A DNA stretch of 64,000 nt from Cannabis sativa (Eukaryota; Streptophyta; Magnoliopsida; Rosales; Cannabaceae), in assembly GCF_029168945.1 (NCBI RefSeq), contig NC_083605.1:20721280-20785279 (forward strand), written 5' to 3'. The position numbers and the translations under genes were made by a program. Within the stretch, counting starts at the first letter, position 1; each line of letters begins with the position of its first letter. Below the pieces are notes generated by a model. That model did no database searches. It had not been told where the DNA came from and was given only the letters and a program-made list of their open reading frames with translations. Shown here one piece after another: positions 1-64,000 of this stretch.

Positions 1-1569
1 TAATATAATTAACCTAGTACAGTTATTTAAATCAGGCAAATGGGCCTTCACAATTGGGGAAGTTCATGTGAGGGGGTGCTGGGTTCAGTATGTCGTACCC
101 ACTTCTATGGCTCCCAACTCTCACACAAGGCCCAAAAGAGAGGAATTTAACCTTAAAATAAATAACTGTTATTAATTGAATAGGTCCAAGAACTAAATGG
201 ACCTAAATAAAATCTATCATGGTGTGACATTTTATTTAGCAACAACCTATATGTATCTATATTAAAACAAAATAAACATATAGGCTCACACAGGCACACT
301 TTGGATGGATCCTATCATGTTGCTAGGTCATACACAGATGAAAGAAGATTGTAAAATTTACCTGTTACAAATTATTAACTTGACCAAGGGAGCCATCAGA
401 TCATTAGATCTGGCAAAAAGTAACCATGGCTATTTGCAATCAAGTAATAATAGGTTTTGAAAACTTACACACAAGTTAAAACCACATACTCCTGCAACAA
501 GGTTAGCTGGATAGTTGGAAGTAGGATTAATTTAATTTTAAATAAATAATTTCAAAAAAAATAATTAAATAAACAATATTTTAATTTTCGAAAAAATAAA
601 ATTTAAAAAAAAATATTTAATTTCGGAAATAAAAAAAATTTAAATTTCGAAATTATTTAAAAAATAAATATTTAAAATTAAACCTACTTTTTGAAAAATT
701 AGGTTTCAACCAACCTAAATATCATTTCAAAAATTTGCTAACTACTTTTAAAAATTAAATGTTATTTTAAAAAATAAAAATTAAATAAAAATTAGAAAAG
801 ATAAATGAAATATCTTTTCAGATTTTAAATTTAATTTAAATAAATAAAATAACAAAATTTAAAAGTTAGCAAAATATCTTATATCTATTTAAAATTACAT
901 GATTATAAATATCTTACTTTAAATTTAAATAAGGTCAAAATATCTAAAAAGATTTAATTTTTAAAAAAAATATATACATAAAAAATGACCTTAAATTTAA
1001 AAATAAGATAAGATATAATCAAATTTAAAAATAAGATAGATTTTTAAGCAAGAAGATAGATACTAATTCTATTCAAATTCAAATTACACTAATATCTTGA
1101 ATTAAATTTAAAAAATATTAAATGAATTCAAAATGATAATTAGAATTGAATTAGGAATAGAAATAGTATATATACAAAACTATACAAAAAAATCGGAAGT
1201 TAATTCCATGAAAAAGCATGAAAAATCGAAGAAAAACGAAAAAATTGTGAACTGTACGGACAGTTTCGCGATCGCAGGAAAATTTCAGCACAGCCCCGAT
1301 TTTTTCAAATCTTCAAAAATTCATAACTAATTCAAATAAAATCCAAATTGAGTTCTGTAAAAGGCTAACTTGCTTAATTTTTTCCATACTATCCAATAAA
1401 AATAATTCCAGAAACAGAATCGCAATTATTTTTCACGAAAATTTACAAACATCAATCAATCATCAAATAACACTCAATACAACATGATACCATCCAAAAA
1501 CAAACAAACAATCGTTTTAAAGTCCAAATTTCATGTAAGTAAATCAATTATCATGGCTCTGAGGCCAGT
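1..1569 (-). mobile_element. Internal noncoding region of LTR retrotransposon, cut by window edge
   Basis: Reading on the minus strand, the LTR at 1570-3484 is followed at 1556-1568 by a primer-binding-site-like sequence (TGGCCTCAGAGCC, two changes from the usual initiator-Met site TGGTATCAGAGCC). This stretch is therefore the start of the internal region of a minus-strand element that continues off the left edge. It is very AT-rich (especially 530-1110) and I see no gag or pol reading frame, so it may be a non-autonomous (LARD-like) element or a long leader. Lineage unknown. Confidence 0.6.
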
Positions 1570-3484
1570 TGTTGGAAATTATTTTACCAGGATCTTAGAT
1601 CTACTCACAAGTATGTTGTTTAACCACCCTAAATATGAACTTTCTAAAACGATAAATTAAACACATATAAAGTTAAGAAAACCTTACATTGATGCAGCGG
1701 AATTAATGTCTCCTTCCACTCAGATCTCTAACCCTTGAATCCTTTCTGTAGCAGAGTATAATCAAGATCTGAGCCCGAATGTCCTTCTTCTTCAAGTTTT
1801 GATCCTTCACAGTCTTCCAATCTATGATTGAGTTACTGCTTGCTGTGTGTGGGCACTTACTCTTTCACTAGGGTCGAAAAAGATGAAGGAGAAAAGAGAA
1901 TAGGGATTTCGGCCAGGTATAGAAAGTGGGGAAGGCTCAGTTTTTCTGAAGAGAGAAATTTCTGTCAGAAAGGCTTGTGAAAACTTGTGTTGAAAAACTT
2001 ATGATTTGACTGAGTCATCACTTTCTATTTATAGGCAACTACTAGGTTTAGGTTAGGAATTATTTGGCATTAAAATAATGAAAATATTAATTTGAAAAAC
2101 CTATTTAAGTGGCCGGCCATGGTGTGTTAATGGGCCTCACTTGATTTTGCAGTTTTATCAAATTTTATCTCTATTTTCTCAAAAACGCCAATTTTCCAAT
2201 TCTAACCTTTTAAATGCCAAAACTAATTATTTAATAACTAAAATAGATTATTAAATAATATTGTCATTTAATTTAATTATTAATTAGACATATAAAGTCC
2301 ATTAATAAATAAATAAACCTAGAAAACTCTTTTCTTTACAATTTCACCCCTGCTTAGTGAAAATTCATAAAATTAGACATAGTCTAACTTTAGAATTATA
2401 ATTGATCAATCACGAATCAATTAATGAGTCTTACAAGCAGAATGTTCTCAACTAGAATGGGGACCATGGATCTATATGCTGAGCTTCCAATAAGTGAACC
2501 AAATTTACCAAGTAAATTTCTACTTATTAATTCTTCGTTGAATCCACTCTTAGAACTTAGAATTGCACTCTCAGACTTATATAGAGCATATTGTATGTTC
2601 CACGATATCAATATACTATCTCATTTAACCATTGTTATAATCTTATTGTGATTTAAAGATCCTCTATATAGATGATCTACATCGAGATGGGATTTCTTTA
2701 CCGTTCTCACCCCTCAATGTATTTTGCCCCTTAAAACACTTAGCTACCTGTAAATGGTGTTTAGTGATCTAATAATTAGTCAGTTAAACAAGAGCTCATC
2801 CATTTACTTCTATTTGCTAAGCTCGAAGGGAATCATCACTTGACTTCTATACACCAGTAGAAGCTATAGATTCCATATTTATGTTCAGCACTCCCACTCA
2901 ATCATACTATCATGTTCCCAAAATATACGTATCACCCTGACCCAAAAGTAGGCTTAACTAATAAATCAAAGAACATGAATAGCACTCCTGAGTTGAGCCC
3001 AAGCATATCAGGATTTAGATTCTTTTAATCTTAAGATCAACTACTGATATTGACTTGGAAAGATATGTATAACGGTAAGTTTGTAATATATTAACTTAGT
3101 TGCAATATCGGTCCAGTCCAATGTATACTCCATACATTCGAAACTAGTATACTTTACTAATGTCCTAGAAAGAACATAACACTTACTCCAAGTGTAAGTA
3201 CACATCATCGCTGATTATCACATCAGTGTAAATCCAATAACACTGATGAAACAGGGACCAAAACTTTTGATTCATATGATCACAATCACATTCCACTGTG
3301 TTGACGATACTGTAATTGTGAATAAACATATGATCTAGATTTAACTGATTTTGTGTGTATGAATGTAATAAACATATTAAACCATTAGCATGTGAAATTC
3401 ATGCAAATATCAATCACTTCAAATTTTTTATATTGATAACTAATCAGATTGTAAAGAGTTTTATTTAGGGCATGAAACCCAACA
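1570..3484 (-). repeat. LTR (5' LTR of minus-strand element), family A
   Basis: On the minus strand this 1,915 bp block begins TGTTGGGTTTCATGCCC and ends TTCCAACA, with TG...CA termini. A TATA-like CTATAAATAG lies near 2030. It is homologous along its length to the solo LTR at 61235-63127, which lies in the opposite orientation, and the last bases of a third copy begin at 63980. A PBS-like sequence abuts its low-coordinate end, which makes it a 5' LTR. No coding capacity; small open frames here are incidental. Confidence 0.85.
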
Positions 3485-4735
3485 GATAGAAGTATCAACT
3501 TACATGAAATTTTTATTTAATCATTTATGACTAGCACACCACCACAAAATAAACAAAACAACACTTTAATATATGCACATAAAAGGGAAATGGGAAAAAA
3601 AAAACACTATGTATTAGACTAATCATGGTATTCTTTCCACCAAAAAACAAGATAATAATAATAATAAAAAAAAATAGTTGTATTCTTTCCACATTAGAAA
3701 GAGCATATAATGAACCCATACCCATTATTAAAGAACCAAGTATAGAGTATTGTTATTAGATATTAGTATCAATGGTGCTGTTTATTATTTTTTATAGGTA
3801 TCACTCTATAATTAGTTAGTAATATTTGTTAAAATTTATTTTTTCAAATTATATGAGACTCGTTATTTAATTATATCAATAGTGGTATACACTGAACAAA
3901 TACAAAACATAATACCTTTTTCGACTTTATCCTCCCTTTGAAATCTATAAATATATATATTTATGTATATGACTTTTTAGGAAGGTGCACATGCTCTCAT
4001 TTTAGGGTGTTATAAATGATAGAATTGGTATTCATAGTTCCAAGAAACAGCACATATACCAATAAAAAAACATTTAGATAAATAAGGCAAAAATAATAAA
4101 AAAAACCTAAATAATTAAGAAAAATATTAAAAAAATACCCATAATAATATTTAATATCAACTTTTTGATTACTTTTAGAGCCCGTTTAGTACACAGGATT
4201 GGACTGGATTGGACTGGACTGAACAAGATTGGATTATGATAAAAGTAATCCTGTGTTTGGTTTAAGAATAGACTGGACTATTTTATTTATTTTCTTTTAG
4301 AAAAAGAAAAACTTAAATTAAAATAAAAATAAATAATAATAAATTAAAATTAAAATATATAATAATAAATAAATAAAAATGAATAAATCACAACAAAAAA
4401 ATAAAAATAAAAATAATTAAATTATAAAATAAAATAAAAAAAAATATATCCTATATAATCCAGTATATATCATAAATATATAATAAAATTTTTATCATAT
4501 TTTTATTTAATAAATAAAATAGTAAAATAAAAAATACTTGAATAATATAAAATTGTTTATTTTAAACACTAATTTAATATAAATATTAATTTTTTTTTAA
4601 ATATTTATGGCTTACCTATGGTACTCTGGTTCCTCTCATTGGCAGTGGAGTAAGTCTTAGAGCATCTCTAATGATAATATTTTTTATAGGTGTAATATAT
4701 TTTTACATTATTTAAAAATATAATATCATATTTAA
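3485..4735. other. AT-rich intergenic DNA, no gene seen
   Basis: No supportable gene. Around 4178-4290 a sequence beginning GAGCCCGTTTAGT, with repeated GGATTGGACT, resembles the terminal part of a hAT/MITE-type repeat, but I could not find a matching far end or target duplication. Confidence 0.4.
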
Positions 4736-5098
4736 GTAATTTACATTATAAATACTTAAATTTAACTATTAGTTGTAAATAAATACCTAAGTTTAATTTT
4801 TGGCAGTAATAAAAACTAAGTTATAATTCTAAAACTCTATAAGTACCTAACCGTTAAATATTAAGTCATTATCATGTGTCATTTTCTTATTGGCATATTT
4901 AAATTATTTTTTTTACAATAAAAATTTTAAGATTTGGACCAATCCGGGATTGCCACGTGACAATTTACTTAACACTTAACAACCAAGTACCTACAGAAGT
5001 TCCAAAATTATAACTTAGGTATTATTACCGCCAAAAATTAAACTTAGGTATTTATTTACAACTGAGAGTTAAACTTAGGTATTTATACCGCAAATTAC
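4736..5098. mobile_element. Fold-back MITE with long terminal inverted repeats
   Basis: The first roughly 120 bp (GTAATTTACATTATAAATAC...) are an imperfect inverted copy of the last roughly 120 bp (...GTATTTATACCGCAAATTAC). Both arms contain the blocks TTGTAAATAAATACCTAAG and TTTTTGGC(A/G)GTAATAA. The short centre is non-coding. Flanks (TCATATTTA / TCATTTTAT) match only partly, so the target duplication and superfamily remain uncertain. Confidence 0.75.
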
Positions 5099-5332
5099 TC
5101 ATTTTATTTTATCTTTTTTTCACATTATTTTTTACACTCTTACTTCTAAAAATACTCCAATACTATAGCACATTTTTAAAAATGCTGTAATTATGATTTT
5201 ACACATTATTATATGTATAATTTTTTTCTTTATTAAACTATTATATATATTGCATCTTTTATTTTTTATTTTAAAAAATATAACATTAATGTCAGGTATC
5301 AATATAAATTTCAAGAATAATATTTTTTTTTA

Positions 5333-5632
5333 GGAATTATTTCTCAAATACACAAAAACAACAAAAAAAATTGCAAAAATACGGTTTCACGGAATTTTAA
5401 ACATTTTTATGATTTTTTTGATTTTATTTACAAAAGATACGGTCTTTTTATGTTGTACTCTTGTTACTTTGTTGTTGATGTTATTTGTATGTTATTTTTT
5501 GTTGTTGTTTTGATATTATTTTCATGTTACTTTTATATAGCTTTTTTTGTTATTTTCGTAAAAAAAATTATTAAAACGTAAAAATATAAATTTTTTTTAC
5601 AAAAAATAATGAATAGTACCTTATGCAATTAT
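5333..5632 (+). mobile_element. MITE family M, copy 1
   Basis: About 300 bp, closely similar to 48631-48960 and, inverted, to 15313-15615. Shared blocks include AAAAACAACAAAAAAAATT, CGGAATTTTAAACATTTTTA and TGTATGTTATTTTTTGTTGT. It starts GGAATTATTT and ends near TATGCAATTATC. The third copy has a clean 9 bp target duplication, so the family is probably MULE-derived. No coding capacity. Confidence 0.7.
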
Positions 5633-6051
5633 CTTTCTTTTTTATCTCCAATAGTATAGCATCCCTATATTTTGCCACCTAAACTTTTCTACCTTAATTA
5701 AATATTCTCTAAAATATTAGATGCTCTAATTATCCTTGAATACCCATATAATTTTTTTTTAGCGGCTGTCCCTCTTGTGTTCATGTGGGTCCACCAGTGC
5801 TACCACTTGCATGTGCTACTGTGAAGACAGATCGTCAAACAAACACCGAAGGTGATTGAAAAACTAATTCAAAGTTTGAACCTCAAAACTTTGACTCGTG
5901 ATCTCTCGCTAACAGTGGCAAATGAGGATGTACTGCTTGAGGGTTGAGATCACCAGCGGGTGGGGAGTCTAATGCTCTGGTCCGTGGGTTAGGAGGTGGT
6001 TGGAGTATGGTCGCCAATGGTGGTGGTGGTTTCTTGAGTGTTTGAAGAGAT

Positions 6052-6135
<84 letters not shown>

Positions 6136-9100
6136 TAATAAAGAATAAAAAAATTGTGGGTGTCACATCCTTAATTATTATTTATTTATTTATTTATTTT
6201 CTTTTTCTCAATTTTGACAGAGTCCTCACAACCTCAATTATTAATTAATATTATTAATGATAATATTAGTAATAGATTTTAAAATTTTAGTAATTTTTTT
6301 TAATTTTAGAGTAAAATTACATTTTTAATGTGGTAAAAATTTGATATTCTCTTTTGAGTTTGGCAAATAAAAGAAAAAAATGATGCATTATTAGTTTTTA
6401 AAAAATAGATTTAGTAAAACAAAATTATGTTTCGATATAAAATTAAAATTCTTAAAAAAAAATAATAAATCAGGTCGGATTAGATCAATCCAAAAAAGAT
6501 AAGTCAGATCTAATCCTAACGGGGCAGGACAGGACATATCATTACATAATTTGAATCAAACCAAATCATAACCGAATCAGATCCAACCTAATCCATTTAC
6601 ACTCTTAATTACTTAGTTTTTTACACCTCATTAGTTAGTACTTTACAACTAAGGTGTAATTAATGTGTAAGTTTGAATCCTCATTACAATTACCTAAAAT
6701 GACTATCTTTTAGAGAAAATTACCTACAAAAACGTATTTTGTAAAATATTTATAAAAATAGACTTTAACATTTTAATGTTGTAAAGTACCGAATTTCTTT
6801 AATAAATTGCTTATGCGCGTATACCGAAAACAACTATTCCTCTCTTTTGTTAGCCACCCAGTTTTTGTTTCTTTGCGTATGCTTTTTCTTTTTCTGACAT
6901 TAACTTCACTCTCCACTTCACTAATTATTTTACTTTTTTTTTTTTTTTACAATGTATTACTTCACTCTCTTAGCTTTTTTTTAATGACATTAGATTTTTT
7001 TTTTGGTGAAATTCTATATAAATTTTTTAAACTTCACGAGCAAGAGCTAAAAATTATATCACTGTAATTTATTTTTTTAATTAAATATTTTGATATGCAA
7101 ATAAAAAAAAATTAATTTTTTTTCTTTTTATTCAAATAACCAAATTTTCAAACCAACAAATCATTTGATATTAAGTGATTACTAAAAAGTATTTTATTAT
7201 TTATATTTAAAAAATTTCATATAGTAATTCTTAATAAATAAATTTTATTGAACCATTTAAATAGGTTTTATAAAAAAAAATGTAACTTTTTAATTACTTT
7301 TTATCAACTCAAATAAAATTTAATATACAAATCAATTTTATGAGTTAATAAAAAAGATATTGTAAAATAAGTTACTACTATCATCAAAATCATTTTGGTT
7401 TTTTTATAAGAACAAATATTTTGTTAACAAAAGGTAGCCTAAATTCATAATTAAAAGAAAAAAAAAATACAAACTAGTGTCATAGACTAGTCAACTATTT
7501 TGTTATTTTATATTAAAGTTATCAAATGATTTACATAAAAAAAAAAAAAAAAAGTTACTATATGATATACTTAGAATAAATTTATTTAATATGAATATAA
7601 AAAATTTATGAGTAATTATAACAAAGAAAAAAAATTTATGAGTAATCAAATAGTATCTTAAACACTACATTACATCTACTAATTTTATTAATAAGTTAAA
7701 ATATTTTAAACAATAAGACAACATAATATTAACTAAAATAATATTTTTGTAATGTAACTAATTATGTGGTACTTAAGATACGATTTAGTTTCCTTATATA
7801 TATTTTTAAAAAATAATTATGGAAATCACATAATAAAATAGACTTATTTAGATACTATCATGCTACATTTAAATATGAAATAATAAGACACTTATAGTAA
7901 CCAGCCATAAAATTAATAAGAATTAATTATGCATACCAATGTCAATTGCAAATTATATATAAGATTATAAATTACTATAAAATCTTTTATTATATTATAT
8001 TTAAAAGTTACGATATGGTATATTAATAACAAAATTTATATAATAAAGCATTTTGATATGTTAATATAAAAATTTATAAAATTACCAAATAGTATCTTAA
8101 ACATAATAAAATTAGTTGCTATAAAAATTATTATATATATTAATTTTACTAATAAATTATATAATAAGCTATATATTTTATATATATACATATTTAACAC
8201 TTTAACTTAAATGACTAAATACCAACTATTTTTATAAGTTACTAAAAGTAAATATTTTTATGTAATGATTGAAATTAATTAAATTATTGTTAACATCAAT
8301 TTATTTTAAGAATAACTTATAAAGAAACTAGATAGTATTTTAAATATTATAGAACAAATTATAAATTTGACTAAGAAACTACATAATAATTTATTATATT
8401 TTAATGCATAATATATTAATTTTAAATATATATGAAGGTAACGTAAAAGTTATATGTATTTATATATACATATATAACATAAATATCTCTTGATCAACAA
8501 CATTATATAAAGAAAAGTATAGTTTTGAAATTAAAAGTAATTAATTGGTAGGTAAGATGAAACTATAATTTTAAAGTAATTAATTAGTAGGTAACAAGGA
8601 TGTATATAAGATAATATGATTTCGAAATAGAACTTATTAAATGGAAAATCAATTAGTATATATCTCAGTGTCTTATTTTTTTAATAACATTTAGTAACTC
8701 TTAACTATAAAATTAATTTTTTTTATAGATTAGTACAATTAAAAAGACTTTTAATATGTTTCTCAAAAAAAAAAAAATAAAAATAGTATGGTATATATTC
8801 ATGAATTTGTTTGAGTATAAAGTTTGGTTATTTCTTAATAATTTATTAAATAAACTAAATGGTTACTTTTAGTTTCAAACATCTTATTTTGTGATGGTGT
8901 AAAATTATATGCTTCTCACATGTTAAAATAATTCATTTAATGAGTAGGTTATATTGGTACAATTTTTTAATCAAAATAATTAATAGTATAGTTGTTATTT
9001 TAAAGCGAGTGCTATGCGGATTGGAGTTTTGTTCCTTTGTATTCGTCCAACTCTTTGGTTTGATAAACTATTTTCTTTGTAATTATTTGAATTGAATGAA

Positions 9101-9340
9101 TTCCATTAAAAAAAAAAAAGTGAAAAGAAGAAAAAAAAAATAATCAAAAATTAACAAAGGTTAATGGCCATGCATTTAAAAAAAAAAAAAAAAAAAAGAG
9201 AGAGAGAGAGAGATGCGCTGTTGAATAGTGGCCCAAGAAAAGAATTGCATGCATTTATTTATATATAGGTAGAGCATTACCGCTTATCATATGATTTAAA
9301 GTATTATCGTTATATTTGTTAATACTTATATTATTATGTA
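5633..9340. other. Gene-free AT-rich DNA with diffuse repeats
   Basis: No credible gene is visible. A GA microsatellite lies at 6053-6131. Around 6456-6610 a sequence (GGTCGGATTAGATC ... CCATTTACACTCTTA) looks like one end of a hAT-type MITE. From about 7600 to 8400 a loose motif (AAATAGTATCTTAAAC...) recurs near 7645, 8090 and 8325, suggesting decayed direct repeats. Open frames here are low-complexity translations. Confidence 0.5.
6053..6131. repeat. (GA)n microsatellite, about 39 units
   Basis: An uninterrupted GA run of roughly 78 bp. A minus-strand frame through it encodes only alternating Ser-Leu and is not a gene. Confidence 0.95.
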
Positions 9341-10085
9341 TCTTTATATATTAAAAGTGTCTATCTAACGACATTTCTTGGTTTAACAGAATATACTTTA
9401 AAAATAAAAGAATATTTTGTTAAATTTAACGATAGGTTTGATCTCCCGTTAACTTTCAAAAATATATAAATAATTAAACCCAAAAAATTAAACAATCTTT
9501 TTTTAAACGTTTAAACCAAATAATTAAATCCAGAAAATTAAACAATTTTTTTTTTAAATTAAAAAAAATCATCCTAGCCACATATCTCTCTAACATAACA
9601 AACCGTATATCCCAATGTTTGATATTTTTTTTATTAGTTAAAGGTTAACAAATAAATAAAAAATTAACAAATATTAATATTGTTACACGATTAGTTTAAC
9701 AGATTAGGCTTACACGATTTTTTTTTAAACAAAAAAAATAAACAATTTTTTTTAAACGTTTAAACCCAATAATTAAACCAAAAAATTAAACAATCTTTTT
9801 TTAAATTAAAAAAAAAAAACTACACCAATACCCACCCTAAATAACAATCATTAATATAAAATTTAAACTCTATATAAAAAAAATCGCTTATAACATAAAA
9901 TATTTGAATAACAATGTGTATATTATAGGTTTATATACACAATCATGACATTCTTAACAATTAGTTTTATAAAACATATCGTTTATAACATAATTTACAA
10001 TTAGTCACTAAATTCTTAAACAAAAACCCCTAAAACTTAAAATAAAACTAATATTTACGTAGCTCGCTACGTAACTCTCTTCTAG
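9341..10085 (+). mobile_element. Non-autonomous Helitron
   Basis: The element starts TCTTTATATATTAAAAGTG, a typical plant Helitron 5' end, and ends with a 16 bp hairpin (ACGTAGC TC GCTACGT, 10057-10072), nine bases, then CTAG (10082-10085). The bases outside are A at 9340 and T at 10086, as expected for insertion between A and T. The 745 bp interior is AT-rich with no Rep/Hel coding. It lies about 0.6 kb downstream of the minus-strand Rossmann gene. Confidence 0.8.
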
Positions 10086-10660
10086 TATAAATAAAAAATC
10101 CCCTATCTTTTACACTTATTTTTTACTTTTTTATTACTAAAGTAGGAATAATTATCACTTTACCACCTATTCCAATATTCTTTCCTACAACAAAGTACAA
10201 ACTAAACATAACAATCAATTCCTATTACAATCTTATTCCATTACATTACTATTACCATCACAATTACCAAACCAAACACCACCTAAAGAATCTATTTTCT
10301 ACAATATAACTATTATTATTGTAAATGACTAGATGTACATTTGTCAAAGCTCATGCTTTTGCTTGGCAAAATCTTTATACACAGAAATTGTTTATACACA
10401 GCAATTTACACAATGAATTCAAAGTTATTAACAATGAGAAAGCCAAGGAAGTCTGACATGTAGACATGGAAGTAGAACACTGTAGAACCTGTGCCTGGAT
10501 TTGAATAACAAAAGCCGTAGAAGTGGAGTACGAATAACTTTACCTAACAAAAGTAACATATGTAATAGTTCTATACAGTTTATAGACAATAATACTTGTT
10601 ACATGAAATTTACCATGTGGAGTAGCTAGCTTATTTTTACAATTTACATAGTGAGCTTGG
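10086..10660. other. Downstream region and 3' UTR of the Rossmann gene
   Basis: The part just below 10661 should include the 3' UTR of the minus-strand gene. Around 10110-10290 a low-GC sequence ending CCAAACCAAACACCACC resembles a MITE terminus. No other gene is visible. Confidence 0.4.
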
Positions 10661-13600
10661 CTATTTGGTTGCTGTTTCAAATAGTTCTCGCCATTTCTGC
10701 TGATCATCTCCTGGACCTTCTCCCTACACAAATAAGAGATGTTAAAATATATTAATTTATCTTTTGACATTGCAGAGTAAAGTAGTCAGTTTTCAATGAA
10801 ATTTTGTCTAGAGCCACTTATACTAAATCAACTTGAGAGAGTTACCTCAACCGAGTTGATTTCATAAATTTTCCCTTCAGTGGATTCAATGTCAAGTGCT
10901 TGTATGCAAGCTTCAGCTACAATGAGTCTGCTAACCTCACCGACTAATTTATCTCCTGAGAATTGATTGCAATGTTTGCCAAACCAAAGATATGCAAATA
11001 AAAATGTTTGGATAGGATCAACAATTTACATAATAGCACTTAGTTGTTTGAAAAATAAATATCCAATAAGTAGAGAACCTGTGCATTGAATGTTTAAGCA
11101 AAAGAGAACTGCTAAAGGGCACTAGTGGTACCCAACACCACCAAGTGCCATATCATTTTTGGAAAATTCAATATTACATCCTACATATTTTAATTGAAAA
11201 TTATTATAGGAAACTACTCTCCACTCGTAAGGCCGCCTCATAGTGGTGTTGAGAATTATGGGTAATCAACTTCTTCCCCTCTCCCTCCAAAGATAACAAA
11301 AATATTTGACTGCTTCAAATCTTCAGTGAAATCATTACACTTATGTTTTTAATTTGAAGTATAGATAGGATCTTATAGATGCCCACAAGCCATAATAAAA
11401 CTTGTGATTAGGGCTGAACAAGATCTAATCCGATTCAATTTGGATGTGAAAAGTTGGATTGGATCGGTTATTGGATGTTAATCTCAAAATCCAATTAAAA
11501 ACTGATCAAATACAATTACAATTAATATATATTAAAATATTATTCATATGCAATAAATTTTTTTAAAAAAATATAAAAAAAGAATAGTTGAATTATATTG
11601 TTTAGGCTTTCTCTTTATTTACCAATACATTTAATTAATTAATCTCCCTAAAAAATAATTTAACTCCACCTAACTAAAAGAATAGCACGCTTGACTTGCT
11701 GTGTTTTTCTAAACATGTGTGTAGTTTTAAATCCCTAGGAGAAAACCTAATAGTTCCTTCCTTTTCCCTTTAATCGTTTTCAATATCAATTAGGTTTTAT
11801 GTAATTTTCTTCATGTTTTTAATATCAATTAGGTTTTCGTGTTTTCAATATCAATCATTTTCTTCATGTTTTTAGGTTTTAGGTTTGTGTAATTGGATAT
11901 CCAATTACAAAACTGATCCAATCCAATTACTAATTAGACTGGATTTTGAGATATAATTGGATCGGATTGGATGACAATTTTCTAAATCCAATTACTAATT
12001 GGATTGGATAGGATGAGGAGAAAAATGTTGGATTGGATTAGATCAGATGTCCAGTCCTACTAGTGATCCCTTACAAAATTAACAATTTATAATCTTAGTC
12101 AAACATACTCAGATATGTGCAGCCTCTCTCACTCTCTAATAACACTCAGTTACGATATCATTTGACGATTGGCTGTTTTACCCATATTAAAGAAAATCCA
12201 CTCCTAATTGTGGTGTGATATAGAAGCAGCAGACTGATAGAGTCAAATTAAAATAGTGTGCACTCCAGTTATAATTATTGAAATACCCTCTAATATTATT
12301 GTTAAACATAACATACCTTGACCAATAAGAACTGCACGTCGTTGCCCAGCTGTAGCTTTGAGCAAAGTATTTAGATCATAAGAGGTGTAAGGTCCATCAG
12401 TTAATCTGCCGGCTCTGGTTTGCATGCAATGGCAAAAGAAAAAAGAATACTTTAGATTATTACAAACTTTTGCCATTATGGACTCTTGCGATGTGTCAGT
12501 ATTTTTGACAAACCTGATTATTGTACACGGTAGACCAGAATTAAGAAGGAAATCCTCTCCCATCTTCTTATATTTGAGAACACCAAAGAGGTTCATAATG
12601 CTAATGGAAAAAGATAAAACACATAAGTTGTTAACCAATGAAACTGAAAATTTAAAGGAAAAATGTTATGATAGTCAATGTCTACCAAGGTTAGTATCCA
12701 AACTGAGTTCCTGTTGCGTAATTTCTAGTAAATAGCAATCACAAAAATATCTTGTGTAAACCTTGTAGTGAATTCACTTCTCTATTTTAATGGATGGTAC
12801 CTTTCCACTTATGGAATATTCATGAAAATATATTTCCTAACAAAACAACTGATCATCTATAGACTATAGTATTATTTAAGATTTTGCATTAAATGAAACT
12901 TTCTTGTAACGAGACACTTTCATGTCCTTTTTCTCCTGCTTCCTTAAGAAACAGTATCACATGGAAAGGATTAGTTGGAGGAGAGGTTACTCTGCTCAGA
13001 GAACAAAGGGTCCTCAAGTATCTAGTGAATAGCCTAAGCAAAAAACATGTAGATTGAGGTTCTGTTGATGAACTCAACATAGACATGATGGACAGAAAAT
13101 GTATACTATTTAGCGCATAAAGATACAGATATAATAAAATCTAGACCAAAAATAGAAACAAAAGACAGGTTCAGTTAAATAGTTGGTAATGATATTTGAT
13201 TAAGTAATTTTCTTAGTTGTACTCTAGGGGTAGATTCATTTCAGGCTACATGATGTTCTAGCTATTTTAAAATATAATCTTGAACAAGGAAAATAATCCC
13301 AATTTATTTGAGAAATTTCCATCTTGGAAAGATTACAGAGAAATTATCGTAAAAACAAAAAATTTTAACTGGAAAAATATGGAAGGAGCCATTCATGAGT
13401 ACAAAATCACTGAACTCTATTTTCTGCTCTCTCAATTCTTATAGATACAAAAGAAGATCAATTGCTAGCTTTATAACTCACCATTAGTCTTACCTCCATG
13501 GGAGTTCATTGAACTTGGTTACACCTATTGATGAAACAAGAACAACCCTTTTCACTGAGGGAGGAAGTGCAGATACAAGATTTTTCACACCTTCCCAATC

Positions 13601-15201
13601 TTCAAAAGGAAAATACTACAGTTAAAAGCATTGAAAGCATGCTTACACTTGAGTGTTACAGACTTCATGCATGTATTTTAAATTATGAGCATAATTGGGT
13701 CTTGAAAAGGCACGCAACTTTATGAACAAAATAAAAACACATATACTGCACAAGCATTTCTACAATGTAAACAAAAAGAAAAATTAATTGTGACATTTCT
13801 TTTTGATTCTGGACTTATCAACAACAAGGTCACTAAAAGTTCAAGTAGATGAATTTACCTACTCTTTCAGGAGTATTATCTCCGTCCCACCGTTTGGATG
13901 GAAAAGCAGTTGTTCCTGTACAGCAAATGACATGTGTGACTCCCTGAAAAACAAAAGATTTACATAAAAAAAAATTAACATGTTCAAATATGAATGAACA
14001 AATAAATGCTTATGTCAAAACAAAAAACAGCCATGTAGTTAAATGACAAACCTCAAAAAAGGTTGGATCTAGATCTTCAGGGTTTCGAGTATCTCCTTTG
14101 CATATCTATAAATGAACAAGAAGTTGTACAACATTAAGGGGTGTATTTGGTTGGGAGTAATGAAAACAGATGAAAGTAATGGGATGGATGAATTGAGTTA
14201 AATATAGCATGAGTAATTTGTGCATTCGAATGACATTTCCTCCCACTTTTGGATGGATAACCATTCCACCAAAAATGGTGAAAAAAGCTATTTCAATACT
14301 TTATAAAGCAAGCAAGCAAACAACCAAACAAATGAATGAAATCCAACCAGCCAAACATACCACAACATAATACGTATCAAACAAAGCAAGAAAATGTGTC
14401 AAAAGTGATCGACTGTGGCTGAAGGAAAAATGATAAGAAAACTAGTAATGAATCCCCAGTTCATGGGATGAGAGGATGAATTTGGATTGGAACCTGTAAT
14501 GTTTGTTCATCTTGTTCACCAAATAAAGTTGCTGCTTTTTCAGGGTCGCGCAGCAATAGACGTGACTTGATGTTTCTATTGAGCAATGATGCCACTACCA
14601 ACTGCCCTGAAAAGAGCATAAAAGAATCACTAAAATTTGCTTAGTTTCTCAATAAATTCACTACAAAATAACACAGAATTGAAGTACGTACGTAAGAAGA
14701 TAAAGCATAAAAGCAAGTGAATATTTATATATATATATACACATATAAACACACATATACTTGAGTTGATGATGATTACAACAAGACTGCGTGTAGAAGA
14801 AAAGATAATAATAAAAGGATAAAAAAGAGTGATTGAGTGAGTGCCTAGAAGAAGAAGAAGAAGAAGAAGAAGAAGAAGAAGAGCGTACCAACGCCACCAG
14901 TTCCTCCAACAACGAGAACGAGCTTAGAAGAAGAAGAGGAGGAAAGGGTAGTTTCAGAATTGAGGGTTGACTCGGAATTTGGGGATTGGACGACTTCTTC
15001 CCTTATAGCTCGAACTCCAACTCCAAGTGATGACTCTGCTCTTAAGCTTGAGCTAGAAGAAGAAGAAATGGTCCTTGTCCTCAAAACAAGTGAAAATACA
15101 GGGTTCTGCCCAGGACATTTTGGTAAATTTACAAATTGAAAGTGTGAATTTGGGGTGAAGGAGAGTGGAGGAGAAGCCATGTGTGAGACTATGAGAGCCA
15201 T
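10661..15201 (-). CDS. Chloroplast-targeted NAD(P)-binding Rossmann-fold (atypical SDR) protein
   Basis: Nine exons with GT-AG borders can be read: 15201-14889, 14606-14494, 14105-14052, 13943-13859, 13599-13494, 12600-12514, 12414-12317, 10955-10846 and 10723-10661. They sum to 1,029 nt, an open frame of 342 residues. The N-terminus is Ser-rich with few acidic residues, as in a plastid transit peptide. Exon 1 ends in the nucleotide-binding loop VVGGTGGVG (about residues 96-104). Later blocks (CKGDTRNPEDLDP, VTHVICCTGTTAFPSKRW, VVLVSSIGVTK, YKKMGEDFL, GRLTDGPYTSYDLNTLL) match the plant NmrA-like/atypical SDR family that includes Arabidopsis At4g31530-type proteins. The substrate is unknown. 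The start is uncertain: in-frame ATGs also lie at 15180 and 15237. One usually conserved Pro (R-P-G-R) reads Ala at the exon 6/7 join. Introns hold a hAT-type element and a MITE. Divergent from RPS23. Confidence 0.88.
11409..12059. mobile_element. Non-autonomous hAT-type element in intron 7 of the Rossmann gene
   Basis: The termini TAGGGCTGAACA and TGTCCAGTCCTA are inverted repeats with two mismatches. They are flanked by 8 bp near-duplicates CTTGTGAT (11401-11408) and CTAGTGAT (12060-12067). Subterminal regions carry many GGATTGGAT / ATCCAATC copies in both orientations. The 651 bp interior is non-coding. It lies between exons 12317-12414 and 10846-10955 and does not touch the splice sites. 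Confidence 0.8.
14137..14361. mobile_element. Short MITE in intron 2 of the Rossmann gene
   Basis: The ends GGGGTGTATTTGGTTGGGAG and (reverse strand) GGTATGTTTGGCTGGTTGG form an imperfect inverted pair. The flanks ACAACATTA (14128-14136) and ACAACATAA (14362-14370) look like a 9 bp, or 8 bp, target duplication with one change. Non-coding, 225 bp. Confidence 0.55.
14849..14882. repeat. (GAA)n trinucleotide repeat beside a splice donor
   Basis: About eleven GAA/AGA units on the plus strand (TTC on the transcribed minus strand), starting about six bases past the intron 1 donor of the Rossmann gene. This gives the intron a pyrimidine-rich start. Confidence 0.9.
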
Positions 15202-15802
15202 ATGACCCCAAAAGCTTTCTTCTAATCCTTTTAGCACAGAAACACCGAAGCAAAGAGAGGCGTTACCTTACTTCCATTTGGGAACTCTTTTGTAGCAATT
15301 TTTTTTTTTTTTAATAATTACATATACCACCATTTTTTTAATTATATTTTTAAGTTTAATTTAGTCCTTTTTATATTTTTACAATTTTTTATAAAAATAA
15401 CACCATAAAAATTATATAAAAATAACATGAAAATAATATTTAAATAATATCAAAACAACAACAAAAAATAACATACAGATAAGAAAATCAACAACAAATT
15501 AACAAGACTACAATATAGAAAGAATGTATTTTCTATAAATAAAATTAAAAAATCGTAAAAATATTTAAAATTTAGTACAACTATTTTTTTTTTTTTTGTA
15601 TTTGTAAAAATTGCCCTTTTTTTCTGTACTTAAAATTTGGGCCGTTTTAATATAAGGCCTGAATTCATTTAAGCAGAGAAGCCCAACCCAAATTTTAATT
15701 CCACTCTACAAAGACAAACAAAACCCTAACTCACACTGCTTTTCTCTACCATTTTGAACAGAGTAGATTTAGCCACTCAAACAGGAGCTCTTCTCTGCTG
15801 CC
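15202..15802. promoter_or_regulatory. Shared divergent promoter of the Rossmann gene and RPS23
   Basis: The interval separates two start codons pointing outward. Toward RPS23 it contains a telo-box AAACCCTAA (15721-15729, about 75 bp before the ATG) and two site-II type elements, TGGGCC (15638-15643) and, on the minus strand, TGGGCT (15680-15685). This combination is typical of plant ribosomal-protein and other growth-linked promoters. A MITE of family M occupies 15313-15615. Confidence 0.7.
15313..15615 (-). mobile_element. MITE family M, copy 2, inside the divergent promoter
   Basis: An inverted relative of 5333-5632 and 48631-48960. Read on the minus strand it carries TTTTTACGATTTTTTAATTTTATT and GTTGTTGTTTTGATATTATT-like blocks in the same order. 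Ends are degenerate (minus strand start GGCAATTTTTACAAATAC). It is more diverged than the other copies. Non-coding. Confidence 0.6.
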
Positions 15803-17234
<1,432 letters not shown>

Positions 17235-17849
17235 GTTATGACAGTTATTTTTGACCCTATAGAATCTTTGTTCTTTGTTTTAGTCATTTGATGAATTTTG
17301 TAATCAGTTTTTGATATTTTCTTGTTGGAATGAATTTAGTAATGTCCCTTTTTGACTCATTTTATTAGGCACTCATGTGGTTTATGATCAAGTTCAAGTT
17401 CAATATGAGTTGTCTCAATCTCAATTAAAAGGCTTTGTTCACTCTTTAACTGTTCCTGGTAAAAGAGAGGTACAGAGTGATAACAAACAAGGAGTTAGTC
17501 TTGAATTGTACACCTTATATTAATTTAGTCACTTGTGTGCTTAAAGTTCAAATAGTTATTTGCGTGTTACGGTGTTAACAAAGATTTTTTTATATATCAT
17601 TAATGATTATACAAAATTGATCAAAGACAAATTTACGTTGAAGATGATTTATATAAACGTTTTGACCACAGGTGAGGGTGTCATTTCATCAGCCACAGTT
17701 AGTTTTTCTTGTCAGCTTACTACTACTTCCTTCTTCTAATTAACTATTTCAGATAACATCTATATAGTTTATCAAAATAATAAAAATAAAATAAAAACAT
17801 CTATATAAGAATAGTTATCCCTCCCAATAATTATTTCATCTCCAAGACC
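17235..17849. other. RPS23 3' flank, no gene seen
   Basis: The first 100-150 bp likely form the RPS23 3' UTR (T-rich, TTTTGTAATCAG near 17297). The remainder is AT-rich without recognisable coding sequence before the LINE relic begins. Confidence 0.4.
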
Positions 17850-18040
17850 AAACATTTGTTTGGAGGGTCTATCATGATGCACTTCCTACTGGATCCAAGC
17901 TTCAACACCGGCGAATCATACACAATCCAGTTTGTCACTGCTGCCAGAGGACGGAAGGACAGAAGAAACCCTAACACATGCTCTTTTTAGTTGTTTAACT
18001 ATTCAGAAGGTATGGAATCTAACTCCTTTCTTTGCTCATA
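17850..18040 (+). pseudogene. LINE-type ORF fragment 1: zf-RVT zinc-binding region
   Basis: A plus-strand frame reads WRVYHDALPTGSKLQHRRII followed by HNPVCHCCQRTE, the reverse-transcriptase-associated zinc-binding domain (zf-RVT) found after RT in plant LINE-type elements. Stops and a frameshift follow (near 17970 and 17995). The coding homology stops exactly at the MULE target duplication (18041-18049), resumes at 27079 and again at 42952. These are three pieces of one ancestral gene. Confidence 0.8.
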
Positions 18041-18049
18041 TTACTAAAG

Positions 18050-18130
18050 GGAAATTTCACTATTTGCCCTTAATAATATACCCCATATCAAAATTTATAC
18101 CCTAAACTAATTTGTACAAATTAATGCCTA
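18050..18130 (+). repeat. MULE left terminal inverted repeat
   Basis: Pairs with 26990-27069. Identity is high over GGAAATTT(C/T)AC, CCATATCAAAATTTATACCC and TTAATTTGTACAAATT, with small indels. Confidence 0.9.
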
Positions 18131-18532
18131 TAATTTTAAAAGATACCCAAATTACCCTTTAATTAAAATTTCCCTCTAACAGTTTATCTCTCTTCCCCTT
18201 CGTCCTTTCCTCTCTCTTCCCACTTCGTCTTCCCCAACCCCCCACCTACCTCCGAGAAACCCAACCAGCGAGGCACCTCCATTGAAGGCGTTCCCGACCT
18301 CCATTCCCTCTCTCTCTCTCTCTTTCCACTTCGTCTTCCCCAACCTCCATTCCCTCTCTCTCGCCACAACGAAAGTCCGAGAACCCACTTCGTCTTCGTG
18401 TGCATCCAATCGACGAACCCATGAAGGAAACCCACAACCCAGTCGAGGACGACAAAACCCACGAAACAACCACCACAAAATCCAGTCGACACCCACCACC
18501 GTCCTCAATCGACGCCCACTTCAGTCAAAAAG

Positions 18533-19390
18533 GTACCATTTTTTTTAAAAAATAACAATTGATTTTAAATGTTCAATTTTGCTAGATTTTTGTGGATTAC
18601 TTGATTACTTGTGATTTATCTTTGCTCATGTACATTCTGTGGATTACTTTGATTCTGTGTATTATTTTTGGCGAAATTATATGTATGTACAGGGTTTATC
18701 GATGACTTATCGATAATTTATCGATATGATGTCGATGGACTTATCATTGACTGTTTTATGTGAACTTTTGACTCTGTGTTGTTAATGTATATCGATAGGA
18801 TGTCGTAGGGTATATCGATAGGATGTCGACCAAATAGTTTTGTTGCTTTTTGTGACCTGTAATGTCGACAATTTGTCGACAGTATATCGACATACAATGT
18901 CGATAATGAGTTGTTATAGCTAAGTTGATCATGTCGACAACATGTCGACCTTCTGTCGACACAATGTCGACAATGAGTTGTCCACATAGCCAAGTTGGGC
19001 ATGTCGGCGTCATGTCGGCGTCATGTTGACATAATGTCGACAATGTTTATTTGCTACAAATTATGATCCTTTTTCTTGGAATATCGATTACATGTCGACA
19101 GTATGTCGATATGTTGTCGAACAAATTGTGTTGTTGTTTGCTGTTTGATTATGTCGACGTCATGTCGACATGATGTCGACATTATGTCGACAATGTTGAT
19201 TTGCTACAAATTATGATACTTTTTCTTGGAATATCGATCACATGTCGACAATATGTCGATATGTTGTCGAACAAATTGTGTTTTTGTTTGCTGTTTTATT
19301 ATGTCGACAGAATATCGACATTATGTCGACTTGATGTCGACATAATCAAATTTTTTGACAGTAATATTTTTTTGGTTTTTGTTTTTTCAG
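18533..19390 (+). promoter_or_regulatory. Probable 5' UTR intron of the Ulp1 gene carrying left TCGA array
   Basis: A donor-like AAG|GTACCA lies at 18532/18533 and a polypyrimidine tract with TTTTTTCAG ends at 19390, directly before the ATG of the DUF1985-Ulp1 gene. Nine quadruplets of the TCGA palindrome fall inside. First-TCGA positions are 18699, 18792, 18865, 18934, 19004 (degenerate), 19084, 19154, 19234 and 19304. Within each quadruplet the spacing is 11 bp, apart from one 12 and one 13. The intron is inferred from the splice signals; a cDNA would settle it. Confidence 0.65.
18699..19341. repeat. Left array: nine phased TCGA-palindrome quadruplets
   Basis: Units look like ATGTCGACAT or TATCGATA. 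Exact 11 bp examples are TCGA at 18699/18710/18721/18732, 18934/18945/18956/18967, 19154/19165/19176/19187 and 19304/19315/19326/19337. Quadruplets are separated by 30-50 bp of unrelated spacer. The last part is a 150 bp tandem duplication (about 19048-19197 and 19198-19347) that copied two quadruplets. Confidence 0.95.
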
Positions 19391-22269
19391 ATGGCTCCCA
19401 GACTCATAATTCCAGCACCTGAGCATTTTACTGGACGCGTTACTTACAGAGGCACCAGAACTTTTGCAAAAATAAAGTCTCAGTTTGAGGAGTACAACTT
19501 GAATAACATGGCGAAGGAAAGCCGTTTCGGCAACTTTTGGAATGCCGTACCCTTGACATTCTCCTCGGTGTTATTTCACCAGCTTATGCTCCACAAAATG
19601 AAGGTAGATGGCCAGGAGGAGTTGAGGATGCGGTTTTACATTGGTCGGAAGGAGGTCAGATTCGGAGTGCTTGAGTTTGCACTCATTACAGGACTGGACT
19701 TCTCCTCGGGGCCAACAGTATAGGAGAAGGCTGCGCAGGTTGCTCGCTCAGGCTCAGACCGATTGATCAACAAATATTTCAACCGGTCTGGTAGTGTGAA
19801 GACAGAAGCACTCCAAGATAGGTCCACAAACTGTCAGAACCCGGAAGACATGTACAAGCTCAGCTTGTGCTTGTTTGTGGAGTCAGTGCTTCTGGGGCGC
19901 GAGGCTAACGCGCTGATTACTCCTGACATACTTAGATATGTCGAAGACCTCGAGTTCTTCTTCCGGATTTCTTGGGGGAAGCACTCATTTGCCAGACTCA
20001 TGCACTCGCTTCAAAAAGATATGTTGAAACAGAAGGCCAACTACGAGAAGAAGCTGAGTTCGGATGTTCAGCACGAGTGCAAATACACAGCATATGGCTT
20101 CGCACCTCCAGTACAATATTGGGCGTACGAGGCCATTTTGGAGGTAGGGAAGAGGTATGGCACGAATCACGGGATTCGGTTCCCCAGGATGCTTAGCTGG
20201 ACGAGCAAGGGTGATATTGGGAAGAAAGAAGTTAGCGCATTATTTTCTAGACGGGTATGAATTTCACTTATGTTCAGAGTTATTATTTAACATAAATCCT
20301 TGTAATAAATGCTAAATGGTTCTATTTTGATATTTTTTGAACCATAAACAGAATCTTGAAGTGGTGAAGGGGCTACTTCCACGGACAGAGGAGGAGGCAT
20401 TTGTGAGGACCATATCTTACGATGGTGTGGAGAACCTGGTTGATGATGGTGTGGATGACACAGAGGCTGAGGCAGGTAGTCAGGTACCAGAGACTCAGGT
20501 ACCAGACACTCAGAAAACAGACACTCAGGTACCAATTTTTGGATATTTGATTTTTTATTGTTTTTGTTCTGTGATATTTGTTACATTGTGGAATTATCGT
20601 ATGCTTACCGTATTTTTTTGGTATATATTTTTTCAGGCCACTGGTTCAGAACCTCAACCCAGTGCACCATCTTCATCAGGCGTTCGTGGTGCCGAGTACA
20701 CTGATTTAGTGGCGAGGTTGGATAGGATCGAGGCTGATACTCAGGGTCTGTATGTTGTTCATGTCGAGCTGAAGAAGGCATACGAGACCAGCCATGTAGA
20801 GCTGAAGGGTGGTCAGAACGTAATTATGGAGCAGCTCAGAGACATATTGGCCATGTTGAATCGTCCGCCAACGACAGCTTCAGCACCGGAGGCCCCAGCA
20901 GATCCATCTACCCCACCACCAGCTGCATCACCCCCAGTAGAAGAGGAGGAGGTCTTCCCTGACGGGTACGATCCTTATGAGGGAGCTCCAGCCACTCCCA
21001 TCGATACAGGTGTTATCCATGTACATGACACCGAGTCCCACGGTGAGATTCTGTCGATAGAGGCACAACCTGCAATGGTTAAGAGTCGGAAGAGGAAGAG
21101 AAATCCTCCTATATGGTTCGGTGACTACACGGAGATGAAGAGGAGACATAGGCCATCTTCGACGTTTGATCCCCTGGCGCCACCGGATGAGCAATTGTTA
21201 GTTACTTTCCGAAAGTGGTGTGTTGGACTCATTCCGAACCACCGACTTCGGGATTTGAGAAGTGGTGATTACGGTCCATCATTCTTTTGGAAGCTGCTGA
21301 CACCAAAGGAATGGCTTACAGATGACGTAAGTAAAGTATTTTATAATATTACTTCACTTTACAACTTTATGTGCAATTAATATATTTTTTTGTCTAACTG
21401 ACATTTCCCTTTATATGCAGCATATAGATGCAGCAATGCATATGCTGAGGAGCCGACGCACCGACTATCCACTGACATTTCCTCAGAAGGGTATCATTCT
21501 CTCCACATTCGTGACCACCATGATCAGCAGTGCATGGACGAACCACAGGGGTCCGAGGAGAAACTTTGTGTGGGAGGATTATATCCTGGAGTACTGCAAA
21601 GGGGTTCATAAGGTATTGTTTTAGTAAGATTTTAAATGTTGAACTATGATTATAACTTCGATTGTTAATTGTTTGGGAGGATTATTATGGTTTGTTAATT
21701 GTTTCGTTGTTCTCCGTAATTACAGAACCAGTTCTTTTCGAGATGGATGGGTAACGAGTATATTTACTTCATTCTGCATCTTCCCGAGGCAAGGCACTGG
21801 GTCACAGTTGAAGTTGACATAGAGCTGTGGAAAATTAATGTCTACGACTGTGATTCCAGCGTCTGTCATTGGACCGCCATGGAACCCGTCCTGAAGACTT
21901 GGGAAGAACTGCTGCCCTCGCTAATCCTTGAAACCGGGGAATTTCCACGTAACAACCAGATCATGGCGTTAACTAACAGGGACATCACGATGCTTCCAAA
22001 AATGCATTCGACTCGAGCCACTCACGACTTAGTTCCGAAGGCAACAACCAGGTACACAGCGATAAAAAAGTACTATAGTATTAAAATATGTTTTACGTTA
22101 GACTAACTTTACATTTTATTTTGCTTTTAGTGGTGATTGTGGCGTCTATTACATTGAGTATGTGGAGCATCTCATGATGCAACGTGGATTGACCGATGTG
22201 ACGCCAGGCCGGATAGTTATGTTTTGTGAACGGTGGTGTGTTGATTTATTTTACCAAAATGTAGGCTGA
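19391..22269 (+). pseudogene. MULE-borne DUF1985 + Ulp1 (C48) cysteine protease gene, VANC/Kaonashi-like
   Basis: Six exons with GT-AG borders are supported: 19391-20254, 20352-20528, 20637-21326, 21421-21612, 21726-22051 and 22131-22269. They sum to 2,388 nt (796 codons). An in-frame TAG at 19721-19723 interrupts exon 1; the frame on both sides is clearly coding. The N-terminal part (RTFAKIKSQFEEYNL; FYIGRKEVRFGVLEFALITG) matches plant DUF1985. The middle is Pro/Ser-rich and acidic with a basic KSRKRKR stretch, a possible nuclear signal. The C-terminus is a Ulp1/SENP-type peptidase with His in ARHWVTVEV, Asp in VYDCDSS and Cys in SGDCGVYYIEY, so the His-Asp-Cys triad is intact. Such proteins may remove SUMO-like tags; DUF1985 proteins of VANDAL MULEs act in anti-silencing. 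Function here is inferred, and the TAG suggests a broken or truncated product. Confidence 0.85.
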
Positions 22270-22529
22270 TTATATGTGTAATTATTGGGACATTGTATAT
22301 TTTGTGTAATTAACATTACAGTTATGTATATATAGACTTTCTCTTCGTTCAAATTTTGATAATTATTCGTGGTTTCAAATATAAAATATCGATATTATTC
22401 AACAAAAATAACTATTAAACCTAAAAATAATTAAAATATTAAAAAAATATTCAACCTCGACATTATTTTAAAGCAGTTTCGAACCTGAAATAGAAAACAT
22501 GTTATTACAACGAATAAGTACAGGACGCC

Positions 22530-25102
22530 TCAAATGCAGGCTTTGCATGTTGCTTTGTTGTGGCCTGAACTGCCACAACGGCTGCATTTTCGAGGTACAG
22601 AACCTTTTTTATCACCAGACGGGAAACGGTTCTCCCGTCTTCTTCCAGCGTTGCTTTTTCTTGGACGACCTACAGGCTTCTTTTCCACAGGTACCCCAAC
22701 TTTCATATTCTTGATGTGTTCTAGGAGAACCCAATCATCCTAGTCACCAGCAAGATTGATGGTATCATCGTAAATCTTCTTCCACGTTTCTTTTGAATAA
22801 TAAGGTGAGCAAAGCGTGTGCACACTTGTGTTCGTTTTCAATGTCGCAGCACATGCATGAAGGCAAGGGAGTTTCAATAACGTGAACACGCCGCAGGTGC
22901 ATGTTCTTTCAACTAGATTCACATCACCACCTCTTTCACCGTTAGGTCCTCTACCAACGTTATACAAATTGGCTCCATTTCGTTGGACGCGCCTGTACCT
23001 TGCATTTTCATGAATTTTTGCCAAGTTTTTTTCAAAGAGCGTGGCCAAAGGGGTGGTACATTTGTCAGCATTTTCGAGGCGATCAGCAAACCACGATTGC
23101 AGTGTGAACCTGATAAATTCAACCAAAGTAGTTATTGGATATTTCCTGAACTCTTCTGTGACACTATTGAAGCTTTCAGCAGCGTTGCTCGTCATGATGT
23201 TGTATCTATCGCCCAAACAATAAGGGTGAGCCCACTTCTCAAACCCTATACTCTCCACATATGCAGCAATGGCCGGATTCATCTTTCTAAGCTTCTCGAA
23301 CTCTCTATCAAATTCAGTCTTCGACCATGCGTAAGCAACATTATATATTTGGTTGTGAAAAGCATCAGTCTTGAATTTGGCGTTCACGTTCATAACAATG
23401 TGGTGATAGCATGCATAGTGGACTGCTTCGGGAAAAACGAGTTCAACAGCATGATCAATGCTTTGATGCCTATCTGACACAAACACTAAGTTCTCAACCA
23501 CGCCAATTGCTACCCTTAACTTCTGTAAGAAATACGTCCAGGAGTCGTTATTCTCACTGTCAACGATACCATAAGCAACCGGCAACAATTGGTTGTTTGC
23601 ATCGTATGCCACAACAACTAACATTATACTGCCGTACTTCGTCTTCAAGAAGGTGCCATCGATACTCAAAACAGGACGACAAAAAAAAAAGCCCCTTCTA
23701 CATGCACCGAGTGATATAAAACAGTACTTGAACCGCTCATCCTCTAAGTACAAGTCAGTAATGGTACCTGGATTCTTCTGTTCCAGCATGTACAAGTACC
23801 CAGGAAGCTTCATGTATGAAAACTCAGGCGTACCCCTAGCATACGTAAGTCCCATCTCCCTGCACCTCCACGCCTTCACATAACTCATCTGGATACCATA
23901 GTTGTCAAACATGTCCCTCTGTATGTCTTTAGCCTTGTACTTAGTTCCATCTTGGGTGTACTTCCCCTTAATAAGGTGGCCAACTACCCATGGTGCTGCT
24001 TGACGGTGATCTGAACGTCTCGCATTCAAGTTACATGTGTGTTCATTGTGAAATACAGTGACCTCAAAGTTGTCAGAATGCATCTTCTTCCTCCCCCTCA
24101 ATCTCCATTTACAATCTGGAGATTTGCATGTAATGTACAACACATCAGGGGATGACTTCTTCACCATCCACTCAAAATTGTTATTAAGTGCAAACCTACC
24201 CACTACTTGTCTCAGTTCTTCCTTGTTTTCATAACAATTACCAAGCTCTATCACCCTTGCTTCCTTACTTTGTAAACAAGTAGTTAGCTCATGATTTTCC
24301 ATTATATCTTCCTTTGTCCACATGGGAGCTTTGAACTTGGTACAAACTTCAAAAGAGGAGAACGTTGAGAAGGTTGCATGACGAGCATGTTCTTCAGTTC
24401 TGCCTTGTCGACTACTGCTAGTTCCAGGTGTAGTGCGATTTTCACTACGAGGTTGTCGTTCTCGCTGTGTACCTTGGTTACTCGGTACACACTCTAACCT
24501 CAACAAAGGTCCCGCTACGGCTTCATCGACTGTCAAATCATGTTCATCGTCCATATTCAAATCTACAATAGGATCGTTATTGTAGAAGGTTGTATCGAAC
24601 TCTTCAAACTGATGAAATCCTGTCGTTTCTTGTTCTTGCTCTACATTGGTCGAAACCTCTAAATTGGTCGGAACCTCCTCATTCACACCAATCCCAACAT
24701 CTGTTTCGGGAACGCAAGACCCTACCACACTCCGAGGGAAAGGATTAGTAGGCAGCGTAGGCTCCGAATTCCCAACTTTTCTCACCTTGGTCACGAATAA
24801 TGGCATAAACTCTGTATTTGACATTGTTGCCCTCATCTCTAAGAACGTTCTCAGTTGGCGTTCTCTCTTAATAACCTCTGGCGCAACCATTTGTCCCTTC
24901 ATGTACAAGGAACAAATCTCCAACTTTAAATCATACGCTACCGGATCAACTTCCAACTCTTCATATAAAATTTGTCGCAGTTCTTGTAAGGTTGTCTCAG
25001 TTGTAACTGTCAACGTCAAGCTGCTATTTGCTTTGTAAATCCAATTATAATTCTCACATAGCCAAACACCATCGTACGACACAACAAGGAACACTTTCTC
25101 TC
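22530..25102 (-). pseudogene. MuDR/MURA-type MULE transposase
   Basis: A long minus-strand exon begins after a splice acceptor (TTGCAATTGCAG, ending 25103). Upstream codons to 25274 only translate the TCGA array and are probably not coding. In order there are a PB1-like N-terminal region, the MuDR DNA-binding domain (CKSPDCKWRLRGRK ... HNEHTC), the MULE DDE domain (SIDGTFLKTKYGS; FVSDRHQSI; YACYHHIVMN) and a SWIM zinc finger (CTCGVFTLLKLPCLHA). An in-frame TAG lies at 22740-22742. The same frame continues to a TGA at 22530-22532 and encodes a GRPRK basic motif and a CX2CX4HX4C knuckle (CSRCGSSGHNKATC), the usual C-terminus of this family. The first exon and start codon were not identified. 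Product is the DDE transposase that would bind and cut the MULE ends. Confidence 0.88.
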
Positions 25103-25165
25103 CTGCAATTGCAAACCAAACAAACAAGGTGAGTAAAGGAAAAAACACAAAAAAAAAAAAATATA

Positions 25166-25647
25166 TCGACATCCCATCGATATCAATCGACATAATGTCG
25201 AAAACAACAACAGCAGAAAATATGACACTACTTATCGACATTTTGTCGACATAATATCGACATAACGTCGACAACTATACCAAGCAGGCTCCTCATCGAT
25301 ATATCATCGACACACCATCGACATCATATCGACATATTCTCCCAAAGGAATTTGCATGTCAGACGCGTACAATGGTAATAAATCCATTCCTATGTCGACA
25401 AACAATCGACATAGTATCGACATTCAATCGACAAACACACAGTGCATGCGTTTCATATTTTACGGTTACACATTTACTGTTAATAAATTTTACCTACGTT
25501 CCCAACTGCCACGTTGCATGTCAGACACGTGTCCTATCGATAAGCTATCGACATGACGTCGACATTGTATCGACAAATAAGTTAGTCGTGCCACTAAATT
25601 GGCATGTTGTCGACATCATATCGACATAGTATCGATATTCAGTCGAC
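25166..25647. repeat. Middle array: six phased TCGA-palindrome quadruplets
   Basis: First-TCGA positions are 25166 (spacing 11/10/11), 25235, 25296, 25395, 25537 and 25610, the rest spaced about 11 bp (for example 25235/25246/25257/25268). They lie between the 5' end of the minus-strand transposase and the plus-strand small-protein gene, where a divergent promoter would be. Spacers also repeat: GCATGTCAGAC(G/A)CGT occurs near 25354 and 25516. Confidence 0.95.
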
Positions 25648-25734
25648 AAATACACCATTTCATGCGTTTCACCTGTACAGTTACACATTTAATGACCATT
25701 AAATTTTCCTACATTCCCAACATGTATACTGCTC

Positions 25735-25742
25735 TATAAAAG
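25735..25742 (+). promoter_or_regulatory. TATA box of the MULE small-protein gene
   Basis: CTATAAAAG lies about 90 bp before the ATG at 25827, with no intervening ATG-initiated long frame. Spacing and context fit a plant core promoter. Confidence 0.55.
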
Positions 25743-25826
25743 CAAATCCCTTTCTTATTCATAGGTGCTCTTGTCTTCTACTTCTCTCTTACTCTAAAAA
25801 ATTTCTCTTATTATTAAGTTCTAAAT

Positions 25827-26183
25827 ATGGCGCCAAGAAAGAACAAGGGCAAATTCCCAATCTTAACTCCTGAAGAGCTGAAGCAGGAGGATGATGGCAT
25901 CATTACTCCTGAAATGCAGAAAGTTTTTGACGCCGATAGAGCTTTCGAAAGAGAACGATGTGGGAACGAGTTCAGGTTCAGGCAACTTGAAGCACATTTT
26001 TGCAAAACTGATATATCGCCGGCTCCACCACCAGGGTTCCCCGAAGGATGCCGTCGTTGCAAACTAGGCATCTTTAACGGTAAACCGGTGAAGCCTGGAA
26101 CATTATGCAAGTATTGCAAGGCTCACCCACAAGCCAAAGAATTTTTTTTAAAAAATAATTTGTTATGTTATGGCTTGTGGTGA
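25827..26183 (+). CDS. Small MULE accessory protein with CX2C...CX2C motif
   Basis: A 118-residue frame starts MAPRKNKGKF and is highly charged over its first half (LTPEELKQEDDG; DADRAFERERCG). It then has CRRC, a 15-residue Gly/Pro/Lys-rich loop and CKYC, arranged like a zinc ribbon, followed by a hydrophobic C-terminus. I do not recognise the family. Its own TATA box and its place between two TCGA arrays mark it as a real MULE gene. A GTGAGT at 26181 overlaps the stop codon and could be a splice donor, so a longer spliced product is possible. It may correspond in position to the accessory gene of VANDAL elements, but no homology was established. Confidence 0.7.
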   Translation: MAPRKNKGKFPILTPEELKQEDDGIITPEMQKVFDADRAFERERCGNEFRFRQLEAHFCKTDISPAPPPGFPEGCRRCKLGIFNGKPVKPGTLCKYCKAHPQAKEFFLKNNLLCYGLW

Positions 26184-26315
26184 GTTTTATTTAATGTTTG
26201 TTTTTTTTTTTATGAACTTTATTTTCTGTTTTTTTTTAATGTTTTTTATGTTATGTTTTAATGTTATTTTATGTTATGTTATTTTATGTTTTATTTATGG
26301 CTTTTTTCATTTTCA

Positions 26316-26549
26316 TCGATATAATGTCGACATGGTGTCGACAAAATATCGACAATTTCTAAACAAAAGATGAATGTTTTTTGTCGACATGCTATCGAAA
26401 AAATGTCGACAACTTGTAAGTAATATGTTGATTGTTTAATGTCGACATGCTATCGACATACTGTCGACATCACGTCGATAATGATCATCACTGACCTTTC
26501 CTCGTGCAATTATCGACAAACCATCGATAAGTTATCGATATATCATCGA
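26316..26549. repeat. Right array: four phased TCGA-palindrome quadruplets
   Basis: TCGA at 26316/26327/26338/26349, 26384/26395/26406 (fourth unit lost), 26442/26453/26464/26475 and 26513/26524/26535/26546. Spacing is 11 bp throughout. The array lies between the small-protein gene and the right MULE end. Confidence 0.95.
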
Positions 26550-26989
26550 TAACAACTGGAAAACCAGCATTTCGATCGAAAACCGTATCCGCCGCATCTC
26601 AACAATTTCAGACCAAAAAACAGCAGTTCCAACAAATACGACACATATAACAATTTTAAACTACATAAAGTCTAACAAAATGCTTAAAACACAACTTACC
26701 CATTATAATGGTGTAAGATTCTTGAGTGATATTGGGTTGTGCTTCGGTTTTCCACCAACACCCACCGAGAAACAACCATTCAAGAGGGAAGAGAGAGAGG
26801 GACGAGAGAGTGGGACGGACGAGAATTGAATAAAATTTTTTGAGAAGTTTTTTCAGTTTTTTTCTAGAGAAAGAGAGTGGTGCACGAGAGAGAGGGAAGA
26901 GAGAGAGAGAGAAAGACCAATTTCAGGTTTTATGAATTTTATTTTATTTTTTTTAAAAAAAGGGTAAAATGGGAAGTTCATGTAATCAA

Positions 26990-27069
26990 TGGACTAAATT
27001 TGTACAAATTAAGGGAGGGTATAAATTTTGATATGGCTTGTATTATTAAGGCCAAAAAGTAAAATTTCC
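26990..27069 (-). repeat. MULE right terminal inverted repeat
   Basis: Inverted partner of 18050-18130. The adjacent inner sequence (26780-26930) is rich in GAGAGA and mirrors the CTCTCTTCCC-rich sequence inside the left end. Confidence 0.9.
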
Positions 27070-27078
27070 TTACTAAAT

Positions 27079-27257
27079 ATAACATATTTTCTATTGTTGA
27101 TATATTGGACTTGGTTTCTAACAATTACTTTAGTAGTGATTTCAAGTTTTTTCTCTGTTTGCTTGGGAAATTATGACAAAATGTTTCCGACCTGCAGGTG
27201 ATTCTCAACTGGATAACGATCTACATACAATAATACCAGCTTCACACTCAGATTCCC
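27079..27257 (+). pseudogene. LINE-type ORF fragment 2
   Basis: This 180 bp lies between the MULE target duplication and the copia target duplication. A plus-strand frame gives LDLVSNNYFSSDFKFFLCLL and a downstream LNWITIYIQ-like stretch, the linker between zf-RVT and RNase H in plant LINE-type proteins. Stops and frameshifts are present. Confidence 0.65.
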
Positions 27258-27262
27258 ACATC

Positions 27263-27532
27263 TGATACAATAAATATATTATATTTATACGAAAGAAACC
27301 CAAATAATACACCGCTTGAATTGATACTTGATTGGCCTATATATAGGCATTACAAACAAAAGTTAAAGCATTGAAATGACTACATGACATCACGTTCTTT
27401 ACCCATTAACCCACTACCCATTAACATCATTAACACTTAAAGAATAGGACAAAATATTGACTCAACAAAAAGATTAAACAAACTACATGACTCATCAATT
27501 TAAAACATCAACACATGCTCCGTACTTTAACA
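27263..27532 (-). repeat. 3' LTR of the minus-strand copia element
   Basis: 270 bp, nearly identical to 42673-42946. Differences include an extra CCCATTAACCCACTA-type duplication and loss of AAAGTAAAGAAATCT near the end. Confidence 0.95.
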
Positions 27533-27573
27533 CCCTCTTTTAAACTGATATATTGCATAAATCAGTTTAAAAA

Positions 27574-30500
27574 TTAATTTGTCTTTCCCAAGTTCTGAAC
27601 TTCATTTAGAGAGCAAATTCCAAGCATACTTCTAAGCTTTAGAAACGCCATAAGCTTTAGAGGCTTAGTCATAATATCTGCAATTTAATCTTCACTCCTG
27701 CAAAACACCAAGTCAATAACTCCTTCTTTGCATAAATCACATAGGAAATGATACCCCACTTCAATGTGTTTGCTTTTTCCATGTAAGACAGGATTTTTTT
27801 GAGAGTTTTATTGCTGAGAAATTATCACAGTGAATTACAGTAGGACCATGTTGTTGATAGTCTAACATTTCAAGCAATCTTCTCAACCAAATTGCTTGAC
27901 ATGAAGTTGATGCTGCTGCAACAAACTCAGCTTCTGTGGTTGACAGAGTTACAATTTGTTGCTTCTTAGATGACCATGTAATAGCTCCTGAATTCAACAT
28001 AAATACTGCTCCGGATGTGCTCTTTCTATAATCAGGATTTCCAGCATAATCACTATCTGAAAACCCAATTAAACTTGATTTTTCACCACTTTTGTACAGA
28101 ATTCCAAAATCTACAGTACCTTTTAAATACCGTAAAATTCTTTTTGCAGCTAAGAGGTGAACTTCGATTGGATTCTCCATATATCTGTTTACTAAATTGA
28201 CAGCATGCATAATATCTGGTCTTGTAGCTGTCAAATACATCAAACTTCCAATTATTTGCTTGTACATTGTGGTGTTTACTTTCTTTCCTACACCATTCTT
28301 TGAAAGTTTCAGACTAACTTCACTTGGGGTGGTGACTGGATTACACTCCTTCATTTTGAACCTGTCTAAGATTTTTGAAGCATATTTCTTTTGAGAAATG
28401 AATATGCCAATAGATAATTGCACAACTTCAATGCCAAGAAAATAGTGCATCACCAAATCTGTCATATCAAATTCTTTCATCATAGACAACTTAAATTCAT
28501 CAAGCAGAGTTTTATCATTGCTAGTACAAATGAGATCATCAACATATAAACACACAATCAAAATTTTCTTGTTCAGACCATATTTAATGTAAAGAGTGTG
28601 TTCATATGGATATTTGATAAAACTATTTTTAAGGAAATAAGCAGCTACACGACTGTACCAAGATCTTGGTGCTTGTTTCAGTCCATATAGTGCTTTATTT
28701 AACTTATATACCTGATCTTCACTACCTTGCTTCACATATCCAAGTGGTTGGTCGACATAAACTTCTTCTTCCAATTGTCCTTGCAAGAATGCTGACTTCA
28801 CATCCAATTGATATATAGGCCATGAGTTTTGGGCATCAATGGATAACACCAACCGAATAGTATCAATCTTTGCAACTGGAGCAAACACCTCTTTGTAATC
28901 CACACCAAATTCTTGTTGTATCCCAATGCAAGAAGCCGCGCCTTATACTTATCAACTCCACCGTCTTTGTTCAACTTTGTCTTATAAACCCATTTAACAC
29001 CAATGAATTTATGCTCTTTTGGAAGTTTGACCAACTCCCACGTATTATTTTTCTCTATTGACTCAATTTCTTCATTCATTGCATGTTTCCACTTTGAGTC
29101 TTTGACAGCTTCTTCGAATGAAATTGGATCACAACCTGACAAAAGAGCATAATGGGCAATTGAATCAATTGAATCAATATTTTCAGATGGGATACCTGTG
29201 ACCTCAAAGTCTTCCATCTATGCGGGTCTCCTCCGAACACGACGAGAACTTGAAACAACCTCTTCATATGTGTTTTCTGCTGCCATTGGTGTATTTTCAG
29301 AAGCTGTAGTAGCTCCATTTGGTGGACATTCGGATGTATTAGCTGTCAGATTTTGTCTTTGCAGAGATTGTTGCTTTTCTTCTTCATCATAGATATCAAA
29401 AATAAGTTGAGTAGGCTGCTGCTCATTCCAATTCCAGGTGCTTTCTTCATCAAAAATGACATCTCTACTTATCAAGATCATCTTTGTGAGTGGATTGACC
29501 AATTTATAAGCCTTGGAAGTTTCACTTATTCCAAGAAAGACACATTTTTTACCCTTATCATCAAGCTTCTTCCTTTTCTCATCTGGAACATGTGCGTAAG
29601 ATATGCATCCAAAAATTCTGAAATGATCTACCGTTGGTTTACGCCCACTCCAAGCTTCTTCTGGTGTTAAGTTTTGAACAAAGATGGTGGGACTTCTATT
29701 CAACACATGAACACTCCAATTTACCGCTTCTGGCCAAAAACTCTTTAAAACTCTTCCATTTGTTAGCATGCTTCTCACCATGTTAAGAATTGTTCGATTC
29801 TTCCTTTCAGATACACCGTTTTTCTGAGGTGTATAGGCAGTTGTTAATTCTCTTCGTATTCCTTGATCATCAATATTCTCCACCACGATCGGTACGAAGA
29901 GTTTTGATGGTATTTTCTGCTTCCTTTTCAACATGAGCCTTGAAGCTTTTAAATGTAATAAAAGCTTCTAATTTTTCCTGTAAAAAATAGACCCAAGTTT
30001 TTCTAGTATAATCATCATTGAAGGTAATGAAGTATCGTTGACCTCCATTAGAAGTTGAATTTATTGGTCCACAAATGTCTGAGTGAACCAACTCCAAAAC
30101 TTTTTTCGCTCTCCATGACTTCCCTTGTAGAAATGGCTGCCGATGTTGCTTGCCAATAATGCACTCCTCACATACATTGTTAGTAGGAATAATTTGAGGA
30201 AGATCAATTACCATGCTTTTTTGATATAGAGTTTTTAAATCATTAAAATTTAAATGACCATACCAAAAATGCCAAAGCCATGTTGGATCGCTAACTTTGG
30301 CCATGTGACAAGCGTGGACTGTATTGATTTTCAAAGGAAAGAGTCTATTATGGGCCATTTTTGATTGAGCAACATGACCCCTTTTTGGATCAAATATCTC
30401 ACAAGGACCATTTTTTATGGTAACTTCATATCCCTTTCCTTGAAGCTGTCCAAGACTTAGCAAATTACTTTTAAGATCAGGAACATAAAACACATTAGAC

Positions 30501-30706
30501 ATAACTCGAACACAACCATCATTAGTCTTGATCTGGATATCACCTTTTCCCATAACATTTATTTTAGAATTATCACCAAAACTAACAGTGGTGTGATAAT
30601 CCTCATTTAAATGAGAAAAAAATAACTTACTTCTACACATATGGTTGCTGCAGACTGTGTCTAAATACCATATATTTTCTTTTAGCTTAGGCTTGTTGTC
30701 ATGAGT
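27574..30706 (-). pseudogene. Copia pol (protease end, integrase, RT, RNase H), broken
   Basis: From high to low coordinates: the protease motif, where the active-site triplet reads D-T-V rather than the usual D-T/S-G (about 30650); the integrase zinc domain (WYGHLN ... CEEC) and DDE core (VHSDICGP, RTDRGGEY, QKNGVSERKN); RT with YVDD (LYVDDLICT, about 28540); and RNase H (SDSDYAGNPDYRKSTSG, TTEAEFVAA, HCDNFSA). Breaks are a frameshift near 29870-29930, an in-frame TAG at 29218-29220, a frameshift near 28905-28930 and another near 27790. The frame beyond the last break ends at about 27574. It once encoded the reverse-transcription and integration enzymes. Confidence 0.9.
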
Positions 30707-31236
30707 TGTAACGTCCTAATGCTAAGGCACGCTACAGTGTTTTTTTCAATTATAGTGCAATCTTTGCTAATCAAAGAATTTTCTCGAAAAACGTGTCAAA
30801 TTAAAACTTTTGCATTAAATATTAAACTTGGTAATATAATAAAATATTTACAAGTGTCGGGATCCCGTTTTCAAACTTTGTAAAATTTACTTTCTAAAAT
30901 ATACATTCCAAAATACACAATTTACTAGTCGCACAGCGACTTTCAAAATACAACTCCCAGATGTCCCGAGACCGAACACTCCAGGTCGCGCTGCTTGACA
31001 TGTACAATCTCACCCGAGCTCAGGTTCACTCCTGTTCAGCCTTCGCCTTTCCTTTACCTACACATGGAAGCAGAAACTGTGAGTCAACACACTCAGTAAG
31101 AAATGCATATAACATATCATATAATTTTCGACCTGTAAATAGGCGCCTATACACCTATTTACAGAGCTTAACAGATGAGTATGAACGTTCTAACTAGGAT
31201 ACGACCATGTACCATTTACCACATGCACTCAGTATA

Positions 31237-33102
31237 TGTAAAGACCGCTTAGTTTAATTTAGAAATTAGCAGTTAATCACGTTTATTTATAAAATTATTT
31301 ATAGCTATTTAATAATTATTTATACTGTTATTATTGAATTCAGAGGTGCGTTTTTATGTCATTTAGTAGTTTTCAATTTTGCATTTCCGGTGCCCGGTAT
31401 CATGGAACTCGGTGTTTGGTTCAGTGAAATCACAACTTAGTATGTTAGTAGTTTGGGACGGTTTATTAGACATTAGGAATGTCGGAAATGGCCGGGAATT
31501 TAGAATTTCCCAAAAATACCCCTTTAGTGTATTTATGTGATTTTAGTGTGAAGGGGCAAAATGGTCATTTTGCCCCATTATTAGTTTGTCCTTTAGTGGA
31601 CTTTATTTGGTTAAATTAAATGTTATTTGATTTTATTTGTTGGCTGAAATGAATAAGTAGAATCCCTTATTTTTATTTCATTTTACTTTACAAAGCTTCA
31701 AAAATTTCAAAGTTAGAAAAAATAGAAAAATTTGGAAAGCTCTCTCTCTTTTCCTCTCTCTTTTTCGGCCTCTTGGTGCAGCAAAGGACTTGGAATTTTT
31801 CTTGTGATTTCATTCTCTTTTGTGTTCAATCCAAGCTAGGTTAGCTCCTCATCTCTTCTTCTTAAAAATTTGTGTGAATTTTTGAAATCTACCTGCGAGG
31901 AACCGGAATTCCGGTTGTGCATCCGGAATTCCGGATGGGGTTCTGAAAATTCCTTGAACCGGAATTCCGGTTGGTCAACCGGTCTACCGGTTGGGGAAAT
32001 TTCAGGAACCCTAGATTTCCTCGTTTTTATGTTTTTTGGGGTATTGCCATGCTTTTTATCGATAGGGTAACTTTTAGTTCCTAGTTTAAGTCCCCGAGAA
32101 GTGATTTAGCGTATCACTTATAGTGTCGTGATTTTTATGGTTTAGGAGCCTGTAATTCGCCGCGCAGATAGTTCCAGTCAGGTTGACCGGCACACCTGAA
32201 TTCGGAATCCAGGTAAGATTAGTATAACAGTATGCATATGTAGATTACATGTCTAGCGTGCATGTAGGAAGCCTGTTAGATTACATTAGATATGTATGTT
32301 GGCTTCGAACCATCCAACTGTGTCACGTCGGTACAGGCTGGAGTATGACCAGCAGCCGGAGTATGACCGGTTCGACCGATTAGGCTGACACTGTATCACG
32401 TCGGTACAGGCTGGAGTATGACCAATAGCAGGGGTATGACCGGTTAGACCGATCAGGCTGATACTTAGGTTGGTGCTTCCGTACTATTTGACGTATCACG
32501 TCGGTACAGGCTGGAGTATGACCAGCAGCCGGAGTATGACCGGTTCGACCGATCAGGCTGTTACTTGTCAATAGTACCATCCCTATGAAGGTTCAGAACT
32601 CAGTACCGTGTTGGACACGGCTGTTAGGGGGACTCAGTATCGTGTTGGACACGACAGTTAGGGTTATGGTTAGGGGTATGGGCATCTGATCATGACCGGG
32701 ATTTATGTATGAGTATTATTATGCTTTTCTTACTGAGTCTGTCGACTCACAGTGCTATGTTTATGTGTAGGTAAGGGCAAGGCTAGAGCTGATGGACCGT
32801 GAACGAGCTTATGAAGATTGTACATGTCGGGGCGGTTAGGCCTGGAGCGTACGATCATCGGGACAGCGAGGCTATTTTTGTAACTAGTCGCTAGGCGACA
32901 AATATTTTGTATAGACAGTAAACTTTTGTAAATGGTTTTGTAATCGGGATCCCGAGTATTTTGTATAAATATTTTACAAGTTTAATTAAAAAGTAAAAAA
33001 AAATTAATTAATCACGTTTTTCATAAACCTCGTTGATTAGCAACGAGCTGCACAGCATGTTTGAAAATCACGTAATACGCCTATGCTAGTTAGGGTGTTA
33101 CA
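31237..33102 (+). repeat. 5' LTR of the gypsy element
   Basis: 1,866 bp. Contains a cluster of 16 bp palindromes (31900-32000) and three copies of a roughly 75 bp tandem unit beginning TCACGTCGGTACAGGCTGGA (about 32324, 32396 and 32494). Confidence 0.95.
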
Positions 33103-33105
33103 ATT

Positions 33106-33117
33106 TGGTATCAGAGC
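33106..33117 (+). other. Primer binding site of the gypsy element
   Basis: TGGTATCAGAGC, complementary to the 3' end of initiator tRNA-Met, three bases after the 5' LTR. Confidence 0.9.
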
Positions 33118-33384
33118 TGCCAGGTTGTCTTCCGAAGATCGTCACGGCATGTACAATCATCATCAGCAGTTAGCTCGTTCCACGGTTCAGTAAGCTTTTA
33201 TTGCTTTAGTAGTTTATTTATTTATTTTATGAATAAGAAAAGCCTGATAGGAAGCATGTTAGTAGCCTGATAGTAGAATAGGCGCATGTTTCGTTTTTAA
33301 TTTCCAAATTAAGTGGCATTAGTAAGCTCTCCTTGAATATGACCTGATATGCCAACTCTTGGTTTCGCAGGCGGTTCCGACTAG

Positions 33385-34580
33385 ATGGACGCCAGGCGGA
33401 CTACCAGGAGCCAGGGCAATTCGGTAGGGTCGAATCAAGGTCAGGGAGCTCAGTTTCCCCCGCCAGCTAGGGGCCGAGGTAGAGGTCCCAGAGGCAGGGC
33501 TCGTGGTCGGGGTGATGATAACCCGCCACAGCTGCCTAGGCTCCCCAAGCCGATCAGGGAGCCCAGAATTGGGAGGTTAGGTTTACTGAAATGCAAGCCA
33601 GAATAAAAGATCAAGACCTCGAGATACAGAGATTGAGGCAGCAGGGGACTCCTGCAGTGCCTGTGCCAGTAGTTCCAGTGGCACCCGCCCCTGCTGCTCA
33701 TGCCGAAATGGTAGTGGCGGCCAACAGAATGGAACCTTTGTATGAACGGTTCCGGAAGCAAGCACCTCTGGTCTTTCTGGGAGGTCCAGATGTGATGAAG
33801 GCCGAACGGTGGCTAACGGTGATCACCAAAATTCTGAACTTTATGGGTGTCACCGGTAATGACAGAGTGGTGTGTGCCACTTTCCAGTTCCAGGAAGACG
33901 CTCTTGTCTGGTGGGACATGGTGTCTCAGATCCATGACGTCACCACCATGACCTGGGAAAGGTTCCAGGAACTCTTGAACGCCAAGTATTATAATGAGGT
34001 GGTCAGAAGCGCCAAGAGGAAAGAGTTCGCTCACCTGACCCAGCGAGAGAATATGAGCGTGACAGAGTATACTACTCAGTTTGACCGGTTGGCGAGGTTA
34101 GCCTCGGGTATTGTGCCAACCGACTTCAGCAAGAAAGAGAAGTACCTGGACGGGTTAAATGCGAAGATTAAACATGACTTGATGATCACCACTGACGACA
34201 AGACCACCTATGCTGAGATGGTGGAGAAGGCACTGCGAGCTGAGGGCACAGTTGGGTGTATGTCGGAGTCAGCTAGTACTTCGGTGAGTGGCGGGGCTCC
34301 TACCCCTCCTGCATCAGGTTTTAGCAGGGGGAGTAGTGGTTCGGCCATGGATCAGAGGAAGAGAGCATCCACTGCATCCGGTGGCTCGAGTCAAAACAAG
34401 AGGTTCCGGGGGAACCAGAATAGAGGTAGTCGTTCTAGTGGTGCAGAGACCCGGTTCTCCTATCCCGAGTGCCCCAGCTGCAAAAGGCACCATCGGGGTG
34501 AATGCAAAGGTTAGGGATGCTTTCACTGTGGCATGCCCGGACACTTCAAGAGGGATTGTCCCCAGCTCTGCTCAGAGGCC
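33385..34580 (+). pseudogene. Gypsy gag, frameshifted and stopped
   Basis: The start MDARRTTRSQG is followed by an RGRGRGP-rich N-terminus (33385-33606), then a frameshift near 33560-33600. The capsid-like retrotransposon gag domain is read at 33591-34514 (PLVFLGGPDVMKAERWL; FQEDALVWWD; EFAHLTQRENMSVTEY). An in-frame TAG at 34512-34514 lies just before the zinc knuckle [14 protein letters not shown]. Gag would form the virus-like particle. Confidence 0.88.
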
Positions 34581-37500
34581 CCGAGGGCTCTGGCGATACC
34601 CACTCCAGCTAGGGTGTTCGCCATCACTCAGGCTGATGCAGATGCCAGCCCATCAGTTGTAACAGGTCAGCTGTCTGTTAATAACTCGCTTTACTCAGTG
34701 CTGTTTGACTCTGGGGCTACACATTCTTATGTGGTGGCCAGGGTCTTTAGTAAATTGGATAGACCTTATGATAGATATGAATCAGGGTTTGGAACCCTAT
34801 TACCTGGCGGAGAGTTAGTTATCTCCAAAAGGTGGATTAGGTCTATGCCGATCAGGATAGATGGTAGAGAGTTAAGTGCTGACTTGATAGAGGTGAGCTT
34901 AGTAGAGTTCGATATTATTTTAGGAATGGATTTCCTATCTAAATATTCGGCGAGTATTGATTGCAAAAGGAAGATGGTGATCTTCCAACCGGAAAGTGAC
35001 GAACCATTTGTGTTTGTTGGTTCAGTTCGGGGATCTCGGATTCCAGTGATTTCGGCCATGTCAGCTAGGGATTTATTGCACGGTGGATGTTTAGGGTTTC
35101 TGGCCGTGGTGATGGACACCACTCGGCCAGATACCATTCGGCCAGAGGACATCAAGGTGGTTCGGGAATTTTTAGATGTTTTTCCCGAAGAACTTCCAGG
35201 GTTACTACCTCAGCGGGAGATTGACTTCGTGATAGATTTGGCACCAAGGGTGGAACCGGTTTCCAAGGCTCCATATAGAATGGCTCCAGCTAAACTTAAA
35301 GAATTAAAGATTCAGCTCCTGGGGTTGCTTGACATCGGGTTTATTCGGCCCAGCGTGTCACCCTGGGGAGCCCAGGTTTTATTCGTCAAGAAGAAAGATG
35401 GAACTATGAGGATGTGCATCGATTACAGAGAATTGAACAAGCTAACAGTGAGGAATAAATATCCATTGCCTAGGATCGATGATTTGTTCGATCAGCTTCA
35501 GGGGAAGATGGTCTTTTCTAAGATTGATCTCCGCTCGGGTTATCATTAGTTGAGAATCCGAGAGGAGGACATTCCGAAGACGGCTTTCCGTACTAGGTAT
35601 GGACATTATGAATTCTTGGTTATGTCGTTCGTACTAACCAATGCTCCTGCAGCATTCATGGACTTGATGAATAGAGTATTCAAGGATTTCCTCGATATCT
35701 GTGTGATTGTGTTTATCGACGACATCCTCGTGTACTCTTAATCAGAAGAGGAGCATAAGTTACATCTTCAGATGGTACTGCAACGGCTTCGGGAACACAA
35801 GCTTTATGCCAAGTTCAAGAAATGTGAATTTTGGCTGTCTCAGGTGTCCTTCTTAGGGCACATTGTTAGCAAAGATGGGATCAAGGTGGATCCCGGGAAG
35901 ATAGAATCCGTCAGGGATTGGCCGAGACCGAAGATAGTGACAGAGATCAGAAGCTTCTTAGGTTTAGCTGGGTATTACCGTAGGTTCGTAGAAGGGTTCT
36001 CAAAAATTTCAATGCCCTTAACCGAACTTACAAAGAAGAATCAGCGGTTTGTCTGGTCAGACAAGTGCGAAGCTAGTTTTCAGGAGCTGAAGCAGAGGTT
36101 GATTACCGCTCCAGTGCTAGCTTTGCCTTCGGACAACGAGAAATTTGTTGTTTATTGCGATGCATCCAGATAGGGTCTGGGGTGTGTGTTGATGTAAGCC
36201 GATCGGGTTATCGCTTATGCCTCCCGTCAGTTAAAGGATTATGAACAGCGATACCCGACTCATGATCTAGAATTTGTCGCGGTGGTTTTTGCATTGAAGA
36301 TTTGGCGGCATTATCTTTACGGAGAAAGGTGTGAAATCTATACCGACCATAAAAGTCTCAAGTATTTCTTTACTCAGAAAGATTTGAACATGAGACAGAG
36401 ACGTTGGTTGGAATTAGTGAAAGATTATGACTGCGAGATTCTTTATCACCCTGGGAAGGCCAATGTAGTGGCCGATGCCCTGAGCAGGAAGGGTCCCGGG
36501 CAAGTAACTAGCATGGTTCAGATTTCACCTCAGCTAGCAGAGGATATGGTTAGATCCGACATTGAGTTTGTGGTAGGTCAGCTTCACAACTTAACACTGC
36601 AATCTGGTCTGTTGGAAAGAATTAAAGCCGCTCAGATGACTGATCCAGAGTTAGTGAAGATCAGAGATGAGGTTTTGGCTGGTCAAGCCAGGGACTTTTC
36701 AGTGTTAGATAACGGGATGCTTCTGTATAAAGCTAGGGTTTGTGTTCCGAATAGTGTGGAACTCAGGAATGAGATCTTTGAGGAGGCTCATTCTACCCCT
36801 TATTCTCTGCATCCCGGCACCACTAAGATGTACCAAGATCTTAAACCATACTTCTGGTGGAGCGGTATGAAGAAGAATTTGCTAGAATTCGTGTCGAGGT
36901 GCCTCACTTGCCAGCAGATTAAGGCTGAACATCAGAGACCAGCAGGGTTGTTGCAGCCTCTAACCCTACCTGAATGGAAGTGGGAAGATATCACGATGGA
37001 TTTCGTGGTCGGGTTACCTAGAACTACGGGTTTGTTTGATTCCATCTTGGTAGTGGTGGATCGATTCACAAAATCTGCTCATTTTCTGCCTGTTAGAACA
37101 ACGTTTACAGTGGATCAGTTGGCAGAATTGTATGTCAGAGAGATTGTAAGACTTCACGGGGTACCGAAGTCTATAGTTTCGGATAGGGATCCGAAGTTCA
37201 CCTCCAAATTTTGGTAGAGTTTGCAACGAGCAATGGGTACAAAGCTGAAATTCAGTACAGCATTCCATCCTCAGACAGATGGTCAGTCCGAAAGGACAAT
37301 TCAGATATTGGAGGACATGTTGCGAGCCTGTGTTATGGATTTTGAAGGCTCATGGAATAAATATCTACCGTTGATAGAATTTTCTTACAACAACAGTTAT
37401 CAGAGTACGATAGGGATGGCTCGCTATGAACTGTTATACGGTAGGAAATGTAGATCTCCCATCCACTGGGATGAGACAGGGGAGAGAAAATACTTAGGTC

Positions 37501-38090
37501 CAGAGTCGGTGCAACGGACCAATGAGGCAATAGAGAAGATAAAAACTAGAATGTTTGCCTCACAGAGTAGACAGAAGAGTTATGCAGATCCGAAATGCAG
37601 AGATGTTGAGTTCCAAGTAGGGGACCATGTGTTTTTACGGGTATCTCCAACGAAGGGGATTAAACGCTTCGGGAAAAGAGGCAAGTTATGCCCTAGATTT
37701 AAAGGACCTTTCGAGATTCTCGAAAAGATAGGTCAAGTGGCATACCGGTTAGCATTGCCTCCAGCTTTATCAACAGTTCACAACGTATTCCATGTCTCGA
37801 TGTTGAGAAAATACGTTTCAGATCCCTCTCATATACTCAGTTATGAGAGCCTAGAACTGTAGCCAGATATGTTTTACGAAGAACAGCCACTGCAGATCCT
37901 GGATAGAAAGGATAAAGTCCTTCGGAATAAGACCATAGCATTGGTCAAAGTTCTCTGGAGAAACAGCAAGGTGGAGGAAGCCACCTGGGAACTAGAATCA
38001 GATATGAGAGCTCAATATCCAGAGTTATTCAGGTTAGATTTCGGGGATGAAATCCTTTTTAAGGGGGGAATAGTTGTAAAGACCGCTTAG
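34581..38090 (+). pseudogene. Gypsy pol with chromodomain-like end, multiple stops
   Basis: In order: protease ([10 protein letters not shown], about 34707), RT ([20 protein letters not shown], about 35712-35741), RNase H ([16 protein letters not shown]), H2C2 integrase zinc domain (HPGTTKMY ... CLTCQQIK), integrase core ([28 protein letters not shown]) and a chromodomain-like tail (EEATWELESDM). In-frame stops lie at 35547 (TAG), 35739 (TAA), 36171 (TAG), about 36195 (TAA), 37215 (TAG) and 37860 (TAG). The reading frame is otherwise largely continuous, so decay is by point mutation rather than rearrangement. Confidence 0.9.
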
Positions 38091-40013
38091 TTTAATTTGG
38101 AAATTAGCAGTTAATCACGTTTATTTATGAAATTATTTATAGCTATTTAATAATTATTTATACTGTTATTATTGAATTCAGAGGTGCATTTTTATGTCAT
38201 TTAGTAATTTTCAATTTTGCATTTCCGGTGCCCGGTATCATGGAACTCGGTGTTTGGCTCAGTGAAATCACAACTTAGTATGTTAGTAGTTTGGGACGGT
38301 TTATTAGACATTGGGAATGTCGGAAATGGTCGGGAATTTAGAATTTCCCAAAAATACCCTTTTAGTGTATTTATGTGATTTTAGTGTGAAGGGGCAAAAT
38401 GGTCATTTTGCCCCATTATTAGTTTGTCCTTTAGTGGACTTTATTTGGTTAAATTAAATGTTATTTGATTTTATTTGTTGGCTGAAATGAATAAGTAGAA
38501 TCCCTTATTTTTATTTCATTTTACTTTACAAAGCTTCAAAAATTTCAAAGTTAGAAAAAATAGAAAAATTTGGAAAACTCTCTCTCTTTTCCTCTCTCTT
38601 TTTCGGCCTCTTGGTGCAGCAAAGGACTTGGAATTTTTCTTGTGATTTCAATCTCTTTTGTGTTCAATCCAAGCTAGGTTAGCTCCTCATCTCTTCTTCT
38701 TAAAAATTTGTGTGAATTTTTGAAATCTGCCTGCGAGGAACCGGAATTCCGGTTGTGCATCCGGAATTCCGGATGGGGTTCTGAAAATTCCCAGAACCGG
38801 AATTCCGGTTGGTCAACCGGTCTACCGGTTGGGGAAATTTCAGGAACCCTAGATTTCCTCGTTTTTATGTTTTTTGGGGTATTGCCATGCTTTTTATCGA
38901 TAGGATAACTTTTAGTTCCTAGTTTAAGTCCCCGGGAAGTGATTTAGCGTATCACTTATAGTGTCGTGATTTTTATGGTTTAGGAGCCTGTAATCCGCCG
39001 CGCAGATAGTTCCAGTCAGGTTGACCGGCACACCTGAATTTGGAATCCAGGTAAGATTAGTATAACAGTATGCATATGTAGATTACATGTTTAGCGTGCA
39101 TGTAGGAAGCCTGTTAGATTACATTAGATATGTATGTTGGCTTCGAACCATCCAACTGTGTCACGTCGGTACAGGCTGGAGTATGACCAGCAGCCGGAGC
39201 ATGACCGGTTCGACCGATTAGGCTGACACTGTATCACGTCGGTACAGGCTGGAGTATGACCAGCAGCCGGAGTATGACCGGTTCGACCGATTAGGCTGAT
39301 ACTTAGGTTGGTCGTTCCATACTATTTGACGTATCACGTCGGTACTGGCTGGAGTATGACCAGCAGCCGGAGTATGACCGGTTCGACCGATTAGGCTGAT
39401 ACTGTAACACGTCTGCAGACAGCCGGAGTATGACCGACGGCGGAGTATGACCGGTTCGACCGATTAGGCTGTTACTTGTCAATAGTACCGTCCCTATGAA
39501 CGTTCAGAACTCAGTACCGTGTTGGACACGGCAGTTAGGGGGACTCAGTATCGTGTTGGACACGGCAGTTAGGGTTATGGTCAGGGGTATGGGCGTCTGA
39601 TCATGACCGGGATTTATGTATGAGTATTATTATGCTTTTCTTACTGAGTCTGTCAACTCACAGTGCTATGTTTATGTGTAGGTAAGGGCAAGGCTAGAGT
39701 TGATGGACCGTGAACGAGCCTATGAAGATTGTACATGTCGGGGCGGTTAGGCCTGGAGCGTACGATCATCGGGACAATGAGGCTATTTTTGTAACTAGTC
39801 GCTAGGCGACAAATATTTTGTATAGACAGTAAACTTTTGTAAATGGTTTTGTAATCAAGATCCCGAGTATTTTTTATAAATATTTTACAAGTTTAATTAA
39901 AAAGCAAAAAAATTTTAATTAATCACGTTTTCCATAAACCTCGTTGATTAGCAACGAGCTGCACATCATGTTTAAAAATCACGTAATACGCCTATGCTAG
40001 TTTGGGTGTTACA
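38075..40013 (+). repeat. 3' LTR of the gypsy element
   Basis: 1,939 bp, 73 bp longer than the 5' LTR because it has four rather than three copies of the roughly 75 bp tandem unit (about 39163-39470). Otherwise nearly identical with scattered substitutions. Confidence 0.95.
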
Positions 40014-41585
40014 GTATACCTTCGTACTAGTGTAGGTAGGGTATGACCGCACCTTGAGTACTATCAAGTGTTGTACCACAAACACCTTGTACCTTCCCGT
40101 ACAAGTGCTGGTAACACCATGACGTACTTCCAAACATCATACACCTTACCAATGCACTCCGTACCGCAACCGTACAAGTGTTGGTAGTGTATGAATCACA
40201 ACAAATAAGCATGTATACATATTAACACATACATAAATTCAGATAATTACATCATACATTATACACAGTTCTTACCTGTTTTCCGAATTCAAGTGTGCTG
40301 GCCGACCTGAATGGAAATCTTGTGCTAGATGGATGCCATAATCACAATGGAGACCGGGTAAGTTACATGAATTAAACCCTAATCCCGGGAAACCCAAAAC
40401 CGAAACCCTAGGTTCTGTTATACTCATAATGGGTTATTCTAACTCTGGAAATGGGGAAACACCCAACCGAGGCATCGAAATGGCAAAAATTGAGAAAATG
40501 AAAGGCCCGGGGAACCCTGCCAAAACCGGCTAGCCGGTTTTTGTGGCCCTGCAAACCGGCTAGCTGGTTTGCACCAGTTTCCCCAAAGCATTTCATTCAA
40601 TGCTCAATCTTCCACCAAATGCCATGAAACCTTCCAGAGTACCTAATTAGGGCATAAACAACATATTCCAGCCAGCAATTCACAGAACAAACCATTCAAA
40701 ATCAATTTGCCATTAAAGCTCAAAGCTTTGAACTCTAAACCTAGAATTGCACAAAACTTAAATCAATCATTAAAACCAGCAACTAGGACTTAAAATCAAC
40801 TCAACAAGACCCTAAAATTCGAACCCTAGGCAATTCAAACCTTAACAGCCCCTAATTTACAATTTCACATATTCAAACCAAAGAAAAAGCTTAAAATCAC
40901 ATCTTCAAAAGTTCTAGGGCTTTACCTTAGATGAAAGCTCCTTGAATTCTAGCTAAATCCCAGAAAAACAAGATGAACAAGTTGATCTTTGCCCTGGTTT
41001 GCTTCAGCCGAAGGAAAGAGAGAGAGAGAGAGAGAGAGAGTTCAAGAATAATACAATTTTCCAATTTTTTCTTCTTTTCTTAATTTTCTGCAAATGAAAA
41101 GAGTTTTTCCAATTACTCTTGCTGAAAATAATTCTAAGCTAGGTGTCAAACACCTAGGCAGCCACCTATTCCCCATTTGCCCAAATGACAAAAATGCCCT
41201 TTAAGTTATAACTTAGGTATTTTTAAAGCTAGGGGTAAAATTGTCAAATTCCATAACCCCGCTCAACCCCGATAATTTATTTCCTCTAAAATATTTCCCA
41301 CTAAGAAATAAGGTTCTAAACTTACCCACGTGATCAATCTAGCCATCCATCGTATTTTCCGTTGTCGCCGAGCAAAAATTACAAAAATATTATATTTCAC
41401 ATATAAACTAAATAATACCCCTAGAGTCTAATAAAATCTCCGGAATTGAGAAATTATAACTCTAATATTTATTTCTAAATATTGTGGTCCACAATTAAAT
41501 TAATTCACAAATAATAATAAAATAATAAAAATTAGTGCTAATTGCCTTTACTAAACCAAATTACTAAAGCGGTCATTACATGAGT

Positions 41586-42560
41586 TGTCATCAACAGAGT
41601 TTCCTCTTCCTTTCTCTCTACGAAATTTGATTTCTCCACCTCTCTATTTTGCGGCAGTCTTGTGTAACATTCAGATTTATAATGCCCAAATTTATGACAT
41701 TTGTAGCACTCAATCTTGGATTTGTCAAGCTTTTGAGAACGTCCTCTTCCCCAGCTTTGAGGAAAAAATGGCTCATTTTCAGTTCTGAAGTTCTGAAATT
41801 GTTTGCCTCCATAGCCTCGTGCTCCTCCATCTCGACCTCCTTGACCTCTACCTCTGCCTCGTCCTCGTCCACGATCTGCTGATCTATTAGCTGCCTAAGT
41901 ATTGTTTTCAGTTGATGCCTTTAGAGCTTGCTCCTCTTTCTCCTTTTCTTGTTGAGTAAGTTTATACTCATGAACCAACAAAGAACCCTGTAATTCATCA
42001 ACTGAAAGTTCATCAATATCATGAGCCTCTTTAATACAACAAACAATATAATTAAATTTTGGTGTCATGGTTCGAAGGATTTTTGCAACTACAGTGACAT
42101 CTTCGATCTTATCACTGTGAATTCGCATCTTGTTCACAATTGCCATTGTTCGAGCAATATAGTCTGACACTGATTCTCCCGTTTTCAGTCGAAGTGTTTC
42201 AAACTCCGTATGAAGTGATTGAAGTTGCTGCCTCTTTGCTTTTGTAGAGCCTTGATACTTCCTCTGCATAGAGTCCCAAATATGCTTGGAAGTGTCCTTG
42301 CAAAGAATAGTCTCCAAGATTGAGTGATCAATAGCTTGAAACAGATAATTCTTTGCCTTTAAATCTTTCAACCTTTGAGCTTCTAGCTATGTTCTTTGTC
42401 CATTTGACACTGCTGTGTCACCTGCTGGTTCAATAATTCCTTCAGAGACCAGTTGCCAATACTCTTTAGATCTTAAAAAATTCTCCATTAACATGCTCCA
42501 ATGGTCATAGTGACCATCAAACTTGGGAATAGCTGGTTGAACAAAACTATTGGTGGCCAT
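41586..42560 (-). pseudogene. Copia gag of the minus-strand element
   Basis: The start ATG is at 42560 (MATNSFVQPAIPKFDGHYDH), matching the copia-type gag N-terminus. The UBN2-type gag domain follows (LKAKNYLFQAIDHSILETIL; HKIWDSMQ-like block). An RGRGRGRGQGG-rich linker then leads to a zinc knuckle CYKCHKFGHYKSEC near 41690. In-frame TAG codons at 42387-42389 and 41895-41897 split it. The downstream end is cut by the solo LTR at 41585. Confidence 0.88.
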
Positions 42561-42672
42561 GATTGATCTGCAAGACCAAAAGAATAAATGAAATAGAAAT
42601 AAAACTGCTGTATTACTCTCTATCTCACACTTACTTTTTTTTCTCTCTCTTATATTTTGGCTCTGATACCAC

Positions 42673-42946
42673 TGATACAATAAATATATTATATATATTT
42701 TTACGAAAGAAACTCAAAGTAAAGAAATCTAAATAATACACCGCTTGAATTGATACTTGATTGGTCTATATATAGGCATTACAAACAAAAGTTAAAGCAT
42801 TGAAATGACTACATGACATCACGTTATTTACCCATTAACATCATTAACACCTAAAGAATAGGACAAAATATTGACTCAGCAAAAAGATTAAACAAACTAC
42901 ATGACTCATCAATTTAAAACATCAACACGTGCTCCACACTTTAACA
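42673..42946 (-). repeat. 5' LTR of the minus-strand copia element
   Basis: 274 bp, partner of 27263-27532, followed on the minus strand by GT and then PBS TGGTATCAGAGCC. Confidence 0.95.
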
Positions 42947-42951
42947 ACATC

Positions 42952-43537
<586 letters not shown>

Positions 43538-44452
43538 ACACCATTATTTTCTTGTTTGTATCCTGGACTATTATTTTCTTTATCAAATGGATACACAGGT
43601 TTCATAAAAAAAATGATTTCATCTCCCACCTTATTCATAATTCCCAGATATATGACGATATTTGTGGTCCTTAAAGAATATTTATTTAAAAAAATATACA
43701 TAAAATACTAATTTATTTTTAAATTTTAGACTTAATTTAGTTATATACTTAAAATAAATTAATTTTTTAATTAAAATATTTAATAAATTTTTTTTAGATT
43801 TTAATATTTATATTTTTTTATTTTTTTTTTATTTTAAGAAAATAAATAAATTTAGAGTTTTAGTTTTGTCTCTATAACATAATTTTGTTTCGTTATTGGT
43901 TCTTTTTTGTTCTTCAATGACTTGCGATCGAATCACTGTTAGTTTTTGTGAATAACAAATTCTTTGTGACTAAAATGGTTGTTAGTAGCACAATTACGTA
44001 CATTGCACAATAATTGAGTGCTCAAATTACGAGGTTGAATGAACCTTCTACAACAGTTTCCACTGTTGTGTCTTCTGAGCAGTAGTAGAAACTGAATATA
44101 AGTGTTCGTAAGATTGTGATACTGTAATCTTTTTTATTTGATTTTATTTTAATTTTTTTTTGTCAAACAATTTAGAAATTAGGCAGTTGATTATTTGGCT
44201 TGTTATTCTAATTCTAATCTTGGCGTCTCGATTGTAGGCTATTATTTTAGTTAATTATTATTAATAAAATTATATGATTTATTCAAAAGAAAAACAATTA
44301 TTTTGTAAAATTAAATTCATTTTCTTTTGAATAATTCAGTTATACATTTTGTAAAATTAAAAAATCAGATTTTTTTTTTTTTTTTAATTTAAAAAAATAA
44401 TTTTTTTTTTCTTTTTCTTCTTCTTCTTCTTCTTCTGCAGAAACCCTCCCAG

Positions 44453-44498
<46 letters not shown>

Positions 44499-44586
44499 AC
44501 CAAATCTCCAAACGGGGTCAATGGGGTTAAAAGTTTAATTGATGATTTTCTTTGTTTTGATGAATTGATTGTTTTTTATTTTTCAG
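43538..44586. other. AT-rich intergenic DNA with CT tract
   Basis: No gene recognised. T-rich runs and CTT/CT repeats (44410-44493) precede a short sequence ending GGGGTTAAAAG at about 44534 that may be an upstream exon remnant of the REX4-like fragment. Confidence 0.4.
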
Positions 44587-44859
44587 GGAAGCTAAAGGAG
44601 AGGTCAGATTCCCAAATTTCAGTCAATCCTCTTACTCCTGTTAATGATGATTTTAGGTTATTTCAGTCACTCTCTTTTCTAGTAATCTTGTTTTTAGCTT
44701 GGACTATCACTTCTTTCGAAAGGACAAAAAGAAAATGTCATGCTTTTGAGAATCTGATCTTATAAATTTTTTGACAGTGTAACAGATGCCATAGCCATGG
44801 ATTGTGAAATGGTTGGTGTTGGTCAAGGAAACAAAAGCGCTCTTGGGAGAGCTACTCTG
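44587..44859 (+). pseudogene. Truncated REX4-type RNA exonuclease fragment
   Basis: Two exon-like pieces with splice borders, 44587-44656 and 44778-44859, encode a stretch ending LTPVNDDF and then VTDAIAMDCEMVGVGQGNKS. DCEMVGVG is motif ExoI of DEDDh 3'-5' exonucleases (catalytic Asp and Glu), with the spacing of eukaryotic REXO4/REX4 proteins. The donor at 44860 is GTCAGT. The rest of the domain (ExoII, ExoIII) is not found downstream, where sequence changes to unrelated GC-richer DNA. It is a gene fragment, through partial duplication or capture by a transposon. Confidence 0.7.
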
Positions 44860-46443
44860 GTCAGTTTGGTTTTTGGGCAACTCTTGCTCATTTGTATACT
44901 AGATTCTTCTTCTTCTTTGAAAATCCTTATATTTCTCTCTTCCTCTCTGCTTGCGCACCGCCGGCACCGTCGACGGACCAAGAGCTCCAGCCCACTAAAG
45001 TCAGACCACAAAATCGGAATCCCCAAACCAAGATACCCGAAACTCCGATTTCCCTCCCCCACACGAGCTCACCCTCGACGCCATTAATGGTGATTTTCCC
45101 ATAGCCACGACGACGGCCAGGTTTGATTCTTGTCTCTCCTCGCTCAACGACGACCAGGTTTGGTCCTCCCAGATCCGATCGAGCAACAAGCTGAAGGAGG
45201 AGGAAGAAGAGGATGTGGACTCGCATTTTTACGAGCTACAAGCCCAGATTTATTTTTTTAATTACTGCCATTGTTGATTTTTTCTTGAGGTTTGATTTTT
45301 TGAAGCTTTTAAATGCAGGGGTTTAGGATATGAAGTGGTGATGGTTGTGGGAGGTGGTGTTTGTTGTGTTGTGGTAGTGTAATGGAATAGAATTTGTTTT
45401 ATTTAGGGAAAAAAAGAAAAAGAAAAGAAAAAGCAGAAGAGAAAGATAGACATTATCAAGAGAGAAGAGGGAGAGATAAGGATTTTCGAAGGAGAAGCAG
45501 AAAAAAAAAGAAAAAAAAGAAAAACAAAGGAGAAAAAAAAAGAAAAAAGGAAAAGAATAAAATAAAATAATATATTTTTTATAATCTATTTATTTTATAA
45601 TTTTAAATTATTTTTTATAATATTTTAATAAGTAATATCTACACGTGTGGCATTTAAATGAGATTTTTGGACGAAGGTGTACAGAGTAAAACAGAATGGG
45701 AGTTTAGGTAGTTTTGCCGTCAAAATTTTGGTTTTTGTGGTTAACTATTATGAACTATAAAGTTCAAGTGGTTTAGCCGCCAATATCTCTTTAATTAATA
45801 ATCTGTTCATTTCAAAAAAAAAAATTAATAATCTTGTTGCATATACTATTTAGTTGGAGGTTATAAAATAGAGTGGAAATAAATTATATTTCATTTTTTA
45901 TTTATTTATGTCATTCTAATATAATGATTTTTCTACAATTCTATTTTAAAATAGAAAAAAACATCATTTTTCCAATACAAGATTAAAAAAAATTATTAAT
46001 CTTTTTATAAATATTTTGTATGAATGTTAAAATTAATTTCATTTAATTTCCATCCTTATTCTCATTCTTCTTTTTATTCCTAATCATTTCTACGCCACGT
46101 TAATGTTTGTTATCCTTGTTTAACCTTGAATTCTTGTAAGATGCATCTGTGCACCACATAATAAGACATCGAAAAAGAGTTATTATATGAGTATGTTGTA
46201 ACAGTGAGCGAACGAAGAAAAAACAAAGAAACGTACTCAGCAATAAAACTTTTGTGAGTGAAAGATATAGTTTATTACCAATTACTTATTGGTCAAAACA
46301 AAAATCTGCACAGTAATAGTTTTACTAGAGAAATTCATCATCAGTACAGCCAAATAGAACTGAAAAAAATCCAAACATAAGTTTCAACTTTCAAGGCATC
46401 AATCATATAAAAAAGATATAGATATATTTATATATGTATATGA
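44860..46443. other. Intergenic DNA, no supported gene
   Basis: Between 44930 and 45235 a GC-richer block (CGCCGGCACCGTCGACGG; GACGACGGCCAGG) resembles a 5' UTR or a captured fragment but has no recognisable protein. A purine-rich AAAGAAAAAG tract covers 45410-45560. The end of a fold-back type repeat (AAGTGGTTTAGCCGCC) is near 45764. The rest is AT-rich. Confidence 0.4.
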
Positions 46444-46737
46444 TTAAAAGTGATTAGTTGCAGTGGTTGATGATGGAGTGGTGAGTATTTTGTGGATAGC
46501 ATCAGCGTCCATCCTAGCCGATTCTTGCTTGACCCATTGAACCACCTTCTCCGCCTCTTTAGAAGCCTTGTCTTCTTCCTTTAAGGCCTTTTTAAGCCTT
46601 CGTTCTTGTTCTTTCACCGAAAAAGTGCTCATATCTGACAATAAGTTCTCTTTCTTTTCCCACTTTGACGATCTACTTCCTTTACCATTAGATTTCTTTG
46701 AGGAGAAACAAAAACAGACTGTTACTCTTTCATCCAT
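46444..46737 (-). CDS. Small charged coiled-coil protein, unknown function
   Basis: A 97-residue single-exon frame starting MDERVTVCFCFSSKKSNGKG. The centre (KEQERRLKKALKEEDKASKE ... AEKVVQWVKQESARMD) is a strongly charged, heptad-like helix, followed by an IHKIL segment and a Ser/Thr-rich tail. Composition and codon order look like a real small plant protein rather than chance AT-rich sequence, and no transposon signature overlaps it. I do not recognise a named family and assign no function. Confidence 0.55.
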   Translation of the reverse strand: MDERVTVCFCFSSKKSNGKGSRSSKWEKKENLLSDMSTFSVKEQERRLKKALKEEDKASKEAEKVVQWVKQESARMDADAIHKILTTPSSTTATNHF

Positions 46738-46984
46738 TTTGGGGTTTTGGTTTCAAGATTACTATTATTAACTATAAGCTTTCAAAATATTCTAGCTAAG
46801 ACATAGTTGTCTATTTTGACTTTTTTTTTGTTAGTATGAAATTGTTTATTTTGACTAGCAATACATACTAGTTAATAGGTAGGGGCAGGTACCGTGATAA
46901 CAGTTTGAAAGGAGGAAAGTGTTTAATAATGAATGGAAGATATTAATCATTCAAATTAGTAATATTGACAACGTTGTCAACACA

Positions 46985-47066
46985 GTCGCTTTGGCCGAGT
47001 GGTTAAGGCGTGTGCCTGCTAAGTACATGGGGTTTCCCCGCGAGAGTTCGAATCTCTCAGGCGACG
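46985..47066 (+). tRNA. tRNA-Ser (anticodon GCU)
   Basis: The 82 nt sequence folds as a class II tRNA. The acceptor stem is GTCGCTT with AGGCGAC and discriminator G. The A box is TGGCCGAGTGG. The anticodon arm TGTGC-CTGCTAA-GTACA has anticodon GCT. A long variable arm (GGGG/CCCC) and a T arm with GTTCGAATC follow. No intron. A T run (TTTT) follows directly as a Pol III terminator. It decodes AGC/AGU serine codons. Confidence 0.97.
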
Positions 47067-47302
47067 TTTTTAATTTTTGATACTATTTTAGTGGTGATAT
47101 TAAGACAAGAGTAATTTTGGTTAAAAACTATTAAAATAAAAACTCAATTATTTATGTTTTATTGAAAGCAGCGAAAAATTCCAAGGTAAAAAGTCATGAG
47201 ATCAATAAAAAATAAAATAAAGCTAAAATATTTATTAATTTGGTCTAATGTTATATCATATATAAGAACTAGTAAACAATTTGCGCTTCGCGGCAGCGGA
47301 TG

Positions 47303-48104
47303 TAGGGGTGTACAAAAATTTTGAGGAAATTACACTCTATACCCTTTTTATATTGTCATCTTTCATTTTTACCCTCTTTTTTAAAGTTTATTATTTTTAC
47401 CTATTTTTTTTAAACATTGTACCAATTTTGCCCCTGTCACTTCAAGATACTCTCCATGTGACTCTCTTATGTCAGGGTATTTTAGGTACAATACATATAA
47501 AAAGAGGTATGTTTCAAATAAATATAAAATTAGAGACAAATTTAGTTAATTGATTAATAAAAGAGGCATTTTTCAACTTACCCCAAAAATTTTTGTAAAC
47601 CGCCCAACCCGAATAACCCGCCCAAACCAAACCGACAAAACCGATAAAAAATACAAACCGACATAACTCGACAAAAGTCTAAACCGCCCAATCAGTTAAT
47701 TGGGCGGGTTGAAAATTGACCCAAACCACCCAATTAAACCGCCCAACCCGATTTAACCCATTTTTACATTTTTTTTTTTAATTTTATATATGTATATTAT
47801 ATATATAAAAAAAAGTCCCAAATCCTAAAATTCTTTCTCAACCTCTCAATAAAATTCTTTCTTACATATATTTAGTATTTATGTGGTTAATTTTTATTTC
47901 AGTTGAAATTTTTTAAAAAAAAAACCCTCTTATTTCGGTTTGGGCGGGTTAACCCGACCAAACCGCCCAAACCGTCGGTCGGGTTAAGATTTTTTTTTTT
48001 TAACTGGGTACGTAGGTTGTATGTAGAATTTTATAAACCGATCTTTACGTTGGGTTAGAAAATATGTAGTATAAACCGACTAAACCGACCGATGTACAAC
48101 CCTA
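47303..48104. mobile_element. Non-autonomous hAT-type element
   Basis: Termini TAGGGGTGTACA and TGTACAACCCTA are inverted repeats with one change. The flanks AGCGGATG (47295-47302) and GGCGGATG (48105-48112) are an 8 bp duplication with one change. Subterminal DNA is rich in CCGCCCAACCCG / CGGTTTGGGCGGG in both orientations. About 47323-47585 is a pyrimidine-rich insert (ACACTCTATACCC ... GGCATTTTTCAACTTACCCC) that may be a further nested MITE. No transposase. Confidence 0.8.
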
Positions 48105-48630
48105 GGCGGATGTTTAAAAAAATTTAAAACTATATATGAAATAAATTAATTATAATTGAGTAATAAAATTTATTGAATTTTAACCATAATAATTTATAAT
48201 TATTTTTTTTCAAAATAATATGAGAAGCTTTCTAATAAAATTAGTATTCAATTCGGTGTTTGTCATAGTATAAGTATTTTAAAAAAATAATTGATGAATC
48301 ATTTATTTAAATTCAAATCTACATTTAGTATTATAAATTAATTAGATATAATTAGTTGATATTTGCATTTAAAAATTTCAAACTAACAAAAACAAAAAAT
48401 CCTGATTCTTGATTTATTAGAAATGTGTTGATCATAACAAATAACAGAATTTATGCTATGTGATTAATAAAATTAAAATATAATTAATGCAAAAACTATA
48501 TTTTAGTTATATAAATTGAAAGACAAACAAAAAAAATTAAAGTCGTTGTCATTACCGTATTTCACTTTCACCACTATATTCAAAATCATTATCGTATGTC
48601 ACTTATAGTTACCACTATATTTAAAATTAT

Positions 48631-48960
48631 GGAATTATTTTACGAATATATAAAAACAACAAAAAAAATTACAAAAATACGGTTGTACGGAATTTTAAAC
48701 ATTTTTACGATTTTATTTATAGAAAATCCAGTCTTTTATGTTGTAGTCTTGTTAATTTGTTGTTGAATTTTTGTTATCTGTATGTTATTTTTTGTTGTTG
48801 TTCTGATGTTATGTGGATGTTATTTTCTTGTTAGTTTTATGTAGTTTTCTTGTTGTTTTCATGTTATTTCTATGGAAAACAGTAAAAATGTAAAAAAAAA
48901 ATTCTTTAAACGTAAAATTGTAATATTTTTACAAAAAATTGTACCTTATGTAATTATTCC
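48631..48960 (+). mobile_element. MITE family M, copy 3, with 9 bp target duplication
   Basis: Starts GGAATTATTTTACG and ends GTAATTATTCC, giving short imperfect inverted ends. It is flanked by perfect 9 bp repeats TAAAATTAT (48622-48630 and 48961-48969), the size typical of Mutator-type elements. Related to 5333-5632 and 15313-15615. Confidence 0.85.
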
Positions 48961-50772
48961 TAAAATTATTGTCATTACCGTATCTTATTCGTAATAGCAA
49001 CTACATTTAAAATTATTATCATCATTGTATCTCATTTACATATTTATCTCATCTTCATTAATTTATTTTCTCCACTTTATTCTCTTATGTGTCAATGTTT
49101 ATATAATGAAAAACCAAACTTTATAATATAATCTATTACAAAAATATATATATATTTTTGTAATATTTTAAAAAATAATAGATAATTAGGTTTAGGTGTA
49201 GATTTTTTGTTTGTAAATATAGAAAAAAAATTTAATAAAAATTAGAAAATAGGTAAATAATAACAAATATTTTATATATACTATTTTTTTAAAGAGTTAT
49301 GTCTCTTTTATATCTCATCTTTATATGTCTTTATATATAAAGAGAGATTGTTAACTTTGATATTTTTTTCTTATAAATATTTTTAACAATCTCAATTTTC
49401 TACACATATAAGCATCCAATAACATCTATGTATAATATAAAAATAATATGAAAATGCTAGAATATAAATATGATTGATGATTAATTAAATTTTTTAAATA
49501 CAAATAATAACTACTAATAAATACTTAGTACAAATAATTTTCACTCAATAACTTCTTAAACTTAGAAATTAATTTTTTTCTTATTATTGCATGCATTAAA
49601 TTTTTATGTAGGAGAAATAGTAGACACATTGAGTATTTAATAATTGATAAATTCATAAAAAAAAAAATAATAGAGAGTAAATATGAATAAAAAAAATTAC
49701 CTTCTCATCAATAAAACTATATTGAGACTTGTGAGTTCTCCATTCTTCTTCGGATTGAGAGAGTATTACATTCTACAAACTCTAACTTTTATATTCCAAG
49801 TATCTGTGTGAGTATTTAAGTTTAAGAAAAAAAAAAATACTCTATCATTATTGAAAATAAGAGAGAACTTAAATTAAAAAAGTACGAAGAAAGAACTAAA
49901 ATTAAAAAAAAGTTAATTACAATAGTGAAGTTATGAAATGAAGAGAAATAATATAGCATAAAGATAATATGAAAGAATAAGTGATGTTAAAAGGAATGCC
50001 AAACCAATTCTTTCTTTTTGTTGATCATTTTTTTTTTTTGAAAACTTCTTTTGTGTTGATCATTCTTTCTTTGAGTATATGTATGAGTGTTCTTGGTAGA
50101 TTTATATTATAATTGCTAACCACAATCTCAAAAGATGAAAAATAAAAAATAGAAAAAATAGAAAAAGAAGGAGATAGGCCGAGAGAGAAATGAAATGAGA
50201 TTGATAAAAAATATGGTTTTATTTGATTTAAAGTGTATTTTCTTGAGTTGTGTTTGAGATTTATAGCAAAAATTGTATAAGTGATGTATAAAAGACTCAT
50301 GGAAATTTAGATATTTTAATTTTTTTAAAATAAAAAATTTATATTAATAAGTAGTTAGACACGTTAATGATGGTTAGTGGGTATATTATTTTAAACTTTT
50401 TTTTAAAAAATAAACTAAAAATATAATTAAAAAATTAAAAAAATGAGAGAATGAAGGAGAAAGCAAATAATATTAATTGAAGAGATTTTAGACTGTCACA
50501 TCACCGTCTTATACTTCTCCTTTATATATATATATGGTATTCACAATAAAAAAAAATACTCTTTTGTTATAAAATAATATAAAATTATATAAAGTAGATG
50601 AGAAGAAAGAAGAAAAAGATGAAGAGAGAAAGAGAAAGTGAATGAGAATTTCTCAGTTGTTTATTCCAATGGGGTGAACCCCTATTTATACAAATACAAG
50701 AGTGAAATATTAAGAAACTAAGAAAAAGGGAAACTAAGAAAAAGAGGAATGTTAATTACAATTAATGGTAAT

Positions 50773-51980
50773 TGTTAATTCCATTTTTAGCATATTTAAT
50801 TGACAAAAATATTTTATTATTCATTGTATATTTTCGGCTGGTATACATTAATATGGTTTCCTATTTGGTGTATTCAAACTTGAAAGGAAAGTTGTCTAGC
50901 TTTCCTATTTTTGGAAAAAAGGTAAAAATGGTAAGTTTGGTTACCCATTTCGTTTTTATCTAACCAGCTGTGTAATCTGATCTTGTGTTGAGTTTCCCAC
51001 TTTCTTAGATCAGGTTTCTTGAAGAGAAAACCGGAACTAAACTTTCCTTTTCTATAAAAGGAAAGTTGTAGTTACTGCCCACGATTCTGTAGGTACAGAA
51101 ACGGAAATTCCTGTACTGATTGAAGAATTAATTTAGGGAAGTTTCTAGTGGGTTGAGGTCTTGTTCAGACCGAATGTAAGCTGTCTATGAGATGTATATT
51201 CATTATAAATACATCTTATAGTAGCTAGGTTTTGTATCTCTTTCACACACTTAGAATTATATTCATATCTTAAGGAAATAGTGTCTTTGTTATGTTAACT
51301 CTTTTATTCACTTTCATATCATAAGAAAAGAGTGTCTTTGATTTGTAGAGAAGAGTTGTTCTACTCTTACTCTGTTTATTTGTTGTTTGTATTGTCTTGA
51401 GTTTGTATTCAAGTCTACAACGAAGAAGAACATCAGTGCACCTTCGGGAGAAGGTATTTACAAGCTTTCGGGAGATTGCTTTTGAAGTCTTGCATCGGGA
51501 GGATACAAGCACACAACCTTCGGGAGATGGTTGTATAGGCTTTCGGGAGATAGCCTTTAAGCCTTGAATCGGGAGGATTCAAGCACTCTTCAAGGAGATC
51601 GAAGGGAGTTCAAGCTCTTGGAGTTTTATCAAGATTCGGTTAGTAGGTGGAATACATCAAGCTTGCGGCATACAATAAGAGGGAGTCTATTTATGCATAA
51701 GTCAATTACTTTGTATTTTTGATACCGATCTAATGAATCTTATCTCTGGGCGTGGCCCCGTGGACTAGTAACAATCTGAAAGGATTGTTGAAACCACGTA
51801 CAAAAATCTTGTGTGTTTTTACTTTTATGCACTGTTTGTTTTTCTCGGGTTTCTCCTGAGTTACGAGTTGCATTCTCGTAACTACGTAAAATCGTTTTCA
51901 AGATCTCGCTTTATTATTCCGCATTTAATTAATCATTTAATTAAATAATCAAACTGGGAATATTAAAATACGGAATTTCA
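50773..51980 (+). repeat. 5' LTR of the Sirevirus-like element
   Basis: 1,208 bp. Contains repeated TTCGGGAGA / ATCGGGAGGAT motifs (about 51444-51570) and a 9 bp stem hairpin at 51859-51883 (arms AGTTACGAG and CTCGTAACT). Confidence 0.96.
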
Positions 51981-51982
51981 AT

Positions 51983-51994
51983 TGGTATCAGAGC
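51983..51994 (+). other. Primer binding site of the Sirevirus-like element
   Basis: TGGTATCAGAGC, complementary to initiator tRNA-Met, two bases after the 5' LTR. Confidence 0.93.
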
Positions 51995-52053
51995 AAGTCA
52001 CTAAATTCTTAGTGAGATCTTGAGGTTATTCCGTTCAACTTGTTTTGTGTGAG

Positions 52054-55000
52054 ATGTCTTTGTTTGCAGAAGGAAGCTCTATCTCTCGAGCTCCTCTGTT
52101 AAATGAGTCGAATTATACTTATTGGAAGGTCAGGATGAGAGCATTCATCAAATTGCAAGATGAGAAGGCATGGAGAGCTATTCTTACAGGTTGGTCTCAA
52201 CCTACTGAAAATGATGAAAAAGGTAATACTCAGGTAAAATCGAACTCGGCTTGGACCACTGAAGATGAAAAATTGTCTGGTTATAATAATAAAGCTTTAC
52301 ATGCTATTTTTAATGGTGTTGGTGAAGGTTTTATTAAATTAATCTCATCTTGTGAATCTGCAAAGGAAGCATGGGAAATCCTTCAAATTCAATTTGAAGG
52401 TACTCCTGATGTAAAGAGATCACGATTTACCATGTTGCAAACTAGATTTGATGAATTGAGAATGTTAGATACTGAAACTTTAAATGATTTTTATGAAAGA
52501 TTATCTGATATTTCTAATGAGTTCTTTGCCTTGGGAGAAAAATTAGATGAATCTGTCTTGGTTCGAAAAATTGTTCGAGTTCTTCCTGACAGGTTTGATA
52601 CAAAATTGCTTGCAATGGAAGAGGCAAAAGACTTTGGCAAAATGAAGGTTGAGGAACTCATGGGATCTTTAAGAACTTTTGAGTTGAATCAACAGATCAA
52701 GAAAAAGAGTAAGCAAAGTCTCTCGAATGAGAAAATCAATGGTAATGCTTTCAATGATTCTGAAATTATTGTTTCTGATGATGAAAATGATGATGAAATG
52801 GCCTTGTTAGCAAAAAATTTCCAAAGATACTTGAAATCTGTTGGAGATATGAACTTTTCAAAGAACTCAAATGGTAACATTTCAAGTAACAATCCCTCTA
52901 AACCTTTTTCATCTAACAAAAGTATTCGTTGCAGAGAGTGTGAAGGGTATGGTCATATTCAATCTAAATGTGCCAATACCTTAAAGAAAAATAAAAAGGG
53001 ATTGAATGTTACTTGGAGTGATGATTCTGAAAGTAGTGAAGATGAAAAAGAAAAAGTTGCTCTAACAAGTGTTTTGTCAAGAAATTTGCAGGAAAAAGGA
53101 AAATTCATGTGCATGAATAATACCTCGATTGATGACAACAAGGAAGAATCTAGATCCGAATCAGATGAGTCAGAAATTGATGAGAATTCTATGGTTGAAT
53201 CCTACAAGGTAATATTTGGTAAGTTGATGGAAAAATGTGCTGAAAATTGCTCCCTGGTTAAAGATAATAAAGTCTTGTGTAACAACATTAATGAGTTGGA
53301 AGATAAACTTAAATGTTGTGAATCTGAACTATCTTTAAAAGAGTCTAAAATTATTTCCTTAACCAAGGAACTTGATAACATTAAAAAGAATGTGAAAATG
53401 CTAAATCCAGGTTCCACCATCTTTGAAAAAATTCAAAAATCTGGCCAAACCAATCATGTTGGTCTGGGTTATGTTTCTAATCAACCTAATTCTAATACCA
53501 CTTTTGTTAAATCTAATAGTTTTGTTTCTGGAAGAACTATTTCTACCTCCCGTGTTTCGTCTCTACAAAGAAAGCACTCTACTGTTACAGAAAAGAAGCA
53601 CCACGGTAAGTTTGACAATTCTAAAGGGAATGGAAGACGTTTCATCCCTATTTGCCATTTTTGTGGGAGAAAAGGTCACATTCGACCTAAATGCATCACT
53701 ATGCAAAACATGTTTAAATCTAATTACCTTGGAAATAAACATGTTTTACAAAAACAAAAATGGGTTGTCAAAAATAAATGCTTGGTAGGTTCTTCTTGTT
53801 TTAAAACTATTGCTACTAACATGTGGTACTTTGATAGTGGGTGTTCTAGACACATGACAGTGAAAAAGAATATCTTGAGAACATCGGACCAATGCAAAGG
53901 TGAAGAAGTTACTTTTGGTAACGGTCTTGTTGGAAAAGTCATAGGGATAGGAACTCTCAATTTCGAAGGGCTTCCTAGATTGAAGAATGTCATGTTGGTT
54001 GATGGACTAAAAACTAATCTTCTTAGCATTAGTCAAATTTGTGATCAGGGTTATACTGTGAGCTTTGATAGTAATCATTGTTATGTGTATAATATTCTTG
54101 GTGAAATTGTCTTGCAAGGGTTCAGATCTAATGATAACTGTTACACCATCACTACCTATGCTACTTGTCACTCTGTTATTAACACCACTGATTTATGGCA
54201 TGAAAAACTTGGTCATATTCATTTTAAAAATCTGAGGAGATTGTCTAATGCAGGAATTGTTCGAGGATTACCTAAATTAGGTAAGGAGTCCTTGGAAAAA
54301 TGTAGACCATGTCAGCTTGGTAAGCAACTGAAAATTTCTCATAAGAGTGTTTCTGATGTGAATACTTCCAGAGTTCTCGAACTCCTACATATGGACTTAA
54401 TGGGTCCAATCCAGGTTGAAAGCTTGAATGGTAAGAGGTATATTTTTATGTGTGTTGATGATTTCTCTTGGTTTTCATGGGTAGAATTTTTTAGAGAAAA
54501 CATTGATACTTTTGATGCTCTTAAGTATCTTTGCTTGAAATTAAAAGTTCAAAAAGATTGCAACATTGGTAAGATAGTTCGTGGTAAGAGTAATCATGGA
54601 AAAGATTTTGAAAATACTGTGTATGGTAAATTCTGTAAATCCTATGGTATTTTTCATAATCTTTCTGCTCCTAAAATCCCACAACAAAATGGAGCGATTA
54701 AGGATTCCCACCTTCTTGATCATGTTTTAGACAAGGCTTTGTATGGCATGAAACAAGCACCCCGTGCTTGGTATGAGCGTCTATCTGAGTTTTTACACTC
54801 TCATGGTTATAGAAAAGGAAATGTTATTAAAACACAGTTCATCACACACATTCAATTTGATATTATTTTTTCATATGTTGATGATCTTGTTTTTGGAACT
54901 ACTTCTAACTCTGAAGTGCAGGTTTTTGTTTCCCAAATGCAAAAGGAGTTCGAAATGAGTATGGTAGGTGAACTCACTTATTTTCTCGGTCTTCAAGTGA

Positions 55001-55815
55001 AGCAATCAGATGAGGGAACTTTTGTCCCTCAAAGCAAGTATGCAAAGAATTTGGTGAAAAAGTTTGGTCTTGAGAAAGCCAAACATACCAACACTCCCAT
55101 GAGCACAACTTTGAAATTAAGCAAAGATGAACAAGGAGTAAAGGTAGATCAAACTTTGTATCGAAGTATGATAGGTAGTTTGCTTTATCTTACTGCTAGT
55201 CGTCCTGACATTTGCTATAGTGTTGGTGTTTGTGCTCGTTATCAGGCAAATCCCATGGAATCCCATCTTTCTGCTGTGAAAAGAATCATTCGCTATGTAA
55301 ATAGCACTATTGATTTTGGGATTTGGTTTTCAAAAGACACTAATTCTAACCTTGTTTGCTTTAGTGATGCTGATTGGGCAGGTAATGCAGATGATAGAAA
55401 AAGTACTAGTGGTGGATGTTTCTATCTTGGAAACAATTTGGTTTCATGGCATAGCAAGAAGCAAAACTCAATCTCTCTGTCCACAGCAGAGGCTGAGTAC
55501 ATTGCTGCGGGTAGTTGTTGTACCCAATTGTTATGGATGAAACAAATGATGGCAGATTATGGGTTTGATTTGAAAACTTTAACCATCTTTTGTGATAACA
55601 CTAGTGCTATAAACATTTCTAAGAATCCTGTTCAACACTCTCGCACAAAGCACATAGACATTCGTCATCACTTTATTAGAGAGCTTGTGGAAAATAAAAT
55701 TCTTGTCTTAGAATATGTTGAAACTAGCAAACAAATTGCAGATATTTTTACTAAAGCTCTTGACTCGGTCCGATTTATTTCTCTAAGGAAATCCTTAGGG
55801 ATTTGTACTGTTTAA
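52054..55815 (+). CDS. Internally deleted copia gag-pol polyprotein
   Basis: One open frame of about 1,250 residues; I take the ATG at 52054 (MSLFAEGSS) though 52045 is also in frame. It holds UBN2-type gag, zinc knuckles CRECEGYGHIQSKC (about residue 296) and CHFCGRKGHIRPKC (about 537), protease FDSGCSRHMT (about 597), integrase zinc domain (LWHEKLGHIHF ... CRPCQLGK) and the first integrase Asp (HMDLMGP). The second catalytic position reads Asn in GKSNHGKDF. Soon after PQQNG (about 890) the sequence jumps in frame to late RT (KALYGMKQAPRAWYERL), then YVDDL (about 945) and a complete RNase H (SDADWAGNADDRKSTSG; STAEAEYIAAG; FCDNTSA). The deletion removes the third integrase acidic residue and the RT fingers, so enzyme activity is not expected, though gag remains complete. 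Confidence 0.93.
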   Translation: MSLFAEGSSISRAPLLNESNYTYWKVRMRAFIKLQDEKAWRAILTGWSQPTENDEKGNTQVKSNSAWTTEDEKLSGYNNKALHAIFNGVGEGFIKLISSCESAKEAWEILQIQFEGTPDVKRSRFTMLQTRFDELRMLDTETLNDFYERLSDISNEFFALGEKLDESVLVRKIVRVLPDRFDTKLLAMEEAKDFGKMKVEELMGSLRTFELNQQIKKKSKQSLSNEKINGNAFNDSEIIVSDDENDDEMALLAKNFQRYLKSVGDMNFSKNSNGNISSNNPSKPFSSNKSIRCRECEGYGHIQSKCANTLKKNKKGLNVTWSDDSESSEDEKEKVALTSVLSRNLQEKGKFMCMNNTSIDDNKEESRSESDESEIDENSMVESYKVIFGKLMEKCAENCSLVKDNKVLCNNINELEDKLKCCESELSLKESKIISLTKELDNIKKNVKMLNPGSTIFEKIQKSGQTNHVGLGYVSNQPNSNTTFVKSNSFVSGRTISTSRVSSLQRKHSTVTEKKHHGKFDNSKGNGRRFIPICHFCGRKGHIRPKCITMQNMFKSNYLGNKHVLQKQKWVVKNKCLVGSSCFKTIATNMWYFDSGCSRHMTVKKNILRTSDQCKGEEVTFGNGLVGKVIGIGTLNFEGLPRLKNVMLVDGLKTNLLSISQICDQGYTVSFDSNHCYVYNILGEIVLQGFRSNDNCYTITTYATCHSVINTTDLWHEKLGHIHFKNLRRLSNAGIVRGLPKLGKESLEKCRPCQLGKQLKISHKSVSDVNTSRVLELLHMDLMGPIQVESLNGKRYIFMCVDDFSWFSWVEFFRENIDTFDALKYLCLKLKVQKDCNIGKIVRGKSNHGKDFENTVYGKFCKSYGIFHNLSAPKIPQQNGAIKDSHLLDHVLDKALYGMKQAPRAWYERLSEFLHSHGYRKGNVIKTQFITHIQFDIIFSYVDDLVFGTTSNSEVQVFVSQMQKEFEMSMVGELTYFLGLQVKQSDEGTFVPQSKYAKNLVKKFGLEKAKHTNTPMSTTLKLSKDEQGVKVDQTLYRSMIGSLLYLTASRPDICYSVGVCARYQANPMESHLSAVKRIIRYVNSTIDFGIWFSKDTNSNLVCFSDADWAGNADDRKSTSGGCFYLGNNLVSWHSKKQNSISLSTAEAEYIAAGSCCTQLLWMKQMMADYGFDLKTLTIFCDNTSAINISKNPVQHSRTKHIDIRHHFIRELVENKILVLEYVETSKQIADIFTKALDSVRFISLRKSLGICTV

Positions 55816-57290
55816 TGCTTTTATTTTTCCATAGTCCTTGATATTTGAGTTGTCTTAGAGTTCATAATGTCTTGTCTTTGTCCTAGAAGAAAATTTCAAT
55901 CTTATAAGAATTTCAGTCATTATTTTATTGCTAATGTTGTAATATTATGATGTCATACAGGTTTGTCAGGAAAATTGTCCACTCCTCACAGGAATATTCA
56001 GGTTCATCAAACAGTGTTATGTAAGCTACCATTTTCGAATAATGTTGTTCAAAAACTGTGTGTTCAAGCTCCATTGGATGAATAGAGCTACCTATCTCAA
56101 TGTGTGAAAGCCATCTCTGAGTAAGTTGGAACTATGTAATTAGGAGTTATGTAGAAGATACGCTACAATTGAAAAGGGCTACCATTGAGGTAGTGTGACA
56201 GCGTCTCCTATGGGTACAATTTATCAGAAAAGGTCTTTTTGACAAATTGGGCAATGTTCCCTGCTTACACTTTCACACACTAATGCTTGACACAGTTTGT
56301 GGTAAAATTTGTTTATTCTCGAAAATGGTGTTATAAAGCTATTACATACTGTTTGATGTGCTTTAATATTCTTGGTGATGGAGTCAATTTTTCCTGTGAA
56401 CCGGTATGACCTCATTCTATTACTTCATTAGTTTGATAAAATAATTTCTGATTATTCTTATGAGTTTGATTTTTTCATCAGGGACAAAGACAAATGGACA
56501 TTGTGAATTCTAGTTGCAAAAATATCAAGGTTATTTTATTTTTCTGTCTATTAATCAAAAATTAAAAAAAAAAAAGGTTCGTGATCGAGTTGTCAAGTGA
56601 GCTTTGTTAAAAATTTTGTTATTTTTTGTTATGTTTCATTATGTTCTTAGACACATTTTTTGCTCTTAAGTGGTGATTAGTGTTTTTTGTGTCTTGGTGT
56701 GTTCTCTTGTTCATTATTTGCATTTTTTCTTTGGGGGACATCTTTTGAAAAAATAAAAGAAAAAGGGGGGCATATTTTTTTTTTTTCGAATTCATTTTCG
56801 AATCCTTGTTTATATTTTTTCTTTTATTTTTTCATTTTATGGAAACATGTTTTAATTGTATTTATTTTAGAATGTTTCCTTTATTTGTGGAGATTTGGTC
56901 TTTTTGGTGTGTATAGGAAACTTGTAATTAAATAATTAATCATTTGTTGGTTTCCTTTTTTGGTGGCTATTTCGGATTTGGTGGGGTTTTTATTTCTTGG
57001 ATTTTGTGGGAATATATGGTTTCCTTTTTTCATTTAAGGAAACATTGACCACATTTGAAAAACCTTTCTTTGGTTTCCTTTTTTCTTTCCACACGTTGGT
57101 CAAAGGCAAGGAAGTTACCTTCCTTTTCAGTTTTTTTTTTTAATTTGGGCATTTAAAATTGAAAGTTATATATTCTCAACTTCCCATTATCCCACGATCA
57201 CCTCTCTCTCTTCTCTTTTTATTGTTTTTTCTCAAAGGTCTAACATTGTTCAAAGTAAGAGGGTTTGTGTTCTAGGGTTTCAAAGAAAAA
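55816..57290 (+). other. Spacer between pol and the third gene of the Sirevirus-like element
   Basis: Non-coding, T-rich toward the end. It probably carries the leader or subgenomic signals for the third gene. Nothing else recognised. Confidence 0.45.
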
Positions 57291-58977
57291 ATGGCCAAAA
57301 CTAAGAATGCCCAACCATCCAAGAAGCCCACTCGTGGATCTGCTTCTGCTTCTCCGGTGACTCCGCCTGCGCCGCCCGCTTTCCAAAGAACCGGAGCTTC
57401 TGGTTCGTCTTCTGCTCCGACGAAGTCTGCCAAGAAATCGAAGACCCAAGCTCAAAAATCAGTGGCAAAATTCTCATCTCCTCTTGTTGGTGCCTCTCCT
57501 ATTGCTTCTCCAACACCTGGGTTGGGTGATCATGATGAATCTCATTCATCCGATCACACATTGTCGAAGTCCTCTTCTTCGAATGGTGCTCCTAATGTCG
57601 ACCAAGCTTTGGTGACCTTGCCCACGGTGAGTTCTCGAACAAGGTCCAAGGTTTCCACTCCTTCAAAGCCTGAAGTGGTTAAACCTAAAATTGCATCCAA
57701 AGGGAAAAAGGTGGTTTATTCATCTTCAAAGTTCAAAAATCTCAAGGAAAATCCCCCTTCGGTTTCTTCCTCGGATTCTGAACCAGAAGAAAGTGAGGAG
57801 GATCATGATTCAGAGGGCTTGTCCGATTCAAGTGAAGAATTTGTGCCCAAAGATCTTCCTGTTGTTGATGATTCTGGATCCGAGAGTGAAGAACCGTAAA
57901 CCGAACCAGATCCTACTGATCTGCTCCAGTCCCTCCTGCTGTTCCAAAGAAGGACAAAGGAAAAAGGCCCATTGTCTCTAATCCTGTTCTTCCACAGAAA
58001 AGAAAAAGACCCTCTGGTATTTCTCTTGATAACTTCAAGCCCCACTCTCATTATTTTTGTTATAATGATCATGCTAGAGATATGAAATTCTATGAGAATA
58101 GGAATTTTACTGTGGAGAAAAATTTTAATGTTATTGCTCATAAGCCTTTTGGAGTGTATAACATGTTGAAAGAAAGACAATGGGTAGATACCTTGATCGA
58201 GTTTGATGGGTTGTGGATAGAATTGTGAAGGAATTTTATGCTAACATCACTGATGAGTTTCTCGATGAGGACTCTTTCATGTTTGGCAAAGTTTTTGTCA
58301 GAGGACATTGGTATTCCTTTACTGTGAAGGATGTTGCTGAGGCTCTCAATTTGCCTATGGGAATTGAGCCAACTGATGTGGAGTTTGATCGTCAAAAGGT
58401 GTTCGGTTATCTCTCTGGTGATGATGAAATTGAACTCTCCGACACCATGCATATGTCTCAACTCACCTATCAACATGCTGCTCTCATGAGGTTTGCCCTA
58501 TCCAATTGGTTTCCTTGCTCCAATCCGGTAAATGTTTCAAATGAACTTGCTTTCTTTTTATATAAAGTTTCAATTGGTGCTAAAATTGATTTGGCTGACA
58601 TGATTTGGGAGCAAATTGTTTCTCTTCGAAAGGGTAAGAAACCTAGGCTCAATCTCATTTTTCCTCACTTAATCTATAAAATTTTATCTGATCAAGAGGA
58701 ATTGATTCTTGAGAATGAATCAATTGAGATGCCTGCTGTTGGAACCACTTTCAAAATTCCTGAGAAGCCTCCTCAAGGAAAAGCTGCTCAAAGAAAGGCT
58801 CGGTCTGCTTCCCCTGGTCTTACAAATGATCCTGCTGCTGGATCTGCTTCCACTTCTGCTCCTACAGAAATGGCAGAATTCAACTTGCGTTTGGGAAGAA
58901 TGGAGACAAGTCAGGCCCTGCTTCTTAGGAAGATGGACAGCATCATGAAATACTTCCGACCCAATGATGATGAATAA
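57291..58977 (+). pseudogene. Third (env-like position) gene: plant transposon-protein domain, frameshifted
   Basis: The start MAKTKNAQPSKKPTRG opens a Ser/Pro/Lys-rich N-terminal half that becomes acidic (SDSEPEESEEDHDSEG) and ends at a TAA at 57897-57899. Coding resumes in another frame (LDNFKPHSHYF and on, about 58020-58200), and a further one-base shift near 58210 leads to 58213-58977. That part holds the domain of putative plant transposon proteins (MFGKVFVRGHWYSFTVKDV; LSDTMHMSQLTY), a basic KKPRLN segment and a C-terminal helix (LRLGRMETSQALLLRKMDSI). Sirevirus-type elements carry such a gene after pol; its role is unknown. No membrane segment or signal peptide is visible. Confidence 0.8.
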
Positions 58978-59074
58978 GTGGTTCAATCCTTTATCTTTTG
59001 TTTTTTATTAATGTTTATTTGAACTTATGACTTTGTCCATGTTTGTTTTTGTTATCTTTGGCTCCTTGATAGAC

Positions 59075-59442
59075 AAAAAGGGGGAGTAGTATTATTTTTT
59101 GAACTCTTTGTTACAACTCTGGAACCCTTGGTTTTAGGGGGAGTTGCTTGTTTGTGGTTTAACACTTTTCCGTTTAAAAAGTTGTTTGTGGTTTAACACT
59201 TTTCCATTTAAAAAGTTGTGTTCTTCGGTTTGCAAGCTTTTCCGTCCAAAAAAAGTTATCGGTTTGCAAGCTTTTCCGTCCAAAAAAAGTTATATGTTTT
59301 ATGTGTTAGAGAGCTTTCATGCAGGGGGAGTATTTTCTATACTCTTGTATCTCTAAAAAGCTATTTGCTTTGGTTTCTAACACTTGATGTAGGTTTTCTT
59401 ATAATAAAATGTTTTGTCAATCAAAGTGCCAAAGGGGGAGAT
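59075..59442 (+). repeat. Multiple polypurine tracts and short tandem repeats before the 3' LTR
   Basis: Purine tracts lie at 59075-59086 (AAAAAGGGGGAG), 59136-59143 (AGGGGGAG), 59322-59330 (CAGGGGGAG) and 59431-59442 (AAAGGGGGAGAT). The last abuts the LTR and is the presumed functional PPT. Between them are two tandem duplications, of about 36 bp (59151-59222, GTTTGTGGTTTAACACTTTT) and 34 bp (59227-59294, CGGTTTGCAAGCTTTTCCGT). Confidence 0.85.
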
Positions 59443-60648
59443 TGTTAATTCCATTTTTGGCATATTTAATTGACAAAAATATTTTATTATTCATTGTATA
59501 TTTTCGGCTGGTATACATTAATATGGTTTCCTATTTGGTGTATTCAAACTTGAAAGGAAAGTTGTCTGGCTTTCCTATTTTTGGAAAAAAGGTAAAAATG
59601 GTAAGTTTGGTTACCCATTTCGTTTTTATCTAACCAGCTGTGTAATCTGATCTTGTGTTGAGTTTCCCATTTTCTTAGATCAGGTTTCTTGAAGAGAAAA
59701 CCGGAGCTAAACTTTCCTTTTCTATAAAAGGAAAGTTGTAGTTACTGCCCACGATTCTGTAGGTACAGAAACGGAAATTCCTGGACTGATTGAAGAATTA
59801 ATTTAGGGAAGTTTCTAGTGGGTTGAGGTCTTGTTCAGACCGAATGTAAGCTGTCTATGAGATGTATATTCATTATAAATACATCTTATAGTAGCTAGGT
59901 TTTGTATCTCTTTCACACACTTAGAATTATATTCATATCTTAAGGAAAGAGTGTCTTTGTTATGTTAACTCTTTTATTCACTTTCATATCATAAGAAAAG
60001 AGTGTCTTTGATTTGTAGAGAAGAGTTGTTCTACTCTTACTCTGTTTATTTGTTGTCTGTATTGTCTTGAGTTTGTATTCAAGTCTACAACGAAGAAGAA
60101 CATCAGTGCACCTTCGGGAGAAGGTATTTACAAGCTTTCGGGAGATTGCTTTTGAAGTCTTGCATCGGGAGGATACAAGCACACAACCTTCGGGAGATGG
60201 TTGTATAGGCTTTCGGGAGATAGCCTTTAAGCCTTGAATCGGGAGGATTCAAGCACTCTTCAAGGAGATCGAAGGGAGTTCGAGCTCTTGGAGTTTTATC
60301 AAGATTCGGTTAGTAGGTGGAATACATCAAGCTTGCGGCATACAATAAGAGGGAGTCTATTTATGCATAAGTCAATTACTTTGTATTTTTGATACCGATC
60401 TAATGAATCTTATCTCTGGGCGTGGCCCCGTGGACTAGTAACAATCTGAAAGGATTGTTGAAACCACGTACAAAAATCTTGTGTGTTTTTACTTTTATGC
60501 ACTGTTTGTTTTTCTGGGTTTCTCTGGAGTTACAGAGTTGCATTCTGTAACTACAGAAAACTGTTTTCAGTACCAGTTTTATTATTCCGCATTTAATTAA
60601 TCATTTAATTAAATAATCAAACTGGGAATATTAAAATACGGAATTTCA
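59443..60648 (+). repeat. 3' LTR of the Sirevirus-like element
   Basis: 1,206 bp. Near-identical to 50773-51980, apart from about eight substitutions and a divergent patch at about 60514-60580. The hairpin arms here are AGTTACAGA (60528-60536) and TCTGTAACT (60544-60552). Confidence 0.96.
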
Positions 60649-60754
60649 GTAATAAATAAAAGATTTGGACATCCACATAATTATTAATATTTATAACACT
60701 CCCCCTTGGATGTCCACAATAATTGCCTTATTAAAAATCTTGTTGAAAACTTGA

Positions 60755-61114
60755 TCAAAAGAAAAAGAGTATAGTGTAAACTAACTCCCCCTCATTTAGG
60801 CATTTGTGGAGATCTTCTAATCGTCGAATTTTGATCTTGTCTGCCGTCTTCTCAAATGTTGATGTTGGTAATAACTTTGTGAATAAGTTTGCAAGATTGA
60901 CACTTGATTGAATATGTTGAACACCAATATGCATTTTCTTGAAGCGCATAAAGAAGAATTTGGTGAAATGTGTTCTAACTCTATCTCCTTCAATGTACCC
61001 TCCTTTTAGTTGAGCGATGCAAGCAATATTATCCATAGAGAATTGCTTGGGTTGATACTTCTTTATTGAGTGCAATCCATATGTTTCCCGAATATGCAAT
61101 GTCAATGATCTCAC
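60755..61114 (-). pseudogene. Copia RNase H C-terminal remnant
   Basis: A 119-residue minus-strand frame includes MDNIACIAQLKGGYIEGDRV, the block HIGVQHIQSSVNLANLFTKL and LPTSTFEKTADKIKIRRLED, the conserved end of copia RNase H and pol. The frame ends in a purine tract (AAATGAGGGGGAG, 60784-60796). Upstream RT is not present. This is the tail of the older minus-strand copia element whose LTR is at 60654-60698 and 50565-50772. Confidence 0.82.
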
Positions 61115-61234
61115 TCACACACATTCTCTACTTGCTTCATAAAATGCAAGTATGTTAACATGATTTATAGTTGCCTTGTTTAAAATCTTGCCAGAAAAAC
61201 CCAGTGGGACAAAATCTGAGCTAGGGAAAAAGAG
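61115..61234 (-). repeat. Decayed copia 3'-region module, copy a
   Basis: Contains GTTGCCTTGTTTAAAATCTT and CCCAGTGGGACAAAATCTGA, repeated in similar form at 63165-63240 and, more weakly, at 60714-60770. Interrupted at its end by the solo LTR insertion. Confidence 0.65.
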
Positions 61235-63127
61235 TGTTGGGTTTTATGCCCTAAATAAAGCTCATTACAATATAATCAGATTTACTTATTAATATAGATC
61301 AGAAATAAATTTAATGTTGCATGATTCACATGATTTATTTTATGATTATATGTACATAATGTATAAATTCTATTTAAGTCCAGAACATATCAATTTGTTA
61401 ATGATTATAGTGTTGTCAACACAGTGGAATATAATCTTAATTATATGTTCGAAAGTTTATTCCCTGATTTGTCAGAACACTGGATTTAGACTAACATGGT
61501 ATAATCAGCGATAGTTATTCTTATACCTTGGATAAGTGTTATGTCCTTTCCAGAACATTGGCAAAGTTTACCAGCATCGGATGTATGGAGTATACATCGG
61601 AAGGGACCGATATTGAACTTTGATTAGATATATTAGAATTTACCGTAATATCTATTCAATTCAATATCACCTGTTGATCCTAGATCAAATGATCTTAATC
61701 CTGATATAATTAGGTTCAATCTCAAGAGTGTTATTCGTGTTCTTTGATTTGTTAGTTAAGCCTACTTTTTGGTCAGGGTGATACGTACATTTTGGGAACA
61801 CGGTAGTGCAATTGAGTGGGAGCGCTAACATAAATATGGAATCTATAGCTTTTATCTGGGAATAGAAAGTAAAAGATGATTTCCTTCGAGCTTAACCAAA
61901 TGAAAATAAATGGTGGATATCTCATTTCACTTAGCTGAAATATCATTTATACAGGGTTAAGTGTTTTAAGGATAAAATACATTGTAGGGTGTTACGGTAA
62001 TTTAATCCCTTTACAGTGTAAATCATCTATATAGAGGATCATTGATCACATTATGGTTATAACAATGGATAACTAATGACGTGTCTATATCGTGGAACAT
62101 ATAGAGCGTTCTATATACTGAGAGTGCAATTCTAAGTTCTATGCGTGGATTCAACGAAGAATTAATAAGTCAGTGAATTTAAGATATAAATTCTTGATCT
62201 ACTTATTGGAAGCTCGGATATATAGACCCATGGTCCCCATACTAGTTGAGACCATACTGCTTGTAAGACTCAGTTAATTGATTTTGATTAATCAATTATA
62301 ATTCTAAAGTTAGACTATGTCTACTTTGTGAATTTTCTCTAAGCAAGGGCAAAATTGTAAAGAAAAGAGATTCTAGGTTTATTTATTAATTAAGAGACTT
62401 TATATGTCTAATTAATAAATATATTAAGTGACAATATTATTTAATAATTAATTTTTAGTTATTAAATAATTAGAATTGGTATTTAAATGGTTGAATTTGA
62501 AAATTGGCGTTTTTGAGAAAATGAGATGCAGAAATGATAAAACAGCAAAATTGCATAAGTGAGGCCTATTATCCAAGCCCATGGCCGGCCACACTTTAAT
62601 GGATTTTATCATTTATTTTTTCATTATTTTAATGGCAAATAATTCTAACTTAAACCTAGGTGGTTACCTATAAATAGATAGTGATGGCTCTCATTCACAC
62701 TTAACTTTGTGAACTTTGTCAGATGAAATTTGAGCCTCCTATTCTTTTCTCTATAGGCCGAACCACTTCTTCTTCTCTTTTCCTCTCTAAATTTCGAAAT
62801 CCTTCAGTGAATGAGTGAGTGCCCACATACATCAAGTGGTATCTCAATCATAGTGTGTAAGACTGTGGAAGATCATCCAACAAGAAGGAGATTCAGCATC
62901 AAAGGAAGGAGAGAAAGAGATCCAGGTTCAGATATTAATAATGCTCTGCTACAGAAAGGAATCAAGGGCTAGATATCTGAACTGAAGGAGTCATTATATT
63001 CCGCTGCACCCAATGTAAGGTTTACTAAACTTTATATGTGTTTATTTCATTGTTTAAGAATTCATATTAGGATGTTAATGAAACATACTTGTTAGTAAAT
63101 CTAGATCCTGGTAAAATATATCTAACA
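61235..63127 (+). mobile_element. Solo LTR, family A, with AAGAG target duplication
   Basis: 1,893 bp, TGTTGGGTTTTATGCCC...ATATCTAACA, flanked by AAGAG at 61230-61234 and 63128-63132. Homologous to the LTR at 1570-3484 in opposite orientation. Contains CTATAAATAG (about 62669) as a TATA element. No internal sequence remains. Confidence 0.93.
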
Positions 63128-63979
63128 AAGAGTACAATATATATTTCATATTCATAATTATTTGCAAGTTGCCTCGTTAAAAACCTTGCCAGGAAAACCC
63201 AGTGGGACAAAACCTGAACTAAGGGAAAAAGAGTGCAACATGAATATGTCTCCCCCTCATGCACATATGATCCATAATTCTTTTGGTGATAATATATCTC
63301 ATAAGATTATTGTTATCACTTTTAAAATATCACCATATACAATCTTTGATCATATATTTTCTATAACTCTTCCAGAGTATGTATGGACTTTTAAATTATA
63401 GATAAGGGGTTCGTGGAATATTAATCTTTATCCAACTAATTGTTTCATTCATGTGTGTATACAACTTTGTTCATACTAAAATTTAAAATTTCAAGTAGAT
63501 GTGAACATAACACATTAATGGTACTATAAATTTTCATTTGTGATAATCAATGATCGTACTCCAAGACCATATATTTGTTCCATCTTGTTATATGATCTTA
63601 ATTTCCATATCAAATGATCATATATCTATAATTCTTGATACATATGAAGTACTTCAGGACTTCAATACTGATGAACAAACTTTATACATTTAATATTTCT
63701 TGATATACAAAAGAAATTAAAGTTGTTCTTCAATTAATCAAAAACTTTTCATGGAGTCTATCACAACGTATAATTTACGAATTTATATTGCATAGACAAC
63801 CATACGTATTTTTCAAACAATAATTTACTTACATGTCTTTATTTCATACAAAGATCTTTGTCATATAATGCGCGCGACTTAGAATTTATATCACTTAAGA
63901 CATGTATTAAATTCTTCTAGAATTTTTAGATAAGGCTTATTTCAAATTCTCACTATATTAGGAGCTCCAAATAAATAAC
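63128..63979 (-). other. Decayed copia 3'-region module, copy b, and AT-rich flank
   Basis: Near 63165-63265 GTTGCCTCGTTAAAAACCTT, CCCAGTGGGACAAAACCTGA and TCTCCCCCTCATG (a PPT-like purine tract on the minus strand) repeat the module seen at 61115-61234. The remainder is AT-rich and I see no gene in it. Confidence 0.5.
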
Positions 63980-64000
63980 TGTTGGAAATTATTTTACTAG
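63980..64000 (-). repeat. End of another family A LTR, cut by window edge
   Basis: The last 21 bases match the low-coordinate end of the LTR at 1570 (TGTTGGAAATTATTTTAC) with one difference. No PBS adjoins it, so it is the outer end of a minus-strand 3' LTR or a solo LTR. Confidence 0.7.

Follow-up and report, generated by a model that had tools for sequence, protein, structure and literature searches.

Groups of four TCGA-centred units, phased at about one helical turn of DNA within a hemp MULE, are probably (roughly three chances in four) cis-acting target sites of the DUF1985-Ulp1 protein encoded by the element, which would be a VANC-type sequence-specific anti-silencing factor. Nineteen such groups, here called tetrads, are arranged in three clusters (Table 1) in the analysed 64,000-nucleotide stretch of Cannabis sativa DNA, referred to as the window. 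Our recount agrees with the original prediction in the number of tetrads, in their division into nine left, six middle, and four right, and in the coordinates quoted as examples. From the start of the first tetrad to the last unit, the clusters extend over positions 18699–19337, 25166–25643, and 26316–26546.

The element is a MULE, with a transposase domain (PF10551), terminal inverted repeats (TIRs), and an 8-bp target-site duplication. VANDALs are defined by the absence of terminal inverted repeats, and the hemp element has both the arms and the flanking duplications described in Table 1. The predicted exons of the DUF1985-Ulp1 gene are located at positions 19391–20254, 20352–20528, 20637–21326, 21421–21612, 21726–22051, and 22131–22269, and all five predicted introns have GT-AG borders. 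The window copy contains one in-frame TAG (19721–19723); with this stop read as X, the protein matches PF09331 (E 9.8e-18) and PF02902 (E 1.7e-15). The Ulp1 (C48) domain is C-terminal, as in KIU-type VANC, and the HW...D...SGDCGV motif is present in the exons. The left cluster lies in a predicted 5'-UTR intron of this gene, the acceptor of which, ttgttttttcag, abuts the ATG at 19391, with no donor assigned. The middle cluster is flanked by the divergent transposase and third open reading frames. Tetrads 25166 and 25235 overlap the far 5' part of the open transposase frame, which is probably an intron or leader there; an acceptor-like TTTGCAATTGCAG occurs near 25102. The third open reading frame has no Pfam match, and four of its five database matches are from Cannabis.

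Table 1. Positions of the MULE, its genes, and its tetrads in the window
Feature	Position	Strand	Description
Left target-site duplication TTACTAAA	18041..18048	.	8 bp, repeated without change at 27070-27077
Left terminal inverted repeat (GGGAAATTTCAC...)	18049..18168	+	119-nt arms, 77% complementary
Left cluster, nine TCGA tetrads	18699..19340	+	starts 18699, 18792, 18865, 18934, 19004, 19084, 19154, 19234, 19304
Two tandem 150-bp units	19001..19300	+	19001-19150/19151-19300; 92% alike, two tetrads each
VANC-like DUF1985-Ulp1 gene	19391..22269	+	six predicted exons
MULE transposase open frame	22740..25274	-	PF10551 (E 2.7e-25), PF00872, PF03108, PF04434 SWIM
Middle cluster, six tetrads	25166..25646	+	starts 25166, 25235, 25296, 25395, 25537, 25610
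Third ORF, 118 aa	25827..26183	+	two CxxC pairs
Right cluster, four tetrads	26316..26549	+	starts 26316, 26384 (three intact units), 26442, 26513
Right terminal inverted repeat	26951..27069	-	119-nt arm
Right target-site duplication TTACTAAA	27070..27077	.	8 bp

The spacing is exactly 11-11-11 bp in 14 of the 19 tetrads of the window. Tetrads 18865 (steps of 11, 11, and 13 bp) and 25166 (11, 10, and 11 bp) retain all four TCGA, and tetrads 18792, 19004, and 26384 have lost at least one unit. Together, the 14 exact tetrads comprise 56 units, which have the consensus (W)TRTCGAYA(W), with a purine directly 5' of TCGA in every one of them. The palindromic decamer of the original prediction holds for this consensus, but not for most single units: perfect palindromes were found in 35 of the 56 hexamers, 22 octamers, and 6 decamers. 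Every unit of the window's tetrads contains a CpG.

The arrangement is not expected by chance. Random re-placement of the 71 TCGA yielded a mean of 0.13 groups and a maximum of 2 in 2000 trials, compared with 15 observed at 11 ± 1 bp, and no tetrad arose when the three non-coding segments were shuffled 1000 times with their dinucleotides preserved. Among four-letter words with at least three different letters, scanned at spacings of 8–16, a count of at least three chains was reached only by TCGA (14 chains) and the overlapping CGAC (5 chains), both at 11 bp. Within the window, there is no tetrad outside the MULE, even when steps of 11 ± 2 bp are allowed. Genome-wide, the pattern CGA-N7-TCGA-N7-TCGA-N7-TCG, which is 35 letters long and does not specify the first T and the last A of the row of four cores, was found at 3045 places, compared with one for the reversed control; with 10-bp steps there were 3, below the 11 of the reversed control. 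The suggestion that the tetrads are confined to one MULE thus applies inside the window and is ruled out for the genome. Of 11 tetrad stretches fetched from the genome, 10 have a TIR related to that of the window MULE, a match being accepted anywhere within the 9.9-kb stretch. Stretch L026 contains decayed TCGA clusters and has no TIR match at E 1e-5. A non-autonomous element retains tetrads and its TIRs without the genes.

Conservation of the cores and steps was compared in seven tetrads of the middle and right clusters in four copies, because the copies could not be aligned over the left cluster. Among the three relatives, with the window copy excluded, the TCGA core differs at 2 of 336 positions and the other tetrad positions at 83 of 633 (Fisher test, 4e-14). 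Between the window and each relative, 62 of 63 11-bp steps are kept, compared with 76 of the 91 inter-tetrad blocks of eleven bases (Fisher test, 0.0024). The spacing is therefore held while the intervening bases vary, as had been proposed. The accompanying claim that simple tandem duplication is not the cause fits the held spacing and core, but duplication did occur at a higher level, in the 150-bp two-tetrad unit. A broader comparison used eight tetrads, of which the seven are those exact in the window; tetrad 25166 is excluded from the set of seven, and 25395 and 26384 from either set. With window pairs included, it gives differences at 15 of 768 core positions, 225 of 1455 other tetrad positions, and 293 of 2604 positions between tetrads, so that the non-core tetrad positions vary more than the spacers. 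For CpG sites, the comparisons that show a difference number 19 of 212 within tetrads and 19 of 66 in the remaining non-coding cluster DNA, against 94 of 401 for the transposase and 33 of 67 close to the right end of the element.

Three related DUF1985 families of the genome share the layout and differ in the lettering of the unit, which is TRTCGAYA in clade A, to which the window element belongs, TTNGCGAYAT in clade B, and TRTGCGATKT in clade C. The units of the sister clades are directional GCGA motifs in a four-step layout just before the DUF1985 gene, and the palindrome, a feature of the clade A consensus, is thus not essential. In clade C, single steps vary, yet of the 38 distinct tetrads 30 have a total span of 32 bp, where 15.4 would be expected and none of 5000 shuffles reached this number; the 25 distinct clade B tetrads fall into two heaps, with spans of 32 bp in 12, 33 bp in 3, and 34 bp in 10, and in both clades the copies are closely related, so the counts are not independent. 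As AGCGA is its own reverse, which voids a reversed control, AGCGA was judged by its distance to DUF1985 matches, which, with 41 of the 150 places listed, gave at least 30 of 46. Across the family stretches, L026 left out, the repeats halt at four units again and again. When the whole stretches are considered, L054–L056 each contain a single CGA chain of at least five units, located outside the 620 bp before the ATG. Within these 620 bp there are 13 three-unit chains, one of which, in L057 and 617 bp before the ATG, resembles leader sequence more than it does a unit.

DUF1985 elements do not all have this layout: nine distant groups, each sampled at one locus (L027–L030 and L032–L036; about 23–32% identical among the matches listed), show no such tetrads in about 3 kb of upstream sequence. 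This rules out, as far as sampled, that tetrads are universal to these elements. L034 has one four-unit and one three-unit AGTT chain at 11 bp, L028 has CGACC/GGTC repeats in place of tetrads, and L027, L035, and L036 have GTTGTT-rich introns. Relatives of the DUF1985 protein are also present in Humulus (P0023 and P0027).

The VANC-type reading draws on the Arabidopsis anti-silencing systems VANC21/VANDAL21 (Hi) and VANC6/VANDAL6, as described in the accessible parts of PMC5735166 and PMC10398659. Like VANDAL21 and VANDAL6, the hemp element is a MULE that encodes both a transposase and a DUF1985 protein, and has short motifs that differ between families, tandemly duplicated motif-bearing units, and dense motifs in non-coding regions, including the DUF1985-gene intron and the transposase upstream region; in hemp these places, which agree with PMC5735166, follow from predicted gene models. 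The DUF1985-Ulp1 protein is homologous to VANC21 in sequence and predicted fold, which greatly strengthens the earlier proposal of this protein as reader of the sites, the binding itself being putative. KIU/Kaonashi MULEs, which bear the Ulp1-containing VANC genes of VANDALs and have Ulp1-bearing counterparts in grapevine, melon, and rice, resemble the hemp element in that the MULE contains a gene ending in an Ulp1 domain; for Arabidopsis, the same source reports that related elements are hypomethylated in a sequence-specific manner (PMC13317346, accessible part). The systems differ in the motif, which is YAGTATTAY or AGTTGT(C/A)C in VANDAL21/VANDAL6 and TRTCGAYA in hemp, and in the grouping of four units at one-turn steps, which does not appear in the parts of PMC5735166 and PMC10398659 covered; the words "palindrom-" and "spacing" are absent from the accessible Hosaka text. 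Phased tetrads are likewise unmentioned for KIU/Kaonashi in the accessible part of PMC13317346, where these elements and the Arabidopsis VANDALs are non-TIR, unlike the hemp element. The TIR ends, the in-frame stop of the window copy, the published VANC21 and VANC6 motifs, which are CpG-free in the parts of the sources covered, and the distant DUF1985 loci without tetrads count against the VANC-type reading.

Four protein copies, or two dimers, would sit next to one another on the same face of a DNA segment of about 43 bp, with one protein per helical turn, 11 bp each and 33 bp in total in the window, and mostly 32 bp in total in clade C. The many platforms per element may provide avidity that restricts the action to family members. 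Docking would remove or block local methylation and allow expression of the transposase and VANC genes, and the CpG in every site may let it compete directly with CG methylation maintenance. Least certain is a possible action of the Ulp1 domain on silencing proteins linked to SUMO. Because of the in-frame stop in its own copy, the window element would rely on protein from other copies. More tentatively, and at somewhat less than even odds, the tetrad may be a fixed platform for a four-subunit VANC assembly on one helix face, the geometry of four units over about three turns a conserved code, and the letters a fast-changing address co-evolving with DUF1985; in clade A, where each near-palindromic site has a CpG, CG methylation could then lower binding and turn every platform into a switch with two states, silenced and anti-silenced. 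Phased multi-site operators also place several sites on one DNA face for cooperative binding; in the hemp arrays, by contrast, there are almost always four units, and each element carries the platform many times over.

It is unlikely that the MULE transposase binds the tetrads instead, using them as subterminal or enhancer sites for transposition. The non-autonomous element retains tetrads with its TIRs, as would be expected of mobility sites required in trans, but the tetrads lie outside the TIRs, at distances of 650 bp (first tetrad to left end) and 520 bp (last tetrad to right end), and the middle cluster is about 1.4–1.9 kb inside the right end. Furthermore, the letters change with the DUF1985 clade right before the DUF1985 gene, where a role in cutting the ends is not obvious. 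Slightly less probable again is the binding of a host transcription factor, insulator, or nucleosome-excluding protein at promoters or boundaries of the element genes, for which speak the position of the clusters next to gene starts and the motif TATCGATA, which we take to resemble the fly DRE/BEAF site. New letters in the same layout in three related families fit an element-encoded reader better, as do the related TIRs around the fetched tetrads. A neutrally expanded 11-bp minisatellite, as which Tandem Repeats Finder calls some tetrads and with which the 150-bp duplication agrees, is rejected as very improbable on the repeated stop at four units, the core conservation, the constant clade C span despite varying steps (in related copies), and the excess of 11-bp over 10-bp places.

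The original prediction knew of no description of this arrangement. This does not hold for motif arrays in non-coding DNA of DUF1985-bearing MULEs, which are known as VANC targets (PMC5735166, accessible part), the four-unit phasing apart; among the titles and abstracts listed from the open PMC library, none describes four-unit phased VANC targets. The recognition of long targets by VANC, at once specific and open to change, is counted in PMC5735166 (accessible part) as one of the system's most enigmatic aspects. One hemp genome offers a natural experiment here, with three related proteins, one layout, three letterings, and thousands of places, in which the stoichiometry of four sites, the helical phasing, and the methylation sensitivity are directly testable. 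An EMBO J paper of 2022 on eudicot VANC systems or a paper on structure 9lnj may already describe part of the arrangement. The layout may provide a rule for designing sequence-specific epigenome editors, and the finding would extend VANC-like systems to the TIR-bearing MULEs of hemp.

In the window, the TCGA-centred units form 19 groups of four (tetrads), the number counted in the original prediction: 14 have exact 11-11-11 spacing, two retain four intact cores with one odd step, and three have lost units. No TCGA tetrad occurs elsewhere in the window outside the MULE, and shuffled sequence yields none. The information content of the tetrad begins to rise three bases ahead of unit 1 and drops off three bases beyond unit 4. 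Chains of TCGA at 10–12 bp in the window element and ten fetched loci comprise 280 singles, 25 pairs, 19 triples, and 72 fours; chains of five are absent. Of the 254 steps in chains of at least three, 251 are 11 bp long. None of the 69 distinct tetrads has TCGA in the slot before it or in the slot after it, and on either side the slot is within one mismatch of TCGA in five of 69, which is about chance. An inner unit is missing in eight sets, four of which carry TCAA or TTGA at that slot, as cytosine deamination would be expected to leave. At 10.5 bp per turn, arithmetic gives a helical drift of approximately 17° per 11-bp step, which places the four sites within approximately 51°.

The terminal inverted repeats (TIRs) of the window MULE are 119 nt long and 77% complementary, and the element is flanked by an 8-bp duplication, TTACTAAA, identical at either side. 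The DUF1985-Ulp1 gene is predicted to have six exons, bordered by GT-AG sites, and is interrupted by one stop codon; stop-free copies are present in the DUF1985 set of the genome. All seven protein matches of the gene are from Cannabis sativa. The transposase is encoded on the opposite strand. A stop or an intron may truncate its C-terminus, because the same strand continues beyond the end of the frame as a CCHC-like stretch. The third-ORF protein has five database matches, four of them from Cannabis. By eye, a similar sequence was seen at the end of the annotated protein P0003, after the DUF1985-Ulp1 part.

Features of the window MULE and its surroundings (window coordinates)
Feature	Position	Strand	Description
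MULE, both ends present	18049-27069		Inverted ends and flanking duplication
In-frame TAG	19721-19723		Within the DUF1985 domain, window copy
CCHC zinc-knuckle-like stretch	22485-22742	-	CSRCGSSGHNKATC; beyond transposase frame end (by eye)
Third ORF	25827-26183		118-aa protein, two CxxC pairs
Short T-rich repeats	26185-26300		TTATG/TTTTATG, between third ORF and right cluster
Long frame	27761-28942	-	Copia-type reverse transcriptase and RNase H-like, just past MULE right end (by eye)

A genome-wide scan, as had been suggested, located the 11-bp pattern CGA-N7-TCGA-N7-TCGA-N7-TCG at 3045 places in the 770.7-Mb assembly, versus one for the same pattern read backwards; the version with 10-bp spacing gave three places versus 11 for its reversed control. 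The proposed confinement of the tetrads to one MULE thus holds within the window and fails genome-wide, where further elements carry them. The places listed lie within eleven contig C1 stretches; inspection covered the places in these stretches, which were all fetched, and in the window. TIRs related to those of the window MULE are present in ten of the eleven (best E-values 1e-59 to 9e-7). None was found in the eleventh, L026, in which decayed TCGA clusters at 3320–5016 perhaps represent an old family or a different one. The relatives L018, L019, and L021 retain at least portions of all three genes, L020 carries a more distant DUF1985 gene, and the three element proteins were unmatched within the fetched 9.9 kb of L016, L017, L022, L023, and L024. 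The L025 element (4376–6024), with both TIRs and the flanking duplication TATTGGAA, is a non-autonomous copy with a longest frame of at most 117 aa, which has kept eight tetrad groups, six of four units and two of three.

The window element, L018, L019, and L021 share seven alignable exact tetrads, in which differences were counted only for pairs without the window copy. The TCGA cores differ at 2 of 336 positions, versus 83 of 633 other tetrad positions (Fisher 4e-14). The core T and A are untouched by deamination and differ in 0 of 168 comparisons, so the constancy of the core reflects more than a lack of deamination. In the relatives, 83 of 84 units read TCGA. When the window copy is compared with each relative, the 11-bp steps are retained in 62 of 63 cases, versus 76 of 91 for the eleven-base blocks that separate tetrads (Fisher 0.0024), and the claim that spacing is held while neighbouring bases vary is thus borne out. 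The left cluster aligns poorly between copies, and units of 70–150 bp are duplicated in it.

The new element of this work is one four-step layout that is differently lettered in sister DUF1985 clades. Clade B (proteins P0016 and P0019) has 45–48% identity to the window clade, and clade C (P0018, P0020, and P0022) has 42–50% identity to the window clade and 52% to clade B. Twelve clade B stretches that lie immediately 5′ of the DUF1985 domain contain the motif TTNGCGAYAT in up to five groups per stretch, with 44 fours, 15 threes, and no longer chain; L031, the first clade B-type locus met, has the same arrangement. The 620 bp before the ATG in each of 11 clade C copies, among those listed, contain the motif TRTGCGATKT in 48 fours, 13 threes, four pairs, and one five, and the counts of both clades are non-independent events from mutually related copies. 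Neither clade has TCGA tetrads, and chains of at least three are missing from the opposite strand in both, so their units are directional. A T precedes CGA in all 66 window units, and a G does so in 185 of 221 clade B and 223 of 233 clade C units. Single steps in the two clades range from 10 to 12 bp. Of the 38 distinct clade C tetrads, 30 have a total span of 32 bp (15.4 expected with independent steps; 0 of 5000 shuffles), as do 12 of 25 from clade B (5.2 expected; 3 of 5000 shuffles), where a second heap lies at 34 bp. Unit count and overall phase therefore seem to vary less than either the letters or the individual steps among these related copies.

Other short motifs recur ahead of the DUF1985 region of more distant genes. 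The DNA before the DUF1985 gene of locus L028 (1414–2540) has repeats approximately 90 bp long, in which CGACC occurs in pairs with a 10-bp distance and GGTC pairs face them. The introns of L027, L035, and L036 are rich in GTTGTT (17, 17, and 19 copies within approximately 1.5 kb before the DUF1985 match), vaguely like the motif AGTTGT(C/A)C of VANC6, an anti-silencing protein of Arabidopsis VANDAL elements. Upstream of the L034 gene (2387–2732), one AGTT chain of four and one of three, both with 11-bp steps, may have arisen by chance or may represent a further phased lettering.

The window DUF1985-Ulp1 protein is homologous to VANC21, another VANDAL anti-silencing protein. The tetrads, which gene prediction places in non-coding positions, are conserved and near-fixed in number, and their letters change between clades. 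We propose that four protomers may dock side by side on one face of the DNA, with Ulp1 taking some role, and that many such platforms per element would provide specificity. Docking may lead to local loss of methylation, and the CpG in each unit would place docking in competition with CG methylation.
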